A stretch of DNA of 64,000 bases, from positions 1,508,154 through 1,572,153 of the forward strand of contig NZ_CP036271.1 in NCBI RefSeq assembly GCF_007745175.1. The letters run 5' to 3'. Shown one piece after another: positions 1 to 64,000 of the stretch; positions within the stretch are counted from its first letter, which is position 1; each line of letters starts with the position of its first letter. This DNA is from Caulifigura coniformis. GTDB lineage: Bacteria; Planctomycetota; Planctomycetia; Planctomycetales; Planctomycetaceae. A program made the translations under genes and the position numbers. The notes beneath the pieces were generated by a model. That model was not told the DNA's origin. It worked only from the letters and a program-made list of their open reading frames with translations, and ran no database searches.

Positions 1-1
1 T

Positions 2-409
2 CCTGACAGCCCCGGCATTTCGGCCCAGCTCTTTTCCGCCGTCGCCGATGGCGACGTGATGGTCGACATGATCGTCCAGAACCAGAGCCACAGCGGTCGG
101 GCCCGGGTCTCGCTCACCGTGGATCGCGCCGATCTCGAACGCTGCCTGCTGCTGGTTCGGGAAGTCGTCTCGCAGTGGCCGGAGGCAACGCTGACATACG
201 ATCCGGAGATTGCGACGCTCTCCGTCGTCGGCATTGGCCTGCGGACTCATACCGGCGTGGGAGAACGCATGTTCCGGGCGCTGGCAGACGCCAGCATCAA
301 CATCCAGCTGATCAACACCAGTGAAATGCGGATGAGCGCGGTCGTCGCGCGATCAGAAGGCAAGAAGGCGCACGAAGCGCTGCTCAAAGCCTTCAGTCTG
401 AATTCCTGA
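2..409 (+). CDS. lysC: Aspartate kinase, C-terminal part (5' end outside window)
   Basis: Aspartokinase phosphorylates L-aspartate with ATP, the first step to lysine, threonine and methionine (and diaminopimelate). Only the last 135 residues are inside the window, and they read as the tandem ACT regulatory domains. The first shows the PGI-x-A-LF-AVADG-x-V-DMIVQN pattern. The second shows SVVGIGLRTHTGVGERMF followed by a NIQLINTSE motif, which forms the amino-acid effector site in known aspartokinases. The catalytic domain lies to the left of base 1. The gene ends with TGA at 407-409. Feedback inhibition by lysine and/or threonine is expected from the family, but which effector acts cannot be read from this fragment. 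Identity is secure. Confidence 0.93.
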   Translation, partial: PDSPGISAQLFSAVADGDVMVDMIVQNQSHSGRARVSLTVDRADLERCLLLVREVVSQWPEATLTYDPEIATLSVVGIGLRTHTGVGERMFRALADASINIQLINTSEMRMSAVVARSEGKKAHEALLKAFSLNS

Positions 410-540
410 GGGATCGCTGGCCGAGGCCGATGGGCGCCGCGCGTTCACTGCTCCAGGACTCGCCTCGAGACGCACGAACACTGTGCGGCATGACGCTCCG
501 GATAAGCTCCGTGACGCCATGCCACGCGTGAACCCCTTGC

Positions 541-1899
541 CTAGTTCGAGAGCGCCTCGGCGACGTCCGTCCGGTAAGCCGTCAGCGCCGGCAGGAAGCC
601 GACCAGCGTTGCCATGGCGACCATGATCGGCACGATCACGAACTCCATCGGGTCGAAATAGGCGGGGTTGATCACCAGCCCGCTGCGTGCGGCGACAAGT
701 GGCCCCCCGAGTACCACCAGGCCATGCCCCAGGAGGATTCCCAGGAGCCCTCCCCCGACGCACAGGAGCAGCGACTCGACGAGCACGATTGAAAACACCG
801 TCTGACGCCGCGCGCCGAGCGCCCGCATGATGCCGATCTCGCGACGCCGGTCGGCCATCGAGTTGTAGATGCTCACGAAGATCCCGATGCCGGAGACGGC
901 GATAATCAGGGCCGTCAGCACGATGACCGCCAGCCGCACATTCGCCAGCAGGCCGTCCATGAGCCGCCTCATCACCATCACCGGATTGGCCGCGTCGGCC
1001 CGGTAACCTTTCCGGAGGAACGTCTGCAGGCTCATTGCGTTCGCTCCGCGTTGCGGCAGGTCGTCCCCTCCCTTGCAGATGACGACAATGGACGTGATCT
1101 GCCGCTGCACATCGGGCACGACGCCGCCGGGGTGGTAATGGACGCCCCGAGCGCGGGCATCTGCCTCTGCAGCCAGTTCCTTCGCATACTTCTGCTGAAG
1201 GATTGCGAGGTCGTCCCCGAAGAACGCGGACTCCGACTGGATCGCTTCGACAAGCGGCTTCTCGTGTCCGCCCAGCGAAAGAAAGCCTTCCAGGTTCACA
1301 AACACGCTGCGGTCGTTCGGAGTGTTCGTGACGTCCAGCACGCCGGTGATCTTGAAGCGTTCGTCATGCACGTGGTCGTCCTGACCGCCGTGGATCATGC
1401 GGAACTCGTCCCCAACGCCCCAATTGTTTTTTCGGGCGACTTCACTGCCGATCACCGCCTCCCACGCTCCGGACATCACGCGGCCGTCGCCCATCATGCG
1501 GAACCGCTTGCCGTCACCACCATAGGGAGTCGTCAGGTATTCGGTGGTCGTTCCGACGATCGGAAACTGACCGACCTCAGTTTCGTCCCCCAGCGCGATT
1601 GGAATCGCTTTCTCCACTTCCGGACGCTTCAGGATCTCCTGATAGAAGCGCCACGGGAGGTTCTCGATCGGTCGGTCGATTCGGTAGATCGTGCTCAGGA
1701 TCAGCTGGAAATGACTGCCGCGCGGCCCGATGACGAGGTCATAGCCCGTCCCCGTCTGGTTGAACATGTTGCTGATGACGCCGTTGATGATCAGCACGGC
1801 GACCATCAACGCGACACCCAGCGCCACGCTGAGTGCGGTGAGCAGCGATGAAAGCGACCGCTGACGCAGGCTCTTGAATGCAATCGAGAACAGGTTCAT
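541..1899 (-). CDS. ABC transporter permease, FtsX/MacB-type
   Basis: This 452-residue inner-membrane protein has the topology of the LolC/E, FtsX and MacB permeases. There is one transmembrane helix near residues 18-42, then a large periplasmic domain of about 270 residues, then three C-terminal helices near 320-346, 365-395 and 420-448. The cytoplasmic coupling segment after the second helix (YNSMADRRREIGIMRALGA) is the FtsX-family hallmark. Its start ATG overlaps the stop of the upstream ATPase gene by four bases, so the two are translationally coupled and form one exporter. Such systems extract lipoproteins, export peptides or transmit mechanical signals. The substrate cannot be told here, and no membrane-fusion partner is adjacent. 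Confidence 0.88.
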   Translation of the reverse strand: MNLFSIAFKSLRQRSLSSLLTALSVALGVALMVAVLIINGVISNMFNQTGTGYDLVIGPRGSHFQLILSTIYRIDRPIENLPWRFYQEILKRPEVEKAIPIALGDETEVGQFPIVGTTTEYLTTPYGGDGKRFRMMGDGRVMSGAWEAVIGSEVARKNNWGVGDEFRMIHGGQDDHVHDERFKITGVLDVTNTPNDRSVFVNLEGFLSLGGHEKPLVEAIQSESAFFGDDLAILQQKYAKELAAEADARARGVHYHPGGVVPDVQRQITSIVVICKGGDDLPQRGANAMSLQTFLRKGYRADAANPVMVMRRLMDGLLANVRLAVIVLTALIIAVSGIGIFVSIYNSMADRRREIGIMRALGARRQTVFSIVLVESLLLCVGGGLLGILLGHGLVVLGGPLVAARSGLVINPAYFDPMEFVIVPIMVAMATLVGFLPALTAYRTDVAEALSN

Positions 1900-2567
1900 T
1901 CCACGGCCCCCGGCTTGTTGAATTCGGCCAGGCGTTCGACGCGCGGGAACTGCGCGGCCGCCTCGGGCGAATGGGTGACCAGGAGCAGCGACACGTTCAG
2001 CTCCTCACATCCCTTGCGCAACAACGACAACACCTTCTCCTGATTGGCCGTGTCGACGTTCGCCGTCGGCTCGTCGGCGAGCATCAACCGCGGCTTGTTT
2101 CCCAGCGCCCGCGCAACCGCCACCCGCTGCTGTTCGCCGACTGACATCTGCGGCGGACGATGATTCAGGCGATGGGACAGGCCGACCTTTTCAAGCAGCG
2201 CTTTCGCGAAGGTGCGGTCCGCCTTGCCGGAGAAGCTCATCCCCAGAAGTACGTTTTCCAGGGCGGTAAACGCGGGAAGCAGGTTGAATGTCTGGAACAC
2301 AATCCCGATTCGCTCGGCGCGGAATCGGTCGCGGGCCGGCTCCGAAAGGCGACTGATCTCCGTCCCGTCGACGACAATCGAACCGGAGTCGGCCGCGGTG
2401 ATTCCGGCGATCACGTTGAGCAGCGTCGTCTTGCCGCCGCCGCTCTGTCCGACGAGCGCCACCTGCTCTCCCTGGATGAGCTGGAAGCTTTCGACGTTCA
2501 GGACCGGTAGCATGCCGCCTCCTGGCTCGCGGTAGCTCTTCCGCACGTTGGTCAGTTTCAAAGACAT
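1896..2567 (-). CDS. ABC transporter ATP-binding protein (LolD/MacB type)
   Basis: This is a 223-residue nucleotide-binding subunit that powers the permease encoded immediately downstream (ATGA overlap at 1896-1899). Walker A GQSGGGKTT lies at residues 40-48, Walker B LMLADEP at 161-167 and the switch histidine at 199. The signature reads MSVGEQQR at 141-148, so the usual LSGGQ has Val in place of the first Gly, an uncommon but tolerated change. The LADEPTANVD run matches the LolD/MacB branch, whose DEPT-x-N-D motif is typical. Length is normal for the family. The gene is probably the first of a two-gene operon. The substrate is unknown. Confidence 0.9.
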   Translation of the reverse strand: MSLKLTNVRKSYREPGGGMLPVLNVESFQLIQGEQVALVGQSGGGKTTLLNVIAGITAADSGSIVVDGTEISRLSEPARDRFRAERIGIVFQTFNLLPAFTALENVLLGMSFSGKADRTFAKALLEKVGLSHRLNHRPPQMSVGEQQRVAVARALGNKPRLMLADEPTANVDTANQEKVLSLLRKGCEELNVSLLLVTHSPEAAAQFPRVERLAEFNKPGAVE

Positions 2568-2661
2568 GCTCAGTGAATCTGTTGGAGTTCAGTCTTCAGG
2601 AGTCGCGTCTCGACAACGGCCTCCGCTCCGGCGTTCAGCAGGGGCAGTGTGGCTGGCGAAG

Positions 2662-3546
2662 TCATTTCCACGCAAATTCCTGCCCCGTCAGGACCTCGTA
2701 CGCCTCGACGTACTTCTCGCGGGTCCGCCGGATCACGTCGTCCGGAAGCTCCGGGGGGGGACTGTTCTTGTCCCATGGCTGGGTTTCGAGCCAGTCACGA
2801 ACGAACTGCTTGTCGTACGACGCCTGCGGCCGGCCCGGTTCATACGCGTTTTGCGGCCAGAATCGTGAACTGTCCGGGGTGAGAACTTCATCAATCAGGA
2901 TCATCTCGCCTTCCACCCGTCCGAACTCGAACTTGGTATCCGCAATGATGATTCCCTTTTCGAGGGCGTAGGCCGCTCCCTGGGCATAGAGATCAAGGCT
3001 CAGGTCGCGCAGTCGGGTGGCCACCTCCAGCCCGACGATGTTGCAGGTCGTCGCGAAGGAGACATTTTCGTCGTGCCCGGTCTCGGCCTTGATCGCCGGA
3101 GTGAAGATCGGCTCGGGCAATCGGTCGCTTTCCTTGAGCCCGGGCGGCAGTTTCACGCCACAAACCTCTCCGCTCTGCTGGTACTCCTTCCAGCCTGATC
3201 CGGAGAGGTAGCCGCGAACGACGCACTCGATCGGAGCGACCTGCGTCTTGCGGACGATCATGCTGCGTCCCGCGAGCGACTCGCGGTCGACGTCCGCGGG
3301 CAGCGGCAGGTCGCTGACGTTCGTGCTGATCAGGTGATGCTGGACCTGCAGGCGGCGGAACCAGAAGTCGCTGATCTGTGTCAGCACGCGTCCCTTGTCG
3401 GGGATACCGCTGGGAAGCACCCAGTCGAACGCGCTGATCCGGTCGGTTGCCACCAGGAGGAGGAAGTCGCCGAAATCGTAAACGTCGCGCACTTTTCCGC
3501 GGCGAACAGGGCGGCCGGGGATCTCGGTGCGCAGGAGAGGAGTCAT
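2662..3546 (-). CDS. purC: Phosphoribosylaminoimidazole-succinocarboxamide synthase (SAICAR synthetase)
   Basis: PurC joins CAIR and aspartate with ATP in de novo purine synthesis. Family motifs are present in order: [12 protein letters not shown] near the N-terminus, the DRISAFD segment, [16 protein letters not shown], and [12 protein letters not shown] in the C-terminal half. The frame is open upstream to 3717, but the extra 57 residues do not look like PurC. The ATG at 3544-3546 gives a 294-residue protein beginning [10 protein letters not shown], which matches the family length and start. No strong ribosome-binding site is visible, so the start rests on homology. The 5' region faces the divergent sigma-54 activator gene. 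Confidence 0.95.
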
Positions 3547-3909
3547 GGGAGGCTCAAACGTCCGTGTGTCGAAGGGAATCTGGAGTATGTCGAACGCTGC
3601 GGGCCGGGAAAACTCTCCGGGTACTATGTATTTGCAATTCTTTTGCAGAATGTTGACTCTCGGCAACACGTTGACGGAACGCAACGCGCAAAACACCCGG
3701 TCCCGGCCACTCGCCACAGTTCGTAAACACCGTGTTCATCAAGAATTCAGGCGATTGAACACACTTTCCGTTTCAGGGAATGAACATGGGCACGGGCTTT
3801 GAATCAGGAGAGCGAGAACCGTTGCGGCCAGTCAACGACCGGAAAACTTGCCTTCCGGACTCCGGGACCTGCCGCTGCCACGGACGCTTCGCCCAAGAAC
3901 TGACCGCCC
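3547..3909. other. Divergent intergenic region between purC and the sigma-54 activator gene
   Basis: No gene is supported here. The stretch 3621-3665 is clearly more AT-rich than its surroundings and is the likely promoter area for purC on the minus strand. It contains two TTTGCA hexamers at 3631-3636 and 3642-3647, spaced 11 bases start to start (about one helical turn), which could be a small operator. TTGACT at 3653-3658 and TTGACG near 3672 could serve as plus-strand -35 elements, but no convincing -10 partner was found. Confidence 0.35.
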
Positions 3910-5289
3910 ATGATCCCTCCGACCGTCCTCCTCGTCACTCCAGACTCCGACCTCGCGGCCACGCTGACGCTGGAACTCGGGGAAGCCTGTGAACCGGTCA
4001 TCGTGACGGACGTGGGAGGCCTTCCGGAAGACCGGGGCGACGACCGCGTGGCCGCGGTCGTCCTCGATGTCCGCCAGTCCCCACACGGCGGCCATGCGAT
4101 CGATCGCCTGCTCGGGGAACTCACTGCCGAGATTCCCGAGGGTAAGGTCATCCTGCTCGCCGACCTCTTCTGTCCGGAAGTGATCGAGCGACGTGCCGCG
4201 ACGAACGGCATGCCCCTCGTCCGTACGGGTCCCCAGGCACTCGGCGCCCTCATCAGTCACATCGTCGCCCGACTTCCCAAACCGGAAGTCCCCGCTGCCC
4301 CTCCGCTGAACAGCATCGCCGACGGCTTCGAAACCAGTTCACCGCAGGTCCGGCGCATGCTGGACGATCTCTTCATCGCCGCAGGCCACGACGTCACGAT
4401 CCTGCTCATCGGTGAAACCGGCTCGGGCAAGACGTACCTCTCCAACCTGATCCACAGCAGTTCCCCGCGTGCCAGCGAGCCCTTTCTGCATGTCGCCTGC
4501 GGCGCGCTGCCCCGTGAGTTGATCGAAAGCGAACTCTTCGGCCACGTCAAAGGCGCCTTCACCAGCGCTCACGCTGACAAAGAGGGCAAATTCCTGGCGG
4601 CCGGCCGCGGGACGGTGCTGCTCGACGAAATCGACGTCCTCGGCCCGGAGCAGCAGGTCAAGCTCCTGCGGGTCATCGAGACGGGCGAGTTCGAACCGGT
4701 CGGTTCGAACCGCACCTATCGGTCACAAGCCCGGCTCGTCGTCGCCAGCAACCTCGAACTCCAGCCGCTCGTCGAACAGGGAAAGTTCCGGCCCGACCTG
4801 TACTACCGGCTCAACATGCTCAAATTCGACGTCCCGGCGTTGCGCAAGCGCAAGGTCGACGTCATTCCACTCGCCCGAAAGTTCATCACCCGCTTCCAGC
4901 AGAAGCATGGCATCAGCATCCGGCACGTCGACGACAGCATGCTCGACGCGCTGGTCGACTATCCCTGGCCGGGCAATGTTCGTGAACTCGAACATGTGAT
5001 CCAGCGGGCTGTCATTTACTGCCGAGAAGGGGTTCTGACGGCCGAGCACCTCCCACCGCACATCCTCGCCGGTCAGTTCGGTCCGGGAAATGATCCCTCC
5101 GTCCAGCTCGGCGGTCGTGGCCTGGGGCGCGAGCCGTCACTCGGGCGACAGGTCGCCGTGACCGAACGCGAAATCATCGAGCAGACCCTGTTCAAGAACA
5201 ACAACAGCCGCACGATCACCGCCCGCGAACTCGGCATCAGCCGCGTCACGCTCTACAACAAGATGAAGAAGTACAACATGATGCAGTGA
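3910..5289 (+). CDS. Sigma-54-dependent transcriptional activator (Fis family) with degenerate receiver domain
   Basis: This 459-residue enhancer-binding protein has three parts. Residues 1-120 resemble a response-regulator receiver: an aspartate sits at position 53 in VVLDV, but the acidic pair after strand 1 is missing (LLVTPDSD). Residues 135-375 form the AAA+ sigma-54 interaction domain, with Walker A GETGSGKT (168-175), Walker B VLLDEID (236-242) and the arginine-finger segment RPDLYYRLN (294-302). The C-terminus is a Fis-type helix-turn-helix (TARELGISRVTLYNKMKKY). The sigma-54 contact loop is GAFTSA (215-220) instead of GAFTGA. The protein would remodel RNA polymerase-sigma-54 at distant promoters. 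No kinase is adjacent, so phosphorylation control is doubtful. Confidence 0.9.
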   Translation: MIPPTVLLVTPDSDLAATLTLELGEACEPVIVTDVGGLPEDRGDDRVAAVVLDVRQSPHGGHAIDRLLGELTAEIPEGKVILLADLFCPEVIERRAATNGMPLVRTGPQALGALISHIVARLPKPEVPAAPPLNSIADGFETSSPQVRRMLDDLFIAAGHDVTILLIGETGSGKTYLSNLIHSSSPRASEPFLHVACGALPRELIESELFGHVKGAFTSAHADKEGKFLAAGRGTVLLDEIDVLGPEQQVKLLRVIETGEFEPVGSNRTYRSQARLVVASNLELQPLVEQGKFRPDLYYRLNMLKFDVPALRKRKVDVIPLARKFITRFQQKHGISIRHVDDSMLDALVDYPWPGNVRELEHVIQRAVIYCREGVLTAEHLPPHILAGQFGPGNDPSVQLGGRGLGREPSLGRQVAVTEREIIEQTLFKNNNSRTITARELGISRVTLYNKMKKYNMMQ

Positions 5290-5351
5290 CGGCGGCGCCA
5301 CGTGCTCCCGGCCGGGAATACTGTCGCTGAGATACTTCGAAGACGTGGTCC

Positions 5352-6530
5352 CTAAACGACGTTCTTCCTGAGTTCGTCCAGCGGGTAGAAAGTGTCGCGC
5401 CAGCGGATGCCTCCCTGCCACAGGTTCAGGATCATCGTCCGCAGCTGAATGCCGGCGAACAGCACCACTCCCAACGGAAACAGGATCCCCAGCCAGGAGG
5501 GCTGACCGTTCGACAGGCAGGCCCGCCCCGCGAAGACGACGTACACCGCCGCTGCGATTGCGAACATCAGGTTCGCGGGCCAGGGCGTCATGAACATCGC
5601 GGCGAAGGGGAGCACGTAGACAATCATCAGGAACGCGTTCGCGAACAGGACGAGACCTTTGCGGTAATCGGCTCCGGCAAAGGTGTTCTTCTCGAGGCCG
5701 CGAATCAGTTCCCAGACGCTGGTGTACCACTCGACCGCGAGATGCTCGCTCGCGATGACGAAGTCGGGCTGGAATCCGGCATCTTTCAGCACCTTGCCCA
5801 GCTTCACGTCGTCATCCGGCCTCAGCCTCAGCTTCTCGTGCCCTCCGATCGACCGATAGGCCGACGCCCGCACCAGGTTGAAGGCGCCGATGCCGACAAA
5901 CGCCGACTTGTCCTTCGACCGCACGGCCCACGCCTTCACGTAGAGCACGAAGCACATCGAAAACACGGGCACGAACGCCCGCAGCCAGAATGACGGCGTG
6001 ACCACGCGCGGAGTCGCGGCGAGATGGTCCAGACGTTCCCCCTCGGCGAACGTCACGGCCTTTCGAAGCGTGTCCGGGGCGAAAATGACGTCGGCATCGG
6101 TAAACAGGAGCCATTCTCCATCCGAGCGGAATGCGCCGACATGCAGGGCGTTGTTCTTGCCCAGCCATCCATTGGGCAACTGGTCGATCTCCACGACATT
6201 CAGTCGCGGGTCCTCAGCGGCGAGGCGGGCCAGGATCGCCGCCGTTCCGTCCGTTGAACGATCGTTGACGACCGTCATCTGCAGGGCCGGATAGTCGAGC
6301 GCCAGCAGCGAACGCACTCCCTCTTCGATGTTCCGCTCTTCGTTCCGCGCGGCGACCACGATCGAGACTCTCGGCCAGACCGCCCGGCCCTCAGCATCAA
6401 CCGACGACAGGGAGCGGATGACGTGTTCCGAGAGGGCCCACAGGGCCGCGCACACCCCCGCGGCGGCGAAATCGATGCCTGCGAGGGCCGTCCAGATCCA
6501 GTCGGTCGTCGTCACACGGTGTCCTGTCAA
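5352..6530 (-). CDS. Family 2 glycosyltransferase, membrane-anchored (HpnB/CrtQ-like)
   Basis: This 392-residue inverting glycosyltransferase has a GT-A fold. It begins with an N-terminal membrane segment (residues 12-36). The catalytic domain contains SIVVAARNEE (56-65), NDRSTDGT (89-96), PNGWLGKNNA (119-128) and the metal-binding TDAD (144-147). Two to three hydrophobic helices follow near residues 290-365. The GWLGK motif is typical of the hopanoid-associated HpnB and carotenoid CrtQ group, so a lipid-linked acceptor is plausible, but no hopanoid or carotenoid genes lie nearby. The gene converges on the sigma-54 activator gene with 62 bases between stops. The start ATG at 6528-6530 was kept because the N-terminal helix follows directly. 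Confidence 0.8.
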   Translation of the reverse strand: MTGHRVTTTDWIWTALAGIDFAAAGVCAALWALSEHVIRSLSSVDAEGRAVWPRVSIVVAARNEERNIEEGVRSLLALDYPALQMTVVNDRSTDGTAAILARLAAEDPRLNVVEIDQLPNGWLGKNNALHVGAFRSDGEWLLFTDADVIFAPDTLRKAVTFAEGERLDHLAATPRVVTPSFWLRAFVPVFSMCFVLYVKAWAVRSKDKSAFVGIGAFNLVRASAYRSIGGHEKLRLRPDDDVKLGKVLKDAGFQPDFVIASEHLAVEWYTSVWELIRGLEKNTFAGADYRKGLVLFANAFLMIVYVLPFAAMFMTPWPANLMFAIAAAVYVVFAGRACLSNGQPSWLGILFPLGVVLFAGIQLRTMILNLWQGGIRWRDTFYPLDELRKNVV

Positions 6531-6930
6531 AACGCAGTTTCTGCCGAAGGCCGTCGCAGCGGCACGTCAGCGCCTCCAGGCGCAGTCCGTCGGCTCTTGC
6601 AACACTGGACAGAAACCGGGCCGTATCCGCGAGTTCGAGCAGAGGTTTACCCAGTTTGCCCGACCGGAACACACGGTAGGAGATTCACGACCGGCACGAC
6701 ACGGATTGCCGATTCCCTCGATTGAACCGCTCATACTGTCGATTCAAGACGACGTCGCACAATCGCGCTGATCCGCGCGGAGGCTCACCTTCGAGGGGGC
6801 TGTCCACGCCGGCTCCGGCCCGACGGTGTCTGGGGACTGGCTTCCGCCAGGGACGCCGGGCGACGAGCTTCACTGGGGGGACGCCGGAAAGACTCCGGCG
6901 GCCGGGGATTGACAGGGTGGGGGAACTCAG
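6531..6930. other. Intergenic region upstream of the outer-membrane protein gene
   Basis: There is no coding sequence that I can support in these 400 bases. A short perfect hairpin with 7-base arms (CGCCGGA/TCCGGCG, 6882-6900) lies 31 bases upstream of the next start codon and could influence its translation. A TTGACA string at 6909-6914 is too close to the start codon to be a useful -35 element. Confidence 0.3.
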
Positions 6931-8133
6931 ATGCTTCGATGCAGCAGGATGCTGGTCGTACTCCTGGCGGGCTGGCTGGTCATGGGCGGCTCCGCACAGG
7001 CCCAGCTGCAGGTGGAAGCCAACTATCTGATCATGAAGCGCCAGGATTCCGATTCCTCGCGGTTCATCAGCGGACCGCAGGGCGTCTCCGGTGCAGATGA
7101 ATACGGTTTCGCGTCCGGCTATCGCTTCGGAATCGTCGGCGGCTACGACTGGTTCGAAGTCGAAGCATTGTTCGCGCAGGTTGACGACTGGACCGACAGC
7201 CAGGATCGCGTCCTCGACGCCGGGCTGTCATTCGACGACGCGGCCGCGAATCCCCTCGTCTTTCCCGGTGGACCAGCGAACATTCTCGCGTTCCGCAACG
7301 CCCTCTTCGACGCGGCCACGAATGGCGGCGCGGTCGGCCAGGACGAAACTCTCGAAGGCGAACTCCTGCAACCTGGAGCCATCGCGCGGGTCCGGTCCAG
7401 CAGCCGTTACCGCGACTTCGAATTGAACTTCGGAACCAACCGCACCACGAACTGGTACCGCTTCGGCCTCGGTTGGCGCAACATCCGCCTCAACGACCGC
7501 ACGCAGTTCGCGACGATCGGCACGTTCGACGCCATCGACATCGATGACGGCAACGTCAATGGCGAAGCGGGCAACGATGACAACGACGCCCTCTCGGATG
7601 CCGCACTCGTCGCTGCCGGTTTCAGCATCACCTCGGGCGCTGCTGACGGGTATGACGCCGCGGACGTCGTGGGCGCCGGCCCGGATACGCTGGCTGTCTT
7701 CTACGGCGGAAGCGCGGATAACGAACTCAATGGTCTGCAGGCGATCGCCGCCGCCCAGCTGACTGAATCTGAGCACTTCGTGATCGAAGTCGTCGGCAAG
7801 GCGGGTCTGTACCACAACAGCGTGCACGCCAACACCACCGAAATGCTGGTCGGCAGCGTCAACGACGACTCGGTCTACACCCGCTACTACTCAGATCAGA
7901 AGAGCACCGCCTCTTTCGCGGGCAGCCTCGGCCTGCAGGCCCGGATCCCTGTGACGGACTACATCACGTTCACGACGGGCTACGAAGGGATGGTCCTGAC
8001 CGGGATCGCTCTCGGCGGACAGCAGTTCGACGGGATCCACACCGACATCCTGGGCAACACCGTCTACTCGGCCCGGGCCAATGACAGCACGTTCCTCCAC
8101 GGAGCCAAGTTCGGCCTCGAGTTGACGTTCTGA
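6931..8133 (+). CDS. Putative outer-membrane beta-barrel protein (BBP7-like)
   Basis: This 400-residue exported protein starts with a clear signal peptide (MLRCSRMLVVLLAGWLVMG, cleavage expected after the AQA near residue 24). The mature part has alternating polar/aromatic strands such as YRFGIVGGYDWFEVEALF, and it ends in FGLELTF, the terminal-Phe pattern recognised by the BAM machinery. The overall layout resembles the BBP7 barrels common in planctomycetes. Long acidic Asp/Asn/Gly-rich loops between strands (for example residues 205-225) may bind calcium. A strong ribosome-binding site (GGGGGAA) sits 5 bases before the ATG. The specific role is unknown. The barrel and envelope location are inferences from pattern. 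Confidence 0.68.
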   Translation: MLRCSRMLVVLLAGWLVMGGSAQAQLQVEANYLIMKRQDSDSSRFISGPQGVSGADEYGFASGYRFGIVGGYDWFEVEALFAQVDDWTDSQDRVLDAGLSFDDAAANPLVFPGGPANILAFRNALFDAATNGGAVGQDETLEGELLQPGAIARVRSSSRYRDFELNFGTNRTTNWYRFGLGWRNIRLNDRTQFATIGTFDAIDIDDGNVNGEAGNDDNDALSDAALVAAGFSITSGAADGYDAADVVGAGPDTLAVFYGGSADNELNGLQAIAAAQLTESEHFVIEVVGKAGLYHNSVHANTTEMLVGSVNDDSVYTRYYSDQKSTASFAGSLGLQARIPVTDYITFTTGYEGMVLTGIALGGQQFDGIHTDILGNTVYSARANDSTFLHGAKFGLELTF

Positions 8134-8191
8134 TTGATACACCGGCGGCCGGAACGTCTGCGAGGCAAATCAACACGGCCTCGCGCCGCTC

Positions 8192-8746
<555 letters not shown>

Positions 8747-8851
8747 TGAACAGATTCAGAATTCAGAGGGAAGGATCCGGGGACGAATCCGGCGGCGTGA
8801 GCTGCGACCCGACTGGGAAGCGCGGAACGAAATCGCTGAGTGCACTGTGGT

Positions 8852-10405
8852 TTACATCACGGAGAAGTAATTCGCCACAGCATAGTCGAATCCTTCCTTC
8901 GTCACCCGCTTCGGCAGCTGCTTATAGGTGCAGTAGTTCTTTACCTGCAGCAGTAAATCCCGCGGCTGGCAGCTGCGGAGCGGCCGCCCTGTCGCGGTGT
9001 AGTGCTTCTCGAGAAGGTAATCGACGGCCTCTGGGTCGTGGATCAGGCCCAGCTTGGGAGCGAGGATCGAGCACAGAGTCCGGAAGTGGTCGAGAGTCGG
9101 ATCGGGCACCTTGATCTTGTACGGAATTCGCCGCAGGAACGCTCCGTCGACCAGGTTCTTCGGCTCGAGGTTGGTGGAGAAGATGATCAACTGGTCGAAG
9201 GGGACCTGGATCTTCTTGCCGCTCGGAAGGTTCAGGTAGTCGTACCGCTTTTCCAGGGGCACAATCCAGCGGTTGAGCAGCGTCGTCACGGGCATCGTCT
9301 GGCGGCCGAAATCGTCGATCACCAGGGTGCCGCCGTTACTCTTCAGTTGCAGCGACGCCTCGCAGATCTTCGTCTGCGGGTTCTGCGTCACTTCCAGTTC
9401 CTGCATCGTCAATTCGCCACCAGCCACCACGGTCGGCCGTGTGATACGGACCCATCGGGGATCGACGCCGGACAGGTCGAACAGCCCTTCGGTCGTCGGC
9501 GATTCCACTTCCTCATGCACGCCCGGATCGAACACGCGGATGATTTCACCGTCAATCCCCAGCGCCCGCGGAATCCAGATCGTGTCGCCGAAGCAGCGTG
9601 TCACGCGCTCAGCCAGGCTCGTCTTGCCGTTGCCCGCCTCGCCGAACAGGAACATGCCGCGCCCCGAATTGATCGCCGGGCCCAGCTGATCGAGGAGCTC
9701 ATCCCGCACGAGGAGATCCGAAAAGGCGCGTTTCAGCGCCTCTTCCGTCACCTGCAGGCCACAGCTTGTCTGGGCCGACATCGCTCTCAGGTAGTCGGCC
9801 AGACAAATCGGAGCGGCACCGAAGTAGGTGCACTCTTCGTTGTAGCGCTTGCCCCGGTCGCGCCCCGTATCAGTAATCGCATAGATGTAGTCGCCCATCT
9901 CCGCAGCACTCTTGAACGCCACCAGCTGCTCGTGCTTCCACTGCCGGAGCAGCGGGTCGACGATGCCGAACGGAAGGCGGATCTGAGTCGACACCTCGCG
10001 CCCGGAAGCGGAGCCCTTCTGAAGCAGATACTTGAGGCACAGCCGCTGAACGTCTTCTTCAGTCAGGCCCGCTTCCCGGAGGTCCTGCGGGATCTTCGGA
10101 CGAAAGCCTTCGTCCTGCGCGTTGGGGTCGCCCAGCAGTGAGTTGACGCGTTCGAACAGCGCCTCGAGGTGACGGTGCCCCCGGATGGCGTCGGGAGTTT
10201 CACCGCGTCGCTTGCGGACCACCCCGCCGCGACCCGAGTTGACGAACTCCCCTTCGTCATCCCCCTCCTGCGGCTCCTCGACGACGAGTGACTCCGGCGA
10301 CGGCATCTGGACCGCCGGCGCCGGCGGAGTCGGTTCGGTCTTCTCTTTCGACTTCGACCGGATCTGCGCCAGGAACTCTGCGGGCGACAGCTTGGACAGA
10401 GACAT
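8852..10405 (-). CDS. AAA family ATPase with N-terminal winged-helix-like region
   Basis: This 517-residue cytoplasmic ATPase has a disordered Pro/Glu-rich N-terminus (about 1-75), a predicted winged-helix-like segment (about 110-185) and a single AAA domain. Walker A is GEAGNGKT (255-262), Walker [10 protein letters not shown] (361-369), the sensor-1 segment IIFSTNLEP (407-415), and a [11 protein letters not shown] arginine-finger region follows near 421. The frame is open 36 residues further (to 10513), but those residues look non-conserved, so the start is placed at the ATG 10403-10405 ([10 protein letters not shown]). Related ATPases occur in planctomycetes near pilus or secretion genes. 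I do not recognise a specific function. Confidence 0.72.
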
Positions 10406-10785
10406 GACGTGGCCGGTCGAGGAAACGGTGGTCTGAAGTCGGCGCAAGGCCTGCCCGTCCGCGAGCCGGTCGTCTTCGCCGCGAAACGCTAGGCCGCCAA
10501 ATCCTCCAGTCAAACCGGACCCCCACGGCGACGTTGCATTTTGGCAACCTCGTCCCCCGGAATCGTCACGACTGTTCCGGATTAACAGCCGCGGGTGACG
10601 GCGACAGGGAGAACCCTCGGCGGCTGAGGGGCTTCCGGAAGGACCGTCACCGCCGCGCGCCAGATCGCAGGAAGGGGGCCCGCCGCCACACAGTGCACTC
10701 CCGGGTCGAAGCCGTGTAGTCTGAAGCCTGCGCCGCTTCGGACTCTCCTACCTCCTGCCCCTCCCGGTCTGAACGTCCATCCTCC
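10406..10785. other. Intergenic region upstream of the nupC-type gene
   Basis: This is a divergent spacer between the AAA ATPase gene and the nucleoside transporter gene. I see no convincing gene, terminator or promoter. Its first 108 bases could be the 5' end of the ATPase gene if an upstream start is used. Confidence 0.3.
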
Positions 10786-12057
10786 ATGCAGTACCAGGGC
10801 CTTCTCGGTGTCGCTGCGGTCATCGCCCTCTGTGTCGCGATGTCCGACAATCGACGTCGCATCGACTGGCGACTCGTTGTTTGGGGCATGGTCCTTCAGA
10901 CGACGTTCGCCGCGCTCATCATTCTCACTGAACCAGGACGCAACCTGTTCGCGACCGCCGACGCGGCAATCAACGGGCTGCTGGTTTTCAGCAAGAGCGG
11001 CAGCGACCTGCTGCTCCGCTCATTCGTGACGGGCGAGGTCGAGCCGTCGCTGCAGAACCTCGCTTTCCAGGGGCTCTCGACCGTCATCTTCTTCTCGGCG
11101 CTTCTCTCCGCCCTCTACCACCTCGGAGTTATGCAGCAGGTCGTTCGCGCCATTGCCTGGATTATGCAGCGGACCATGCGGACCAGCGGCGCGGAAACGC
11201 TGAGCGTCACCGGGGACATCTTCGTCGGCCAGACGGAAGCGCCTCTGCTCATCAAGCCGTTTCTGGAAAGCATGACCCGTTCCGAGCTGAACACCGTCAT
11301 GGTCGGCGGCTTCGCCACCATCGCCGGGTCGGTGATCGGGCTGTACGTCGGCTGGCTGAGGGAGACCGTACCGAACATTGCCGGTCACCTCATGGCGGCC
11401 TCCGTGATGAGCGCTCCGGCCGCGATCCTCGTTTCGAAGATCATCGTGCCGGAAACGCTCACGCCGCTGACTTCGGGAACACTTCCGATCTCGACCGAGC
11501 GCACCACGGGAAACCTGGTGGAAGCGATCGGCGACGGCGCGACCGACGGCATGAAGCTTCTGCTGAACATCGCCGCCATGCTGCTGGCGTTCGTCGCGCT
11601 CGTTTCGATGGTGAATGCCGGGCTGCGCTGGACAGGCGACCTGCTCGCGTCATGGGGAACGCCGACTTCGATGACGTCTCTCTTCTCGCTCGAAGCAGTC
11701 CTCGGCAAGCTCTTTCAGCCGCTCGCCTGGACGCTCGGCGTCACCTGGGCGGAAGCGGAGACACTCGGCGCCCTGCTCGGCAAGAAACTGGTGCTCACGG
11801 AACTCGTGGCCTACCAGGAACTCGGCAGCTATGCACCTGGTGAGAAGTTCTCGGAACGCTCGCGAATTATCGCAAGCTACGCCCTGTGCGGCTTCGCGAA
11901 TTTCGCCTCGATCGGCGTCCAGCTCGGTGGGACGGGCGCCATGGCCCCGGGCCGCAAGAAGGATCTCGCAGCATTGGCCATGCGGGCCATGATCGGCGGC
12001 GCGCTCACGACATGCATGACGGCCGCCGTGGCGGGATTGTTCATCCCGCTCCACTGA
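10786..12057 (+). CDS. Concentrative nucleoside transporter (NupC/CNT family)
   Basis: This 423-residue polytopic membrane protein imports nucleosides with protons or sodium ions. The family motifs are present: GDIFVGQTEAPLLIKP near residue 145 (substrate and cation site) and YALCGFANFASIGVQLGG near residue 365, with three N-terminal helices before the first motif. Length matches bacterial CNTs. The stop is only 7 bases from the stop of the convergent aminotransferase gene. With purC elsewhere in the window, the cell can both make and salvage purines. Whether the ion is H+ or Na+ cannot be decided here. Confidence 0.92.
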   Translation: MQYQGLLGVAAVIALCVAMSDNRRRIDWRLVVWGMVLQTTFAALIILTEPGRNLFATADAAINGLLVFSKSGSDLLLRSFVTGEVEPSLQNLAFQGLSTVIFFSALLSALYHLGVMQQVVRAIAWIMQRTMRTSGAETLSVTGDIFVGQTEAPLLIKPFLESMTRSELNTVMVGGFATIAGSVIGLYVGWLRETVPNIAGHLMAASVMSAPAAILVSKIIVPETLTPLTSGTLPISTERTTGNLVEAIGDGATDGMKLLLNIAAMLLAFVALVSMVNAGLRWTGDLLASWGTPTSMTSLFSLEAVLGKLFQPLAWTLGVTWAEAETLGALLGKKLVLTELVAYQELGSYAPGEKFSERSRIIASYALCGFANFASIGVQLGGTGAMAPGRKKDLAALAMRAMIGGALTTCMTAAVAGLFIPLH

Positions 12058-12064
12058 CGGCGAA

Positions 12065-13276
12065 TCAGGCCGCCTTGCGAACCGGGATCGAGTAGACCGG
12101 GGAGGCCTGTTCGACGTCCAGGGCGTGGGCCAGCGAGCGAACGACCCGCTCCTGACGGATCGCGCCCAGTTCGGCGTAAATCGGCAGGGCCAGCGATTCA
12201 GCAGACGCCCGTTCCGCTTCCGGGAACTGGCCCTGCTTGCATCCCAGGTATTCGAAGCACTTCTGCAGGTGCAGCGGCTTCGGATAGTAAACGGCACAGC
12301 CCACCTGCTGGGCCTGCAGGCTCTTCAGCACGTCATCGCGACGCCCGTCTTCGATCCGCACGACGAACTGGTTGTACGAATGTCCGCACGCCGGGTGCGT
12401 CGCCGGGAACACGAGATGTTCGCTCACTCCGCTGGCGTCGAACAACTTCTTGTACCGGGCCGCGTTGTTCTGCCGGGCGGCCGTCCAGTCGGACAGCCGA
12501 CGGAGCTTCACGGACAGAATCGCTGCCTGGATCGCATCAAGGCGGCTGTTGAGGCCCACTTCGACATGCTCATACCGTCCGACGTCGCCGTGAACGCGCA
12601 GCCGCTTGAGGCGGGCCGCCAGTTCCGGATCGTCGGTCGTCACCATGCCGCCGTCGCCGGCGCCGCCGAGGTTCTTGGTCGGAAAGAAGCTGAAGCAGCA
12701 CATCGTTCCGAGAACGCCGGCCTGGCGTCCGCCGTAGCTGCTTCCGATCGCCTGGGCCGCGTCTTCGATGATCGGCAGTCCGTTGCGGACGGCCGTGCGC
12801 CACAGCGGGTCCATGTCGGCGCACTGTCCGAACAGGTGGACCGGCATGATCGCCCGGGTTTTGGAAGTCACGGCCGCGTCGACGGCGGCCGGGTCGAGGT
12901 TGAACGTGACGGGATCGATGTCGACGAACACCGGGGTGGCGCCGACGCGGTGGATGCAGCTGGCCGTTGCGAAGAACGTGTAGGGAGTCGTGATGACTTC
13001 GTCGCCCGGGCCGATATCGAGCGCCATCAGCGCCAGCACCAGGGCATCGGTGCCCGAAGCACAGCCCACCGCGTGGCGGGCATCGCAGTAGGTCGCGACC
13101 TGCGCCTCGAACTGCGCGACATCCTCACCCAGGATGAACTTCTGCGACGTCAGGACTCGGTCGACGACCGCCCGCACTTCGTCGGCGATCTCGTCGTATT
13201 GTTCCACGAGGTCGATCAGCGGGACCGGAGCGGTGGTCAACGCGGCCGCGGAAAGCGGCAAAATATCCGGGCTCAT
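12065..13276 (-). CDS. DegT/DnrJ/EryC1/StrS-family PLP-dependent sugar aminotransferase
   Basis: This fold-type I aminotransferase usually aminates a nucleotide-linked keto-sugar for polysaccharide or glycan synthesis. The 402-residue protein has the cofactor-binding segment SGTDALVLALMALDIGPGDEV (start of the PLP pocket), the EDAAQAIGS aspartate motif, and the catalytic lysine in SFFPTKNLGG. The frame is open to 13342, but the ATG at 13274-13276 has an upstream GAAGGG and gives the usual start just before IDLVEQYDEI. No sugar-nucleotide dehydratase or glycan cluster adjoins it, so the substrate is unknown. Confidence 0.9.
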   Translation of the reverse strand: MSPDILPLSAAALTTAPVPLIDLVEQYDEIADEVRAVVDRVLTSQKFILGEDVAQFEAQVATYCDARHAVGCASGTDALVLALMALDIGPGDEVITTPYTFFATASCIHRVGATPVFVDIDPVTFNLDPAAVDAAVTSKTRAIMPVHLFGQCADMDPLWRTAVRNGLPIIEDAAQAIGSSYGGRQAGVLGTMCCFSFFPTKNLGGAGDGGMVTTDDPELAARLKRLRVHGDVGRYEHVEVGLNSRLDAIQAAILSVKLRRLSDWTAARQNNAARYKKLFDASGVSEHLVFPATHPACGHSYNQFVVRIEDGRRDDVLKSLQAQQVGCAVYYPKPLHLQKCFEYLGCKQGQFPEAERASAESLALPIYAELGAIRQERVVRSLAHALDVEQASPVYSIPVRKAA

Positions 13277-13472
13277 GCTGCGAATCCCTTCGCCTGAAAC
13301 GACTTCTGCTGTTTCGGAGGGACGGATCGGTCGCCGCCTCATTGCAGCAAACGACCCGTCGAGAGCCGGGAAGGTAGGCCTGTTGTTTTCGACCTGTCAA
13401 TATGGTTGCCGCTGCATGAGAATTCCCGAAGCGCTCCCTGCAGAAATTGCCTGACATTGGAGTTTTGCCCGC

Positions 13473-14834
13473 ATGATTCGCCTCCTCCTGACCTTCCTGG
13501 CCGTCGCCGCCTTGCTCGCCCCCGCCGGGGCTGCGGCCGAATGGAAGGCCGGGGCCGCCAAGGTCACCATCACCCCGGAAAACCTGATGTGGATGTCGGG
13601 ATATGGATCCCGCAACAAGCCGGCCGAAGGAAAACTGACCGACCTCTGGGCCAAGGCCCTCGTCCTCGAGGCGGAAAACGGCCAGAAACTGTGCCTGGTC
13701 ACGCTGGACCTCGTCGGCATCGACCGCGGCCTGATGCAGGAGCTCAAGGACCGCATCGGGAAACAGACCGGCCTCAAGGAACACGAAATCGTCTTTTCCT
13801 GCTCCCATACGCACACGGGCCCTGCCGTCCGCGGAAACCTCATTCCGATGTACGCCTTCGGAACCGATCACTCGCAGCGGGTACTGATCGATGACTACTG
13901 GAAGCTGCTGACCACCCGCATTCCGGCCGTTGTCGGCGACGCCGTGAAGGACCTCGCTCCATCCGAAGTCGCCTGGGCGAACGGGACGGCCGAATTCGCG
14001 GTCAACCGCCGCAACAACAAGGAACCGGAAGTTCCGAAACTGCGGGCCGAAGGGAAGCTGGTCGGTCCGGTCGATCACAGCGTCCCCGTCCTTTCGGTCC
14101 GCCGCGACAAGAAGCTGCGGGCGGTGGCGTTCGGCTATGCCTGCCACGCGACCGTTCTGTCGTTCTACCAGTGGTCAGGCGATTATCCCGGTTTTGCGAT
14201 GATGGCCCTCGAGAACGAGTACCCCGAGGCTGTCGCGCTCTTCTGCACCGGCTGCGGCGCCGACCAGAATCCGCTTCCCCGGCGGGAAGTTTCGCTCGCC
14301 CAGGACTACGGCAAGCAGCTGGCCACCGCGGTCAGCAACGTCCTCAAGGAGAAGATGACGCCGATCAAGGGGGCTGCGAAGGCGCAGTATGCGGAGATCG
14401 ATCTCGGCTTCTCGAAGATCCCGTCGCGGGAAGAACTCGAGAAAACGGCGGCCGGCCCGGATAACGCAGAGGCGCGGCGCGCCAAGGTGCTGCTTGAACA
14501 GTGGACGAGCCGGTCCGAATGGCCCGCGGGTTTCCAGTACCCGTACCCCGTGCAGACGTGGGTTCTCGGGGACGGCCCGCGCTGGGCGTTCCTCGGCGGC
14601 GAGGTCGTCGTCGACTATTCCCTCCGGCTGAAAAAAGAACTCGGTGAAGCGAACACCTGGGTTGGCGGCTATGCCAACGACGTCATGGCGTATGTCCCCT
14701 CCGAACGCGTCCTGACGGAAGGGGGCTACGAAGGAGCCACCTCGATGATGTACTACGCCCTGCCTTCGCCGTGGGCTCCGGGCCTCGAGGACAAGATCGT
14801 TGGCGAAGTGAAGCGCCAGCTTGAATCGAAGTAG
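13473..14834 (+). CDS. Exported neutral/alkaline non-lysosomal ceramidase-like hydrolase
   Basis: This 453-residue exported protein has a signal peptide (residues 1-22, cleavage after AGAAA). The mature start WKAGAAKVTITPENLMWMSG is typical of the neutral-ceramidase N-terminal domain. The metal-ligand motif CSHTHTGP and a later YACHATVLSF segment match the zinc site of that family. It is shorter than full neutral ceramidases (about 650-750 residues) and lacks an obvious C-terminal Ig-like domain, as in many planctomycete homologues. Ceramide hydrolysis is therefore only a family-level guess; amide hydrolysis of another lipid or cell-wall compound is possible. TGGAG lies upstream of the ATG. 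Confidence 0.82.
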   Translation: MIRLLLTFLAVAALLAPAGAAAEWKAGAAKVTITPENLMWMSGYGSRNKPAEGKLTDLWAKALVLEAENGQKLCLVTLDLVGIDRGLMQELKDRIGKQTGLKEHEIVFSCSHTHTGPAVRGNLIPMYAFGTDHSQRVLIDDYWKLLTTRIPAVVGDAVKDLAPSEVAWANGTAEFAVNRRNNKEPEVPKLRAEGKLVGPVDHSVPVLSVRRDKKLRAVAFGYACHATVLSFYQWSGDYPGFAMMALENEYPEAVALFCTGCGADQNPLPRREVSLAQDYGKQLATAVSNVLKEKMTPIKGAAKAQYAEIDLGFSKIPSREELEKTAAGPDNAEARRAKVLLEQWTSRSEWPAGFQYPYPVQTWVLGDGPRWAFLGGEVVVDYSLRLKKELGEANTWVGGYANDVMAYVPSERVLTEGGYEGATSMMYYALPSPWAPGLEDKIVGEVKRQLESK

Positions 14835-14847
14835 CGGCGACCTTGGA

Positions 14848-14875
14848 CGTGCCACGGCTCCACCGCCGTGGCACG
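14848..14875. terminator. Perfect hairpin between convergent genes
   Basis: Eleven-base perfect arms (CGTGCCACGGC and GCCGTGGCACG) enclose a six-base loop between the stops of the ceramidase-like gene and the ABC ATPase gene. There is no T-run on either side, so it may act as a bidirectional hairpin barrier or mRNA 3'-end stabiliser and not as a classical intrinsic terminator. Confidence 0.55.
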
Positions 14876-14898
14876 AACCCGTTGGCGTTTCCCTGCGC

Positions 14899-15912
14899 CT
14901 AAGCTGTCACGCCTTCGGTGAGCTTCATGAACGCGGTTTCCATGTCCATGGCTTCGGACTGGAACATGCGGATCTTCGCCCCCAGGCGGACGCACGCCTC
15001 ATGCAGTTCCTCCACGGGCAGCGCGTCCTCGTGGACGTGCACGGCCAGCCGATCGGTCTGTTCCTCGACCTTCGCCACGCCCTTCACCTTCCGGAGCCCC
15101 TCTGCGATCGGCGCCAGGTCGCCCGCAATCTGCACGTGCACTACCCGCTGGATCGACAGCAGCCGGTAGATTTCGTTCAGCGACCCCTCGGCCACGAGCT
15201 GGCCGGCTTCGATGATCCCGATCCTCGTGCAGAACTGAGCCAGCTCATGCAGGATGTGGCTCGAGACAAGAATCGTCTTCCCCATCTCCTGCAGCGCCTT
15301 GAGCAGCTCGCGGAATTCGATTCGCGCCCGTGGATCGAGCCCTGACGCGGGCTCATCCAGCAGCAGGAGGTCGGGGTCGTGCAGGAGCACACGCGCCAGG
15401 GCCAGACGCTGCTTCATGCCGCGCGACAGGGAATCGACCGCCGCGTCGATCTTGTTCGTCAGGTCGGTCAGCTGCAGGACGTCGTCGACGATCGTGGCCC
15501 GTTTTTTCGCGGGAATCTTGTAGGCCGCGGCGAAAAAATGGAGGTATTCCCGGGCCGTCAGGTCTTCGTAGACGCCGAAGAAATCGGGCATGTAGCCCAT
15601 CATCATCCGCACTTTCCCAGGGTTCCTGCGGACATCCACGCCATTGATCCGGACCCGACCGTCGAACTCCTTCTGCAGGGTGGCGAGCACGCGGATGGTC
15701 GAAGACTTCCCGGCGCCGTTCGGGCCGATGAATCCGAACACCTCGCCGCGGGGAATGTTGAAGCTGATCCCCCGGACGGCCTCGAGCTTTCCGTAACGAA
15801 TCCGCAGCCCTTCCACACTCACGACCGGCTGGACTTTCGGAGCCAGGTTCTGGGCCAGGGCGGAGGCCGAGTGCGGAGAGGTCTCGGTCGGAACGTCCGT
15901 TTCACCGCTCAT
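14899..15912 (-). CDS. ABC transporter ATP-binding protein (ABC-2 exporter type)
   Basis: From the ATG at 15910-15912 this is a 337-residue ATPase. Walker A is GPNGAGKS (63-70), the signature LSRGMKQR, Walker B LLLLDEPASGLD, and a switch histidine sits in VSSHILHEL. A C-terminal extension of about 100 residues after the core is typical of ABC-2 type exporter ATPases. The frame stays open up to 16296, and a second candidate ATG at 16231-16233 with a strong GGAGG site would add 107 residues. That extra stretch looks non-conserved, so the shorter form is preferred. No permease gene adjoins it; it follows the secretion cluster on the same strand. Confidence 0.85.
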   Translation of the reverse strand: MSGETDVPTETSPHSASALAQNLAPKVQPVVSVEGLRIRYGKLEAVRGISFNIPRGEVFGFIGPNGAGKSSTIRVLATLQKEFDGRVRINGVDVRRNPGKVRMMMGYMPDFFGVYEDLTAREYLHFFAAAYKIPAKKRATIVDDVLQLTDLTNKIDAAVDSLSRGMKQRLALARVLLHDPDLLLLDEPASGLDPRARIEFRELLKALQEMGKTILVSSHILHELAQFCTRIGIIEAGQLVAEGSLNEIYRLLSIQRVVHVQIAGDLAPIAEGLRKVKGVAKVEEQTDRLAVHVHEDALPVEELHEACVRLGAKIRMFQSEAMDMETAFMKLTEGVTA

Positions 15913-16309
15913 AAGGGTCGCAATCAGCCGAGTGATGACGGGGCGGAAGGGCTCCCGTTCGAAGCCGTAGTGACTACGCCTGAGGCCCGTTCGTCGCTGG
16001 ACGGAAATCTCCCGCGGGGAATCCAGCTTAGCACCCCAGGAGAACCTCGTCGCCCGTTCGTTCGGCCCGATGGCATCGCGAGCAAGACAAACAGGGGGGA
16101 GGGGTGCCCCGTTCCTGATGCCCTCCCTCCCCTGCCCGGCGACAGGCGGACAGCGGCGGCCCCGGAGCGATCCGTCCCCAAAGACGGACTGCCGGAATGG
16201 CGTTGTTAGCGGGCTGGCAGTGTTGGCGTTCATGATCCCTCCACAATGACGTGGAGGGTTGCGCGCCAATCGGCCGGGCGGGAGCGGCCGCCGCATCTTC
16301 CGGGACCCG
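15913..16309. other. Gap between the ABC ATPase and the GspM-like gene, carrying a repeat copy
   Basis: No independent gene is supported. On the minus strand the reading frame is open and continuous with the ABC ATPase gene, so part of it could be an N-terminal extension. It contains one copy of the 37-bp element at 16231-16267. Confidence 0.35.
16231..16267 (-). repeat. 37-bp SD-ATG element, copy 1
   Basis: Read on the minus strand the copy runs from GGCGCGCAACCC through a GGAGG site to a terminal ATG at 16233. It aligns without gaps to copies at 39589-39625 and 39968-40004. Here the central part also forms an 8-base perfect hairpin (CCCTCCAC/GTGGAGGG). The similarity to the 39.6-kb copy continues for about 20 bases after the ATG (17 of 24 identical including the ATG). 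Confidence 0.6.
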
Positions 16310-18070
16310 TCAGGCTCCCGGCGTTCCTTTGGGCGCGGGCGGTCCCTTTTCTTCGGCCGGCGGCGTCGCGACGGGCTCCGCTGCGGAGGTCTCCGGTTCG
16401 GGCGTCATCTGGCGGATCGTCTGGCCCGAGAGCAGCCGCATCTTCTTCCCGCCCGTCGCAAGCACGACGTAATCGCCGTTCGGATGGATCGCGTCGAGCG
16501 TCCCGTTGATATCCGCGAACCGGAACAGGCTGCCCAGCTTCAGCTTGGTATTGCGATTCACCGAGGGATCGAAGAACCACGCTTCCTGGACACCTTCTTC
16601 GGTGACAACCCCGACGAATTTCGTGAACCGGGCGGCATCCTCCTCAACGCGCACGTTGACCGACTTCGTCGCGGACAGCGGCGGGTCGCCGTTGTCCGTC
16701 ACGGTCAGGCTCACCGTGACCTCGCCGGTCTCCATGTCTTCCGAAGGGGTCCATGAGACGAGCCCGGCCGCGTCGATCGTCGCTCCCATCGGAGGTGTGC
16801 CCGAAAGCGAGTACTTCAACTGGTCTTTGGCGTCGGCATCCGTCGCGGCGGCGTTCAGAGTCCACTGCCGGCCCAGGTAGGCTGGCGCGGGCCGAAGTTC
16901 GGGAAACTTCGGCGACTGATTGGCGTCGCGGACCTTGATCGCCAGTTCGGTCGACGTCCTGATTTCGGCGTTGTAGGAACCGACGGCTGCGACCTTCACC
17001 TTGTATTCGCCGGGCGCGAAATCCTTCGCTGGCTCCCATTTGATGACGCCGGTGGTCTCATCGATCTTGAGCCCTGCCGGCGCCTCTCCTTCGACAGCAA
17101 ACTTCGCAGCGCCTGCTTCAGGGTCCCAGCTTTCCGCCTTCAGCGTGAGCGTCCAGGGAGCCCCCTTCGTCACCACCAGGCTTCCCGACGGAGAAAGTCG
17201 CGGCTTGTATTCAATCGGCGGCCGCGGCTTCCGGAATGGGTTGACGCCGGCGAGCTTTTCATACGCCTTCTCGACCGAGGGCTCCACCGGAGTTTCCGCA
17301 CGAAGCGGGAAGAGGCTGACAGTCTGTCCCTGCCCGAAAGTTCCGGCCGTCGACTGATCGACGCCCCTCACGACGGTCCACTGGTTCTTGTTGACGGCCG
17401 TGACATCCATCCATTCCTGGCCAACCTTGATCCGGAAGGGGGCCTTCTCCGGAAAGCCCTTCGACTCCGCAACGGTGAGCAGCGTCTGAGTGGGCGAGAG
17501 GCCGTCGACGAGCATCGTCTCCTGGAAGAGTGTGGCCCTGTCGGCCGCCCCGGTCACCGCCACGCCTTCCGCCGTGAACCGGATGATGAGCCGCGGATCG
17601 CCGGGAGAGGTGATCAGCAGGTCGAACTGCGACAGTCGCTGCAGCAGGTTCACCTGACTGAAACGCTTGAGGAACAGCAGCGCCTGCTCATACGTGGCGA
17701 TGCCTTCGACTTTGACCGGATAAGCCGTGAGGGTGCCCTGCTCGGTGCGTTCGTTTTGTGCTTCCGGGTTCTTCGTCGTCTGGATACCGCACGCGGCGGT
17801 CAGCTCCTCGATCCAGCGCAAGTAGAGTCGCCGCGCCTCGGACGGATTCTTCGGCAGCGACATCCGCCGCGCGTCGGCGAGCGCCGCTTCCGCGGCCCGC
17901 AGCTGCCGTTTCCCGGCGGTGGCCACGTCGATGGCGGTGGTCGCCGTTGCGATCTGCTCATCGAGATCGTTCAGCGGCTTGATGAACCAGCTGTGGAAGA
18001 AGCCCCAGCCGACGTAGAGCCCGACCAGCCCGGCGATTCCCCAAACGATTTTCTTGTCACGCTGTTGCAT
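16310..18070 (-). CDS. GspM/PilO-like secretion protein fused to cadherin/Ig-like repeats
   Basis: This 586-residue protein has an N-terminal membrane helix (about 8-25), then a coiled-coil and a ferredoxin-like region to about residue 170 that fits PilO/GspM of the type II secretion/type IV pilus inner-membrane platform. Residues about 300-500 hold two Ig/cadherin-like modules: the DAxAKDQLKYSLSGTPPMGA pattern and a matching WDPEAGAAKFAVEG stretch are of the putative-Ig/cadherin-like type. The C-terminus is Pro/Ala/Glu-rich. The gene is 62 bases downstream of the GspL-like gene and in the same operon order as L-M. The Ig-like tail is unusual for this family and would extend into the periplasm. 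Assignment to M rests on position and topology, not on a strong motif. Confidence 0.62.
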   Translation of the reverse strand: MQQRDKKIVWGIAGLVGLYVGWGFFHSWFIKPLNDLDEQIATATTAIDVATAGKRQLRAAEAALADARRMSLPKNPSEARRLYLRWIEELTAACGIQTTKNPEAQNERTEQGTLTAYPVKVEGIATYEQALLFLKRFSQVNLLQRLSQFDLLITSPGDPRLIIRFTAEGVAVTGAADRATLFQETMLVDGLSPTQTLLTVAESKGFPEKAPFRIKVGQEWMDVTAVNKNQWTVVRGVDQSTAGTFGQGQTVSLFPLRAETPVEPSVEKAYEKLAGVNPFRKPRPPIEYKPRLSPSGSLVVTKGAPWTLTLKAESWDPEAGAAKFAVEGEAPAGLKIDETTGVIKWEPAKDFAPGEYKVKVAAVGSYNAEIRTSTELAIKVRDANQSPKFPELRPAPAYLGRQWTLNAAATDADAKDQLKYSLSGTPPMGATIDAAGLVSWTPSEDMETGEVTVSLTVTDNGDPPLSATKSVNVRVEEDAARFTKFVGVVTEEGVQEAWFFDPSVNRNTKLKLGSLFRFADINGTLDAIHPNGDYVVLATGGKKMRLLSGQTIRQMTPEPETSAAEPVATPPAEEKGPPAPKGTPGA

Positions 18071-18132
18071 CGGGACGACCGGCCGTTTTTCTCTGACGTT
18101 CGATAACGAGGGCGAAGAATCAGGAACGAGGA

Positions 18133-19728
18133 TTACTTCGGAGCCGCGGGAACGGGCTTCGGTGGCGCCGGCCGTGGAATCAGTTGATCGGCGACAAGCG
18201 TATACAGCAGCGGGTAGTCCGGATCACGCAGGTTCTGATCGGGAAGGGACGGAGTGGCGATGTTGTAGCCTCCGCTGGCGAGGCGGTTTTCGAGTTCAAT
18301 GACTGTCTCCTGCGTCTTGGCCCAGGCCAATGTCTTGATGTTGCTGGAAACGGTTGCCTCCGCGCCTGCCGAGGCCGGCTTGCCCGGCTTGATGTAGACA
18401 TCGGTCAGGATGAGGTCGCTGGTCGGCGGCAGCAGGGCCGCCAGCTTCTCAATCGTCTCCAGCGGCCTGGGATTGGATTCCTTCCAGCGTTTGAGCACCT
18501 GGGCAGACTCCCGCGTCGCCTTGCCGGCCGCAGAATTCACGTCCTGGTTGATGGTGGCGGCCTCGGCTGTCAGATCGGCCAGCCGCTGCTCGCGGTCGGA
18601 GACGGCGTTCATGTTCATCCAGATGCCGAGGAGCGCCAGCAGGGCCAGCCCGCCGCCATAGGCGCGCATCTTCGCCTTTCGGGTATCGGGCGCTTCGACG
18701 CGCTTCCGCGGATTGACGAAATCGATCGCGGGGACGGTCGATCGTTTCGCCGCGAGGAGTTGGCCGATCGCCGCGCCGGCCTTGAGCGCCAGCGTCTGTT
18801 CTTCGCCGGAAAGCGACGTCGTCTGCACGGAGTCGCGCGGGTCGATCCTCTGGACCAGGCCCGGAAACCGTTTCTCGAGAAGGTCGTGAACCGCGGGCGC
18901 CAGCTGGACTCCCGGCACGACGAAGACGCGCGAGACCTCCGATCCCGCATGCGCCTGCGACATGGCCATCAGGGCCCGACTGAGTTCGGCCTGCAGCGGC
19001 TGCAGAGCCGGCGCCCCTTCCGTGGCCTCCAGCCGGATCGAGTGCGCGAACGCGAGCCGCCCTTCGTCAAGCAGAGTCAGTTCGAGGCTGGCCCCCTTCT
19101 GCAGCAGCACCAGCGAAACGCCTTTGAGCGAACCGGGAGAAGCAGCCTGGCTCACCAGTTCGGCCACGGCCGTGGCGTTCAGGCCGATTGCGGCCAGTTC
19201 CAGCCCCGCCCCCGCAACGGTTTCCTGGATCACCCGCAATCTGGCGGCGTCCATGGTCACGGTGACGGCGACTCGCGGAGCGTCCGGCGCGGCTTCGAGC
19301 GGAACGAAATCGAGCGCCATGCGGTCGATTGGCGTCGACGCCTTGGCGGCCGCCTGGAACCGGACCATGTCCGGAAGCTCGTGATCGGGAACGGCCGGAA
19401 GCTCGAGTCTCCTCAGGACGACGGCATCGCGTCCGACGATGACGGCCGCCTGCCGGGTCGAAATCTTGAGCGCCGCCAGGCGGTCCTTCAGGAGCGAACC
19501 GGCCGACGCGGTCGAGTCCTCAGGATTCGAGGCGCCCCCCCAGGAAACCTCCGCCACGCGTTTGAGGGAGACACGGTCGCCGACGTGGGCCTCGATGATC
19601 ACGACGCCGGTCGGTTCCCACTGGACCACGACCCAGTCGGGCTCGGTCTTGCGGGCGCGCTGGGCATTCGGGTCGGCGTTGAGGCGAGCCCAGAGTGCTT
19701 TGAACTGGTCGGCAGAGGAAGAGGCCAT
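18133..19728 (-). CDS. GspL-like protein: PilM actin-like domain fused to PilN-like segment
   Basis: This 531-residue protein combines a cytoplasmic PilM/GspL actin-like domain (about 35-340) with one membrane helix (about 356-373) and a periplasmic PilN-like tail. The first part shows the pattern seen in PilM: RRLELPAVPDHELPDMVRFQ and a central GLNATAVAELV. This arrangement is that of GspL, which docks the GspE ATPase to the inner-membrane platform. It follows the gspG-K block and precedes the GspM-like gene. The only break in the cluster is the 212-base gap upstream. Confidence in the general role is good; exact naming as GspL or PilMN is a matter of taste. Confidence 0.75.
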   Translation of the reverse strand: MASSSADQFKALWARLNADPNAQRARKTEPDWVVVQWEPTGVVIIEAHVGDRVSLKRVAEVSWGGASNPEDSTASAGSLLKDRLAALKISTRQAAVIVGRDAVVLRRLELPAVPDHELPDMVRFQAAAKASTPIDRMALDFVPLEAAPDAPRVAVTVTMDAARLRVIQETVAGAGLELAAIGLNATAVAELVSQAASPGSLKGVSLVLLQKGASLELTLLDEGRLAFAHSIRLEATEGAPALQPLQAELSRALMAMSQAHAGSEVSRVFVVPGVQLAPAVHDLLEKRFPGLVQRIDPRDSVQTTSLSGEEQTLALKAGAAIGQLLAAKRSTVPAIDFVNPRKRVEAPDTRKAKMRAYGGGLALLALLGIWMNMNAVSDREQRLADLTAEAATINQDVNSAAGKATRESAQVLKRWKESNPRPLETIEKLAALLPPTSDLILTDVYIKPGKPASAGAEATVSSNIKTLAWAKTQETVIELENRLASGGYNIATPSLPDQNLRDPDYPLLYTLVADQLIPRPAPPKPVPAAPK

Positions 19729-19940
19729 GGGCGGAACTTTGAAGTGCTTGGCAGGACAGCCTTCAGGCGGCTCGAGGACCGGAGGAACAGCGTTTCACGG
19801 GGTTGAGTCGCGGGCCGGGATAACATTCAGCGGCGTGCGACAGCCCTGCAGTGGCTCTCAAGTGTCGAATGCGGGATTGGCTGCGGCAAGGTGGATCTGG
19901 AGGGTGGGGACGTTTCAGGAGCGCATGGCAGGCCGGACCG

Positions 19941-21680
19941 CTATTTTGAGATCGAGCCGCTTAACTGGTCCGATCGGTACCCGGGGCCGAGGTTGCTGAG
20001 GTCGCGGCGGGAGATGATGGCCGGTGGGACTTTGGTGGCGTCAATCACGGCCTCGACGCGGGCCACCATGCCGCCGCCATCAAAATGGCCGATCGCCTGG
20101 ACGCGATAGACGCTCCCCCGGGCGGTCATGAATCGATCCATGCCGACCAGCGTCTGCTGGTCGACGAGGCCTTCGGTGAACAGCCAGGCGGTGCTCGACA
20201 TCGCCTCGGCCGCCCCCGTCTGCGGCGTTCCATCGGAATTGATCATCTTCCGCGCGACGATCACATCGGCGACTTCAGCCGTCATTCCGGGAATTCCCAT
20301 CAGCGTTTCGCGTCGTGCCTGGTTGATGTTGATGCGGCCTTCGCTGTATTCCGCGTCCGAGAGTGAGAAGGCATCGAGCAGTTCCAGCCAGGTGGCTCCG
20401 AGTCCACCGCTTGTCCACGGGCTATTGAGGGTTTTGCCTCCCGTGGCCGAGCCGCCGCCAGAACCACCGCCCCCCGAGCCACCGCTTCCGCCGCCGTTGT
20501 TTCCCCCGCTGCTTCCACCGCCGCCGTTATTCCCGCCGCCACTGGCCGGAACCTGCACCTGCGCGTCGATGAGTTCGATCAGCGAAGTGATCTCGACGGC
20601 ACTGCCGCCCGAGAGATCCATTCCGTTCCGCGTGGTCGACGGCGTATTGCCATCGCTGTTCAAGAGTCCGCGGACCACCTGTTCCGCCAGTTTCTGGAAA
20701 TCCTCGTCTGTCGTGGCGTCTCCGGTGGTGGCGACGTTTCCATCGGACAGCGGTTTCACAGGCCCGTAGGCCCGGAACGCGACGATGAAAGTCGCCACGT
20801 CGGCACCGAACTCTTCTTCGAGTGTGTCATACAGCGTCGACAGGAGCGGCTGGTTGAGATTGATCTTTGGACTGCCATCTTTCCGCAGGTTCGTCTCGCT
20901 GCCATAGACCGTCAGAAACGCCGACCAGCCAAGGTCGAGAACGCCGTCCTGGTTGTCAGCCGGCATGGAGATGTCGCCGTCGTCTTCGTTGGGGTCGAGA
21001 ATACCGTTGCGGTTGGCATCTTCCCCGTAGAGGAGGGCCGGCGTGACTCCCTGGACCTTCAGCAGTTCGTCGAGTGTTTCCAGCTTGCCGTTGCGGGGGG
21101 CATACGGCGGATCGAGCGAACCGTAGTAGTCGATCTCCGCTCCGAACTCGCGGGGTTCGTCGTCGGCGTCGAGCCAGTCGATGATCGACTGCACGATCGT
21201 GTCATCCATCCCCGGAATCGCCAGGAACACACCGGCCAGTTCCTCATCGGTCAGGCCCATGTTCAGCAGCGCATTGATGTTCCACTTGCTGGATTCATCG
21301 ATCATTCCGTTGCGCAGCATGCCGGAGGCGTCATTTTCGACGGGCGCCACGAGCGAATAACGGCCGGTCGCCTGGGGAGTCGCCCCGGAGACCACTTCAA
21401 TTCCGCCAAACAGTTCCGGGGAGTGATAGAGATCGGCCACCGAGACGTCCTCGGGCTTTCCGACCACGGCGGCCGCGACCTCGATGGCCGAATCGGCGAG
21501 GGCCCGCGCCTGCGAGTCGCGATCGAAGAGAATCGTTGCACGGGCTTCCGCCGTCATCAGCTGCGAGAACGAATACGCGCCGAGCGAGAGCATCATGATG
21601 ACGATCAGGACGACGACCAGCGCGCTGCCGCGGCGGTGCGTCTCCAGCGTCCGAACCACGCTCCAGGGGAGCCGTTTCAT
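19941..21680 (-). CDS. gspK: Type II secretion minor pseudopilin GspK
   Basis: GspK caps the pseudopilus tip with GspI and GspJ. The 579-residue protein starts with a basic leader and the hydrophobic prepilin helix RRGSALVVVLIVIMMLSLGAY. The helical SAM-like region expected in GspK is visible around residues 150-220 (LTDEELAGVFLAIPGMDD, WLDADDEPRE). A DANRNGILDPNE motif near residue 240 looks like a calcium-binding loop. A Gly/Asn/Ser-rich linker lies near residues 380-415. The protein is longer than usual (about 320). It overlaps the upstream gspJ gene by four bases (ATGA). Confidence 0.86.
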   Translation of the reverse strand: MKRLPWSVVRTLETHRRGSALVVVLIVIMMLSLGAYSFSQLMTAEARATILFDRDSQARALADSAIEVAAAVVGKPEDVSVADLYHSPELFGGIEVVSGATPQATGRYSLVAPVENDASGMLRNGMIDESSKWNINALLNMGLTDEELAGVFLAIPGMDDTIVQSIIDWLDADDEPREFGAEIDYYGSLDPPYAPRNGKLETLDELLKVQGVTPALLYGEDANRNGILDPNEDDGDISMPADNQDGVLDLGWSAFLTVYGSETNLRKDGSPKINLNQPLLSTLYDTLEEEFGADVATFIVAFRAYGPVKPLSDGNVATTGDATTDEDFQKLAEQVVRGLLNSDGNTPSTTRNGMDLSGGSAVEITSLIELIDAQVQVPASGGGNNGGGGSSGGNNGGGSGGSGGGGSGGGSATGGKTLNSPWTSGGLGATWLELLDAFSLSDAEYSEGRININQARRETLMGIPGMTAEVADVIVARKMINSDGTPQTGAAEAMSSTAWLFTEGLVDQQTLVGMDRFMTARGSVYRVQAIGHFDGGGMVARVEAVIDATKVPPAIISRRDLSNLGPGYRSDQLSGSISK

Positions 21681-23557
21681 CGCGAACCTCCCCGATTCGA
21701 TGACTGGGCGCCGGAAGCGAATCCGCCTCCCATACCGCCAAACGTTGAGCCCTGGGCCCCACCCCCTCCTGCGCCCTGAGTCCCAGTTCCCCCCTGAGTC
21801 GCCGAACCGCCAGTGGATCCAGTTCCGGTTCCGGTTGAACCGCTGCTGGGATCCGTCGCCGCCTCGGCCGAACTCTGTCCTGTCGCAGCCGACGACAGGG
21901 GGATCGCGATCACATGACGGATCGAACGGCCCACAACGGGCGCTTCGACCGGGCGACGGTCGTTCGGGTCACGCGGCTTCTGGGGCGTCTTGATGCCGAG
22001 AACAACCTCGACCGCGCGCGGCAGGGCCCCCATTGCGGCGCTGTCCCACGAGTCGTACCACGCCGTGCCGTCGAAGTAGCGGAACGTCAATTCAATCACT
22101 TCCGGGGCGATGATCTCCGAGGCTTCGGCCATCGATTCCAGACCGGAGGCCGAATCGGCAAAATCCAGCGCCATCTTGTCCCCTTCCAGCCGCGCGAGCC
22201 CCTGGACACTGCTGTCGCGGATGACGCTGGAATGGAGATCCCCCACGGCGCCCTGCAGCCCCGCGGCGCCGGGAATCGCGAGGAAATAGGAGACGGACAC
22301 GAGGTCGCTCGTGCGCGTGCTGACGCTCGACAGACCGGCCACTCCCTCATAGCTGAGATGCCTCGAAGGCCGGCTGACATGCAGCATCAGGCTCGACGCA
22401 TCGCCGACGAGTCCGGCGCTTGTGTTGGCAAAGGCCGTCGTTGCTCCCGCGGCCGGCTCAGTCTGCCCGTCGCCGTAGCCGGTCGTCGAGGTTCCCTGGC
22501 CGGTGCCTTGTCCCGTTCCCTGGCCATTGCCCTGCCCGGTTCCCTGACCGTTCCCCTGGCCCTGTCCACTGCCGGGCCGACCGCCGCCTCCCTGTCCCTG
22601 TCCGTTCCCCGGGCGTCCGCCACCCTGGTTGTTCCCTCCCTGGCCACCACCGGGACGGCCACCTCCCTGATTTCCACCCTGCCCTCCGCCTGGTCGACCG
22701 CCTCCGCCTTGCTGTCCACCGCCACCACCAGGCCTTCCACCGCCACCGCCAGGGCCGCCTCCCGCGCCGCCGCCGGGACCACCGCCGCCGGGGCCACCAC
22801 CTCCCGGCCCACCGGCGCCGGGGGGCGTCTGGGTCAAGACTGCGGTCACATTGAAAACGCCGGCGTTCAGCAGAGCGCCGCCGTCGCCATTCAGGCCGGC
22901 GCTGTCGTCGCCGCCGCGGTTTCCACCCATCGCTCCGCCGGGACCACCGGGTCCACCTCCACCGGGAAATCCGCCGCCACCACCGGCTCCGCCGCCGCCG
23001 GGAAATCCGCCGCCTCCCGGTCCACCCCCGCCTCCGGGGCCGCCTCCTCCGCCTGGGCCGCCGCCGCCGCCGGGTCGTCCACCACCGGGGCGACCGCCGC
23101 CGTTGTTGTCACCCGGCTGTCCTCCCTGATTGCCTCCCTGGTTCCCGCCCTGATTCCCTCCGCCCTGGTTTCCTCCTTGATTTCCGCCCCCCTGGTTTCC
23201 TCCCGAGCTGTTCTGATTCTGCGTTCCAGACTCCGCGGCCGCTTCCTCGCCGCTGTCCTCGGCCGGCTGCGGAGGGGTGTAGACGAGCGAACCGAGATCG
23301 ATCTCCATCTGCCGGAAGATGGCCCTCGTGAGCTGGGCCTGTTCGACCTGCACCTGGCCGGCCGTCGACAGCCGCCAGTAGAGACTGAGCGACGCATAGA
23401 CGGAAGTCAGCAGCACGGTCGAAAGGGACAGTGCGACGAGAACTTCGACGAGCGTGAAGCCGGCGGCGGCAGGCGGCGTCGCAGGGCGCGTCTGTGAGAC
23501 GCAGCGGGGCCGCTTCCACCGGGAGGCGCGTCGAGCATCGGTGAGGCGCTGACTCAT
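21677..23557 (-). CDS. gspJ: Type II secretion minor pseudopilin GspJ with very large glycine-rich insert
   Basis: The 626-residue protein carries a prepilin signal, with cleavage before FTLVEVLVALSLSTVLLTSVY (leader about 33 residues long). The first fold (to about 115) and the last 250 residues carry ordinary GspJ-like content, including WYDSWDSAAMGALPRAVEVVL near the C-terminus. In between, residues 117-225 and 247-360 are almost entirely Gly with Pro, Gln and Asn, in patterns such as GGRPGGG and GQGNGQGTG. It overlaps gspI upstream and gspK downstream by four bases each. Typical GspJ is about 200 residues, so nearly half of this protein is insert. The insert remains in frame without stops, so the gene appears functional. 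Confidence 0.8.
   Translation of the reverse strand: MSQRLTDARRASRWKRPRCVSQTRPATPPAAAGFTLVEVLVALSLSTVLLTSVYASLSLYWRLSTAGQVQVEQAQLTRAIFRQMEIDLGSLVYTPPQPAEDSGEEAAAESGTQNQNSSGGNQGGGNQGGNQGGGNQGGNQGGNQGGQPGDNNGGGRPGGGRPGGGGGPGGGGGPGGGGGPGGGGFPGGGGAGGGGGFPGGGGPGGPGGAMGGNRGGDDSAGLNGDGGALLNAGVFNVTAVLTQTPPGAGGPGGGGPGGGGPGGGAGGGPGGGGGRPGGGGGQQGGGGRPGGGQGGNQGGGRPGGGQGGNNQGGGRPGNGQGQGGGGRPGSGQGQGNGQGTGQGNGQGTGQGTGQGTSTTGYGDGQTEPAAGATTAFANTSAGLVGDASSLMLHVSRPSRHLSYEGVAGLSSVSTRTSDLVSVSYFLAIPGAAGLQGAVGDLHSSVIRDSSVQGLARLEGDKMALDFADSASGLESMAEASEIIAPEVIELTFRYFDGTAWYDSWDSAAMGALPRAVEVVLGIKTPQKPRDPNDRRPVEAPVVGRSIRHVIAIPLSSAATGQSSAEAATDPSSGSTGTGTGSTGGSATQGGTGTQGAGGGGAQGSTFGGMGGGFASGAQSSNRGGSR
22478..23209 (-). repeat. 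Low-complexity Gly-rich coding repeat inside gspJ
   Basis: The DNA encoding residues 117-360 of GspJ consists of imperfect repeats of GGN/CCN triplets (Gly, Pro, Gln, Asn), interrupted by about 20 ordinary residues near residue 235. It is an expanding in-frame repeat, likely hypervariable between strains. Confidence 0.75.
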
Positions 23558-24003
23558 TTCAGGAGTTCCAGTGCGCTGGAGTTGGTGGGGGACGATCCCG
23601 CATTCAAGAACAGCTGAGGATCACGGATGACGCGTTTCAGCGTCGCCGACCCGTTCAGTTTGCCGTTCTCGGTGGTGTGCTCGGTCACGACGGTGAGAAG
23701 CAGGGTGTCGACATGCGGTCCCGTTTCGACCGAGAGCGACCACTGCCACGCCGCATCGTCGTCGAACGCCTTCCTGTCGTTCTGCATGGGAATGATCCCG
23801 GCGATCGCTTCCGCCATGCACGATTCGGCCCGCAGCGTCGCCTCGCTCTGGAACTGGGCGCGTGATGATGCCCGCGTTCCCGTGCTGATGATCTGCGTGA
23901 TCACGGCCAGGGCGGCGATAAAGATCGCCAGCGCCACGAACACTTCGAGCAGCGACATTCCGCGCCGCCCCAGACTCTTCCCTTCCCGGCGGAGACGCTT
24001 CAT
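23554..24003 (-). CDS. gspI: Type II secretion minor pseudopilin GspI
   Basis: The ATG at 24001-24003 gives a 149-residue protein (MKRLRREGKS) with the prepilin signal GRRGMSLLEVFVALAIFIAA, glutamate at mature position 5 and Met in place of the usual Phe at position 1. Length fits GspI (about 120-150). The frame is open further upstream, but that part shadows the gspH gene. Its start overlaps the gspH stop by four bases and its stop overlaps the gspJ start by four bases, so these genes are translationally coupled. It joins GspJ and GspK at the tip of the pseudopilus. Confidence 0.82.
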   Translation of the reverse strand: MKRLRREGKSLGRRGMSLLEVFVALAIFIAALAVITQIISTGTRASSRAQFQSEATLRAESCMAEAIAGIIPMQNDRKAFDDDAAWQWSLSVETGPHVDTLLLTVVTEHTTENGKLNGSATLKRVIRDPQLFLNAGSSPTNSSALELLK

Positions 24004-24644
24004 GGCGACGCCTCCTTGATGACGGGCCCCATCGTCACCCCGCCGGTCAGTCCGCGAAGAGTGAGCAGCTGCGAATGCCCGCGATCGTTCTCGACATAGA
24101 TCGTCGCGGTGTCGGCCGTGCCGTCGAGGTGAAACAGGATCGGCAGCGACCACGACACACGGCCCAGCGGCTCGCTCGTTGGCAGGAGCTTGATCCAGTC
24201 GGGATGCAGCTCTTCGGTCGGCTGGCCGTCCTTGAACCGGAAATGGAGTTCTTCCGGCAGCTGCTTCAGCGTGGCGGGCGGGCCCGAACTGCGGGCCGCT
24301 TCGATGCGCGTCTTTCCGAGGTCGGAATCGGCTGCCGAATTGCCGGCTTCCGGCCGGTCGTAGGGGAGCACCGCGAACCAGCGCCCGCCCGGTTCGTATC
24401 GAAACTGATAGACCAGCCCGTTCTCGATTGCCTTGATCCGCGACCCCGCGAGGTCGGTCCGCACTTCGCTCGTCCAATCGCGCAGCTGCTGTTCCCGGGC
24501 GAACCGCAGCAATTGCGGCCAGGTGAGGGTGACAATGGCCACGATGACCATCAGCACCACGACGAGCTCCAGCAACGTAAAACCGCCGCGGAGTCCGCGG
24601 CGGCTCGTGTCACGTTGGGATGCAGGGCGATTCACGGAGACCAT
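24000..24644 (-). CDS. gspH: Type II secretion minor pseudopilin GspH
   Basis: The 214-residue protein has the prepilin motif RGGFTLLELVVVLMVIVAIVT (leader about 21 residues, Glu at mature position 5). A second half rich in beta-strands follows (RYEPGGRWFAVLPYD). This fits the GspH/FimT type of minor pseudopilin. It follows the major pseudopilin gene by 47 bases and overlaps gspI by four bases. GspH is thought to link the pilus body and the minor pseudopilin tip. Assignment among minor pseudopilins is by order and length. Confidence 0.78.
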   Translation of the reverse strand: MVSVNRPASQRDTSRRGLRGGFTLLELVVVLMVIVAIVTLTWPQLLRFAREQQLRDWTSEVRTDLAGSRIKAIENGLVYQFRYEPGGRWFAVLPYDRPEAGNSAADSDLGKTRIEAARSSGPPATLKQLPEELHFRFKDGQPTEELHPDWIKLLPTSEPLGRVSWSLPILFHLDGTADTATIYVENDRGHSQLLTLRGLTGGVTMGPVIKEASP

Positions 24645-24691
24645 CCACTCGCAATCGACTCATCCACCGGCTGCCGGAACTGCGGCCCACT

Positions 24692-25156
24692 TCACTTCGT
24701 CGCCGAAGGGAGGGCCGTCCAGTTGTTGATGTCGTCGCCACTGCCATTGTCGTTCTTGCCGTCCGGGCCGGCCGACCAGATGGCCGGCTCGTCCAGGTTC
24801 GTCTTGGTGTTGGGATACTCGTAGAACAGCGGGCGCTGCCAGGCATCGAGCGGCTTCGACTTAAGGTACGGTTCGAGCTGGCGGCCATCGGGGGCCGTCG
24901 ACGCCACGAGCAGTTGATCAAGGATTTCGGGGCCGCCGGTGGGGAAGGTGGCCGAGTGATCGACGGCGTAAATCTCCAGAGCGCTCTGCAGGCCCTTGAT
25001 GCTCTGCTTCGTGACCTGGATGTTGGCGTTCTTCTGTTGGGCGACCAGCCGCGGAACGACCATCGCCGCGATCACGCCGATGATCGCCAGCACGATCAGC
25101 ACTTCCAGAAGCGTAAAGCCGCCGCGATTGAGGCGGCGTCGACTCGTGCGCTGCAT
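24692..25156 (-). CDS. gspG: Type II secretion major pseudopilin GspG
   Basis: GspG polymerises into the pseudopilus that drives secretion through the outer-membrane secretin. From the ATG at 25154-25156 it is 154 residues, with GGAGG eight bases upstream; a second ATG six bases earlier is too close to that site. The prepilin signal RGGFTLLEVLIVLAIIGVIAA and the C-terminal WSAGPDGKNDNGSGDDINNW match the family, the latter being its calcium-binding loop. It is the first gene of the gspG-H-I-J-K run on the minus strand and probably the most highly expressed. Prepilin peptidase and the secretin are not in the window. Confidence 0.9.
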   Translation of the reverse strand: MQRTSRRRLNRGGFTLLEVLIVLAIIGVIAAMVVPRLVAQQKNANIQVTKQSIKGLQSALEIYAVDHSATFPTGGPEILDQLLVASTAPDGRQLEPYLKSKPLDAWQRPLFYEYPNTKTNLDEPAIWSAGPDGKNDNGSGDDINNWTALPSATK

Positions 25157-25685
25157 TCCCATTTCCTCCACGATCCTCGAATGAAATCCGGCCTCTGTTG
25201 GAATCCGGCTCGACGCGGGATCGCAGAGATCCCGGCCGCGGCTGACGTTGTTGCTCACCGCCGTTGGCAGTGATGTGTCTCCCGCCCGAGCATCCAACAC
25301 CGCAACGGGCAGGAAAGACCGCATCAATCGGGGGCGATGCGTTCTTTTCCGGTCGCGGCCCTGTCACTGGCGGAAAAAACCTTCCCGAAGTGTACGGACT
25401 GCCGGGAGTTCCGTGAACAGGTGTGTGCGGGGACAGAGCTTCGCACCCCTTGTGGTTGGCTTCGAAGGGGGAACGGAAGGAAAGGAAGTGAAGGAAGTCG
25501 GGGGGAGGGGGAGGTTGAACGGGAGGGGAATGGCGGGGCTCAGCGACGTCGGGGGGAGTTCGAGGCACCATGCACAGCCGGCTTACGCCGGCCGCTCGCC
25601 GGGTCTCTTTGAAATTGCTGGCGCCGTCTCATCATCGAGCGATGTGCCGAGGAGGGCGGACGGTGGAGCCGGCCCTCCGGGAGGT
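25157..25685. other. Region upstream of gspG, no supported gene
   Basis: The 529 bases probably hold the promoter of the secretion operon, but no clear -35/-10 pair was found. A purine-rich stretch lies at 25460-25560 (GGGGAGGG and GAAGGAAGT repeats on the plus strand), and a hairpin with GCCGGC arms sits at 25577-25592 near the end of the GNAT gene. No plausible coding sequence was seen on either strand. Confidence 0.35.
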
Positions 25686-26159
25686 TCAGAGTTCGGCGAT
25701 CATGTGGATCTGGCGGGCGACTTCGCGGAATCCGATCGACGAATAGAGGTGGTTGCCGACCGCGTTCTGGGCCAGCGTTTCGATCTTGGCGTGCGTCATC
25801 CCCGCCTCACGAAATCGGGCCAGCGCCCGCTCGAGCAACTGCCGCCCGAGCCCCTGCCCGCGGGCCTCGGGAACCAGGCTGATATTCGGGATGTGACCGA
25901 TCCCTGCTTCACGGTCGATCCAGCAGGAGACGAATCCCAGGGCGCGACCATCCTGCTCGGCAATGATGATCCCTTCCGGGTCGCGAGCCACGTCCTGGTC
26001 AAGATGCCGGGCTTTCCGCCACGTCCAGTCGTGGCCATTGATCGGGCCGAACTCGTTCTCGATTCCCTGATCGATCGACACGCCGTCGAACGCCTCGACC
26101 ATGATGGCCTTCAGCGTCGGGAGATCGTCAGGACGATAGGGACGAAACGTGGCGGACAT
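25686..26159 (-). CDS. GNAT-family N-acetyltransferase
   Basis: The 157-residue protein has the GNAT fold that transfers acetyl from acetyl-CoA to an amine. The acetyl-CoA-binding motif A is visible as SLVPEARGQGLGRQLLERAL (the Q/R-x-x-G-x-G loop), preceded by the strand IIIAEQDGRALGFVSCW. A late SSIGFREVAR stretch matches motif B. The substrate cannot be predicted. The gene lies 112 bases upstream of no obvious partner; its neighbour on the same strand is the MOSC protein gene, which may form a loose operon. Confidence 0.85.
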   Translation of the reverse strand: MSATFRPYRPDDLPTLKAIMVEAFDGVSIDQGIENEFGPINGHDWTWRKARHLDQDVARDPEGIIIAEQDGRALGFVSCWIDREAGIGHIPNISLVPEARGQGLGRQLLERALARFREAGMTHAKIETLAQNAVGNHLYSSIGFREVARQIHMIAEL

Positions 26160-26271
26160 CGTTTGATTTTCACCACAGAGACACGGAGAGACAGAGAAGA
26201 GGGAGATCGCGACATTGGACGTTGGTCGCCGCTCTGAATCCAGCGTCTGTGAGCCTGTGCGGTGAACTTCC

Positions 26272-26931
26272 TCAGCCCATGATCCGTTCGCCGAGCTGGT
26301 TCTTCCACGCCTCCGAGAGTTCGGGCAGCGACACCAGTTCGCGAATCCGCTCTTCCGGAACGCGCTTGCCGTACATGACCGCGTTCGCCGCAGCGATCGT
26401 CCAGTCGGGGTGCGGCCGCCGCTCGAGCGTCATCGACAGGCCGGCCTCGATCGTCGCTTCCTCGAGCACTCGCAGGTACCAGCCGGTCCGCCCGTTCATG
26501 ACCACCTGCTTGACCAGTTCCGGCTTTCGCCACCGCCGGCCGAGCTTCCAGCAGGGCTGCCGGGGCTGGGTGACTTCGAGCAGCGCCTCCCCAACCCGCC
26601 AGACATCGCCGATGCAGACGGAATCTTCCGCCAACCCCTGGATCGTCAGGTTCTCCCCGAATCCGCCGCCGGAAGCCTTCTCCAGCGCGGGGTCGTTTCG
26701 CCAATCGGAGTAGTGATCGGCGGAATAGGCGAGCACAGCCTTGTCGCGCCCGCCGTGATTCTGCACATCGGCCTGAGAATCCCCCGCGAGGCCGAGCCAG
26801 CCAACCACCACAGGGCCGTCGACCGGCGTCTTGAAGAACGCGGTCGTCCAGCGCCGGTCCAACGGATCGACCGCGTCGTACTCTCCGTACGTCTCGGTCA
26901 CGCCAGTCTGGATGGAAACAACAGTCGGCAC
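26272..26931 (-). CDS. MOSC-domain protein (YiiM-like)
   Basis: MOSC domains act in sulfur or molybdenum-cofactor-linked chemistry; YiiM-type proteins confer resistance to hydroxylated purine analogues. The motifs here are HGGRDKAVLAYSADHYSDW, GGFGENLTI and EVTQPRQPCWKLGRRW, the last with the catalytic-type cysteine. The frame is open to 26985, directly after the stop of the preceding gene. The region 26941-26962 is a strong hairpin, so I prefer the GTG start at 26929-26931 (219 residues, beginning just before VVSIQTG as in homologues). The longer form (ATG at 26985, 237 residues) cannot be excluded. Confidence 0.8.
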   Translation of the reverse strand: MPTVVSIQTGVTETYGEYDAVDPLDRRWTTAFFKTPVDGPVVVGWLGLAGDSQADVQNHGGRDKAVLAYSADHYSDWRNDPALEKASGGGFGENLTIQGLAEDSVCIGDVWRVGEALLEVTQPRQPCWKLGRRWRKPELVKQVVMNGRTGWYLRVLEEATIEAGLSMTLERRPHPDWTIAAANAVMYGKRVPEERIRELVSLPELSEAWKNQLGERIMG

Positions 26932-26940
26932 GTGGAGATT

Positions 26941-26962
26941 CCCGCCGGATGAAACCGGCGGG
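26941..26962 (-). terminator. Hairpin after the PpiD-like gene
   Basis: Perfect eight-base arms (CCCGCCGG/CCGGCGGG) with a six-base loop lie 24-45 bases after the stop codon of the PpiD-like gene. There is no T-run, so it is a weak or Rho-assisted terminator at best. Confidence 0.42.
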
Positions 26963-26985
26963 CCCGGGATTTCCTCAGCCCCCAA

Positions 26986-29844
26986 TCAGCCGCGGTCCGG
27001 CTCGTCCGGATTGGGACGGCTGAACTGGACATCGTTCGCCTTGAGGAGTTCGTCGATCGGATTCCTGCCGTACATCGCCCAGTCGCGCGATGACAGGTCG
27101 AAATACTCGTTCGCGAGGCCACGCGTCAGGAACGTCTGCCGGAACGCCTCGAGCTCTTCAGGCGTCGAAGGAGTGCGGTTCAGAATCTTGACGACGTAGA
27201 ACTCCGACTTGTCGGCCGAGGCCGTCGTGCCGAGGTCTCCGGCCTTCATCTTCTCGAACACGGTCGTGAAGAAGTCGTTTCCGAGCGGCTTGAGTCCCGG
27301 CAGTTCAGTCAGAGTGGGAGCGGCTTCACGCTGCATGCTGCGCGTCGGAACGACCGGCATGCGGTACCACGAGAACTTCCCGGTCGGACGGACCGTGATG
27401 TAACCCGTCCCTTCCTTGCCGGTGATCGACTGCTCGGCGAAGACCTCGGCGAGCGGCTTGTCGGCCGCCTTGGCCATTTTGACCAGTTCCGCGGCGCGTT
27501 CTTCCGCCTTGACCCGGGCCTTGAGCTGTCGCCACGTCTTCACGACCTGCTCCTTGACGACCGCGTCTTCGAGTGACTCCGGCTCGTAGTCTCGGCGTTC
27601 ACCCGTGATCCAGTACAGGAACCGACTTCCCTGGCCGTTCGCATCGAGGCTCGCGGCCGGGCGGGGCATGTAGTTCATCGAACGTCCGAAATTCTCGAAC
27701 GCGTCTGTGGCGACTTCCGCCTTCTGCGGATGATTCACCGCGGCGGCCGCGCCAACCGGGTAGTCTTCGGAATCGCGCAGTTCCTGGAAGGAGAGCAGCG
27801 GCGCGTCGACAAAAACGAGGCCGTTCTTCTCTGCATACTCCTTCAGCTTCTTCGAAGCCGCTTCCGGGGTCAGATGGCCCGGGTCGCCCGCAGGCGTGTT
27901 GACCAGGGCGCCGATTTCCTCAGCGAACCACTGCGTCGCGGCGTCGATCTTCTTTTCCATGAGCGCCTGTGCCCGCTCGCGGATGATTTCCTCTTTCAAC
28001 TCGGCGCGGTAGGCGTCATCCAGCGGACGCACGGTCGGGAGCGGCGGATCGGCTGGCGGGGTCACACCTTCCAGGGGCGGCGTCGCCGGCGGAGGGAGGG
28101 TTGGAGGCGTCGTCGCGGGCACCCCATCAGCAGGGGGAGTGGCGGCCGGAGGAGCCGGATCGGCCTTCGGAGCCTCAGGTTTCGCGGGATCGGCCTGGGG
28201 AGCAGCGGGCGTTGCCGGCTCAGCCTTTGGCGCTTCCGGCGTCGTCGGTTCCGTCTTCGGCGTCTCGGCCTTCGGGGCCTCCGGCGTCACGGCATCGGGC
28301 TTCGGAGCTGCGGGAGGAGCGGCCCCTTCCGTGCTGGCGACCGGCGGAGCAGGCGGCTGTTCCTCCTGGAATGCCACGAACGACAGCCGGGAGACATTCG
28401 GCAGCATCGTCGACGGCTTGTCAGCCGGCGGCGCCGTCTCTGGAGCCTTTTCCGGCTCGGGAGCCGCCGGAGGCGCTTCCGCCTTCGGAGTGTCGGCCTT
28501 CGGCTCTTCCACCTTGGGGGCTTCCGTTTTCGGTGCTTCTGGCGTCGTGGCGGGGGGAGCCGCCGGCGGCGTCGCGGGAGCCTCGGTCTTCGGCGCCTCG
28601 GTCTTGGGCGTTTCCGGCATCGGGGCCGGCGGAGCGGCCGGGGCCGAGGTTTCGGACGGAGCTGCAGGAGGCGTCACGCCGTCGGTCGGCGGGACCGTCG
28701 GCGGCTTGAGGCTGTTCGGAAGGACTCCTTCGAGGGCGTTCGGCAGGCCACCGGGAGGAATCGCGGGCATCTCACCGAAGTCCGGTGCGCCCAGGTCGTC
28801 GCCGAACGGACGCTTCTTCAGTTCCTCGTAGCGCGCCTCGATCTCCTTGTCGGTCACTTCGCCGACCTGCTTCTCAAACGCGTCGTAGGGGGCTTCGAGA
28901 TAGGCCAGCTTCATCCGAGGAGGCTGGCGGAAGCCCGGCAGACCTTCCACGAACTTCCCCTCAGGCCCGTAGCCCGGAGGATTCGACTTGTGCTTCTGGA
29001 ACAGTTCTTCGAGTTCCTTCGTCGTCGGCTCGGCCTTGTCGTCCACAAAGTCGGACACCGGCAGGACGGCGATCTCCGCCTCGTCCGTGACGTTGAGCTT
29101 CTTGTAGTACTCGTACAGCGCCTCGGGCGTGGGCAGGGGACGCTGGTTGTAGAGCAGGTCGTAGGCCCGGCGGGCCTTGAGTTCATCCGAGAGGGCCGCG
29201 ATCAGGGCTTCTTCGCTGACGCCCATCCGCGTGCGGATCTCGGCAAACTGCTCCTGCGTCAGCGACTTTCCAGAGGTCATCGCAAGGCCGCGAATGAACT
29301 CGAACACGCCCTGCGCCGAGACGCCAATGCCGAGTTTTTCCGCTTCACGCTGCAGGAGCGTGGTGATCGCCATTTCGAGGTCGCTGTCCCAGGCGCCCGG
29401 GGTGTAGTGGAAGAACACCCGCTGGCCGAACTGCTCGGCGAACTGGGCGTTGAAGCCATTGACCCGCTGGTAGGCCTCCCCGACAAACTGGTTCACCAGG
29501 TTGCGTTCGCGCTTCATCGCGAACACCTGCTGCCCGGTCAGGTTTCCGGAACTCATCTGGATGGCTGATGGATCCTGGCGTCCCCAGCTCAGCCACAGGC
29601 CGAGCACCGCGCCGGCGACAGTCCCGATGGTGACGTATTCGGACGACTTGCCGTTGACCTGTCCGATGACCCAGGCTGCCCCGCCGAACATGGCGGCGAG
29701 AGCGAGGACGACCAGCACCGCGGGCATGTTCTCGGGACGTGCGTTCACGGCCCCCAGAATCACGAACGAGATCATGGCCAGTCCCGTGGTCATGACCATC
29801 AGCACCTTCTGGTGCTTGCGAAACACGTGGAGCGTCGAAGGCAT
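26986..29844 (-). CDS. PpiD/SurA-like membrane chaperone with Pro/Ala-rich linker, parvulin domain not visible
   Basis: The 952-residue protein starts with three hydrophobic segments (about 14-35, 42-62 and 72-90), so it is inner-membrane anchored. Residues 100-340 resemble the SurA/PpiD N-terminal chaperone region (LTGQQVFAMKRERNLVNQF, LPTPEALYEYYKKLNVTDE). From about 375 to 600 there is a low-complexity linker of Pro/Ala/Glu/Lys-rich repeats such as TPEAPKAETPKTEP. The last 330 residues are helical with a conserved RPLDDAYRAELKEEIIRERA segment. The rotamase core of PpiD, which should follow the N-terminal region, is not seen. A GAGGTG ribosome site precedes the ATG. It probably helps fold exported proteins. 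Confidence 0.6.
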   Translation of the reverse strand: MPSTLHVFRKHQKVLMVMTTGLAMISFVILGAVNARPENMPAVLVVLALAAMFGGAAWVIGQVNGKSSEYVTIGTVAGAVLGLWLSWGRQDPSAIQMSSGNLTGQQVFAMKRERNLVNQFVGEAYQRVNGFNAQFAEQFGQRVFFHYTPGAWDSDLEMAITTLLQREAEKLGIGVSAQGVFEFIRGLAMTSGKSLTQEQFAEIRTRMGVSEEALIAALSDELKARRAYDLLYNQRPLPTPEALYEYYKKLNVTDEAEIAVLPVSDFVDDKAEPTTKELEELFQKHKSNPPGYGPEGKFVEGLPGFRQPPRMKLAYLEAPYDAFEKQVGEVTDKEIEARYEELKKRPFGDDLGAPDFGEMPAIPPGGLPNALEGVLPNSLKPPTVPPTDGVTPPAAPSETSAPAAPPAPMPETPKTEAPKTEAPATPPAAPPATTPEAPKTEAPKVEEPKADTPKAEAPPAAPEPEKAPETAPPADKPSTMLPNVSRLSFVAFQEEQPPAPPVASTEGAAPPAAPKPDAVTPEAPKAETPKTEPTTPEAPKAEPATPAAPQADPAKPEAPKADPAPPAATPPADGVPATTPPTLPPPATPPLEGVTPPADPPLPTVRPLDDAYRAELKEEIIRERAQALMEKKIDAATQWFAEEIGALVNTPAGDPGHLTPEAASKKLKEYAEKNGLVFVDAPLLSFQELRDSEDYPVGAAAAVNHPQKAEVATDAFENFGRSMNYMPRPAASLDANGQGSRFLYWITGERRDYEPESLEDAVVKEQVVKTWRQLKARVKAEERAAELVKMAKAADKPLAEVFAEQSITGKEGTGYITVRPTGKFSWYRMPVVPTRSMQREAAPTLTELPGLKPLGNDFFTTVFEKMKAGDLGTTASADKSEFYVVKILNRTPSTPEELEAFRQTFLTRGLANEYFDLSSRDWAMYGRNPIDELLKANDVQFSRPNPDEPDRG

Positions 29845-30237
29845 CCGAAATCACCTCGGGGGTTGCTGTGGCATCGTGCCAGAGCCGGGTCAGTCAATTC
29901 CTCCGGGCGCGTTGCGTCCGGTCTCCAAAGGACGCCGCCGGACGTCTCATCAGGCGGCCTCGCTGCGTCGACGGATGTCGCGAAAATGGCCTGTCAATCG
30001 GCCGTCTATGCGAGTCCGCCGCGCTTCCCTGTCGCTTGACAATCCGTGGAGCGATGCCTTAAGCAAGCCGCAACTTCAAGCAGGCGTGGGATCAGCGTCG
30101 GCATTGTAGCGGTGCCCTGACATCGCTCAAGGTCGCTCGCCTCCTCCCCAGGACGCCCCCAAACCCCACGACGGTGTCGTGGGGATCGCGTTTGGGGCGC
30201 ACGGGTTTCATTGGTCGTCTCCGGGGAACAATTGTCC
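29845..30237. other. Divergent intergenic region between the PpiD-like gene and topA
   Basis: No gene is supported. It contains a perfect TTGACA at 30036-30041 with a poor -10 partner, and a long stem-loop just upstream of topA (separate entry). Confidence 0.4.
30154..30199 (+). promoter_or_regulatory. Long stem-loop in the topA leader
   Basis: The sequence can fold into a two-tier hairpin. The inner stem is CCCCACGAC/GTCGTGGGG with a three-base loop. An outer stem, CGCCCC-AAAC with GTTTGGGGCG, has a bulged C on the left and a short internal loop on the right. It ends 38 bases before the proposed topA start and might control its translation or respond to supercoiling. That is inference from structure alone. 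Confidence 0.4.
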
Positions 30238-32928
30238 GTGGCTGGAAAACGGAAAAAAGGACTGGTGATCGTCGAATCCCCGGCGAAAGCCAAGAAGATC
30301 GGGGGGTTCCTGGGCAGCGATTACGAGGTCCGCGCCAGCATGGGACATGTCCGGGACCTGCCGCAGGACGCGTCCCAGATTCCCGAGGAGTTCAAGAAGC
30401 AAAGCTGGGCCCGGCTGGGGGTAAACACCACCCAGGACTTCAGTCCGCTCTACGTCGTTCCCCCTGAGAAGAAGAAGGTCGTCAACGAACTCAAGTCGCT
30501 TCTCAAGGATGTGGATGAACTGATCCTCGCGACCGACGAAGACCGCGAAGGAGAAAGCATCGGCTGGCACCTCGCGGATATCCTCCAGCCCAAGGTCCCC
30601 GTCAAACGGATGACCTTCGACGAAATCACCAAGTCGGCGATTCTCAAGGCGATCCAGAACACCCGGGAACTCGACACCAACCTCGTCGAGGCCCAGGAAA
30701 CCCGCCGCATTCTCGACCGGCTTTACGGCTACACCCTCAGCCCGCTGCTGTGGAAGAAGATCCGCCGCGGACTCTCCGCGGGCCGCGTCCAGAGCGTGGC
30801 CGTCCGAGTCCTCGTGCAGCGTGAACTCGAACGGCTGGCGTTCGTCAAAGGGTCGTACTGGGATCTCAAGGCAAACCTGCAAACCCCGAAGCCCGAAAGC
30901 TTCGCGGCCCAGCTGGTGGCCGTCGGCGGACAGCGGATCGCCCAGGGAAAAGACTTCGACGAATCGACCGGGCGGATTACCGACGGCGTGAACGTCCTCC
31001 TGCTGGCGGAAGAACCGGCCAAGGCGCTGCAGGCCCGTCTGAAATCGGTTCCGTGGACGGTGACCGATCTCGAGAGCCGGCCCCAGACCCGCCGCCCCTC
31101 GCCGCCATTTACCACCAGCACCCTGCAGCAGGAAGCCAACCGCAAGCTGAGCATGAGCGCCAAGGAGACGATGCAGACCGCGCAACGTCTCTACGAAGAC
31201 GGGCACATCACCTACATGCGTACCGACAGCGTCAGCCTGTCGCAGGAAGCCCTCACCGCGGCCCGCGGCCGCATTTCCTCCAGCTACGGCCAGGATTACC
31301 TCAGCGACACGCCCCGGCAGTACTCCAACCGCACCAAGAACGCACAGGAAGCTCACGAAGCGATCCGCCCCGCCGGCACCGAGATGCTGACGGCCGATGA
31401 AATCGGCCTCGGCGGCCGTGAAGCGCGTCTGTACGACATGATCTGGAAGCGGACCGTCGCCTCACAGATGGCCGAGGCCCGCCTGCTCTTCACAACAGCG
31501 ACCATCACGGCGGGCGACGCCGAGTTCCGGGCGACCGGCCGCCAGGTCCAGTTCCCCGGTTACTTCCGTGCGTATGTCGAAGGGAGCGACGATCCGGAAG
31601 CGGCCCTCGAAAGTGAAGAGGCCGCTCTGCCGCATCTCGAAAAGGGTCAGACGCTCAACTGCACCGAGGTCGAAGCCCTGGGGCACGAAACCAAGCCGCC
31701 GGCGCGCTACACCGAAGCCACGCTCGTGCGGAAGCTCGAAGCCGAAGGGATCGGCCGGCCGTCGACGTACGCGAGCATCATCAGCACGGTGCAGGACCGC
31801 GGTTACGTCCGCAAGACCAACAACCAGCTGATCCCGACGTTCACGGCCCTGGCGGTCACCCGGCTGCTCGAACAGCATTTCCCTCAACTGGTTGACCTCG
31901 CGTTCACCGCCCAGATGGAACAGTCGCTCGACGACATTTCCAACGGGCAGGGCGCACGGGTTCCGTATCTCAAAGGGTTCTACAACGGCACGGAAGGGCT
32001 TGAACAGCAGGTGAAGGCCCGCGAAGAGGGGATCGACCCGCGCGTCGCCTGCACGATCCAGCTCGACAAGCTGTCGCCGGCCGTCCGTGTCGGCAAGTTC
32101 GGGCCGTACCTCGAGCGAACCAACGACGGCGAAACCGTGACCGCCTCACTGCCGGACGACATCTCTCCGGCCGATTTGAGCGACCAGCTCGCCGAGGAAC
32201 TCTTCCATAGGAAACAGCAGGGCCCTAAGTCGCTGGGCATGCACCCCGAGACGGGCATGCCCATCTTCGTGATGAACGGCCCGTTCGGACCTTACCTCCA
32301 GATGGGAGAAGTCGTTCAGGATGGCCCGAAGCCCAAGCGGGTTTCGGTCCCCAAGAACCTGAATCCGGATACAGTCGAGTTCGACACGGCCGTCGCGCTC
32401 CTCGCCCTCCCGCGGCAGCTCGGGAAGCACCCGGAGGACGGCAAGGTCGTCAACGCCGGTGTCGGCCGGTTCGGGCCGTATGTCCAGCACGCGGGACGCT
32501 ACAAGTCGCTCGGGAAGGACGACGACGTGCTGACGATCACGATGGATCGGGCCGTCGAACTCATCAAGGAGATCAAGGGCCGCGCCGGGGCGACGCCTCT
32601 CCGGGAACTGGGCGAGCATCCCCAGGGTGGGGGGGCGATTCAGATCTTCGAGGGCCGCTACGGCCCCTACGTGAAACACGGGAAGACCAACGCCACGCTT
32701 CCCAAGGACAAAGACCCGCAGCTGGTGACCATCGAGGAAGCCATCTCGCTGCTCGAAGCACGGGCCGGCGCTCCCAAGAAGGGGAGAGCCGCGCGCGGCA
32801 AAGCCGCGGCGCCTACGACCGCCGCCCGAAAGACGGCCAAGCCGAAGGCCAAGGCCCCCAAGGCGACCGACGAAGCCGCGAAGCCCAAGGAACCGAAGAC
32901 GCCCAAGTTCAAGAAGAAAAAGAAGTAG
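30238..32928 (+). CDS. topA: DNA topoisomerase I (type IA)
   Basis: TopA relaxes negative supercoils by passing one strand through a break. The TOPRIM domain opens with [17 protein letters not shown] and has the metal-binding DEDREGE. The active-site tyrosine sits in [13 protein letters not shown]. The C-terminal part contains repeated topoisomerase I C-terminal modules ([20 protein letters not shown]) and no cysteine zinc ribbons; it ends in a Lys/Ala/Pro tail of about 60 residues typical of actinobacterial and planctomycete enzymes. The first start codons are non-ATG. The GTG at 30238 fits best, with GGGGAA 11 bases upstream; TTG at 30211 or 30232 are alternatives. The 896-residue length is normal. 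Confidence 0.95.
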
Positions 32929-33027
32929 CAATCGCCCGGCCACGGGCTGATTTGCACCGCGGGAAGCGGAACTCGAATGCAGGGCTCGTGTCCGGCTGGC
33001 GGCGCCTTCCGTGGTTCCTCCTGAGGC

Positions 33028-33828
33028 ATGGCGATGTGGGACGTCACCCAGTACACCCGGTTTCAGTCCGAACGCGCCCGGCCGTTCTTTGATCTGGTCG
33101 CCCAGATCCCGCAGGCCGCCGCCGAGCTCATTGTCGACCTGGGCTGCGGCACGGGCGAACAGACGGCCACGCTACTCAACCGCTGGCCTGAGGCCCACGT
33201 CCTCGGGCTCGACAGTTCTCCCGAAATGCTCGCGAAGTCTGCGTCTTTCGTACGCGCCGGCCAGATCGATTTCCAATCCGCCGACATCTCCAGTTGGGAG
33301 CCGACAGGGCCTGTCGACATCCTTATCAGCAACGCCGCGCTTCAATGGCTGCCTGATCACGAACGGTTGATCCCGCGGCTGGCATCCCACGTCGCGCCTG
33401 GCGGGACGCTCGCCGTCCAGATGCCCAACCGATTCCGTAATACGAGCCAGCGCATCATCGAAGACGCGATTGCCTCCGGCCCGTGGCGCGACCGGCTCCG
33501 GGACATCGGCCTGCAGCGCGATTCGGTCCTGCCATCGGAAACCTATGTGCGTCTCCTCCTGGAGCGCGGCTTCACGGTCAACTCGTGGGAGACAACCTAC
33601 AACCACCTCCTGGGCGAGAACGGGCCACTCGAATGGCTGAAAGGGACCGCCATCCGCCCCCTTCTGGACGCGCTGGAGCCGGACGAGGGGCCCGCGTTCC
33701 TCGAAGCGCTCAGCACCCGCCTGAACGCCGCCTTCCCATCCCGCGGCGGCGTGACCCTGTTCCCGATGCAGCGACTCTTCTTCGTCGCGCAGCGGGGCGA
33801 CATGCGTGACTCGCCACGCGCCTCCTGA
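33028..33828 (+). CDS. tam: Trans-aconitate 2-methyltransferase-like SAM methyltransferase
   Basis: The 266-residue protein has a class I SAM-binding fold. Motif I is IVDLGCGTGEQTATLL, and the MWDVTQYTRFQSERARPFFDL start, LLxRWP spacing and ISNAALQWLPDHERL segment are those of Tam. This enzyme methylates trans-aconitate, an inhibitor of aconitase, formed spontaneously from cis-aconitate. It is 99 bases downstream of topA on the same strand but probably not in the same operon. A second in-frame ATG six bases later (MWDVT) is equally possible as start. Confidence 0.85.
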   Translation: MAMWDVTQYTRFQSERARPFFDLVAQIPQAAAELIVDLGCGTGEQTATLLNRWPEAHVLGLDSSPEMLAKSASFVRAGQIDFQSADISSWEPTGPVDILISNAALQWLPDHERLIPRLASHVAPGGTLAVQMPNRFRNTSQRIIEDAIASGPWRDRLRDIGLQRDSVLPSETYVRLLLERGFTVNSWETTYNHLLGENGPLEWLKGTAIRPLLDALEPDEGPAFLEALSTRLNAAFPSRGGVTLFPMQRLFFVAQRGDMRDSPRAS

Positions 33829-33883
33829 GTGCAGGCCGCCACGACTGGGCTGCGTCCTCTCGGGTGCACTCGAAAGTGCGCAC

Positions 33884-33916
33884 AAAAAAGGCTGCGTCCC
33901 GGGAGGGACGCAGCCT
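33884..33916 (-). terminator. Intrinsic terminator of rho
   Basis: On the minus strand, twelve-base perfect arms (AGGCTGCGTCCC and its complement) enclose a four-base loop and are followed by a run of six T. It lies 26 bases after the rho stop codon, so Rho itself is terminated intrinsically. Confidence 0.85.
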
Positions 33917-33941
33917 GAAGAGGGAGACTGCTCGACCTGAG

Positions 33942-35906
33942 TTACAGCACGTTGCGGATTCGCGCGAGGAACTCGGTGTTGGTCGGGAACTTCGCGAGGG
34001 TGCGGATCAGCTGATCCATGGCCTCGGTGGGATTCATCGACACCAGGCTGCGGCGGAGCATGATCACGCCATCCAGCACTTCGGGCGAGAGAATCTTCTC
34101 TTCGCGGCGGGTGCCCGACTTCGTGATATCGAGAGCCGGCCAGATGCGGCGATCGGCGAGATCGCGGCTGAGGACGAGCTCCATGTTGCCGGTGCCTTTG
34201 AACTCCTGGAAGATGACTTCGTCCATCTTGCTGTTCGTGTCGATCAGCGCGGTGGCGATGACGGTCAGCGAGCCGCCGTCTTCGAAACGGCGGGCCGTTC
34301 CGAACATCTTCTTGGGAATATCCAGGGCCTTCACATCGAGACCGCCGGTCATCACGCCGCGAGCGCGGCCGGACTGGCTGATCCACTTGTTGAAAGCACG
34401 GGCGGTCCGGGTGACCGAGTCCATCAGGATGACCACATCCTTGCCTTCTTCCGCGAGACGCTTGCCGCGTTCGAAGATGAGCTGGCTGATGCGGACATGG
34501 CTTTCGATTTCGCGGTCCATCGAGGAGGCGATGACTTCGCCCTTGATGTTCCGACGCATGTCGGTGACTTCCTCGGGCCGCTCGTCGATGAGCAGCACGA
34601 TGAGGTGCACTTCCGGATGATTGGTCGAAATCGACTCGGCGATCTGCTGGAGCAGGATCGTCTTGCCGGTTCGCGGCGGAGCAACGATGAGCGCCCGCTG
34701 TCCCTTGCCGATCGGCGTGAGCAGGTCCATGACCCGCATTGCCACCGGTCCGCCCGGGATCTCCAGCCGGAGCTGCTCGTGCGGATTGACCGGCGTGAGC
34801 GTGTCGAAGTGCTTCAGTTCCTCGAACTGCTCGGGCGGCTTGCCGTCGATCGATTCGATGTTGAGCAGCCGCGGACCCTGACCGCGCGATCCGGGACCGA
34901 CTTCGCCCTTGATGAGGATGCCCTCACGCAGGTGATGCCGTTCGACGAACGAGCTGGAAACGAACGGGTCCGTTTCGCGGGCGGCGTAGTCATTGGTGAC
35001 GTCGCGGAGGAAGCCGTATCCCTTGGGATGCAGTTCCAGGACGCCTTCGATCACGCCGCTGGTGACGGCCGGTTCCGGAGGCGGAGCGTTCCGCTGGAAC
35101 TTGGAGGTCGGACCACGACTCTTCTTGAAATCGGGGCGATCATTGCCGCCGCCCTGGTGGCGGAACCGGTCGTTTCGCTGATTGCCGCCGCCGTACGGCG
35201 ACCGCTGGCGATACTGCCCCTGCTGCCGACCCATTCCCTGGTGATGTCCCTGCTGGCCGGAATTCTGTCCCGAACCTGCGTTCTCTCCGTTGTTGTCTCC
35301 ACCGCGTCCCTTTTTCCGGCGACGACGGCGACGGCGACGCGGGCCTCCTTCGCCCGGTTCTCCTGTTCCCTGCTGCCCCCCTTCGGCGGAGCCAGATTCT
35401 TCCAGCCCGGGACGATCGTCGTCGCTGTCGTCGATGTCGTCGGCATGATCATCGTCACGCGAAACGCGTTGATCGCGCTGGTCACGACCGCCGAATCCAT
35501 CGGTGAACTTGACCGGGCCCGAGTCGGGTTCGAATCCGAAATCGTCCTGCGGCTCGGGCTGGGCACGCTCGCGGCGGGCGGGAGCGGAGGAGGCGGAAGA
35601 CCGGGGCGATTCCTCGGCCGGCGCTTCGGAGCGGGACCGGGAGGCCGTTTTGCGGGTGCGGGCGGGCTTGGCCGGCGCGGGAGGCGCTTCGTCGATGATA
35701 TCGGCGCCGAAATCGTCGCCGGCGTCATGCTGCTGGCGGGTCTCTTCGAAGTCGAAGTCGGTGAGCGACTCGTCGAGGTCCGCGTCGCGCTTCACCGATT
35801 TGGCCGCGGGTTTCCGAGTACGAGCCGCCGGTTTGCGGCCGCTGGACGAACTGCTGGAGCTCGACGAGGAGGAGCTTCGAGACGAGCGGGAACGATTGGT
35901 TGCCAT
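33942..35906 (-). CDS. rho: Transcription termination factor Rho with long disordered N-terminus
   Basis: Rho is the hexameric RNA helicase that ends transcription at unstructured C-rich RNA. The 654-residue protein is about 235 longer than the Escherichia coli form. Residues 1-283 are low complexity: a Ser run, then acidic and basic patches, an Arg run (RRRRRRRKKG near 190-200) and a Gln/Gly/Asn-rich tract. The cold-shock-like RNA-binding domain begins near 284 (GVLELHPKGYGFL). Walker A is APPRTGKT (409-416), and the later motifs VILMDSVTRTARAFN are present. The usual N-terminal Rho_N helix bundle is not seen. Similar extensions occur in actinobacterial and bacteroidete Rho proteins. The gene is terminated by a strong hairpin. 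Confidence 0.95.
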   Translation of the reverse strand: MATNRSRSSRSSSSSSSSSSSSGRKPAARTRKPAAKSVKRDADLDESLTDFDFEETRQQHDAGDDFGADIIDEAPPAPAKPARTRKTASRSRSEAPAEESPRSSASSAPARRERAQPEPQDDFGFEPDSGPVKFTDGFGGRDQRDQRVSRDDDHADDIDDSDDDRPGLEESGSAEGGQQGTGEPGEGGPRRRRRRRRKKGRGGDNNGENAGSGQNSGQQGHHQGMGRQQGQYRQRSPYGGGNQRNDRFRHQGGGNDRPDFKKSRGPTSKFQRNAPPPEPAVTSGVIEGVLELHPKGYGFLRDVTNDYAARETDPFVSSSFVERHHLREGILIKGEVGPGSRGQGPRLLNIESIDGKPPEQFEELKHFDTLTPVNPHEQLRLEIPGGPVAMRVMDLLTPIGKGQRALIVAPPRTGKTILLQQIAESISTNHPEVHLIVLLIDERPEEVTDMRRNIKGEVIASSMDREIESHVRISQLIFERGKRLAEEGKDVVILMDSVTRTARAFNKWISQSGRARGVMTGGLDVKALDIPKKMFGTARRFEDGGSLTVIATALIDTNSKMDEVIFQEFKGTGNMELVLSRDLADRRIWPALDITKSGTRREEKILSPEVLDGVIMLRRSLVSMNPTEAMDQLIRTLAKFPTNTEFLARIRNVL

Positions 35907-36398
35907 TCCGGAATCCGAATCAATTCAGTGGCGGAAAGAAACAAGTGAGCCGAACGATCGCACCTGCCACGGTGGTGAGCGGTCGCGCGTTCTTTCAGCA
36001 GCGAGTGCTGTCAGGCCTGGCATCCCGCACACACAACACGCGAGAGCCCGGAACGCGACCGGCGATGATTGGCTGCCTCAGTGGTCCGAGGCGATTTTTC
36101 CTCAACGAGGCGCCGTCGAAAGACAGCCGCCTGGGTGGGACCTCACTGGGTGACAAAGTGGAAACGACTTTTGAGGACTCCAGTCCTCCCCAATGAAAAG
36201 CCGAATGCCCAGAGTTCTGCTGCGCCTGACGAGCGCGAGGTTGGTCGTGCGAATGAACCGGCCAGGTGGAAGGAACTGAACTCACCTTCAGGCGGCGTTG
36301 AGGCAACCTGCCATTTGGCAGCCCGGCCGACCAACCGATTGAAGGCAGCAGAGCAACTTGCCTGCCAGCCCCCGAAAATCGGGGTGAACTCCTTGGGT

Positions 36399-36417
36399 AT
36401 GCCAACCAGGTTGGCAT
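36399..36417. repeat. Perfect 19-bp palindrome
   Basis: ATGCCAACC and GGTTGGCAT are perfectly complementary around a single central base. The very short loop suits a protein-binding dyad better than an RNA hairpin. It lies about 500 bases upstream of the rho start codon. Confidence 0.55.
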
Positions 36418-37011
36418 GAGTGCCCGATCGATGCCCGACTCAGCCGTCGGGGAACGAACATTGAACATGGCTGTGAACCAGACCGCATCCAGGTCTCGGG
36501 AGTTGCGTATTCCGCGCCAGTGCGCGTCTGAACAGCCGCTTCCTGAGGGACCAAAATGACCGCTGATCGGCTCCCCTTCGCGTTCGCCGTTCCATCTCGC
36601 AATTCACGGGGATCCCAAGCCGAAACAGCCTGGCCCACGAACAACGATCACGAGGCGGACGCTTCATCGCCTGGGGCTCCCGATGGTGCACCAGACGGCG
36701 ATTTCACCGCCTCCGACGAGGCAAGGGCTTCATTCCGGCACCGGTTTTCGAACCCACTCGGAGTGAGGAGGCCCGAATGACAGGCATCCGGACGACGAAA
36801 TCTCTCAGTCAGTCATCAACGGCGAACGACCCGACGCCCGACCGTGATGCAACTGCTTCAATCCACTGGTGACCATTCCCGTCGAAGCCGGTTCCTGAGA
36901 ACCAGATTCTGGAACAGTCAGGGAAGAAGCTGTCTTGCCGCTCCGTCGCTAGAGCAGGGAGCCGGCAAAACTGCAGAGCTGAGTGACACGTCTGCAGCAA
37001 ACTCTTTAGAA

Positions 37012-37039
37012 ATCCTAATAGCACGCAGCGGCGTGTCAA
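37012..37039 (-). promoter_or_regulatory. Candidate sigma-70-type promoter firing toward rho
   Basis: On the minus strand a perfect TTGACA (37034-37039) is followed after 16 bases by TAGGAT (37012-37017), four of six matches to TATAAT. The surroundings are AT-rich. If used, the transcript would run about 1.1 kb before the rho start. Confidence 0.33.
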
Positions 37040-37210
37040 TCCAACTTCAACGACAATATCGGCTTGTTTCGACACTTTCGTCAAGACGGGTTTCCCGATT
37101 CGAGCACTCCTGCGGAGGATTCCGGCAGAGTTTTCGCCCCGCCCGGGTCGTTGCCGACGCCCTTCCCCGCAGCCAGATGCTTCCCGCCACGAACCTTCGT
37201 GAGACCGCCG

Positions 37211-37555
37211 ATGCCCGCGTTTGTCGTCCTCGAGCATGACCACCCGGTGCTGCACTGGGATCTGATGCTCGATGCGGGAGAGTCGCTCCGAACGTGGAGG
37301 CTGTCCGAGCCCCCCCTTGCCGGCAGGACGACAACGTGCGAATCGCTGCCAGACCACCGCCGGGCCTACCTCGACTATGAAGGGCCGGTGAGCGGAGGAC
37401 GAGGGACGGTGAGCCGGGTGATGCGCGGCGATTTTGCCATCGAGGATGACACCCCCGATCACCTGACCGCGCGACTCAGATTCGACGACGGCGAACTGTC
37501 GATGACGCTCAGGCCGGCAACCGGAGTCGGGACCGCAACGTTCCGCGCTGTCTGA
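37211..37555 (+). CDS. Stand-alone LigD-type 3'-phosphoesterase domain protein
   Basis: The 114-residue protein matches the N-terminal phosphoesterase domain of DNA ligase D, which trims 3'-phosphates and ribonucleotides during end joining. The metal-site pattern H-x5-H-x-D is present at residues 9, 15 and 17 (FVVLEHDHPVLHWDLML). The arginine that usually follows at position +2 after the Asp is Met here. The ATG at 37211 was chosen because the conserved domain starts at residue 2; the open frame continues upstream without conservation. Such solo domains are common in planctomycetes. Ku or ligase D genes are not in the window. The role in repair is a family-level inference. Confidence 0.75.
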   Translation: MPAFVVLEHDHPVLHWDLMLDAGESLRTWRLSEPPLAGRTTTCESLPDHRRAYLDYEGPVSGGRGTVSRVMRGDFAIEDDTPDHLTARLRFDDGELSMTLRPATGVGTATFRAV

Positions 37556-37570
37556 GCGACGGTCGACACA

Positions 37571-37675
37571 TCACCCTGACGAATCCGCAACCGCGACCAG
37601 GCGGGCCCAGAACGCGGGGGCGACATCATGGGGCCCCCGCGCCGCAACCTGCCGGAGTGACTCCACAGGATCAAT
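37571..37675 (-). pseudogene. Out-of-frame C-terminal tail of the phosphatase gene
   Basis: In the +1 frame relative to the upstream part the sequence reads IDPVESLRQVAARGPHDV and on to AFWARLVAVADSSG, ending in TGA at 37571-37573. This is the typical C-terminal helix pair of small dual-specificity phosphatases. A single-base change, sequencing error or programmed shift would join it to the main frame. Confidence 0.6.
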
Positions 37676-37994
37676 CCCTTATCCAACGGGCAATCGCAAC
37701 TGCTACGACGGCCGGCGACCGGCTCATCCCTCCGCTGCAGGCCACCAGCGTGGGGACGCCGCCCTTCAAGCATTCCTGAACAGTGGCAACCGCCAGAAAC
37801 AGCATCGAGTCGGACTGCTCCGCGCCATCCATCAGCGGGAACCGGCAATACGCCAGGTCCCGCGAAAGCTGAGCCGCCGGCTCATCAATGGCGAGATCGA
37901 CGACGACGCGAATTCCCGCATGGTGCAACTGCGGAAGACTGCGAGCATCACGGGCATTACCAACCCAGACCAGCCCCTCGATGATTGGCCGCAT
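37671..37994 (-). CDS. Dual-specificity phosphatase-like protein, frameshifted near the C-terminus
   Basis: The protein has the P-loop ACSGGMSRSPA, corresponding to the HCxxGxxR(S/T) active site of cysteine phosphatases, with Ala in place of the usual His. The preceding DLAIDEPAAQLSRDL and YCRFPLMDG match small DSP proteins. The ATG at 37992-37994 has GGGGG seven bases upstream. The frame stops at 37671 after VAIARWIRD. One base further along, an uninterrupted frame continues with the expected tail (see the next entry). Deleting one G in the GGG at 37676-37678 restores a typical protein of about 140 residues. The catalytic core is intact, so activity may survive. Confidence 0.65.
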   Translation of the reverse strand: MRPIIEGLVWVGNARDARSLPQLHHAGIRVVVDLAIDEPAAQLSRDLAYCRFPLMDGAEQSDSMLFLAVATVQECLKGGVPTLVACSGGMSRSPAVVAVAIARWIRD

Positions 37995-38103
37995 CGAGCA
38001 TTCCCCCGCCACGCCTCAATTGGCAACGGGCCGACGCGCCTTCAACGCACGCCGACCCGCCGTGAACTCGAACAGTCGTGGTCTCATACACCGGCGGCCG
38101 CGA

Positions 38104-39171
38104 TCAATCGCCAGCATCCGCGCTCGAACCGCGGCCACTGGAGGTTTCGACGCGATTTCCCGCGTGGAACGACTCGAGAACTTTCGCCCGCAGTTCGGCC
38201 GTGACTTTCGGATTCTCTTCGAGATACGCACGCGCCTTGTCGCGCCCCTGACCGATGCGGTTCTCACCGTAGTTGAACCAGGCTCCACTCTTGGTGAGCA
38301 GGCCCTGGGCGGTGGCGAGGTCGATGATGTCCCCCTCGGTGCTGATGCCACGGGAGCCCAGCATATCGAATTCGGCCACGCGGAACGGCGGGGCGACCTT
38401 GTTCTTCACAACCTTGATCCGCATGCGGATGCCGGTCGTTTCCTCGCCATCCTTCAGCGTGGCGATGCGACGAACGTCGACGCGACAGGAGCTATAGAAC
38501 TTCAAGGCACGGCCGCCGGGGGTCGTTTCCGGGCTGCCGAACATGACGCCGATCTTTTCGCGGATCTGGTTGATGAAGATCACGCAGGTCTTGGACTTGG
38601 CGATGGCGCCGGTCAGCTTTCGCATGGCCTGGCTCATCATGCGGGCCTGGAGTCCGACGTGCTTGTCGCCGATCTCGCCATCGAGTTCCGCCTTGGGGAC
38701 GAGGGCGGCCACCGAGTCGACGACGATGATGTCGACCGCGTTGGACTTGATGAGCATTTCGGCGATCTGCAGCGCTTCTTCGCCATAGGACGGCTGGCTG
38801 ACCAGCAGTTCTTCCAGGTTCACGCCAAGCTTTTTGGCCCAGGCGGGGTCGAGCGCGTGTTCGGCGTCAATGAAGGCCGCAATGCCTCCGGCCTTCTGGG
38901 CACTGGCGACGGCGTGCAGGGCGATGGTGGTTTTACCACTGGATTCCGGCCCGAAGAGTTCGATGATGCGGCCCTTGGGGAAGCCGTAGCCACCGAGGGC
39001 GATGTCGGCCGAGAGGGCTCCCGTGGAGATACCCTCAATGGCGACTCCCTGGTCGGAGAGCCGCATGATCGAGCCTTCGCCGAAGCTCTTTTCGATCTGG
39101 CCGAGTGTGTTCTGGAGGAGGGCCTGGTGTTCGTCAGCGGGCGAAGTCTTGCGGGGAGCGGCTTTGGCCAT
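38104..39171 (-). CDS. recA: Recombinase A
   Basis: RecA forms filaments on single-stranded DNA, catalyses strand exchange and triggers the SOS response. The 355-residue form starts at the ATG 39169-39171 ([10 protein letters not shown]), with AAGGG just upstream. Walker A is GPESSGKTT (74-82), and the family runs [22 protein letters not shown] and [22 protein letters not shown] are intact. The acidic C-terminus is short but present. The frame is open upstream to 39261, but this would run through the promoter. A promoter-like pair with a GTACTGTAC dyad lies just upstream. The gene faces a repeat-rich region. Confidence 0.97.
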
Positions 39172-39225
39172 GAGAGAGCCCTTGTGGGGAGGCTTTGGAA
39201 CGTTGATCGCGTGATTGATACAAGT

Positions 39226-39261
39226 GTACAGTACTCTATCGGCACGCCGCTGATGGATCAA
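39226..39261 (-). promoter_or_regulatory. Candidate recA promoter with GTACTGTAC dyad
   Basis: On the minus strand TTGATC (39256-39261) and TAGAGT (39233-39238) are separated by 17 bases. A nine-base palindrome GTACTGTAC (39226-39234) overlaps the end of the -10 element and the expected start of transcription, where a repressor such as LexA could bind. The dyad is not the enterobacterial or Bacillus SOS box, so the regulator is unknown. Confidence 0.38.
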
Positions 39262-39276
39262 GAGATCAATCTTTCA

Positions 39277-39382
39277 GGCAGGGCGAGTCACTTTTTCACA
39301 ACAGGTTGACGGTCGTTACCGCAGATCATGTTGCGGCAACGACGAACTGGCCCATCTTGAAAAAGTGACCAGCCTTGTGCGC
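39277..39382 (+). repeat. Inverted-repeat element, copy A (106 bp)
   Basis: The element begins GGCAGGGCGA and ends near GCCTTGTGCGC. Perfect 12-base arms GTCACTTTTTCA (39287-39298) and TGAAAAAGTGAC (39358-39369) enclose a core that contains an inner GTTGC/GCAAC hairpin. Copy B at 39675-39792 has the same ends and the same inner segment GACGAACTGGCCCATC. It lies 100 bases upstream of the recA start. Confidence 0.7.
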
Positions 39383-39387
39383 AACCC

Positions 39388-39591
39388 TCAGGCTTGTGCA
39401 GGGATTGGGAACACTGCGGAGGTATTTGACGCCGAGGGGGCGAGGAGGGCGCGTTGTGTGGGTGGTACTGTACTCCTCGCCCTCTTTCCCTGCGGAAGTT
39501 TCGCGGAGGGATCGGGAGAGCGTGCGTGGTGCAGACAGGGAGCCGGCCGGGCCGAGGTGTGTGACGACAGGTTGACGGTGGTTGTGTTCAT
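39388..39591 (-). CDS. Small hypothetical protein behind 37-bp element copy 2
   Basis: A 67-residue open frame starts at the ATG that ends the repeat element at 39589-39625, with a GGAGG site five bases before it. The protein is Pro/Ala/Ser-rich with a basic centre and no membrane segment or known domain. Codon use is not strongly coding-like, so it may not be a real gene. It is listed because the translation start signals are conserved in the repeat. Its first codons resemble those after the 16.23-kb copy (MN-x-x-T). Confidence 0.25.
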   Translation of the reverse strand: MNTTTVNLSSHTSARPAPCLHHARSPDPSAKLPQGKRARSTVPPTQRALLAPSASNTSAVFPIPAQA

Positions 39592-39625
39592 AGAGCCTCC
39601 ATCATGACGGGGGCGGTTGCGCGGG
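39589..39625 (-). repeat. 37-bp SD-ATG element, copy 2
   Basis: On the minus strand the copy runs from CCCGCGCAACC to GGAGGCTCTATG. It aligns without gaps to the copies at 16231 and 39968, sharing CGCAACC, CGTC, TGGAGG and the terminal ATG. Confidence 0.58.
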
Positions 39626-39633
39626 GGGGGCCC

Positions 39634-39653
39634 GGTACTCGGTACTCGGGAGT
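39634..39653. repeat. GGTACTCGG-type tandem repeat
   Basis: Two units (GGTACTC and GGTACTCGGGAGT) stand side by side. The same unit recurs at 42290-42343 in another intergenic gap. Confidence 0.45.
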
Positions 39654-39674
39654 GCTTTGGCGGGTGGGGATTTG

Positions 39675-39792
39675 GGCAGGGCGACTCACTTTTTCACAGT
39701 CGGTCGTCTCTCGTCAGCGCAGGTCATTTTGCGGCAATGACGCACGCCAATGACGAACTGGCCCATCCTGAAAAAGTGACCGGCCTTGCGCG
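39675..39792 (+). repeat. Inverted-repeat element, copy B (118 bp)
   Basis: This is the second copy of the element at 39277-39382. Arms TCACTTTTTCA (39686-39696) and TGAAAAAGTGA (39769-39779) are perfect over 11 bases. The inner segment contains its own GTCATT/AATGAC stem. The ends match copy A closely, while the centre has diverged and is about 12 bases longer. Confidence 0.7.
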
Positions 39793-39832
39793 TCAGGCCG
39801 TTCCCGGCGGGTCTCCGAGCATGGAGTGCGTC

Positions 39833-39970
39833 TTAATGTGGGGGAGTGTACAAGTCGGCCTGTTTGCCCTGAAGATTCAATCCAGGCACGAGTTGCACCG
39901 CTTTCGGGCGGCAAGTTGATTGCGGACCGCGGGCGAGGCGACTGTCGCAGCTAGTTCTGGCCTGTTGCAT
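39833..39970 (-). CDS. Small hypothetical protein behind 37-bp element copy 3
   Basis: A 45-residue frame starts at the ATG ending the repeat element at 39968-40004, with GGAGG four bases upstream and a TAA stop at 39833-39835. It begins MQQARTSCDSRLARG and has two cysteines and no known domain. It overlaps no other gene, but it is short and could be fortuitous. Confidence 0.25.
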   Translation of the reverse strand: MQQARTSCDSRLARGPQSTCRPKAVQLVPGLNLQGKQADLYTPPH

Positions 39971-40004
39971 GATTCCTCCATCGAGACGTGCGGGGTTGCG
40001 CGCC
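39968..40004 (-). repeat. 37-bp SD-ATG element, copy 3
   Basis: On the minus strand it reads GGCGCGCAACCCC through CGTCTCGATGGAGGAATC to ATG at 39970. It is the closest match to the 16.23-kb copy at its 5' end and lies between a small membrane-protein gene and the repeat elements near recA. Confidence 0.58.
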
Positions 40005-40063
40005 GGAGGACACCGGGCATAGTGAACGCCCCCCTTCCGCAGCAGCCCGGCGCCGGCCCGCCA

Positions 40064-40477
40064 TCACAGGTGGCTGATGCTGGAAAATATGGACACGACT
40101 GAGGCTCCGATGGAGTAGGCCCCGAGCGCCAAGGCCGCCGAGAGCGTCGACCGCCACCGCGACTGGCACCACCAGCAGCCGATGGCCGCCAGAAAGAGCT
40201 GGCTCAGCAGGCAAACCAGCAACCAGATCGCGAGTTCGTCCTGCAGTACCCCGCGATGACGGGCTGCAATGGCGCCGCCGATCACGATTAGCAACGAAGG
40301 CATCGCCTGGATGCAACACCAGCACCGGAACCGGCCGGACTCCCCGGCACCGGGTGATTCGTTTTTCCGCCCACTCCACGCCAACAGAAACGCAGCCCCC
40401 AACAGCGCCCCAGTGACCGGAGCAAACATGACTGCTCCCATGAAGGCGAACAAAGCGATCATCAGGAACTCGGCCAT
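40064..40477 (-). CDS. Small multi-pass membrane protein of unknown function
   Basis: From the ATG at 40475-40477 the protein has 137 residues and four hydrophobic segments: MAEFLMIALFAFMGAVMFAP and the following helix, a CCIQAMPSLLIVIGGAIAA segment, WLLVCLLSQLFLAAIGCWW and a C-terminal YSIGASVVSIF. The frame is open further upstream, but that part runs into the DUF2079 gene. It starts 29 bases after the stop of that gene on the same strand, so the two may be co-transcribed. No family was recognised. Confidence 0.58.
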   Translation of the reverse strand: MAEFLMIALFAFMGAVMFAPVTGALLGAAFLLAWSGRKNESPGAGESGRFRCWCCIQAMPSLLIVIGGAIAARHRGVLQDELAIWLLVCLLSQLFLAAIGCWWCQSRWRSTLSAALALGAYSIGASVVSIFSSISHL

Positions 40478-40506
40478 GGGGATCCCGTCCCCTTTCGGGC
40501 GCGAGG

Positions 40507-42210
40507 TCAGGTGGACTGTTTGAGAGCGACCTTTGTTCCGAGCCCCGATGCGGCGGCCCAGAAGAGAATCGGGATCAGCGGCGCATGAAAATGGTGAACA
40601 GGGGCCGGGACCTGCATCGCCAGGTCGTTCATCAACAACAGCAGGAACAGCGGAGCTGCCACCAGCAGCCGCCCCGGCGAGCGCAGCGGCAGGAATCCGA
40701 TCGGCAGCAGGAGCCGCAGGGCGTACACCAGTGCGGCGGGCGTGACGATCGTCGAGAACACAAGCGGCCAATCGGTCAGCAATGTCACAATGATTTCGCG
40801 GGGGCTGTTGCCGAATTTCGAGAAATAGCTGGCCGTGTGGACCGTTGCCCCGCCGCGAAACCAGGGGATGACGACGTTCAGGGCGAACCAGAGATAGGCG
40901 ATGCTGAAGAGGAAGAGACCGATGCCGAAGATCAATTGGCGGCGGTTCGCGAGCGACTCCGGAGTGGCGGGCGTTCTCTGGCCCCTCATCCGGCCTTCGG
41001 CCACCTTCTCCCCGGTCGAGGGTACTGAGTCATCAAGCTGTGCACGGGGAGAAGGATTGGGGCGGGAAGTGCAGAACGCGTGGACGGCGAAGTAGGCGCC
41101 GAGGAGGGCGATCGGGATGGCCCAGTCCTCCTGGGCGGAAAGGGTGATTGCGAGCCAGAACGTGGCCCAGCCGTAGCGGCGGCGCTCAAGGAGATCGATG
41201 GCCACGAGCAGGGTGGGGATGCCGAAGGAGTTCGGGCGGAACGTCTTGAGGTCGATGGCGATATCGAGGTACTGGAGCGGGAAGTACGCGAGGTACGCCA
41301 GGCCGAGGAGTGCGGCGGCCCATTCGCTGCCGGAATGCCTGCGGGCGATGTTGAAGACCGGCCAGGCGCCGAGGGCGAGGATGATCGACTGGGCCAGCTC
41401 GAGCGTGAGATGCGAGGGAAACAGGGCATGAATCGGCACGAGCAGGACGTGAACGACCTGCAGGTGTTCGCCGAGAAAGAGACCCTGATCGAGGTAGCTG
41501 CGGAAGCCTTTTCCGTGCTCGAGGTTCCAGAGGTGCTCCTCGTACATGGCGGAGTCGCCATGCGGAATGCGGAGATTGAACCAGAGGCCCCAGTTCATGG
41601 CGGTGAACACGACGACGTAGAGCAGTATTCCGGCGGCGAGAACGGTTTTGGGCTGGAGGCTCCAGCGCGAAGCCCCCGGGCCGCTTGGGAGCAGCCGGGG
41701 TGCACGGGGCAGGACCGCCAGGGCCGACAGGGCCAGGCAGAGGGCGACCGTGAGATCGGCCGTTTCGTGGAGAACCGAGGCGAGCGACGTCCAGCCCGAG
41801 AGAAGGGCCGTGATCCAGAGCAGCCACCAGATGCCGGCGGGGGCCCAGGCCCGGGAGAGGCGGCGGGCGGTCGTCAGGAGTCGATCAAGGAGCGGCGATT
41901 CCGCCCCTTGCAGCAATGCGCCGAGGGCAGTCAGCGCCAGTCCGTGGAGCAACGCCCATCCGGCTGACGCACCAAGCGAGACTGTGGCGAGTGGCCCGGC
42001 TTCGGTGGTCGTGATTCGTCCGCCGAATGCCGACACAACAGATCGCCAGCGTGGCTCGCTCAAAAAGGCCAGCGACAGTTCGGCCGATTCCAGGATCGTC
42101 TGCACGAAGAGCGCGAGGCCGAGGAGCGAGAGCGCGCACACGGCCGCGGTGAAGGCCGGAGAGGCGGCCCCCGATTCTCGGGTCTGAGTGGGTTCGGACG
42201 AAGGGGGCAT
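40507..42210 (-). CDS. DUF2079 membrane protein
   Basis: The 567-residue protein has about 11-12 hydrophobic helices and the DUF2079 core: HGDSAMYEEHLWNLEHGKGF, GEHLQVVHVLLVPIHALFP and AIDLKTFRPNSFGIPTLL. DUF2079 proteins resemble the GT-C glycosyltransferase fold, with an acidic motif in the first periplasmic loop (here the D of HGDSAMYEEH). A sugar or lipid transfer function is plausible but not shown. A cytoplasmic Pro/Ser-rich loop of about 35 residues interrupts the middle. The start ATG at 42208-42210 has no strong ribosome site. Confidence 0.8.
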   Translation of the reverse strand: MPPSSEPTQTRESGAASPAFTAAVCALSLLGLALFVQTILESAELSLAFLSEPRWRSVVSAFGGRITTTEAGPLATVSLGASAGWALLHGLALTALGALLQGAESPLLDRLLTTARRLSRAWAPAGIWWLLWITALLSGWTSLASVLHETADLTVALCLALSALAVLPRAPRLLPSGPGASRWSLQPKTVLAAGILLYVVVFTAMNWGLWFNLRIPHGDSAMYEEHLWNLEHGKGFRSYLDQGLFLGEHLQVVHVLLVPIHALFPSHLTLELAQSIILALGAWPVFNIARRHSGSEWAAALLGLAYLAYFPLQYLDIAIDLKTFRPNSFGIPTLLVAIDLLERRRYGWATFWLAITLSAQEDWAIPIALLGAYFAVHAFCTSRPNPSPRAQLDDSVPSTGEKVAEGRMRGQRTPATPESLANRRQLIFGIGLFLFSIAYLWFALNVVIPWFRGGATVHTASYFSKFGNSPREIIVTLLTDWPLVFSTIVTPAALVYALRLLLPIGFLPLRSPGRLLVAAPLFLLLLMNDLAMQVPAPVHHFHAPLIPILFWAAASGLGTKVALKQST

Positions 42211-42289
42211 GGAGTGCAGGAAATCTGTTGGAGTTGCGACTTACAATCGCGTCCCTCGACTCCGCCTGCAATTGGGCCGGGGGGTGGGA

Positions 42290-42343
42290 GAGGTACTGGG
42301 TGGCGAGGTACTGGGTACTCGGGAGTTGGTACTCGGGAGTCGA
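42290..42343. repeat. GAGGTACTGGG / GGTACTCGGGAGT tandem repeat
   Basis: Four related units stand in tandem between the divergent DUF2079 and HD-hydrolase genes. The units share GGTACT and alternate TGGG with CGGGAGT. The same unit is present at 39634-39653. Confidence 0.55.
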
Positions 42344-42410
42344 ATCTTTTGGTGAGAGTGCAGGGGCGTAGCGCCGGCCTGCGGGCGCGAATTCGGATCG
42401 ATTGAGTTTC

Positions 42411-43748
42411 ATGACTGACCTGTCTGCATCAATTCCTGAACTGGCGGAACTCGATTCCGGTGGGTCGATCATCCGATTGCCGTCGGAGCAGAACGTTCCG
42501 TTCAGCCGACGCGTGCGGGCGATTGTCGATACTCCGGAGTTTCAGCGGCTGGCCGAGATCAGCCAGCTCGGACTGGTGGCGAAGGTCTACCCCGGGGCGC
42601 GGCATACGCGGTTCGAGCACGCGCTCGGGGTCTATCACAATGCCCTGCTCTACATCCGGCAGCTCTGCCGCGATCCGCGATTTGCCGAAAAGGTCGACAC
42701 GAAAGCGGCCGAACTGCTCATTGCCTCGTCCCTCCTGCATGACCTCGGACACTGGCCGTACTGCCATCCGATCGAAGACCTCGGGCTCTCGGGACTGCCA
42801 CCGCATGAATCGCACGCGAGGCGTTTCCTGGCGAATGACACGGAACTGGCCGGGGTGCTGCGCCGGGAATGGTCCATCGAGCCGGACGACGTGATCGATG
42901 TGCTGGCGAGCTCGAGCCAGGACCCGGTCCGGTGCCTGCTGCGGTCGATCCTTTCGGGCCCGATCGATATCGACAAGCTCGACTACCTTGAGCGGGACTC
43001 GCTGCACAGCGGGGTCCCCTACGGCCGGCATTTCGACAAGCAGCGGCTGATCCAGTCGCTGGTGCTGAACGAGGCAGGCGACGGGCTGGCGATCACGTCG
43101 AAGGGGAAGACGGCGGCCGAACTGATGGTCCACTCGCGGTACGTGATGTTCAGCGAGGTCTACTGGCATCATGCGGTGCGATCGGCGACGAGCATGTTCG
43201 CGCGGGCATTCTATGAACTGCGGGAGCGGGTCGATCTGTCGCTGATGTTCACCGACAGCGATGCTGGCATGATCGCGCAGCTGCGGACAGCGGCCGAAGG
43301 TCACCCGACAGCGCGGCTGCTGGAATCGGTCTTCGGGAGACGACGGTCGCTCTACAAACGCGCGGCCGAGTTCAGCCACCTGAACGATCCGGCGGTCTAC
43401 GAGAAGCTGTCGCGTCGACCGTATTCCGAACTGGTGGAGATTTCGAAGCGGCTGGCCCTGCGCGTCGGGGCGGCTGTCGGTCAGGACCTTTCGCCGATGT
43501 CGCTGCTCGTGGATGGCCCGCCGCCGCATCGGGAAGTGGAGTTTGCCGTCGACGTCTATTTCCCGAAGGAGCGCGTTTACCGGCCGCTGCGAAGCGTGTC
43601 ACCGATGATCGATGCTCTGGCACGGACGAGCTTTGACGACTACGTGAAACGGGTGCGGGTGTTCGTCGATCCGCTGGTTGTTCCGGCGCTTCGGGCGGCG
43701 GGGATTGACGATGCGTGGTGGCGCGAGGCGGTGCTGGAGAGCGTTTGA
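42411..43748 (+). CDS. HD-domain phosphohydrolase (dGTPase/SAMHD1-like)
   Basis: The 445-residue protein has the HD metal site: RHTRFEHALGVYHNALL (first histidine, residue 70), SLLHDLGHWPYCHP (H110-D111) and the later aspartate in DIDKLDYLERD. This is the layout of HD proteins related to dGTP triphosphohydrolases and YwfO, which cut (d)NTPs or other nucleotides. ATG at 42411 is used; a TTG nine bases upstream is the alternative. The substrate is unknown. A strong intrinsic terminator follows 53 bases after the stop, so it is monocistronic. Confidence 0.82.
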   Translation: MTDLSASIPELAELDSGGSIIRLPSEQNVPFSRRVRAIVDTPEFQRLAEISQLGLVAKVYPGARHTRFEHALGVYHNALLYIRQLCRDPRFAEKVDTKAAELLIASSLLHDLGHWPYCHPIEDLGLSGLPPHESHARRFLANDTELAGVLRREWSIEPDDVIDVLASSSQDPVRCLLRSILSGPIDIDKLDYLERDSLHSGVPYGRHFDKQRLIQSLVLNEAGDGLAITSKGKTAAELMVHSRYVMFSEVYWHHAVRSATSMFARAFYELRERVDLSLMFTDSDAGMIAQLRTAAEGHPTARLLESVFGRRRSLYKRAAEFSHLNDPAVYEKLSRRPYSELVEISKRLALRVGAAVGQDLSPMSLLVDGPPPHREVEFAVDVYFPKERVYRPLRSVSPMIDALARTSFDDYVKRVRVFVDPLVVPALRAAGIDDAWWREAVLESV

Positions 43749-43800
43749 TCTGGCCGCTTGTTATGCCCTTTCACGGCGAACGAGAAATGGCAATCGATTT

Positions 43801-43831
43801 CCCAGGGCGTTGCCCTGGGCTTTGTTGTTGA
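43801..43831 (+). terminator. Intrinsic terminator of the HD-hydrolase gene
   Basis: Eight-base perfect arms CCCAGGGC/GCCCTGGG with a GTT loop are followed by CTTTGTTGTTG. A second small stem, GCCC/GGGGC, lies 13 bases further on. Confidence 0.7.
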
Positions 43832-43872
43832 GCCCATTCGGGGCGTTGAATGGATGGATAGGGGCCCAACGC

Positions 43873-43908
43873 AAAGCACCCCGGCTGTTTTGGAACAGCC
43901 GGGGTGCT
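43873..43908 (-). terminator. Intrinsic terminator of the lipoprotein gene
   Basis: Fifteen-base perfect arms (AGCACCCCGGCTGTT and complement) with a four-base loop lie 28 bases after the stop of the minus-strand lipoprotein gene. Only TTT follows on that strand, so it may act in both directions together with the neighbouring hairpin. Confidence 0.72.
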
Positions 43909-43935
43909 CGTGATGCGAGAGTTTGCGAGCGGAGA

Positions 43936-44394
43936 TCATTCCTTGCGGAAGAAGTCGCTCGGGCCTTTGTGCGTGTAGTACGGGTAGACCACCGCGCCGC
44001 CGGGGACGTTGGCCGACGGGTAGCTCAGATCGCTGGGGACCTTGTAGCTGAAGCTGCGGCTGTGGTGCGGGCCGCAGGCGACCTGGCCGTTGCCGCAGCG
44101 TCCATCAGGGCAGCCGTAGCCACCGGGAGGACATCCCCCTCCGGGCGGGCAGCCGGGACCGCCGACGTAGCCGCCGGCCTGGTAGGGCTGGCCATCGGGC
44201 CCGACGTTGAAGTGCGTGGTGTTGTAGCCGTACAGTTGCTCGTGAGCGGCTTCATGGACGGATCCGTGATAGCCGTACTGCGCCTGCTGCACGCCGGGGG
44301 GGCTTTGACCCCGCATCACGGCGCCGTTTTGCGCGCAGCCGCAGGCGGCCAGAAGTCCGCACGCGGCCAATTTCCAGACTGTGAACCGATGCAT
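43936..44394 (-). CDS. Small Gly/Pro/Cys/Tyr-rich lipoprotein, unknown function
   Basis: The 152-residue protein has a lipoprotein signal (WKLAACGLLAACGCAQ) with Cys at 17 or 19. The mature protein is rich in Gly, Pro, Tyr and Cys, with repeated GGPGCPPGGGCPPGGYGC units at about 78-95. Paired cysteines might form disulfide cross-links in the envelope. No homologue is recognised. A very strong terminator follows. Confidence 0.62.
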   Translation of the reverse strand: MHRFTVWKLAACGLLAACGCAQNGAVMRGQSPPGVQQAQYGYHGSVHEAAHEQLYGYNTTHFNVGPDGQPYQAGGYVGGPGCPPGGGCPPGGYGCPDGRCGNGQVACGPHHSRSFSYKVPSDLSYPSANVPGGAVVYPYYTHKGPSDFFRKE

Positions 44395-44581
44395 GTCCCC
44401 TGCCCCTCTGCGTCGTGAGAATGGCGAATCGCGAGATCACAGAACGGCGGAAGTCGCCGACGGATCACGCATCGCCTGAAATCGTGACGTTCGTCACTTC
44501 GTCTATCGGCCGAACGGCTGCCCTGGCACGAATAATCTTTGCAACGGGCAAAGGGATTACAGTCGATACAACTCACCGGTC

Positions 44582-44609
44582 TTGCAGGTCACGGGACCGG
44601 CCCGATAAA
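44582..44609 (+). promoter_or_regulatory. Candidate promoter of the sugar isomerase-like gene
   Basis: TTGCAG (44582-44587) and GATAAA (44604-44609) are spaced by 16 bases, about 65 bases upstream of the start codon, in an otherwise gene-free stretch. Confidence 0.4.
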
Positions 44610-44676
44610 TTGAGCACTCTCTTCCGGGAGCGAGCCACGGTATGGCGGCCCGGTCTAAACTGATCCAAATGATTTG

Positions 44677-45477
44677 ATGCTGAACGACTTGCGGCGTGAT
44701 TCAGCGCACCGTGAGGCCGCGTTCAAGGGAGTGCTCAGCGTGTTTGTGGCTGCTTCGACCCGTTGCTTCAGCGACCGACCTTTTGACGAGGCCTGCCGCC
44801 AGCTGGAAGACCTCGAGTTCGAGCGGCTGGAAGTCTGGATCGACGAATCCGGCCGACACCTTCCACTGAAGGATGTCATCACCAGCCCCGAGGGATTTGC
44901 CGCCCGTTGCCGCCAGGTGACGAGGCTTCCGATCTCTTCGTTCTGCCTCGGATACGAAGCGCCGCAGTCGCAGTTCGAGGGACTCTGCAAGACCGCCAAA
45001 GCCATGCGGATCTCGCAGATCACCATGCCGGCTGCTCCACATGGAACGCCGTTCAATTCCGAGATCGATCGTCTGAAGGGCTTCGTGAAAGCCGCGCTGC
45101 TGGAAGGCGTGCGCGTCTCGCTGAAGACCGAAAAGGGACGCCTGACCGAAGACCTCCGCACGGCGGTGGAACTCTGTACCGCCGTTCCGGGTCTCGGCCT
45201 GACCTACGACCCGACCTACTCGCTGAAGACTCCGGAAAAGACGCTGGATCTTGTCCTGCCGCGGGTCTTTCACGTTCACCTCCGCGACTCGACACCCGAC
45301 CGCCCGCAGGTGCAGGTCGGTCTCGGCGAGATCGACTACAGCGACCTGATCACCCAACTCAAGCGGTTCCAGTACAACCGCGCCCTGTCCGTGGAATGGC
45401 TCCCGGAACTGGGTGAGCTCGACCAGCGCCCGCTCGAACTGCGGAAGCTCCGCATGCTGCTCGACTCGCTGCTGTAA
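44677..45477 (+). CDS. Sugar phosphate isomerase/epimerase-like TIM-barrel protein
   Basis: The 266-residue protein fits the AP-endonuclease-2/xylose-isomerase-like TIM barrel. It has the strands LEVWIDESGRHLPL, ITMPAAPHGTPFNSE, LGLTYDPTY and FHVHLRDSTPD, the last of which carries the typical metal-ligand histidines (HVH). These proteins isomerise or epimerise sugars and myo-inositol derivatives in planctomycetes. The substrate is unknown. The ATG at 44677 is used, although a TTG directly before it or GTG at 44731 could start translation. A strong intrinsic terminator follows the gene. Confidence 0.72.
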   Translation: MLNDLRRDSAHREAAFKGVLSVFVAASTRCFSDRPFDEACRQLEDLEFERLEVWIDESGRHLPLKDVITSPEGFAARCRQVTRLPISSFCLGYEAPQSQFEGLCKTAKAMRISQITMPAAPHGTPFNSEIDRLKGFVKAALLEGVRVSLKTEKGRLTEDLRTAVELCTAVPGLGLTYDPTYSLKTPEKTLDLVLPRVFHVHLRDSTPDRPQVQVGLGEIDYSDLITQLKRFQYNRALSVEWLPELGELDQRPLELRKLRMLLDSLL

Positions 45478-45500
45478 CAGCCCGTCGACGCATTCGCTCA

Positions 45501-45535
45501 AAAGTGCCGCGGCCCTCTCGGCCGTGGCACTTTTT
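45501..45535 (+). terminator. Intrinsic terminator of the isomerase-like gene
   Basis: A stem of at least twelve pairs (AGTGCCGCGGCC with GGCCGTGGCACT, including one G-T pair) with a five-base loop is followed by TTTTT. It ends 58 bases after the stop codon. Confidence 0.87.
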
Positions 45536-45737
45536 CATTTCACTGGCCTGTCGACCTCCGCGCCGACCTGCGAAATGCCAGGACGGCGTCCGACACTGAG
45601 CGCCCATTCCGGACGTGGTGGAGCATCACACGGCGCGCTCAGCACCGCCGATCGAGCCGGCCCCTCTCGCGATCCGGCGCACGAGTCTCCCCCATAGCCG
45701 GCCCATCAAGACCTGACATACACTCCCTGTCAGCCTC

Positions 45738-47117
45738 ATGTTCTCCGAGATCCTCGAGCGACTGTCCGCCTGGAGTGAGCTGAACACCGCCATCGCGGTC
45801 ACAGCCGCGCTCGCGGCCATGTCGTGCGCCCTCCCCGGCGCGTGGCTCGTTCTCCGGCGGCAGAGCATGCTCGGCGATGCCCTCGCCCACTCCGCCTTGC
45901 CTGGCGTCGTGGCCGCCTTCATGGTGGCCTACGGTCTTCGCAACAGCGGCTGGGTCAGCGACGACGCCTTCGACCCGCTCCTCCAGGCCTGCATCGTCAT
46001 CGGCGCGGCCCTCGCCGGCCTGCTGACTGCCTGGCTGACTGCCGCCATCCAGCGCCTCGGAAAGGTCGACAACGGGGCCGCCCTGGGCGTGGTATTCACC
46101 TGCCTGTTCGCGGCCGGAATGGTGATGGTCCGCATGACGGCCGACGACGTGCACCTCGACCCCGACTGCGCGCTGTTCGGCGTCCTCGAAGCGAGTGCCG
46201 GCGATACGCTGCAGGCGATCCCGTGGCTGCCCCGCTCGGCCGTCGCCAACGGCGCCGTGCTGATCATCAACCTGCTGCTCACCATGGTGTTCTTCAAGGA
46301 ACTGAGGATCGCGGCGTTCGACGCGGAACTCTCCAACACGCTCGGCATCCCCGCCGCCTTCATTCAGTACGCCCTGCTGGCGGCCACGGCTGTCGCCGCC
46401 GCGACGGCATTTTCGACCGTCGGCAGCATTCTCGTCATCGGCCTGCTCGTCATTCCCGCCGCCACTGCGCAGCTCCTGACGACTCGGCTCTGGAAGCTGA
46501 TTGCACTCAGCGTCGTTCTGGCAGCCGCGATGGCGGTTATCGGTCACGCCGCCGCCTGGGCGATCCCCGGTCCGCTCTTTTCCCGGCTCGGCTATCCCCA
46601 GGTCCGTGACGTGGGAACGTCCGGCATGATCGCGGTTGTCGGAGGACTGATCTTCGTCGCCACCGTCTTCATCGCGCCGCGCACGGGCATCGTGACACAG
46701 GTCCTCGACCGCATTCGTGTCCTGACCCAGATCGCGGCCGATGACGTGCTCGGCAACCTCTACCGCAAGGAAGAGTCGGCCAGAACAGCCGTTCCCTGGA
46801 CGCCGGTCGGCATTTCCTCCGCCTGGCAGGACCGGCTCGCCGGCTGGTGGCTTAAGCGCCGCGGCTTTGTCATCGCCCAAAGCGGCGGAACGCTGGCGCT
46901 CACGGATCGCGGCCGCGAAACCGCTCGCTCCCTGATCCGCTCGCACCGGCTGTGGGAGTCGTATCTCGACCAGAACTACCCCCTCTCGGACGAGCAATTG
47001 CACCGTGCGGCCGATCGCGTCGAGCACTACATCGGGTCCGACATTCGTGACGCCATCGCCAGCGAGTTGCCGGATGCCCACCGCGACCCCCATGGGCGGC
47101 AGATTCCTGATACGTAG
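45738..47117 (+). CDS. Metal ABC transporter permease fused to DtxR-like domain
   Basis: The first 290 residues form an ABC-3 family permease (ZnuB/MntB type): [15 protein letters not shown], the [18 protein letters not shown] loop and about eight membrane helices, for import of zinc or manganese. Residues 330-459 are a DtxR/MntR-like region: a winged-helix-like remnant ([39 protein letters not shown]) and a metal-dimerisation stretch ([21 protein letters not shown]). The two parts are in one frame with no linker stop. Cognate ATPase and binding-protein genes are not adjacent. The fused domain may sense the metal and gate transport or bind DNA. Both domains are recognised by pattern only. Confidence 0.82.
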
Positions 47118-47263
47118 AGGGGCGTGCCGTGCGTGCCGCCGAAATGGCGGCCGTTGCTTTCGATGGTTGTCCGCCCTTTCTACGATGCGGTCGCAAAACA
47201 GTTTTGACCCTTTTTCGGAGTCGTTGCGGCCGGTCTTTCCGGTCGGACGGATGTGAGGAACAG

Positions 47264-48451
47264 ATGGCGAAGAAGACGATCAGCAGCGTGGATGTCAAAG
47301 GCAAGCGGGTCCTGATGCGCGTGGACTTCAACGTCCCCCAGGACGATGCGGGAGCGATCACCGATGACCGCCGCATCCGGATGGCTCTGCCGTCCATCAA
47401 GTCGGTCGTCGACCGCGGCGGCAAGCTGATCCTGATGAGCCACCTCGGCCGCCCCAAGGGCGAAGGCAACGACGCCAAGTTCACCCTGAAGCCCGCCGCC
47501 ATCCGCCTCGGTGAGCTCCTCGGCAAGTCCGTCCAGTTCGCCACCGACACCGTCGGCCAGGACGCTGAGACGAAAGTCGCCGGCCTGAAGGATGGCGATG
47601 TCCTCGTCCTCGAGAACGTCCGCTTCCAGAAGGAAGAGCAGAAGGGCGACGCCGGCTTCGCCGCCAAGCTCGCCGCCTTCGCCGACGTCTACTGCAACGA
47701 TGCCTTCGGCACCTGCCACCGCGAAGACGCGTCGATGGTCGCCGTCCCCCGCGCCATGGGCGCGAAGCCCAAGGTCGTCGGCGGACTCGTCGAAAAGGAA
47801 ATCACCTACCTCAGCGACGTGATGTCGAAGCCGGCCCGGCCGTTCGTCGCGATCGTCGGCGGTGCCAAGGTCTCCGACAAGATCCTCGTCATCGAAAACC
47901 TGCTCAAGGTCTGCGACCTCGTCCTCATCGGCGGAGCAATGGCCTACACCTTCGCCAAGGCCCAGGGCGGAAACCTCGGCAAGAGCCGCGTCGAAATGGA
48001 CAAGCTCGACCTCGCGAAGGAACTGATCGCCAAGGGGGGCGCGAAGCTTATGCTCCCGGTTGACACCCACTGCGGCGACGACTTCAAGTCGACCTGCAAC
48101 AAGGTCGTCGTGAAGTTCGGCCAGGTTCCGGACGGCTTCGAAGGCCTCGACATCGGCCCCGAGACCGCGAAGCTCTACGCCGAAAAGGTGAAGTCGGCGA
48201 AGACGGTTGTCTGGAACGGCCCGATGGGCGTCTTCGAAATGCCGCCGTTCGACGCCGGCACGAAGGCCGTCGCCCAGGCGATTGCCGATTCCGATGCGAC
48301 CAGCATCATCGGCGGCGGCGACAGCGCGGCCGCGATTGAGCAGTTCGGCATGGCCGACAAGGTCACGCACGTCAGCACCGGCGGCGGGGCCAGCCTCGAA
48401 ATGCTCGAAGGCAAAAAGTTCGCGGCCGTCGAGCTCCTCGACGAGGCGTGA
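47264..48451 (+). CDS. pgk: Phosphoglycerate kinase
   Basis: Pgk interconverts 1,3-bisphosphoglycerate and 3-phosphoglycerate with ATP/ADP in glycolysis. The 395-residue protein has the N-terminal substrate motif [14 protein letters not shown], the [11 protein letters not shown] loop, the GGAKVSDKI strand and the nucleotide-binding [13 protein letters not shown] near the C-terminus. The start ATG (47264) has a TGAGGA site seven bases upstream; the frame is open 45 codons more without conservation. Gene length is normal. It is followed by a REP-like palindrome. Confidence 0.96.
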
Positions 48452-48457
48452 TCAAAC

Positions 48458-48481
48458 GTAGGGTGCGTCGCGACGCACCTT
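48458..48481. repeat. REP-like palindrome, left flank of the RAYT gene
   Basis: The 24-base element reads GTAGGGTGCGTC then GCGACGCACCTT and can fold into a stem of GGTGCGTC/GACGCACC with a two-base loop. The reverse complement of the right-flank element (49074-49097) is identical except for one base in the loop. Confidence 0.78.
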
Positions 48482-48526
48482 CCTGCGATTGAGAACAACT
48501 CTCCCTTATGCAAGTGGCCCTTCGCG

Positions 48527-49075
48527 ATGAGCAACTATCGTCGCAATCGCGAAGGCTCCGTCTACTTTTTCACCGTCGTGACGCATCACCGCCGGCCGAT
48601 CCTGACAACAGAGATCGGCCGACGTTGTTTACGCAGCGCGATCCAGAGCGTCCGTCGGGATCGCCCGTTCGAAATCATTGGAATCGTTCTCCTTCCCGAT
48701 CACGTCCATACGGTTTGGGAACTGCCACCAGGCGATTCGGATTACTCAACCCTCTGGCGTCGAATCAAGGGGCTGTTCACGACCGCGTGGCTGGCGGCGG
48801 GCGGTACGAGTTCGGGCGTCACCAAGAGCCGTTCTGAACGCGGTGAGCGCGGAGTCTGGCAGAGAAGGTTCTACGAACACACCTGTCGGGATGACTCAGA
48901 CGTCAAACGCTGTCTCGACTACCTGCACGTCAATCCGCTGAAGCACGGGCTCGTGACACGGGTGCGTGACTGGCCCTGGTCGTCGTTTCACAGACATCAG
49001 CGGCTTGGTGAATACGACATCGGCTGGGGCGATGCCTCCGTCTGGTATGGAGATGAGTTTTCGCAGTTCGAGTAA
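48527..49075 (+). CDS. REP-associated tyrosine transposase (RAYT)
   Basis: This is a 182-residue Y1 HUH transposase of the TnpA_REP type. The HUH motif is DHVHTVW (His 59, His 61) and the catalytic tyrosine is Y132 in [13 protein letters not shown]. RAYTs cut and mobilise REP hairpins dispersed in bacterial genomes. Their genes are commonly framed by inverted REPs, as here, where the two palindromes flank it and the right one overlaps its TAA stop codon. This protein is an ordinary size for the family and shows no frameshift. It probably acts on the copies of this repeat elsewhere in the genome. Confidence 0.9.
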
Positions 49076-49097
49076 GGTGCGTCTCGACGCACCCTAC
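49074..49097. repeat. REP-like palindrome, right flank of the RAYT gene
   Basis: The element starts inside the RAYT stop codon (AAGGTGCGTC then TCGACGCACCCTAC) and is the inverted copy of the left element. The palindrome GGTGCGTC/GACGCACC is perfect. Confidence 0.78.
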
Positions 49098-49133
49098 GGT
49101 CTACGGTTTCCATCGAATCCGCAGTGGACAGAC

Positions 49134-49619
49134 ATGCCGATGTCACCCCGCTTTCCAGCCGTATCGTCACCTCAGTCGGGTCCGTGCGTCGGCGTTGTCG
49201 GTGACGTCTACCGCATCCTCGTCAGCGGCGAGCAGACGGCCGGCGCGTACTCCGTCGTTGAAGCGATCGTCCCTCCCGGCAGCGGCCCGCCCCCTCATCG
49301 GCACTCGCGCGAAGACGAAGGCTTCTATGTCCTCGAGGGCGAACTCACGATCACCGTCGACGGCCGCCGCGAAACTCTGTCGCCCGGGATGTTCGGCAAC
49401 CTTCCCGTCGGCTCGTTGCACTTCTTCAGGAATGAAGGCAGCGTCCCCGTCCGGATGCTGATCACCGTCGCCCCGGCCGGGTTCGAACAGATGTTCATGG
49501 AAGTCGGCGTCCCGCTGCCCCCGGGATCGAAGAGCGCACCGCCGCCGTCGCACGACGACATCGCCAGGCTGCTCGAAGCCTCGAACCGATACGGAGTCGA
49601 GATCCAGCCGCCGGGCTGA
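49134..49619 (+). CDS. Cupin-domain protein
   Basis: The 161-residue protein is a single conserved beta-barrel cupin. The metal-site motif 1 is PPHRHSREDEGFYVLEGELTI and motif 2 is NLPVGSLHFFRNEG. Similar small cupins act as dioxygenases, isomerases or sugar-binding proteins. The start is placed at the ATG 49134; ATG 49140 is an equal candidate, since upstream residues come from the REP region. The end lies 10 bases before the stop of the convergent hydrolase gene. Confidence 0.82.
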   Translation: MPMSPRFPAVSSPQSGPCVGVVGDVYRILVSGEQTAGAYSVVEAIVPPGSGPPPHRHSREDEGFYVLEGELTITVDGRRETLSPGMFGNLPVGSLHFFRNEGSVPVRMLITVAPAGFEQMFMEVGVPLPPGSKSAPPPSHDDIARLLEASNRYGVEIQPPG

Positions 49620-49629
49620 GTCGGAGGGA

Positions 49630-50979
49630 TCACCCCTCCGTCTTGATCCGAATCCTCCGGTACTCCATTTGCCCCCGGTCCCCTTCGAGTCCGATCGGCC
49701 CCGTCTCCGGAATCTTGAACGCCTCCTCCAGCACCTCGCCGTTACAGGTACATCGGGCGACGCCGCCTTTCGCGACGACTTCGAGGACGTTCCAGTCCTG
49801 CGGCTTGTAGTTCTTCAGGTTCTTGTACGGCCCGGCCACGGTGTAGTCGCGGCACTGCAGCTGTGGTTTGCGGAGGAACACACCGCTGTCAGCGTTCGGC
49901 GTCGCGCGAAACTCGAGGCGGAGCGTGAAGTCCTTCGGGAACTCCTTCGTCGTCGACAGCGTCTGGATGCGGCGGCCTTCCGCGGGCGTCATCACGACGA
50001 TCCGGCCGTTGCGGGCCACGTACCGTCCGTCATCGCTGGCGATCTGGCTGTCGAAGGATTTCGACTCCTTGAAGATTGGCCAGACGGGGCCGTTGGGGTT
50101 CTTCTTGAGGACGTTTTCACGCTGCTTGATCGTCTCCTCAGGCGTCGCCTGCACTCCCCAACCGGTCAGGTCCCTGCCGTTGAACAGGCTCACGAAGCCG
50201 GCTTCGGGCTTGAAGTCGTCCGCTGGAACGGGAATCAGCATGTACGTTTCCAGCACTGGCCGGAGGGCGCTGGCCCATTTCTCGTAGCCCGCGTCGTTGA
50301 GGTGCAGGAGATCCGGGAACAGCTCTGCCGGCGCATTCCCTTCGGCGTTGGCGAACATCGCCCAGGTGTCGACGACAATGACGCTCGAGTCTCCCTTCAC
50401 GGCCGCCAGCAATGCATTGTTGACTTCCTTGATCTTCTCCGCGGGCCGCTCCTTGGTCGGGCTGCTGGGGAACATGGTGCAGAGCACGATGGCGATCGAG
50501 GGGTTCTTCGCCTTCAGCTGCAGGATCATCAGCTTGATGTTGCCGACGATCTGTGCGGCGGTGGCGCTTTCGGCGAGATCGTTTGTCCCCATCAGCATCA
50601 CGACGCCCGTGGGATTCAGGTCGAGGACGTCCTCCTTGAATCGGTAGAGCATGCCGCGGGTGGTGTCGCCGCTGATCCCGCGGTTGGCGATCTTCGCCCC
50701 GGGAAAGAACTTCTTGAGCCGGTCGCCCCAGCCCTGGGTGATCGAATCGCCGAAGACGACGAGCGCCCCCTGCTCGTCCTTCGCGGACTTCAGGAACTGG
50801 TCGCGGCGGCCGTTCCAGGTTTTCTGGAACCATTCGGCCCGCCGGATCGGGCCGGACCCGGGAACCCCTACATCGGTGGCGGGAATTCCGCGGGAGGCTT
50901 CCTGCCCGTGGACGGCCGGAACACCGGGCAGCAGGGCGATGCACGCAGAGCACAGAACGACGCGGGCCAATCGATTCAT
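49630..50979 (-). CDS. Exported SGNH esterase fused to a DUF1080 (3-keto-disaccharide hydrolase-like) domain
   Basis: From the ATG at 50977-50979 the protein has 449 residues and a signal peptide (MNRLARVVLCSACIALLPG, cleaved near VHG). The first half is an SGNH hydrolase: block I VVFGDSITQGWGD, block II GISGDTT, block III MGTNDL and the DLLHLNDAGY block with Asp and His. The C-terminal part is a DUF1080 jelly roll (LFNGRDLTGW, ADSGVFLRKPQLQC, QDWNVLEVVAKGG). This pair would deacylate and bind or cut a polysaccharide outside the cytoplasm. The longer open frame upstream has no signal or conservation and overlaps the divergent gene. The substrate is unknown. Confidence 0.85.
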   Translation of the reverse strand: MNRLARVVLCSACIALLPGVPAVHGQEASRGIPATDVGVPGSGPIRRAEWFQKTWNGRRDQFLKSAKDEQGALVVFGDSITQGWGDRLKKFFPGAKIANRGISGDTTRGMLYRFKEDVLDLNPTGVVMLMGTNDLAESATAAQIVGNIKLMILQLKAKNPSIAIVLCTMFPSSPTKERPAEKIKEVNNALLAAVKGDSSVIVVDTWAMFANAEGNAPAELFPDLLHLNDAGYEKWASALRPVLETYMLIPVPADDFKPEAGFVSLFNGRDLTGWGVQATPEETIKQRENVLKKNPNGPVWPIFKESKSFDSQIASDDGRYVARNGRIVVMTPAEGRRIQTLSTTKEFPKDFTLRLEFRATPNADSGVFLRKPQLQCRDYTVAGPYKNLKNYKPQDWNVLEVVAKGGVARCTCNGEVLEEAFKIPETGPIGLEGDRGQMEYRRIRIKTEG

Positions 50980-51184
50980 GGAGATGCTCAGGGGGGAGGA
51001 CGGAATTCGCAGCCGCCCACCGGCAGTCGCGCGAATTGGCGTTGCCAAAGGGCCGCAGGATTGGACATCCTGCGAAGTGCACGGGGAACTCGCAATGTTC
51101 CGAAGGCAGGCTGCTGGCGGCGAAGGATTGCGGGAAGGTCGGACAATGGTGTTTCGCCACAGCTTCATCCATCGGAGAGTCCAC

Positions 51185-52327
51185 ATGAAGCACGTTGCGT
51201 TCGCCGTCGGCCTGCTGTCGTTGCTCGGTCCTGCTGTCGTAGCGGCGGCGGACGTGCCCAGGGGCCTGCTCACGGAATCGGCGTTCAACCGGGCGCTGAC
51301 GGAGCCACTGACTGCGAGGTTCGATGAGCTCGAACTGGGCCAGCTCCTCAAGACGCTCGGCGACGAACGCCGACTCGCATTCCTGCTCGACCGACGCGTC
51401 GATCCTTCCAGGCTCGTCTCGTGGAGGACAGGCGGCGAACCGTTCCTCGAGGCCGTCTCCGACCGCCTGTCCGCCAACAACAACAGCGCTCGGGCCATCG
51501 GCTCAACGATCTTCATCGGGCCGGAATCGTCGGTGAAGAAGCTGCGGACGGTCGTCGCCCTGCGGATGGAGGAACTCCGGGCCAAGGGAAATCCGGCGAT
51601 CAAACAACAGTTCGCGGTTCTTCGCGACCACTCGCTGGCATGGGACGAAGCCACCGAACCGCGTGAGATGCTGGCCGAGATCTCCCGCCGCTGGGGCATC
51701 CGGGTCCAGGGGGACGAGGAAATGCCCTATGACCTGTGGCCGGCCGGCCTGCTGTTCGACGTGAACTTTGTCGAGGCGCTTTCGCTGGTGCTGATCCAGT
51801 ACGACCGCACGTTCGAATGGAACAGCGACGCCACGAGCGTCACGATCCTTCCGATGCCGGAGAAAGTGTGGATCGAGCGGAAGCACACGGTTCCGGCGTC
51901 GCGGCGGGAATCTCTGCGTGAAGAGATCGGCGGCGTGCTCAATTCCATCGACCACACGCTTGAGCGCGACCGGCTGCTTGTCCGCGGAAGCATCGAGGAG
52001 CAGGAACGGATCGCCACCCTGCTCGGGCAGCGACCGGGCAAGTCGACTCCCACCAAGGTCTCGAACGCACCGCTCAAGCAGAGGTTGTTCACGCTGACTG
52101 CGGAGAAGGTAAAAATTGGCGACGCCTTCGAGGCGCTCCGCGAACAGGGGATCACCATCAACTACGACGCGGCCGCGTTCGAGTCGGCGAAGATCGATTT
52201 CAACCGGCGGGTCGACCTGAAGCTGAACAAGGCCAGCGCGGACGTCTTCCTGTGGACTCTGTGTGAGCCGCTCGGCATCGACTACGAGATCGAAGGGGTC
52301 ACGGTCACGCTGAAACTGAAGAAGTAG
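51185..52327 (+). CDS. Exported protein with two secretin-N0/STN-like modules
   Basis: The 380-residue protein has a signal peptide (MKHVAFAVGLLSLLGPAVVA, cleavage near residue 21). Two similar modules are visible at about 27-110 and 293-378: both begin with a strand followed by ELGQLLKTLGDERRLAFLLD or IGDAFEALREQGITINYD and end in IFIGP or VTVTLKLKK, which is the pattern of the STN/secretin N0 domain. This domain binds pseudopilins or TonB-like partners. It converges on the gspE gene, overlapping by 23 bases. A link to the type II secretion system is plausible by position and fold, not proven. Confidence 0.62.
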   Translation: MKHVAFAVGLLSLLGPAVVAAADVPRGLLTESAFNRALTEPLTARFDELELGQLLKTLGDERRLAFLLDRRVDPSRLVSWRTGGEPFLEAVSDRLSANNNSARAIGSTIFIGPESSVKKLRTVVALRMEELRAKGNPAIKQQFAVLRDHSLAWDEATEPREMLAEISRRWGIRVQGDEEMPYDLWPAGLLFDVNFVEALSLVLIQYDRTFEWNSDATSVTILPMPEKVWIERKHTVPASRRESLREEIGGVLNSIDHTLERDRLLVRGSIEEQERIATLLGQRPGKSTPTKVSNAPLKQRLFTLTAEKVKIGDAFEALREQGITINYDAAAFESAKIDFNRRVDLKLNKASADVFLWTLCEPLGIDYEIEGVTVTLKLKK

Positions 52328-53477
52328 CGCCGAGGACGCGAACGACCTCTTCCGGAGTCGTCAGGCCGGCCTTCACGGCCTCCTCGGCCCGCCGGCGCAG
52401 CGGGACCATGCCCGCCGCGACGAATGCCGCTTCAATTTCGCGAGACTCGTTGCGGTCGAGGATCGCGCGGCGGAGTTCCGGACCATCCGGCCGGGCCAAC
52501 TCGGCGATGACCATCCGCCCCGAGTATTCCGTTCCCAGGCATCGGTCGCAGTCGGGCCGCGCCCCGCAGTCGCAGCGTTTCCGCAGCAGCCGCTGCGTCA
52601 CGATGGCGCGGAGGCCGCTCCGCAGCACGAACGGTTCGATCCCCATGTCCGCCAGACGGCTGACGGCCTCTGCCGAACTTCCCGCATGGAACGACGTCAG
52701 CACGAGGTGTCCTGAGAGAGACGCCTGGAACACCATGTCCGCGGTTTCCCGATCGCGGATCTCCCCCACCATGATGACTTCCGGGTCCTGCCGCAGCAGC
52801 GACTTGAGCGCGTTGGCGTAGGTGAACCCGGACGAGGCCTTCACCTGCGACTGGGCGACCCCCGGAATCACGGCTTCAACCGGATCTTCCAGCGACGACA
52901 TTCCCCGGCGAGGCTTTCCGCCGGCCAGATGCCTCAGGCACGCATAGAGGGTCGTGGTCTTTCCGCTGCCCGCCGGCCCGGCGATCAGGACGACTCCGCT
53001 GGTCGCCGAGAGTTGTTCCTTCAGGGCCGCCAGGGCATCAGGGGTGAGTCCGAGTTGATCGAGCGTGTGATGCGTCTGATCGGCGATGAACAGGCGGACA
53101 ACCCCCTTCTCGCCATGGATCGTGGGAAACGTGCTCAGGCGCATCTCGACGCCGTCGGCGCCGGTCCGGATCCGGCCTTCCTGGGGCTTCTCCGTCTGGT
53201 AGGTCAACAGCCCGGCCACAACTTTCAGCCGGGCGATGACGTTCTGCTTCCCTTTCGGGAGCGTCGCCACCGGGTGCAGGACACCGTTGAGACGCCACGC
53301 CACGCTGATCGAATCGCCCGAATCCAGCGGCTGGAGATGGAGATCGCTGGCTCCCGCTTCCCGTGCGGCGGCCAGCAGGGAGTCGACGAATTCGACGGCA
53401 AATCCTTCGCTGGCAAGGTTCTGCCGCGAAAGTCGGTCGCGATAGGCCGCCAGGGCCGGCGGCGAGGACGTGTCCAT
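52305..53477 (-). CDS. gspE: Type II secretion/type IV pilus assembly ATPase (GspE/PilB-like)
   Basis: The 390-residue ATPase has the GspE core: Walker A GPAGSGKT (167-174), Asp box SLEDPVE (195-201), Walker B EVIMVGEIRD (233-242) and the His box around HLVLTSFH. The zinc-binding segment near residue 302 is compressed (CDCGARPDCDRC) instead of two widely spaced CxxC pairs. The N-terminal GspE regulatory domain (about 150 residues) is absent, so the protein is shorter than the usual 500-570. The ATG at 53475-53477 is favoured; an upstream TTG six codons earlier is less likely. It probably powers the gspG-M pseudopilus encoded at 16-25 kb. Confidence 0.85.
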   Translation of the reverse strand: MDTSSPPALAAYRDRLSRQNLASEGFAVEFVDSLLAAAREAGASDLHLQPLDSGDSISVAWRLNGVLHPVATLPKGKQNVIARLKVVAGLLTYQTEKPQEGRIRTGADGVEMRLSTFPTIHGEKGVVRLFIADQTHHTLDQLGLTPDALAALKEQLSATSGVVLIAGPAGSGKTTTLYACLRHLAGGKPRRGMSSLEDPVEAVIPGVAQSQVKASSGFTYANALKSLLRQDPEVIMVGEIRDRETADMVFQASLSGHLVLTSFHAGSSAEAVSRLADMGIEPFVLRSGLRAIVTQRLLRKRCDCGARPDCDRCLGTEYSGRMVIAELARPDGPELRRAILDRNESREIEAAFVAAGMVPLRRRAEEAVKAGLTTPEEVVRVLGATSSVSA

Positions 53478-53774
53478 GAAAGTGGTTCCGCTCAAGGGGA
53501 TGACCGGCTGGCGGAATCGCTGAGTTCCGCACAGTCGTCACGGTGACGCAATTCCCTCCTACGTCGGCCGATCGGCGTTTTTCGAGGTCGAAGTTGCTCC
53601 CTGCCGTGGTTAAGCTAAGGAACGAGTCACATTTTCGACATGCTCCGGCGCACGGATTGCGCCCGTATCATTCCATCGCCTGTAGTCTCATTTCGTCAGA
53701 CGGTTTGAGATGCGGCACGCCTCGAGGGCAGGGCACGGTCAGGTCGCCCCTCTGCGTGCAAGTTGTGGTGAATC

Positions 53775-55322
53775 ATGAGTGAGAAAATGAAGTCGGCCCC
53801 GGCCACTACGGAACGCCCCTGTCCCGAATGCGGAGAGATGGTCCGGCCGGGCCTCGTCCGCTGCTGGAACTGCGGAGGCTTCATGAACCGCGAGCTCGAG
53901 CAGAAATACCTGGAGATGCAGGCCGCTCCGAAGAAGGTATTTTTCAGCCAGCTCCCGGAAGACGCCGACATCCACGAGGCCGCGAGCGCTGAAGCGCAGG
54001 AGGATGACTTCGTTCTCACTCCCCGCACCTCGGTTCCTTCTCCGATCAAGCCCGAAGCCCCCGCGAGCAAGAAGGGGAGCCAGCCGACTGTGGCGACCCC
54101 GACCCCGGCGGCTTCAATCGATGATCTCCCCGACCTCGACTCCCCGGAGGCGGCCCAGGCCGTGAAGACGCCGGCCGCCAGCCTCTCTGACGGCGGGGTC
54201 GCCCACTCCGTCGCCACCGGCGGCGACGCGCTGCTCGATATCGCCCGCAGCGAGGAAGCAGAAGGCAAGAAGAAACGCCGCGGACGGCCGACCGGCCCCA
54301 TCCGCACCGCGACCGGATTCATCATCTTCTGCCCTTACGGCTGCAAGGTCGAAGTCAAGGACCAGCACAAAGGCATGACGGGAAAGTGCCCGAAGTGCCG
54401 GGCTCCGTTTATCGTTCCCACCGCGCCTCCCGATTACGAATTCGCCAAGGAACGTGAGAAGTCCGTCGCGGATTCCGCGGCGGCGTCCGCAGCCCCCGGC
54501 GGCTTTGTGGCCTGGATGCACGACGTCCACGTCCACACCGTCAACCCGACCAAGCTGAAACTCAAGGAAGCGAGCCTGTCGAAAGAGTTCGCCCTCTTCG
54601 ACTTCGGGTTCGGCCCCGGCAAGCTGCTGGTCGTCTCGCTGGCGCCGAAGAAGGCCGGCGGCATGTTCGGCGGCGCAAAGAAGGGGGGCTCTGATCCCCG
54701 CGAGGCGGTCCTGACCCACCTGAAGGAAGGCAAGGCCCCGGAGGATCTCCCGGTCGCGACCAAGCAGGTCTATTCGGCTGACGATGCTCGCCAGATTCGC
54801 GTGGTGTGGCCCGAGGCCTCACGGGCGTCATCCGCGTTCCACGGCATCCCCGTCTTCGGCAAACAGATGATCGCCGTCCAGTTGCCGCTCGTCGGTGACG
54901 GAGACCCGCAGTACGCCTCCTTCACGCTCAGTCAGTTCCGCGAGTTCAACAAGCACCTGGAAGAGATGTTCGGCGTCGACGGCCTCGCGGCCAACCTCGG
55001 CATCCCGATGACGGACGAGTTCTCGACCGCCAAGTGCCACTATTCCGAAGCCCAGGTGAAGTCGCTGAAAGACCCCGAGTGGTACCTCGCGGACACGGCG
55101 CGGCCGACCGTCATCGCTGGATACCGCTGCGAAGGTTGCGGCATCACCGTCAGCGAAGCGGCCCGCAAGAAAGAGAAGCTCGGCGGGGCCAACGGCAAGG
55201 GGATCGCCAAGGCCACCTGCCCCAAGTGCAAGAAGAAGTTCGGCAACAAGCCGCTGTACACGTTCCCGGAAGCAGAGAGCGGCCCGTCCATCTCGGGCGA
55301 AACGCCCGCCGCCAAGGCGTAA
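53775..55322 (+). CDS. Multi-zinc-ribbon protein of unknown function
   Basis: The 515-residue protein has three CxxC-type zinc ribbons: CPECG...CWNCGG at 16-34, CPYGCKVEV...CPKCRAPF around 185-212, and CEGCG...CPKCKKKFG in the C-terminal 70 residues. Between them are an Ala/Pro-rich region with a basic GKKKRRGRPTGP patch and a globular part (MHDVHVHTVNPTKLKLKEASL and following). No membrane segment or enzyme motif is visible. Such proteins are widespread in planctomycetes with no known role; the ribbons and basic patch suggest nucleic-acid or protein binding. It ends before a strong bidirectional hairpin. Confidence 0.6.
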   Translation: MSEKMKSAPATTERPCPECGEMVRPGLVRCWNCGGFMNRELEQKYLEMQAAPKKVFFSQLPEDADIHEAASAEAQEDDFVLTPRTSVPSPIKPEAPASKKGSQPTVATPTPAASIDDLPDLDSPEAAQAVKTPAASLSDGGVAHSVATGGDALLDIARSEEAEGKKKRRGRPTGPIRTATGFIIFCPYGCKVEVKDQHKGMTGKCPKCRAPFIVPTAPPDYEFAKEREKSVADSAAASAAPGGFVAWMHDVHVHTVNPTKLKLKEASLSKEFALFDFGFGPGKLLVVSLAPKKAGGMFGGAKKGGSDPREAVLTHLKEGKAPEDLPVATKQVYSADDARQIRVVWPEASRASSAFHGIPVFGKQMIAVQLPLVGDGDPQYASFTLSQFREFNKHLEEMFGVDGLAANLGIPMTDEFSTAKCHYSEAQVKSLKDPEWYLADTARPTVIAGYRCEGCGITVSEAARKKEKLGGANGKGIAKATCPKCKKKFGNKPLYTFPEAESGPSISGETPAAKA

Positions 55323-55350
55323 CCAAGCCTCCTGGAACTCCTGCAGATTC

Positions 55351-55380
55351 ACCGGCCGCGACCATCCCGTCGCGGCCGGT
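55351..55380. terminator. Perfect hairpin between the zinc-ribbon and ABC-2 permease genes
   Basis: Twelve-base perfect arms (ACCGGCCGCGAC and complement) enclose a six-base loop, 29 bases after one stop codon and directly before the other. Both genes converge on it, so it can serve both. Confidence 0.65.
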
Positions 55381-56442
55381 TTACGTTTCGTCGGTCATCA
55401 CGTACTGCCGGAAGTGGATGACCGTCAGCGAGACGATCTGCCACAGCACGATCATTCCGAGCAGCACCGCGACATGCCACGCGGCCAGCCAGTCGCTGAA
55501 GAACAGTTGCTCCCCCTCGGCCGGCACATCGAGGTCGACCCAGCGATTCAGCAGGCAACGCAGGTGGTACTGGATCGTCAGTCGATTGATGATTGCCGGT
55601 ACGAAGGCGACCACCGTCTCGAAGATCAGCGTGTAGCTGAACGCGATCAGCATGGCCCGCTTCGGAATGATGCAGCCGATTCCACAGAACAGCGAGGAGT
55701 AGGCGAGCCCCCCGAGAACCGCGAGAGCCGCCAGGACGCCCCCCACTTCCAGGGCGTCGCCCACCGAATCAAAAACGACTTCCGGTTCGTGCGGCTGAAG
55801 ATTCGGGAACGCAGCGCCCCCATCCTGAAACGGCGGAAACTCCCCGGCCCGGCCGCGCGTCTCGTCGAACAACTGTCGCACCTTCGGATCACTGGTTAAC
55901 TGACGCACCAGCTTCTGGGCCTCCGCGACCCGCTGATCGTGCTCGCTCCCGACGCCGGCGATCTGTTTCACGGGCAGCGCCGCGATCCAGGAAACTCCCC
56001 CCACCAGCGCCAGCGCGAGTAATCCGGCCCCCAGCGTCCACGTCACGCCGTTGACCAGCTTCCCCAGCACCAGGCAGAACCGTCCGTAGGGACGGGTGAC
56101 GACGTACAGCCACGTCTTCCCCTCGAGTTCAGCCTGAACGATCGGCGCGACCCAGAGCATGGCGTTCAGAATCACGACCATCTCGCAGGCCATGACGAAC
56201 ACGATGCTCACCCAGCCGGCCCGGGGCAGCCGGTCGTCAGCAAACAGCATCAGCGCGATGATGAACGCCGGAAACATCGCCACTCCGGCCCACACGAGCA
56301 TCCGCTTCCAGGTCCGCGACTTCCGGAATTCGAACTGCAGAACTGTCCACAGGCCGCGCGCGATCAGGCCGAGTCGGGACTGGCCCTCGGCGGTCGCCTG
56401 GTCGGTCGGATTCAGCGAAGGTGCCTGGGCAGGAGCCGTCAA
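55381..56442 (-). CDS. ABC-2 type exporter permease
   Basis: The 353-residue protein has six main hydrophobic helices: about 45-64, 80-105, 130-155 after a short loop, a region near 215-250, 265-290 and a final one around 320-345. A long periplasmic or cytoplasmic loop lies between helices 4 and 5 (DETRGRAGEFPPFQDG). Its start TTG (56440-56442) overlaps the ATPase stop by four bases (TTGA), and this places the start at LTAPAQAPS; the frame is open further upstream, but no ATG is better placed. It forms an exporter with the upstream ATPase. The substrate is unknown. Confidence 0.76.
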   Translation of the reverse strand: MTAPAQAPSLNPTDQATAEGQSRLGLIARGLWTVLQFEFRKSRTWKRMLVWAGVAMFPAFIIALMLFADDRLPRAGWVSIVFVMACEMVVILNAMLWVAPIVQAELEGKTWLYVVTRPYGRFCLVLGKLVNGVTWTLGAGLLALALVGGVSWIAALPVKQIAGVGSEHDQRVAEAQKLVRQLTSDPKVRQLFDETRGRAGEFPPFQDGGAAFPNLQPHEPEVVFDSVGDALEVGGVLAALAVLGGLAYSSLFCGIGCIIPKRAMLIAFSYTLIFETVVAFVPAIINRLTIQYHLRCLLNRWVDLDVPAEGEQLFFSDWLAAWHVAVLLGMIVLWQIVSLTVIHFRQYVMTDET

Positions 56443-57371
56443 CGCAGTTCTCCGCGATGGATCCGCATGAGCGTCGTGAACAGCGCCTGCAGCGTATCGT
56501 CGCCGCTCGACAGTTCGGTGATCCGGATGCTCCCGCCGCTGTTCCACTCCGGAAGCCGGGAGGTCAATGCGGTGGGCTGGTGGGTCGTCACCGTCAGCCG
56601 GTCTCCGCCGTCGAGACGGATCGAATCGACCAGCTGTTCGGCGATCATTTTCTGACTGAGTTCCCGCAGCCCTTCACCGCGGATGACGAATTCGTTGGGG
56701 AGATTCTTCAGCAGGGAATGCACTTCTTCCGGCGTTCCCGAGGCCAGCAGCCGTCCTCCGCTCACCAGCAGGAACGACGTCGCCAGTGTCTCGACCTCGT
56801 ACAGGATGTGACTCGCAATGATCAGGCTTCCGCCCGCTTTGACCCAGTCCTTGAGAAGCATCGTGATTTCATGGCGGCCGACCGGATCGAGCCCGTTGAA
56901 CGGCTCATCGAGAATGAGGAGTTCGGGCTCATGGGCGATCGCCTGGGCCAGCTTGGTGCGCTGCCGCATCCCGCGGGAGTAGCTGCCCATCGTCCGGTCC
57001 ATGGACGCCGTCATGCCCACGATTTCGAGAGCGTCGAGGGCGCGCCGCTCGGCCTCGACCGGGGAGAAGCCATGCAGCCGAAGCATGTAGATGACCCAGT
57101 CGCGGGCGGTGATTTCCGCGTACAGCCCTTCGAAACTGGGACAGATCCCGATCCGCCGGTACAGCCGGGGGTTGTCCCACGGGTTCTCGCCGAACATCCG
57201 CACCCGGCCGCGCGTCGGACGGAGCTGGCCGGTGATCAGGTTGAGGAATGTCGTTTTTCCGGAGCCGTTGGGCCCCAGCAGCCCATGCGCCCCGGGGCCC
57301 AGCGTCAACGAGACGTCATTCACGCCGATGACCGTGCCGTACAGCTTCGTGACCGAGTCCAGTTCGATCAT
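56439..57371 (-). CDS. ABC-2 exporter ATP-binding protein
   Basis: The 310-residue ATPase has Walker A GPNGSGKT (33-40), signature YSRGMRQR, Walker B LLILDEPFNGLD, and a switch histidine in IIASHILYEV. The C-terminal 90 residues after the ATPase core are typical of ABC-2 drug or polysaccharide exporters. The ATG at 57369-57371 (MIELDSVTKLYG) is used; the open frame beyond is non-conserved. It is co-translated with the downstream permease. This pair is separate from the ABC ATPase at 14.9 kb. Confidence 0.88.
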   Translation of the reverse strand: MIELDSVTKLYGTVIGVNDVSLTLGPGAHGLLGPNGSGKTTFLNLITGQLRPTRGRVRMFGENPWDNPRLYRRIGICPSFEGLYAEITARDWVIYMLRLHGFSPVEAERRALDALEIVGMTASMDRTMGSYSRGMRQRTKLAQAIAHEPELLILDEPFNGLDPVGRHEITMLLKDWVKAGGSLIIASHILYEVETLATSFLLVSGGRLLASGTPEEVHSLLKNLPNEFVIRGEGLRELSQKMIAEQLVDSIRLDGGDRLTVTTHQPTALTSRLPEWNSGGSIRITELSSGDDTLQALFTTLMRIHRGELR

Positions 57372-57676
57372 GGGCAGGCGTGCGATGGATCGGGGCGACG
57401 GGAAAGCGGACGGGCGTCGCCGGATTGCCATCGGCCGCCATTCCAAGGTTATAGCGGGTCGAAGTCCGCAGAACAGCAGCCGCCGGCGAGAACGCTCGTG
57501 TCCGCCCCCCGTCTCCGCTTGGCTTGCCGCAACACGCGAGATACCGTCTCGCCACATTCTCGCGATCCCCCGCGAGCGTTCCGGCCGGCCCGCGTGTCCT
57601 GATCACGCGGTCACCGGCAGACGATCGGCCGGGAGAGCGGGGATCACCGCGATTTTCGAAAGACCCAGGACAGGCC
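57372..57676. other. Divergent spacer between the ABC exporter and proS
   Basis: No gene, terminator or clear promoter is visible in these 305 bases. The region is GC-rich and lies between two divergent starts. Confidence 0.3.
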
Positions 57677-59479
57677 ATGCGCTGGACGAAGACGTTCCTC
57701 CCCACCCTCAAGGAAGAGCCCTCCGATGCGGAGGTTCCAAGCCACAAGCTGATGCTGCGGGCCGGGTTGATCCGGCAGGTGATGGCCGGCGCCTACACCT
57801 ACCTGCCGCTCGGCTACCGCGCACTCCGGAAGGCCGAAGCCATCGTCCGCGAGGAAATGGACAAGGCCGGCGCCGTCGAAGTCCACATGCCGGCGATCAC
57901 GCCGATCGAACTCTACGAGCGGACCAACCGCATCGCGGCCTTCGGCAACGTCCTGATGAAGTTCGACGTCACCCGCCGCGGCCAGAAAACCCCTCTCGCC
58001 CTTGCGCCGACCCACGAAGAAGTCGTCACCGACCTCGTCGCCCGGCACATCAGCAGCTACCGCCAGCTCCCGATCACGCTCTACCAGATCCAGACGAAGT
58101 TCCGGAACGAGGAACGCCCCCGCTTCGGCATCCTCAGGACCAGCGAATTCCTGATGAAGGACGCCTACAGCTTCAGCAGCTCCATCGAACAGCTCGATGA
58201 AACCTATCAGGCGATGTACGACGCCTACTGCCGCATCTTCTCGCGCTGCGGCCTGCCGTACGTCGCCGTCGAGGCGGAAAGCGGCCCCATCGGCGGCGAC
58301 TGCTCACACGAATTCATGATCCCCTCGCCCAACGGCGAAGACCGCATCCTGAAGGACACCAAGTCGGGCTATGCCGCGAACATCGAGCGGGCCGAAACCG
58401 GCCGCAAGGCGGCGGCCGTCCCGACGGAGGCTTCCGCCGACGCCAAGCCGATGACCCAGGTCTCCACCCCCGGAGCCGGCGGAATCGATGCGGTCTGCAA
58501 GGTCCTCAAGTGCAAGCCCCACAGGATGATCAAGACGCTGATCTACAGTGTCGACGGCAAGACCATTGCCGTCCTCATCCGCGGCGACCACGAGGTCAAC
58601 GAGAACAAGCTCCGCCGCGCCCTCGGCGCAGCGACGGTCGATCTCGCCGACGACAAGACGATCCAGGAAGTGACAGGAGCGCCTGTCGGTTACGCGGGAC
58701 CTCCGGGCATCAAGTGCCCGGTCATCGCCGATCACGACGTTCCTGCGCTGGTAAACGCAATCACGGGCGCGAACGCCGCCGATGCGCATGTCGTCAACGT
58801 CAACATCGGACGCGACTGGAACCTGACGCCCGTCAGCCTCCTCAAGAGTTCCGGCTTCGACATTTCCGGAGCGGGCGACGACATCCGCACGTTCGATCTC
58901 CGCAACGCCGCGGCCGGAGATCCCTCCCCCAAGAGCGACGGCACCCTCGAACTCGTCAACGGCATCGAAGTCGGCCACGTGTTCAAGCTGGGGACGAAGT
59001 ACAGCGTCTCCCTCGACGCCAGCTACCTGGATGACAAGGAGCAGCGGCATCCGATCATCATGGGCTGCTATGGCATCGGCGTGAACCGCATCCTGGCCGG
59101 CCTGATCGAAACGTCCCACGATGCCGACGGCATCATCTGGCCGATCAGCATCGCTCCCTACGAATGCGTCGTTGTTCCGCTGAACGTGCAGGACGCGCAG
59201 GTCATGGAAGTCGCTGAGAAGTACTACGCGGAGCTCCTCGCGGCTGGCGTCGACGTTCTTCTCGATGACCGCGACCTCCGCGCCGGCGCAAAATTCAAGG
59301 ACGCCGACCTCGTCGGCTTCCCCCTCCGCATCACCGTGGGCGGCAAAGGACTGCAGGAAGGAGTCGTCGAGCTGAAATGGCGCGACGAGAAGGAGGCAGG
59401 CAAAGCCCCCATCGCCGACGGCGTCGCCGAAGTGCGCAAGCAGATTGATGCCCGGAAGACGAAGCTGGCCGGGAAGTAA
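57677..59479 (+). CDS. proS: Prolyl-tRNA synthetase (bacterial type with editing domain)
   Basis: ProS charges tRNA-Pro. The 600-residue form begins at the ATG 57677 ([15 protein letters not shown]), the typical bacterial start, while the longer open frame is non-conserved. Class II motifs are present: motif 1 in [22 protein letters not shown], motif 2 [25 protein letters not shown], and the anticodon-binding segment near [19 protein letters not shown]. The Ala-tRNA-Pro editing insert (YbaK-like) lies between about 260 and 410, with [17 protein letters not shown]-like content. Length is normal. A hairpin follows the gene. Confidence 0.95.
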
Positions 59480-59504
59480 GCGTTTCGGCGGATTCGGTCC
59501 TTTT

Positions 59505-59536
59505 CGCTCCGCGCGGGCTCGCTCCTGCGCGGAGCG
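59505..59536 (+). terminator. Hairpin after proS
   Basis: Ten-base perfect arms CGCTCCGCGC/GCGCGGAGCG with a twelve-base loop lie 26 bases after the proS stop. There is no T-run after it, so it is a weak or Rho-assisted terminator. Confidence 0.42.
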
Positions 59537-59654
59537 GTCCGGCCGCATCTGAGCGCGGACAGACAGGGAGATTGACCAGCGGCTTCCAGTTTCGGATGCT
59601 GCAGCGAACGTTGAACTCTGACATCCACACTCCGTTGGGCAAAAGGAGCTGGCG

Positions 59655-62051
59655 ATGTTGCTCGTGTCGCTGTCGGCCGGGAGTCAGAAGAGGGCGGGTT
59701 CCCGCGGGATCGCCCTGTTCGCAGTCGTGCTGGCCCTCGTGTTTCTGGGGATCACGCTGTTGCTGCAACCGGCGACCGGTTCGATCTCTGGTGTCGTCAC
59801 GGACGCCGAGTCCGGCGCCCCGGTTTCCGATGCGGAGGTGCGGCTGTTCCAGCGCGTCGAGGGCGCCCGCCGGCCCGCTCAGGGCCAGGTCACGCTGGTC
59901 CGTACCGATGCACACGGGAGGTACCGTTTCGATCGCGTTGCTCCGGGCGACTACGGAATCCAGGCGATTCACGAGAACAAAGCCTCGCACTCGAGGCTGC
60001 ACGACTACGCGAAGGCGCTCATTACACGGCAAGGCTCCTCCACGTCCGTCGACCTGAAGCTCGCGGACGCAAGGACCTTGAAAGTTGTCGTCCTCTCCGA
60101 GGACACCGGAGAACCAGTCCCCCACGCGACGGTACAGCTGCAGTGGAACGGCAGCGTCGACAGCCGCGGTACCGACGCCCATGGGGTAGCCGTCATTCCC
60201 GGGCTTTCACAACAGGAACTGCTGATCTCGGCGAAGGCTCCGGGCTTTCAGGTCGTCGAGGCGGTGCAATCGCTGAGCGATCCGCTGACCGACGTCGAGT
60301 TCAAGCTCCCGGCGGGTGGCTCGATCGAGGGGAAGATCGTTGACGAAAAAGGCCAGCCGCTGGCCGGCGTGAGGGTCGTTGCCCGCCCTGGCTTCAGCCC
60401 CGTCCAGTACGACGTCGCCACATCCGACCAGGAAGGTAATTTCCGCCTGAACAACGTGCCTCGCTCGCGAACGATGGAAGTCGTCAGCCTGCTGGAGAAC
60501 TACCAGGAGCTGACGCAATCCTTCGCTCTGAACGGGGCGAAGCACCGACAGCTGGAACTCGTCCTCAAACCAAGAGCCAGCGGCGGCGATGTCGAAGTGA
60601 CCGTTGTCGACGCGGAGGGACGGCCGATCGCGGGGGCCGAGATCGAGAATCCTGGCGCCAGATTCACGATGTCCCGCATGGCGACGACGAACGGGGAAGG
60701 CCGCGCCACCGTCGTCGACATGAACGTTCCTCCCCACCCGCGCAAGCCCGAGCTCACCATCCGCGCGGAGCGGTTCGCTCCGAGCGTCGTGAAGGTGGAT
60801 CCTTCCGACGAAGGCCCGGCGAAGGTCACGGTCACGCTCGAGAAAGGACACACCTTCAAAGGGCGCATCGTCAACGACGCCGGCGAACCGATCCCCGGCG
60901 CGCGGATCTATGTCAGCCTGGGGAATCGCGGCGGCGCCTCTGGACTCGCAACAACCTTCAGTGTCGATCAGGACGGTCGCTTCTCGGCGACGACGCTCGT
61001 TCCGGCGTCGACGATGAGCATCTCGGCCCGGGGGTACACGGAGATCCGGCAACGAAAGATGCTGCTCGATCAGGAGGAAGAGCAGACCATCGTCATGGAC
61101 GGCACCGGGCACTATCGCGCCGTCATTTTCGATGGCGACACGAAGAAGCCAGTTCCGCGATTCTCGGCCCGTTTAACCTTCGCCACCACGCCGCCCCCGG
61201 AAGGGGTGAACCGCAGCAGCGGCATGCCCGCGGAGCTGGCCCGCGGAAAGGTGATCAACGACGACAGCGGCCGCCTGTTTCTGGAGGACCTCCCCAACAA
61301 CTCCGCGTTTGATCTGCTCATCGAGGCGGATGGCTACGAACCTCTGCGAAGGTCGTCGATCATCACCAGCCGGGACGAGTCCGATGTCCACATCGAGCTG
61401 CAGCCAGTTGATCGCAGTTCGCTGGTCGATGTGGCCGGCGTCCTCCTCGACCAGAACAAACAGCCGCTCAAAGGTGTCGATATCCATCTGATCGGAACCG
61501 ATCCCCAGTTGGTCGCCCAGGACCCGCGAAATGCGGACATCGATTTCCAGACGATCCGAATGGACTCCGCGACGGATCGGCCCGCCTGCAAATACGCCCG
61601 CGGCGTCGTGACCGACCACCACGGAAGCTTCCACTTCCTGCAGGTGTCGAACCGGCTCAACCTGCAGCTCGTCTACTGGGGGAATGAGACGCCGGCGACG
61701 CGCGTCCGCGACCTTGAGAAAAAGCCGGCCGCCCAGCTCGGCCGGCTCGTCGTGTTCGCCCCGGCCGCTGTCACGGTGACCGGAAAGATCGACCTCGAGA
61801 AATATCCCAGACCAGAGCGGATCCTGGTTCAGGCCGCTTCTGATCACCAGATTCATACGTCGGAGATCGACAGGAAGGATCGTTCGACGTTCTCCGTGTC
61901 ACGCATCGCCGCCGGCGAGTTGAAGGTCATGCTGTATGGTGAAGTTGTCCCTCGTCATGCAAACGGCCAGACGTTCGGGGCGTCACCACTTCTCGCCACG
62001 AAAACCATTACCGCCAGCTCGGGCGAGACGATTGCCGTCAATTTCGACTGA
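59655..62051 (+). CDS. Membrane-anchored protein with repeated carboxypeptidase-regulatory-like domains
   Basis: The 798-residue protein has one membrane segment (residues 20-38, FAVVLALVFLGITLLL) and then at least four or five carboxypeptidase-regulatory-like (prealbumin-fold) modules, each with a GxVxDAxSGxPVxxAxV beginning, for example GSISGVVTDAESGAPVSDAEV, GKIVDEKGQPLAGVRVVARPG and GRIVNDAGEPIPGARIYVS. These folds are usually extracytoplasmic structural or binding modules. An AAAGGAG ribosome site precedes the ATG. The specific ligand is unknown. The last 250 residues are less regular. Confidence 0.75.
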   Translation: MLLVSLSAGSQKRAGSRGIALFAVVLALVFLGITLLLQPATGSISGVVTDAESGAPVSDAEVRLFQRVEGARRPAQGQVTLVRTDAHGRYRFDRVAPGDYGIQAIHENKASHSRLHDYAKALITRQGSSTSVDLKLADARTLKVVVLSEDTGEPVPHATVQLQWNGSVDSRGTDAHGVAVIPGLSQQELLISAKAPGFQVVEAVQSLSDPLTDVEFKLPAGGSIEGKIVDEKGQPLAGVRVVARPGFSPVQYDVATSDQEGNFRLNNVPRSRTMEVVSLLENYQELTQSFALNGAKHRQLELVLKPRASGGDVEVTVVDAEGRPIAGAEIENPGARFTMSRMATTNGEGRATVVDMNVPPHPRKPELTIRAERFAPSVVKVDPSDEGPAKVTVTLEKGHTFKGRIVNDAGEPIPGARIYVSLGNRGGASGLATTFSVDQDGRFSATTLVPASTMSISARGYTEIRQRKMLLDQEEEQTIVMDGTGHYRAVIFDGDTKKPVPRFSARLTFATTPPPEGVNRSSGMPAELARGKVINDDSGRLFLEDLPNNSAFDLLIEADGYEPLRRSSIITSRDESDVHIELQPVDRSSLVDVAGVLLDQNKQPLKGVDIHLIGTDPQLVAQDPRNADIDFQTIRMDSATDRPACKYARGVVTDHHGSFHFLQVSNRLNLQLVYWGNETPATRVRDLEKKPAAQLGRLVVFAPAAVTVTGKIDLEKYPRPERILVQAASDHQIHTSEIDRKDRSTFSVSRIAAGELKVMLYGEVVPRHANGQTFGASPLLATKTITASSGETIAVNFD

Positions 62052-62126
62052 ACCCGGATTGCCTCATCGCGCACGCGTTCCCGCCACTCGGGTCTCCCCT
62101 CCCCGGAAAGCAGGGAAGTCAGGACC

Positions 62127-62366
62127 ATGAGTTCTGACTTCCCGATGGCCACGGACCCCGAAGACGTCCCCTCTCCCTGCATCGGCGTCTGCACTCTCAT
62201 TGCGCCCGGACAGATCTGCCGCGGCTGCGGGCGAACGATCCGCGAGATTGCAGCCTGGACCGGCCTGGCGCCCGCGGAGAAGCAGCGTGTCCGGCACGCC
62301 TGTCCGCAGCGGCTCATGGACCTCGAGCAGACCTCTCGCGTTCCCGATCCACCGCGATCCTTGTGA
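62127..62366 (+). CDS. DUF1289 small protein
   Basis: The 79-residue protein has the DUF1289 pattern: PSPCIGVCTL followed by ICRGCGRTIREIAAW, that is a CxxxC and CxxC cysteine quartet likely binding zinc or an Fe-S cluster, and an aromatic end. Length fits the family (50-90). Its function is unknown. It follows the carboxypeptidase-regulatory-like gene by 75 bases on the same strand. Confidence 0.85.
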   Translation: MSSDFPMATDPEDVPSPCIGVCTLIAPGQICRGCGRTIREIAAWTGLAPAEKQRVRHACPQRLMDLEQTSRVPDPPRSL

Positions 62367-62452
62367 GGGCGTCGACCCGCCCGGCATGATGCGCCTCCCC
62401 GGACGAGGGACGATACGCCCCTCGCCGATGCACTGCCCGTTTGAGCGCCTTC

Positions 62453-63139
62453 ATGCAACCGTTCTCCGATCCCGAAGCTGTCGCGAAGTATGCGCAGGGC
62501 CCGCCCCGCATCGTCCCCGGCTTCGCTGATCTCCAGCGGATGACGGCCCTGCTCCTCGCCGAGCACGCTCCAGAAAATGCCCGCGTGCTCGTTCTGGGCG
62601 CGGGCGGCGGCCTGGAACTGAAATGCTTCGCCGAGGCCCATGCAGGCTGGACGTTCGATGGCGTCGACCCGTCTGCCGAAATGCTCAGCCTCGCTGGGAA
62701 GACCCTCGGCCCCCTGGTCTCGAGAGTCCGACTTCACGAGGGCACGGTCGAGGTGGCTCCCGAAGGGCCGTTTGACGCGGCAACCTGCCTGCTGACGATG
62801 CACTTCATCCCACTCGATGAACGAAGGCACGCCGTCGCCGAAGTTCACCGTCGTCTCAAACCTGGATCGCCGTTCGTTGTCGCTCATCTCAGCTTTCCTC
62901 AGGGAGAGGGGGAGCGCGACGCCTGGCTGTCCCGGTATTTCGCGTTTGCGGGCATCACCGACTCCGAGCCCGGAAAGCTGCAGGCCGCCCGCGCCACGAT
63001 CGATGCGAAACTGACCATCCTCTCGCCCGAACAGGAGGAAGCGATCCTGCGCGAGGCCGGATTCACGAACATCAGCCTGTTCTACGCAGGCCTCGCGTTC
63101 CGCGGCTGGGTGGCGTCCGCAGGACGTTCCAAGCATTGA
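62453..63139 (+). CDS. SAM-dependent methyltransferase, class I
   Basis: The 228-residue protein has a methyltransferase fold with motif [17 protein letters not shown], an acidic loop [11 protein letters not shown] for the SAM ribose, and [20 protein letters not shown] as motif II. It resembles small Cmo- or tellurite-type methyltransferases but cannot be named. The ATG at 62453 is used; a TTG at 62441 is the alternative. It is 86 bases downstream of the DUF1289 gene on the same strand. Confidence 0.82.
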
Positions 63140-63225
63140 GGCTGTTTCACGGCGCCGTGCTTGCGCAGCCGGTCCTTGCACGTTGCCCTGCGAACCCTTG
63201 CCGAACGCTCCCGCCTGCTATTCTT

Positions 63226-64000
63226 ATGTTCATGCCCCCGCTTGCTGAACTGAATCTGCAGGAAACCTACGCCGCGCCCCCCGGAGGCGCCTGGCTCGAG
63301 CTGACAGGCGCGCGCCAGAACAACCTCAAGAATGTTCACCTCCGGCTGCCCCTGGGCACGCTGACGGCAGTCACTGGAGTCTCCGGCTCCGGAAAAAGCT
63401 CGCTCGTTCTCGAAACCCTCGCCCGCGCCGTCGCCAAACACCTGCACCGCACCGGCGAACAGCCCGGGCCGTTCGAGAAACTGATCGGCGTCGAGCACGT
63501 CAACAAGATCGTGATGGTCGACCAGGCCCCCCTCGGGTCGACGCCCGCGTCCAACCCCGCCACCTACACCGGCGTCTTCGACCAGATCCGCGAGCTGTTC
63601 TCGCGCATGCCGGACGCCAAGATCCGCGGCTATCGCCCGGCCCGCTTCAGCTTCAACCGCCCCGGCGGCCGCTGCGAAGACTGCGAGGGACTTGGCCAGA
63701 AGAAAATCGAGATGCACTTCCTCCCTGACGTGTGGGTCGAGTGCATCACCTGCCGTGGACAGCGATTCAACCAGGAAACGCTCGCCGTCAAGTACCGCAA
63801 CCGCTCGATCGCCGACGTCCTCGACATGTCGATCGGGCAGGCGCTCGAACTGTTCGACAACATCCCGAAGATCCGGGCCCCGCTGGCCACACTCGTCGCG
63901 ATCGGCCTCGACTACCTCACGCTCGGACAGTCGGCCCCCACGCTCTCCGGCGGCGAAGCCCAGCGCGTGAAGCTGGCGGCCGAATTGTGCAAACCCGACA
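63226..64000 (+). CDS. UvrA-type ABC ATPase, protein starting at the second-half nucleotide-binding domain (3' end outside window)
   Basis: The visible 258 codons match the C-terminal half of Uvr[20 protein letters not shown], Walker A GVSGSGKS (51-58 from ATG 63226), [18 protein letters not shown], and a zinc ribbon CEDC...CITC, ending at [15 protein letters not shown] just before the window end. A normal UvrA has another nucleotide-binding half of about 550 residues in front; here the upstream gene is a methyltransferase, so this protein starts directly with the second half. It may be a stand-alone half-UvrA or the first half of a duplicated protein. ATG at 63226 or 63232 starts it. Excision-repair DNA damage recognition is inferred. 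Confidence 0.8.

Follow-up and report, generated by a model that had tools for sequence, protein, structure and literature searches.

A RAYT gene between inverted REP palindromes downstream of pgk in a planctomycete: a probable REPtron with few REPs

RESULTS

Organization of the locus

The window, i.e. the whole 64-kb stretch of DNA that was analyzed, contains pgk, a RAYT gene and a cupin-domain gene in that order, all on the + strand, and the RAYT gene lies between two palindromic REP sequences. The features are as follows.

47264-48451, + strand: upstream neighbor, phosphoglycerate kinase (pgk; Pfam PGK, 1.8e-153)
48458-48479, + strand: left REP, GTAG head at 48458-48461 followed by a perfect 18-bp palindrome at 48462-48479, with the head directed away from the RAYT gene
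48527-49075, + strand: RAYT gene, TnpA-REP-like HUH Y1 transposase of 182 aa, intact frame
49076-49097, – strand: right REP, repeating the left one in inverted orientation, palindrome at 49076-49093 and GTAG head (CTAC on the + strand) at 49094-49097
49134-49619, + strand: downstream neighbor, small cupin-domain protein (Pfam Cupin_2, 3.3e-19 on 49137-49616), start codon provisional

The core of the left palindrome, GGTGCGTCGCGACGCACC, spans 18 bp with no mismatch. Over 22 nt the left and right REPs differ at only one of the two central bases, the single loop-base difference that a preliminary description of this DNA had noted, and the matching stretch extends to 25 nt with one mismatch (CGTAG...CACCTT). 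The same description had given the palindrome as 24 bp long and the right one as including the end of the stop codon. The core is 18 bp with a 4-nt head, and on the right it begins at 49076, the base after the RAYT stop codon, which is the TAA at 49073-49075. The stop is covered only if the right palindrome is extended to an imperfect 12+2+12 form (49072-49097, 92%).

On the other side, the stop codon of pgk is located at 48449-48451, and the left REP, which starts 7 nt past its last base, is presumed to lie within the pgk 3' untranslated region. A REP hairpin would accordingly be part of the pgk mRNA, close to the 3' end, and an effect on RNA stability is possible.

We computed the folding energies of the two REPs as single-strand DNA hairpins and obtained –8.0 kcal/mol for the left REP (z –2.5; 5 of 200 shuffles as good) and –9.3 kcal/mol for the right REP (z –3.6; 1 of 200 shuffles as good). 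Within the 64-kb window, the 16-mer GTGCGTCNNGACGCAC has two exact sites only, which are the brackets, and one further site with 2 mismatches; because shuffles at this 2-mismatch laxness give 3 matches in 6 out of 100 cases, only exact matches were counted. In the 6.76-Mb genome (one contig), the 18-mer occurs in 4 places, compared with approximately 0.008 expected from the base composition of the window, and a reversed-pattern control yielded 0. The palindromes are not a product of chance.

Properties of the RAYT protein

The protein scored 182.5 bits against the NCBIfam RAYT equivalog NF047646 (cutoff 80) and 32.2 bits against the IS200/IS605 equivalog, which is below the cutoff of 55; the Pfam Y1_Tnp match had an E-value of 3.6e-8. 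Among proteins of solved structure, E. coli TnpA-REP (PDB 4ER8, E 9e-38, residues 1-170) is the closest in sequence. A model predicted from a 29-sequence alignment (mean pLDDT 89.3) had 4ER8 as its top PDB match in Foldseek (E 2.6e-15), followed by the ISDra2 and IS608 transposases. The alignment with 4ER8 over residues 1-170, together with this top match, indicates a RAYT-type fold that includes the C-terminal extension.

On the basis of motif and alignment, we assigned D58-H59-V60-H61 as the putative HUH motif and Y132, within YLHVNP, as the putative catalytic tyrosine; H59, H61, Y132, N136 and P137 are invariant in the 29 aligned sequences. The tyrosine motif is Y132-LHV-N136-P137, i.e. Y---NP, and the Y---Q of IS200 is absent. 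Compared with the motif table of PMC6006769, the set DHVH / WQ / YLHVNP was nearest, as an inexact match, to the row of subclass 2.2 (group 2, E. coli type), which reads DHLH / WE / YIHYNP. In our judgement, the protein probably belongs to group 2, E. coli type.

The closest full-length relative (72%), found in the family genome G040, carries the exact 22 nt of the left REP on both sides. A dN/dS value of 0.09 between the two genes indicates purifying selection, with a dS of 2.6 that is near saturation; for three further relatives, dS was beyond estimate.

REP copies and other RAYT genes in the genome

The preliminary description had made its reading depend on further copies of the palindrome in the genome, and such copies exist. 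The exact 18-mer was found at about 529086-529090, in both brackets and at 3793234, and the pattern GTAGGGTGCG, 0-20 nt, CGCACC matched the same four sites and none further; a copy with one mismatch lies at 187075. Including the brackets, the genome thus contains 4 exact headed REPs, or 5 when one mismatch is allowed; of those outside the window, one is an exact solo REP, another carries a mismatch and the third adjoins a truncated RAYT gene. A high abundance of REPs, which is usual for a REPtron but does not define it, is not seen here, and this counts against the REPtron reading. Two REP-like sites with 2 mismatches (4156785 and 6282420) were set aside because they were at the noise level of the reversed-pattern control, which gave 2 forward and 2 reverse matches at up to 3 mismatches.

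Five more RAYT-like genes were detected in the genome (E 0.001).

3792853-3793230 (with the right REP, to 3793255): second RAYT, 89% identical, first third missing, 2.2 Mb from the window gene
2739295, 70289, 4920078 and 5169385: four divergent RAYT genes (23-34% identity), each flanked by inverted repeats of its own

Over their matched stretches, all five score above the RAYT cutoff of 80 (81.3-118.9 bits); the lowest score, that of the gene at 5169385, is barely above it (81.3). The repeats of the genes at 2739295 and 4920078 have a common GTTGCCGAGC part, and none of the repeat pairs of the four divergent genes has the head (GTAG) and the stem seen in the window REP. Two other REP types of the genome were sought in the 64-kb window, and none was found there. 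Repeats of the form GGGTGGCACTGG...CCAGTG give 21 pattern matches in the genome (e.g. 1617742, 1636999 and 2739156); the longer form brackets the RAYT gene at 2739295, and the shorter form is scattered more widely.

Matching of flanking repeats across RAYT loci

We compared 114 RAYT loci, comprising the window locus, the 4 divergent loci of the same genome, the best 80 of 193 loci from named genomes and 29 from family genomes. Nine of the 114 were dropped because of a short flank, a contig end or an internal stop, leaving 105, and 7 more were removed as at least 90% alike, leaving 98 non-redundant loci. The left and right flanks of the same locus matched at a score of at least 17 in 77 of the 98, compared with 2.0% of between-locus pairings, and for 58 loci the own partner flank was the unique best match. 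However, 21 loci fell below a score of 17, which counts against the REPtron reading.

We further searched the flanks for headed hairpins (GTRG head, arm of at least 7, loop of at most 22). Outward-headed hairpins were present on both sides in 52 of the 98 loci, and another 19 had one on a single side; 16 of 98 scored in the inward control, and shuffled flanks gave 0. The inward matches are probably due to the many flanks that hold paired REPs of both orientations. Nevertheless, 46 of the 98 loci failed the strict two-sided test and, with the non-zero inward control, this too counts against the REPtron reading. Among the 52 two-sided loci, the distances between stems were correlated with those between proteins (Mantel r 0.49, a value reached in 0 of 5000 permutations), a correlation that fits co-evolution and, equally, plain common descent.

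Two details of individual loci were also observed: L029 carries a GTAGGCTGGG-type REP stem, and both L049 and L093 have a second near-full RAYT gene within 1.5 kb (87% and 96% identical DNA, respectively), these being neighboring duplicates.

Distribution in family genomes and the site in the same genus

A relative of the window RAYT was found at E 1e-30 in 53 of 150 family genomes, and the exact headed REP in 23 of 150. The RAYT gene was present in 13 of the 23 REP-bearing genomes vs 40 of the 127 REP-less ones (Fisher p 0.02, uncorrected for kinship; hand count, with two listings taken as the same 150 genomes). Three of the 10 REP-only genomes (G011, G017 and G036) have a partial or weak RAYT match, which in G017 lies on a contig that also bears the REP. 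In G093, no RAYT gene was found at E 1e-30 and neither gene end at 1e-8, which counts against the REPtron reading. The modest co-occurrence and the REP-rich, RAYT-less G093 indicate that this REP and this RAYT type are only loosely coupled. The headed-REP pattern matched 113 times in G093, with overlapping matches counted on both strands, and many of the matches listed form inverted pairs separated by a few tens of bases.

In the only other genome of the genus that was compared, neither a RAYT gene nor a REP directly follows pgk. Similarity to this genome stops at the pgk stop codon, so the site is not a clean empty site, and the comparison at the pgk junction with this one genome demonstrated no empty site.

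A truncated paralogue with the same REP

The genome contains no second full-length copy of the window RAYT gene. The truncated gene at 3792853-3793230 is directly followed, at its 3' end, by the right-REP version. Between the two copies, 406 nt could be aligned with 50 mismatches, and these are unevenly placed: the first 57 nt are free of mismatches, as is the stretch corresponding to 49020-49098, which comprises the last codons, the stop codon and the whole right REP (longest mismatch-free run, p 0.0005 by permutation). Synonymous changes number 0 at approximately 23 sites in the two ends, compared with 34.5 at 63.8 sites in the middle (Fisher p 1e-6, rounded counts), and in the middle of the pair dS is 0.96, dN 0.07 and dN/dS 0.07. 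The ends are not simply conserved, because in 60-nt blocks over them the window gene and that of G040 share only 63-77% identity. Upstream of the break in the truncated copy lies another GC-rich, repeat-like sequence that, judged by eye, is self-pairing.

These results, from one pair of genes, suggest that both ends, right REP included, were recently exchanged through recombination or gene conversion. The pair would then consist of old paralogues that share one REP type and were long under selection, one of which was recently truncated. The preliminary description had taken the exact pairing of the palindromes as a sign of recent or active maintenance. Purifying selection between the copies and the probable exchange over the right REP lend this indirect support, but the REPs have hardly spread.

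Such an exchange is noteworthy because RAYTs are described as single-copy and non-mobile: as apparently incapable of self-mobilization and present in single copies in PMC3116915, and as mostly single-copy, with no evidence of mobility, for tnpA-REP in PMC8266576. In Table 1 of PMC6006769, subclass 2.2 has a mean of 1.5 copies and a mean identity of 42%. The single-copy, non-mobile view can accommodate such an exchange between old copies, which is no proof of movement. Old paralogues with one REP type that appear to have recently exchanged their ends nonetheless provide a concrete case for testing that view.

Arrays of RAYT 3' ends

Tandem arrays that include the end of a RAYT gene were found at two loci.

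C1:572408-573868 (L170 4409-5869): G040 array, 3' of the closest full-length RAYT relative
C1:70138-71425 (L008 1350-2647, L014): array in the genome of the window, 3' of the distant RAYT gene at 70289

The G040 array has a period of 221 bp and 5.0 copies at 97%, the gene's own end included, and each extra unit combines the final 195 nt of the gene with a REP. At 70289, three more copies of the last 154-162 nt of the gene (96-98% identical) are each followed by the gene's own REP, CGTTCCCAAGC...GCTTGGGAACG, which is shortened in one case. The RAYT at 70289, which scores 107.8 bits against the RAYT equivalog, is only 26% identical to that of G040.

A self-match scan of the 105 loci (flanks up to approximately 1.5 kb, E 1e-6) identified 12 loci with any self-match: multi-copy 3'-end arrays in 2 (L109 and L008), a single short 3' piece in 3 (L069, L104 and L123), 5' pieces in 4 (L125, L037, L038 and L044) and near-full or long second copies in 3 (L049, L073 and L093). 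We do not claim a bias toward 3'-end fragments, since 5' pieces and long second copies also occur. Searches with the C- and N-terminal ends in 170 family genomes detected orphan pieces of both ends, in counts blurred by contig ends; C-terminal-end matches were present in 57 of the 170, among which only G040 has a tandem array. Tandem arrays of REPs and of REPINs have been described (PMC3116915); arrays whose unit includes the RAYT gene's own end were not found in the literature searched, which was mostly open-access.

Three observations raise the idea that, in this lineage, the RAYT 3' end and the right REP form a separate module that can be amplified and can recombine: the truncated copy keeps the 3' two thirds with the right REP, the right REP appears to have been recently exchanged while the middle of the gene stayed old, and arrays of 'gene 3' end + REP' occur in two RAYTs of only 26% identity. 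If this were true and RAYT-driven, through one-ended cutting at the right REP, REPs would spread together with part of the gene for their own transposase. However, slippage or unequal crossing-over explains the arrays without any role of a transposase. Because this suffices and 5' pieces also occur, we regard the module as a speculative and rather unlikely possibility.

DISCUSSION

Interpretation of the locus

The locus is very probably a REPtron, i.e. an HUH/Y1 RAYT/TnpA-REP gene between two cognate, outward-headed REPs. This reading is based here on the gene, its motifs and predicted fold, the bracket, the locus-specific matching of REPs, selection on the protein and the second paralogue with the same REP. 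The layout that the preliminary description had recognized, with inverted REPs on either side of a RAYT gene, is borne out by the equivalog, 4ER8, the motifs, the inverted GTAG palindromes and the 77 of 98 loci. As a REPtron, it is classical and well-formed with few REPs, and the arrangement is already known; the locus thus offers a compact, low-copy RAYT-REP system.

By analogy with the work on E. coli TnpA-REP (PMC8266576) and with HUH enzymes in general, such a unit would act as follows. When the DNA is single-stranded, for example on the lagging-strand template, each REP would fold into a hairpin, and the RAYT protein would bind its GTAG head and stem. H59 and H61 would hold the metal, and Y132 would cut at a nearby dinucleotide to form a covalent intermediate, which might lead to excision, joining or copying of the REP.

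A first alternative is that the locus is a dead relic in which the RAYT system is no longer functional. The very small number of REPs in the genome and the loss of the 5' third in the second copy could be understood in this way. However, the frame is open with its catalytic residues intact, dN/dS is well below 1 and both REPs are hairpin-competent, and we therefore consider a relic improbable.

Could the locus instead be an ordinary IS200/IS605-type insertion sequence that still moves as a whole, with the hairpins as its transposition ends? This is very improbable, although the Y1 fold is common to both, the fold search placed the ISDra2 and IS608 transposases next after 4ER8 and a second copy lies 2.2 Mb away. 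The IS200 equivalog score is below the cutoff (32.2 vs 55), and the tyrosine motif is Y---NP here and Y---Q in IS200 (motifs from PMC6006769). Moreover, the second copy is not near-identical, as indicated by the dS of 0.96 in the middle, and the genome has one full-length copy and one 5'-truncated copy of 89% identity in place of near-identical full-length copies.

That the palindromes are terminators or RNA-stabilizing hairpins of the pgk or downstream transcript, with an incidental symmetry about the RAYT gene, accords with their positions 7 nt past the pgk stop and directly past the RAYT stop and with roles in termination and mRNA stability proposed for REPs (PMC3733652), but is extremely improbable given that there is no T-run, that a terminator scan called neither palindrome and that locus-specific matching, outward heads and changing stems recur across distant RAYTs.

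Comparison with known systems

Planctomycete GTAG repeats and RAYTs were already in print by 2013. PMC3733652 reports GTAG repeats in Planctomycetes and a great many tyrosine transposase genes in R. baltica that are flanked by repeats. The remark in the preliminary description that these units are poorly described in planctomycetes is therefore fair, but the field is not blank. By that paper's description, R. baltica resembles the present genome in having planctomycete RAYTs with flanking repeats and several repeat families per genome.

Class 3 TnpA-Y1 proteins, which PMC6006769 places chiefly in Planctomycetes, Acidobacteria and Proteobacteria, are likewise Y1 enzymes and, in planctomycetes, are flanked by REP-like structures. 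In that paper, however, they have NHVH / W[TA] / Y----Q and a CnGA foot, in contrast to DHVH / WQ / Y---NP and GTAG at the window locus.

The REPtron of Haemophilus parasuis, GTAGGGTGGGTCTTGACCCACC, has in common with the window locus a GTAG head and a perfect GC-rich palindrome with 2 central bases, in opposite orientations on the two sides of the gene (PMC2817692). It differs in its stem, its host phylum and its copy number (20-42; PMC2817692, Table 1).

The E. coli TnpA-REP system (group 2, 4ER8) is similar in predicted fold, HUH motif, YxxxNP motif, C-terminal region to residue 170 and GTAG-headed REPs. However, E. coli REPs require a bulge in the stem for activity (PMC8266576), whereas the REPs here have perfect 8-bp arms and a 2-nt center; the two E. 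coli REP forms number 4 to 126 copies depending on stringency (PMC2817692, Table 1), compared with about five here. The RAYT-REP design, which has been best studied in Proteobacteria, holds stem by stem in this planctomycete family.
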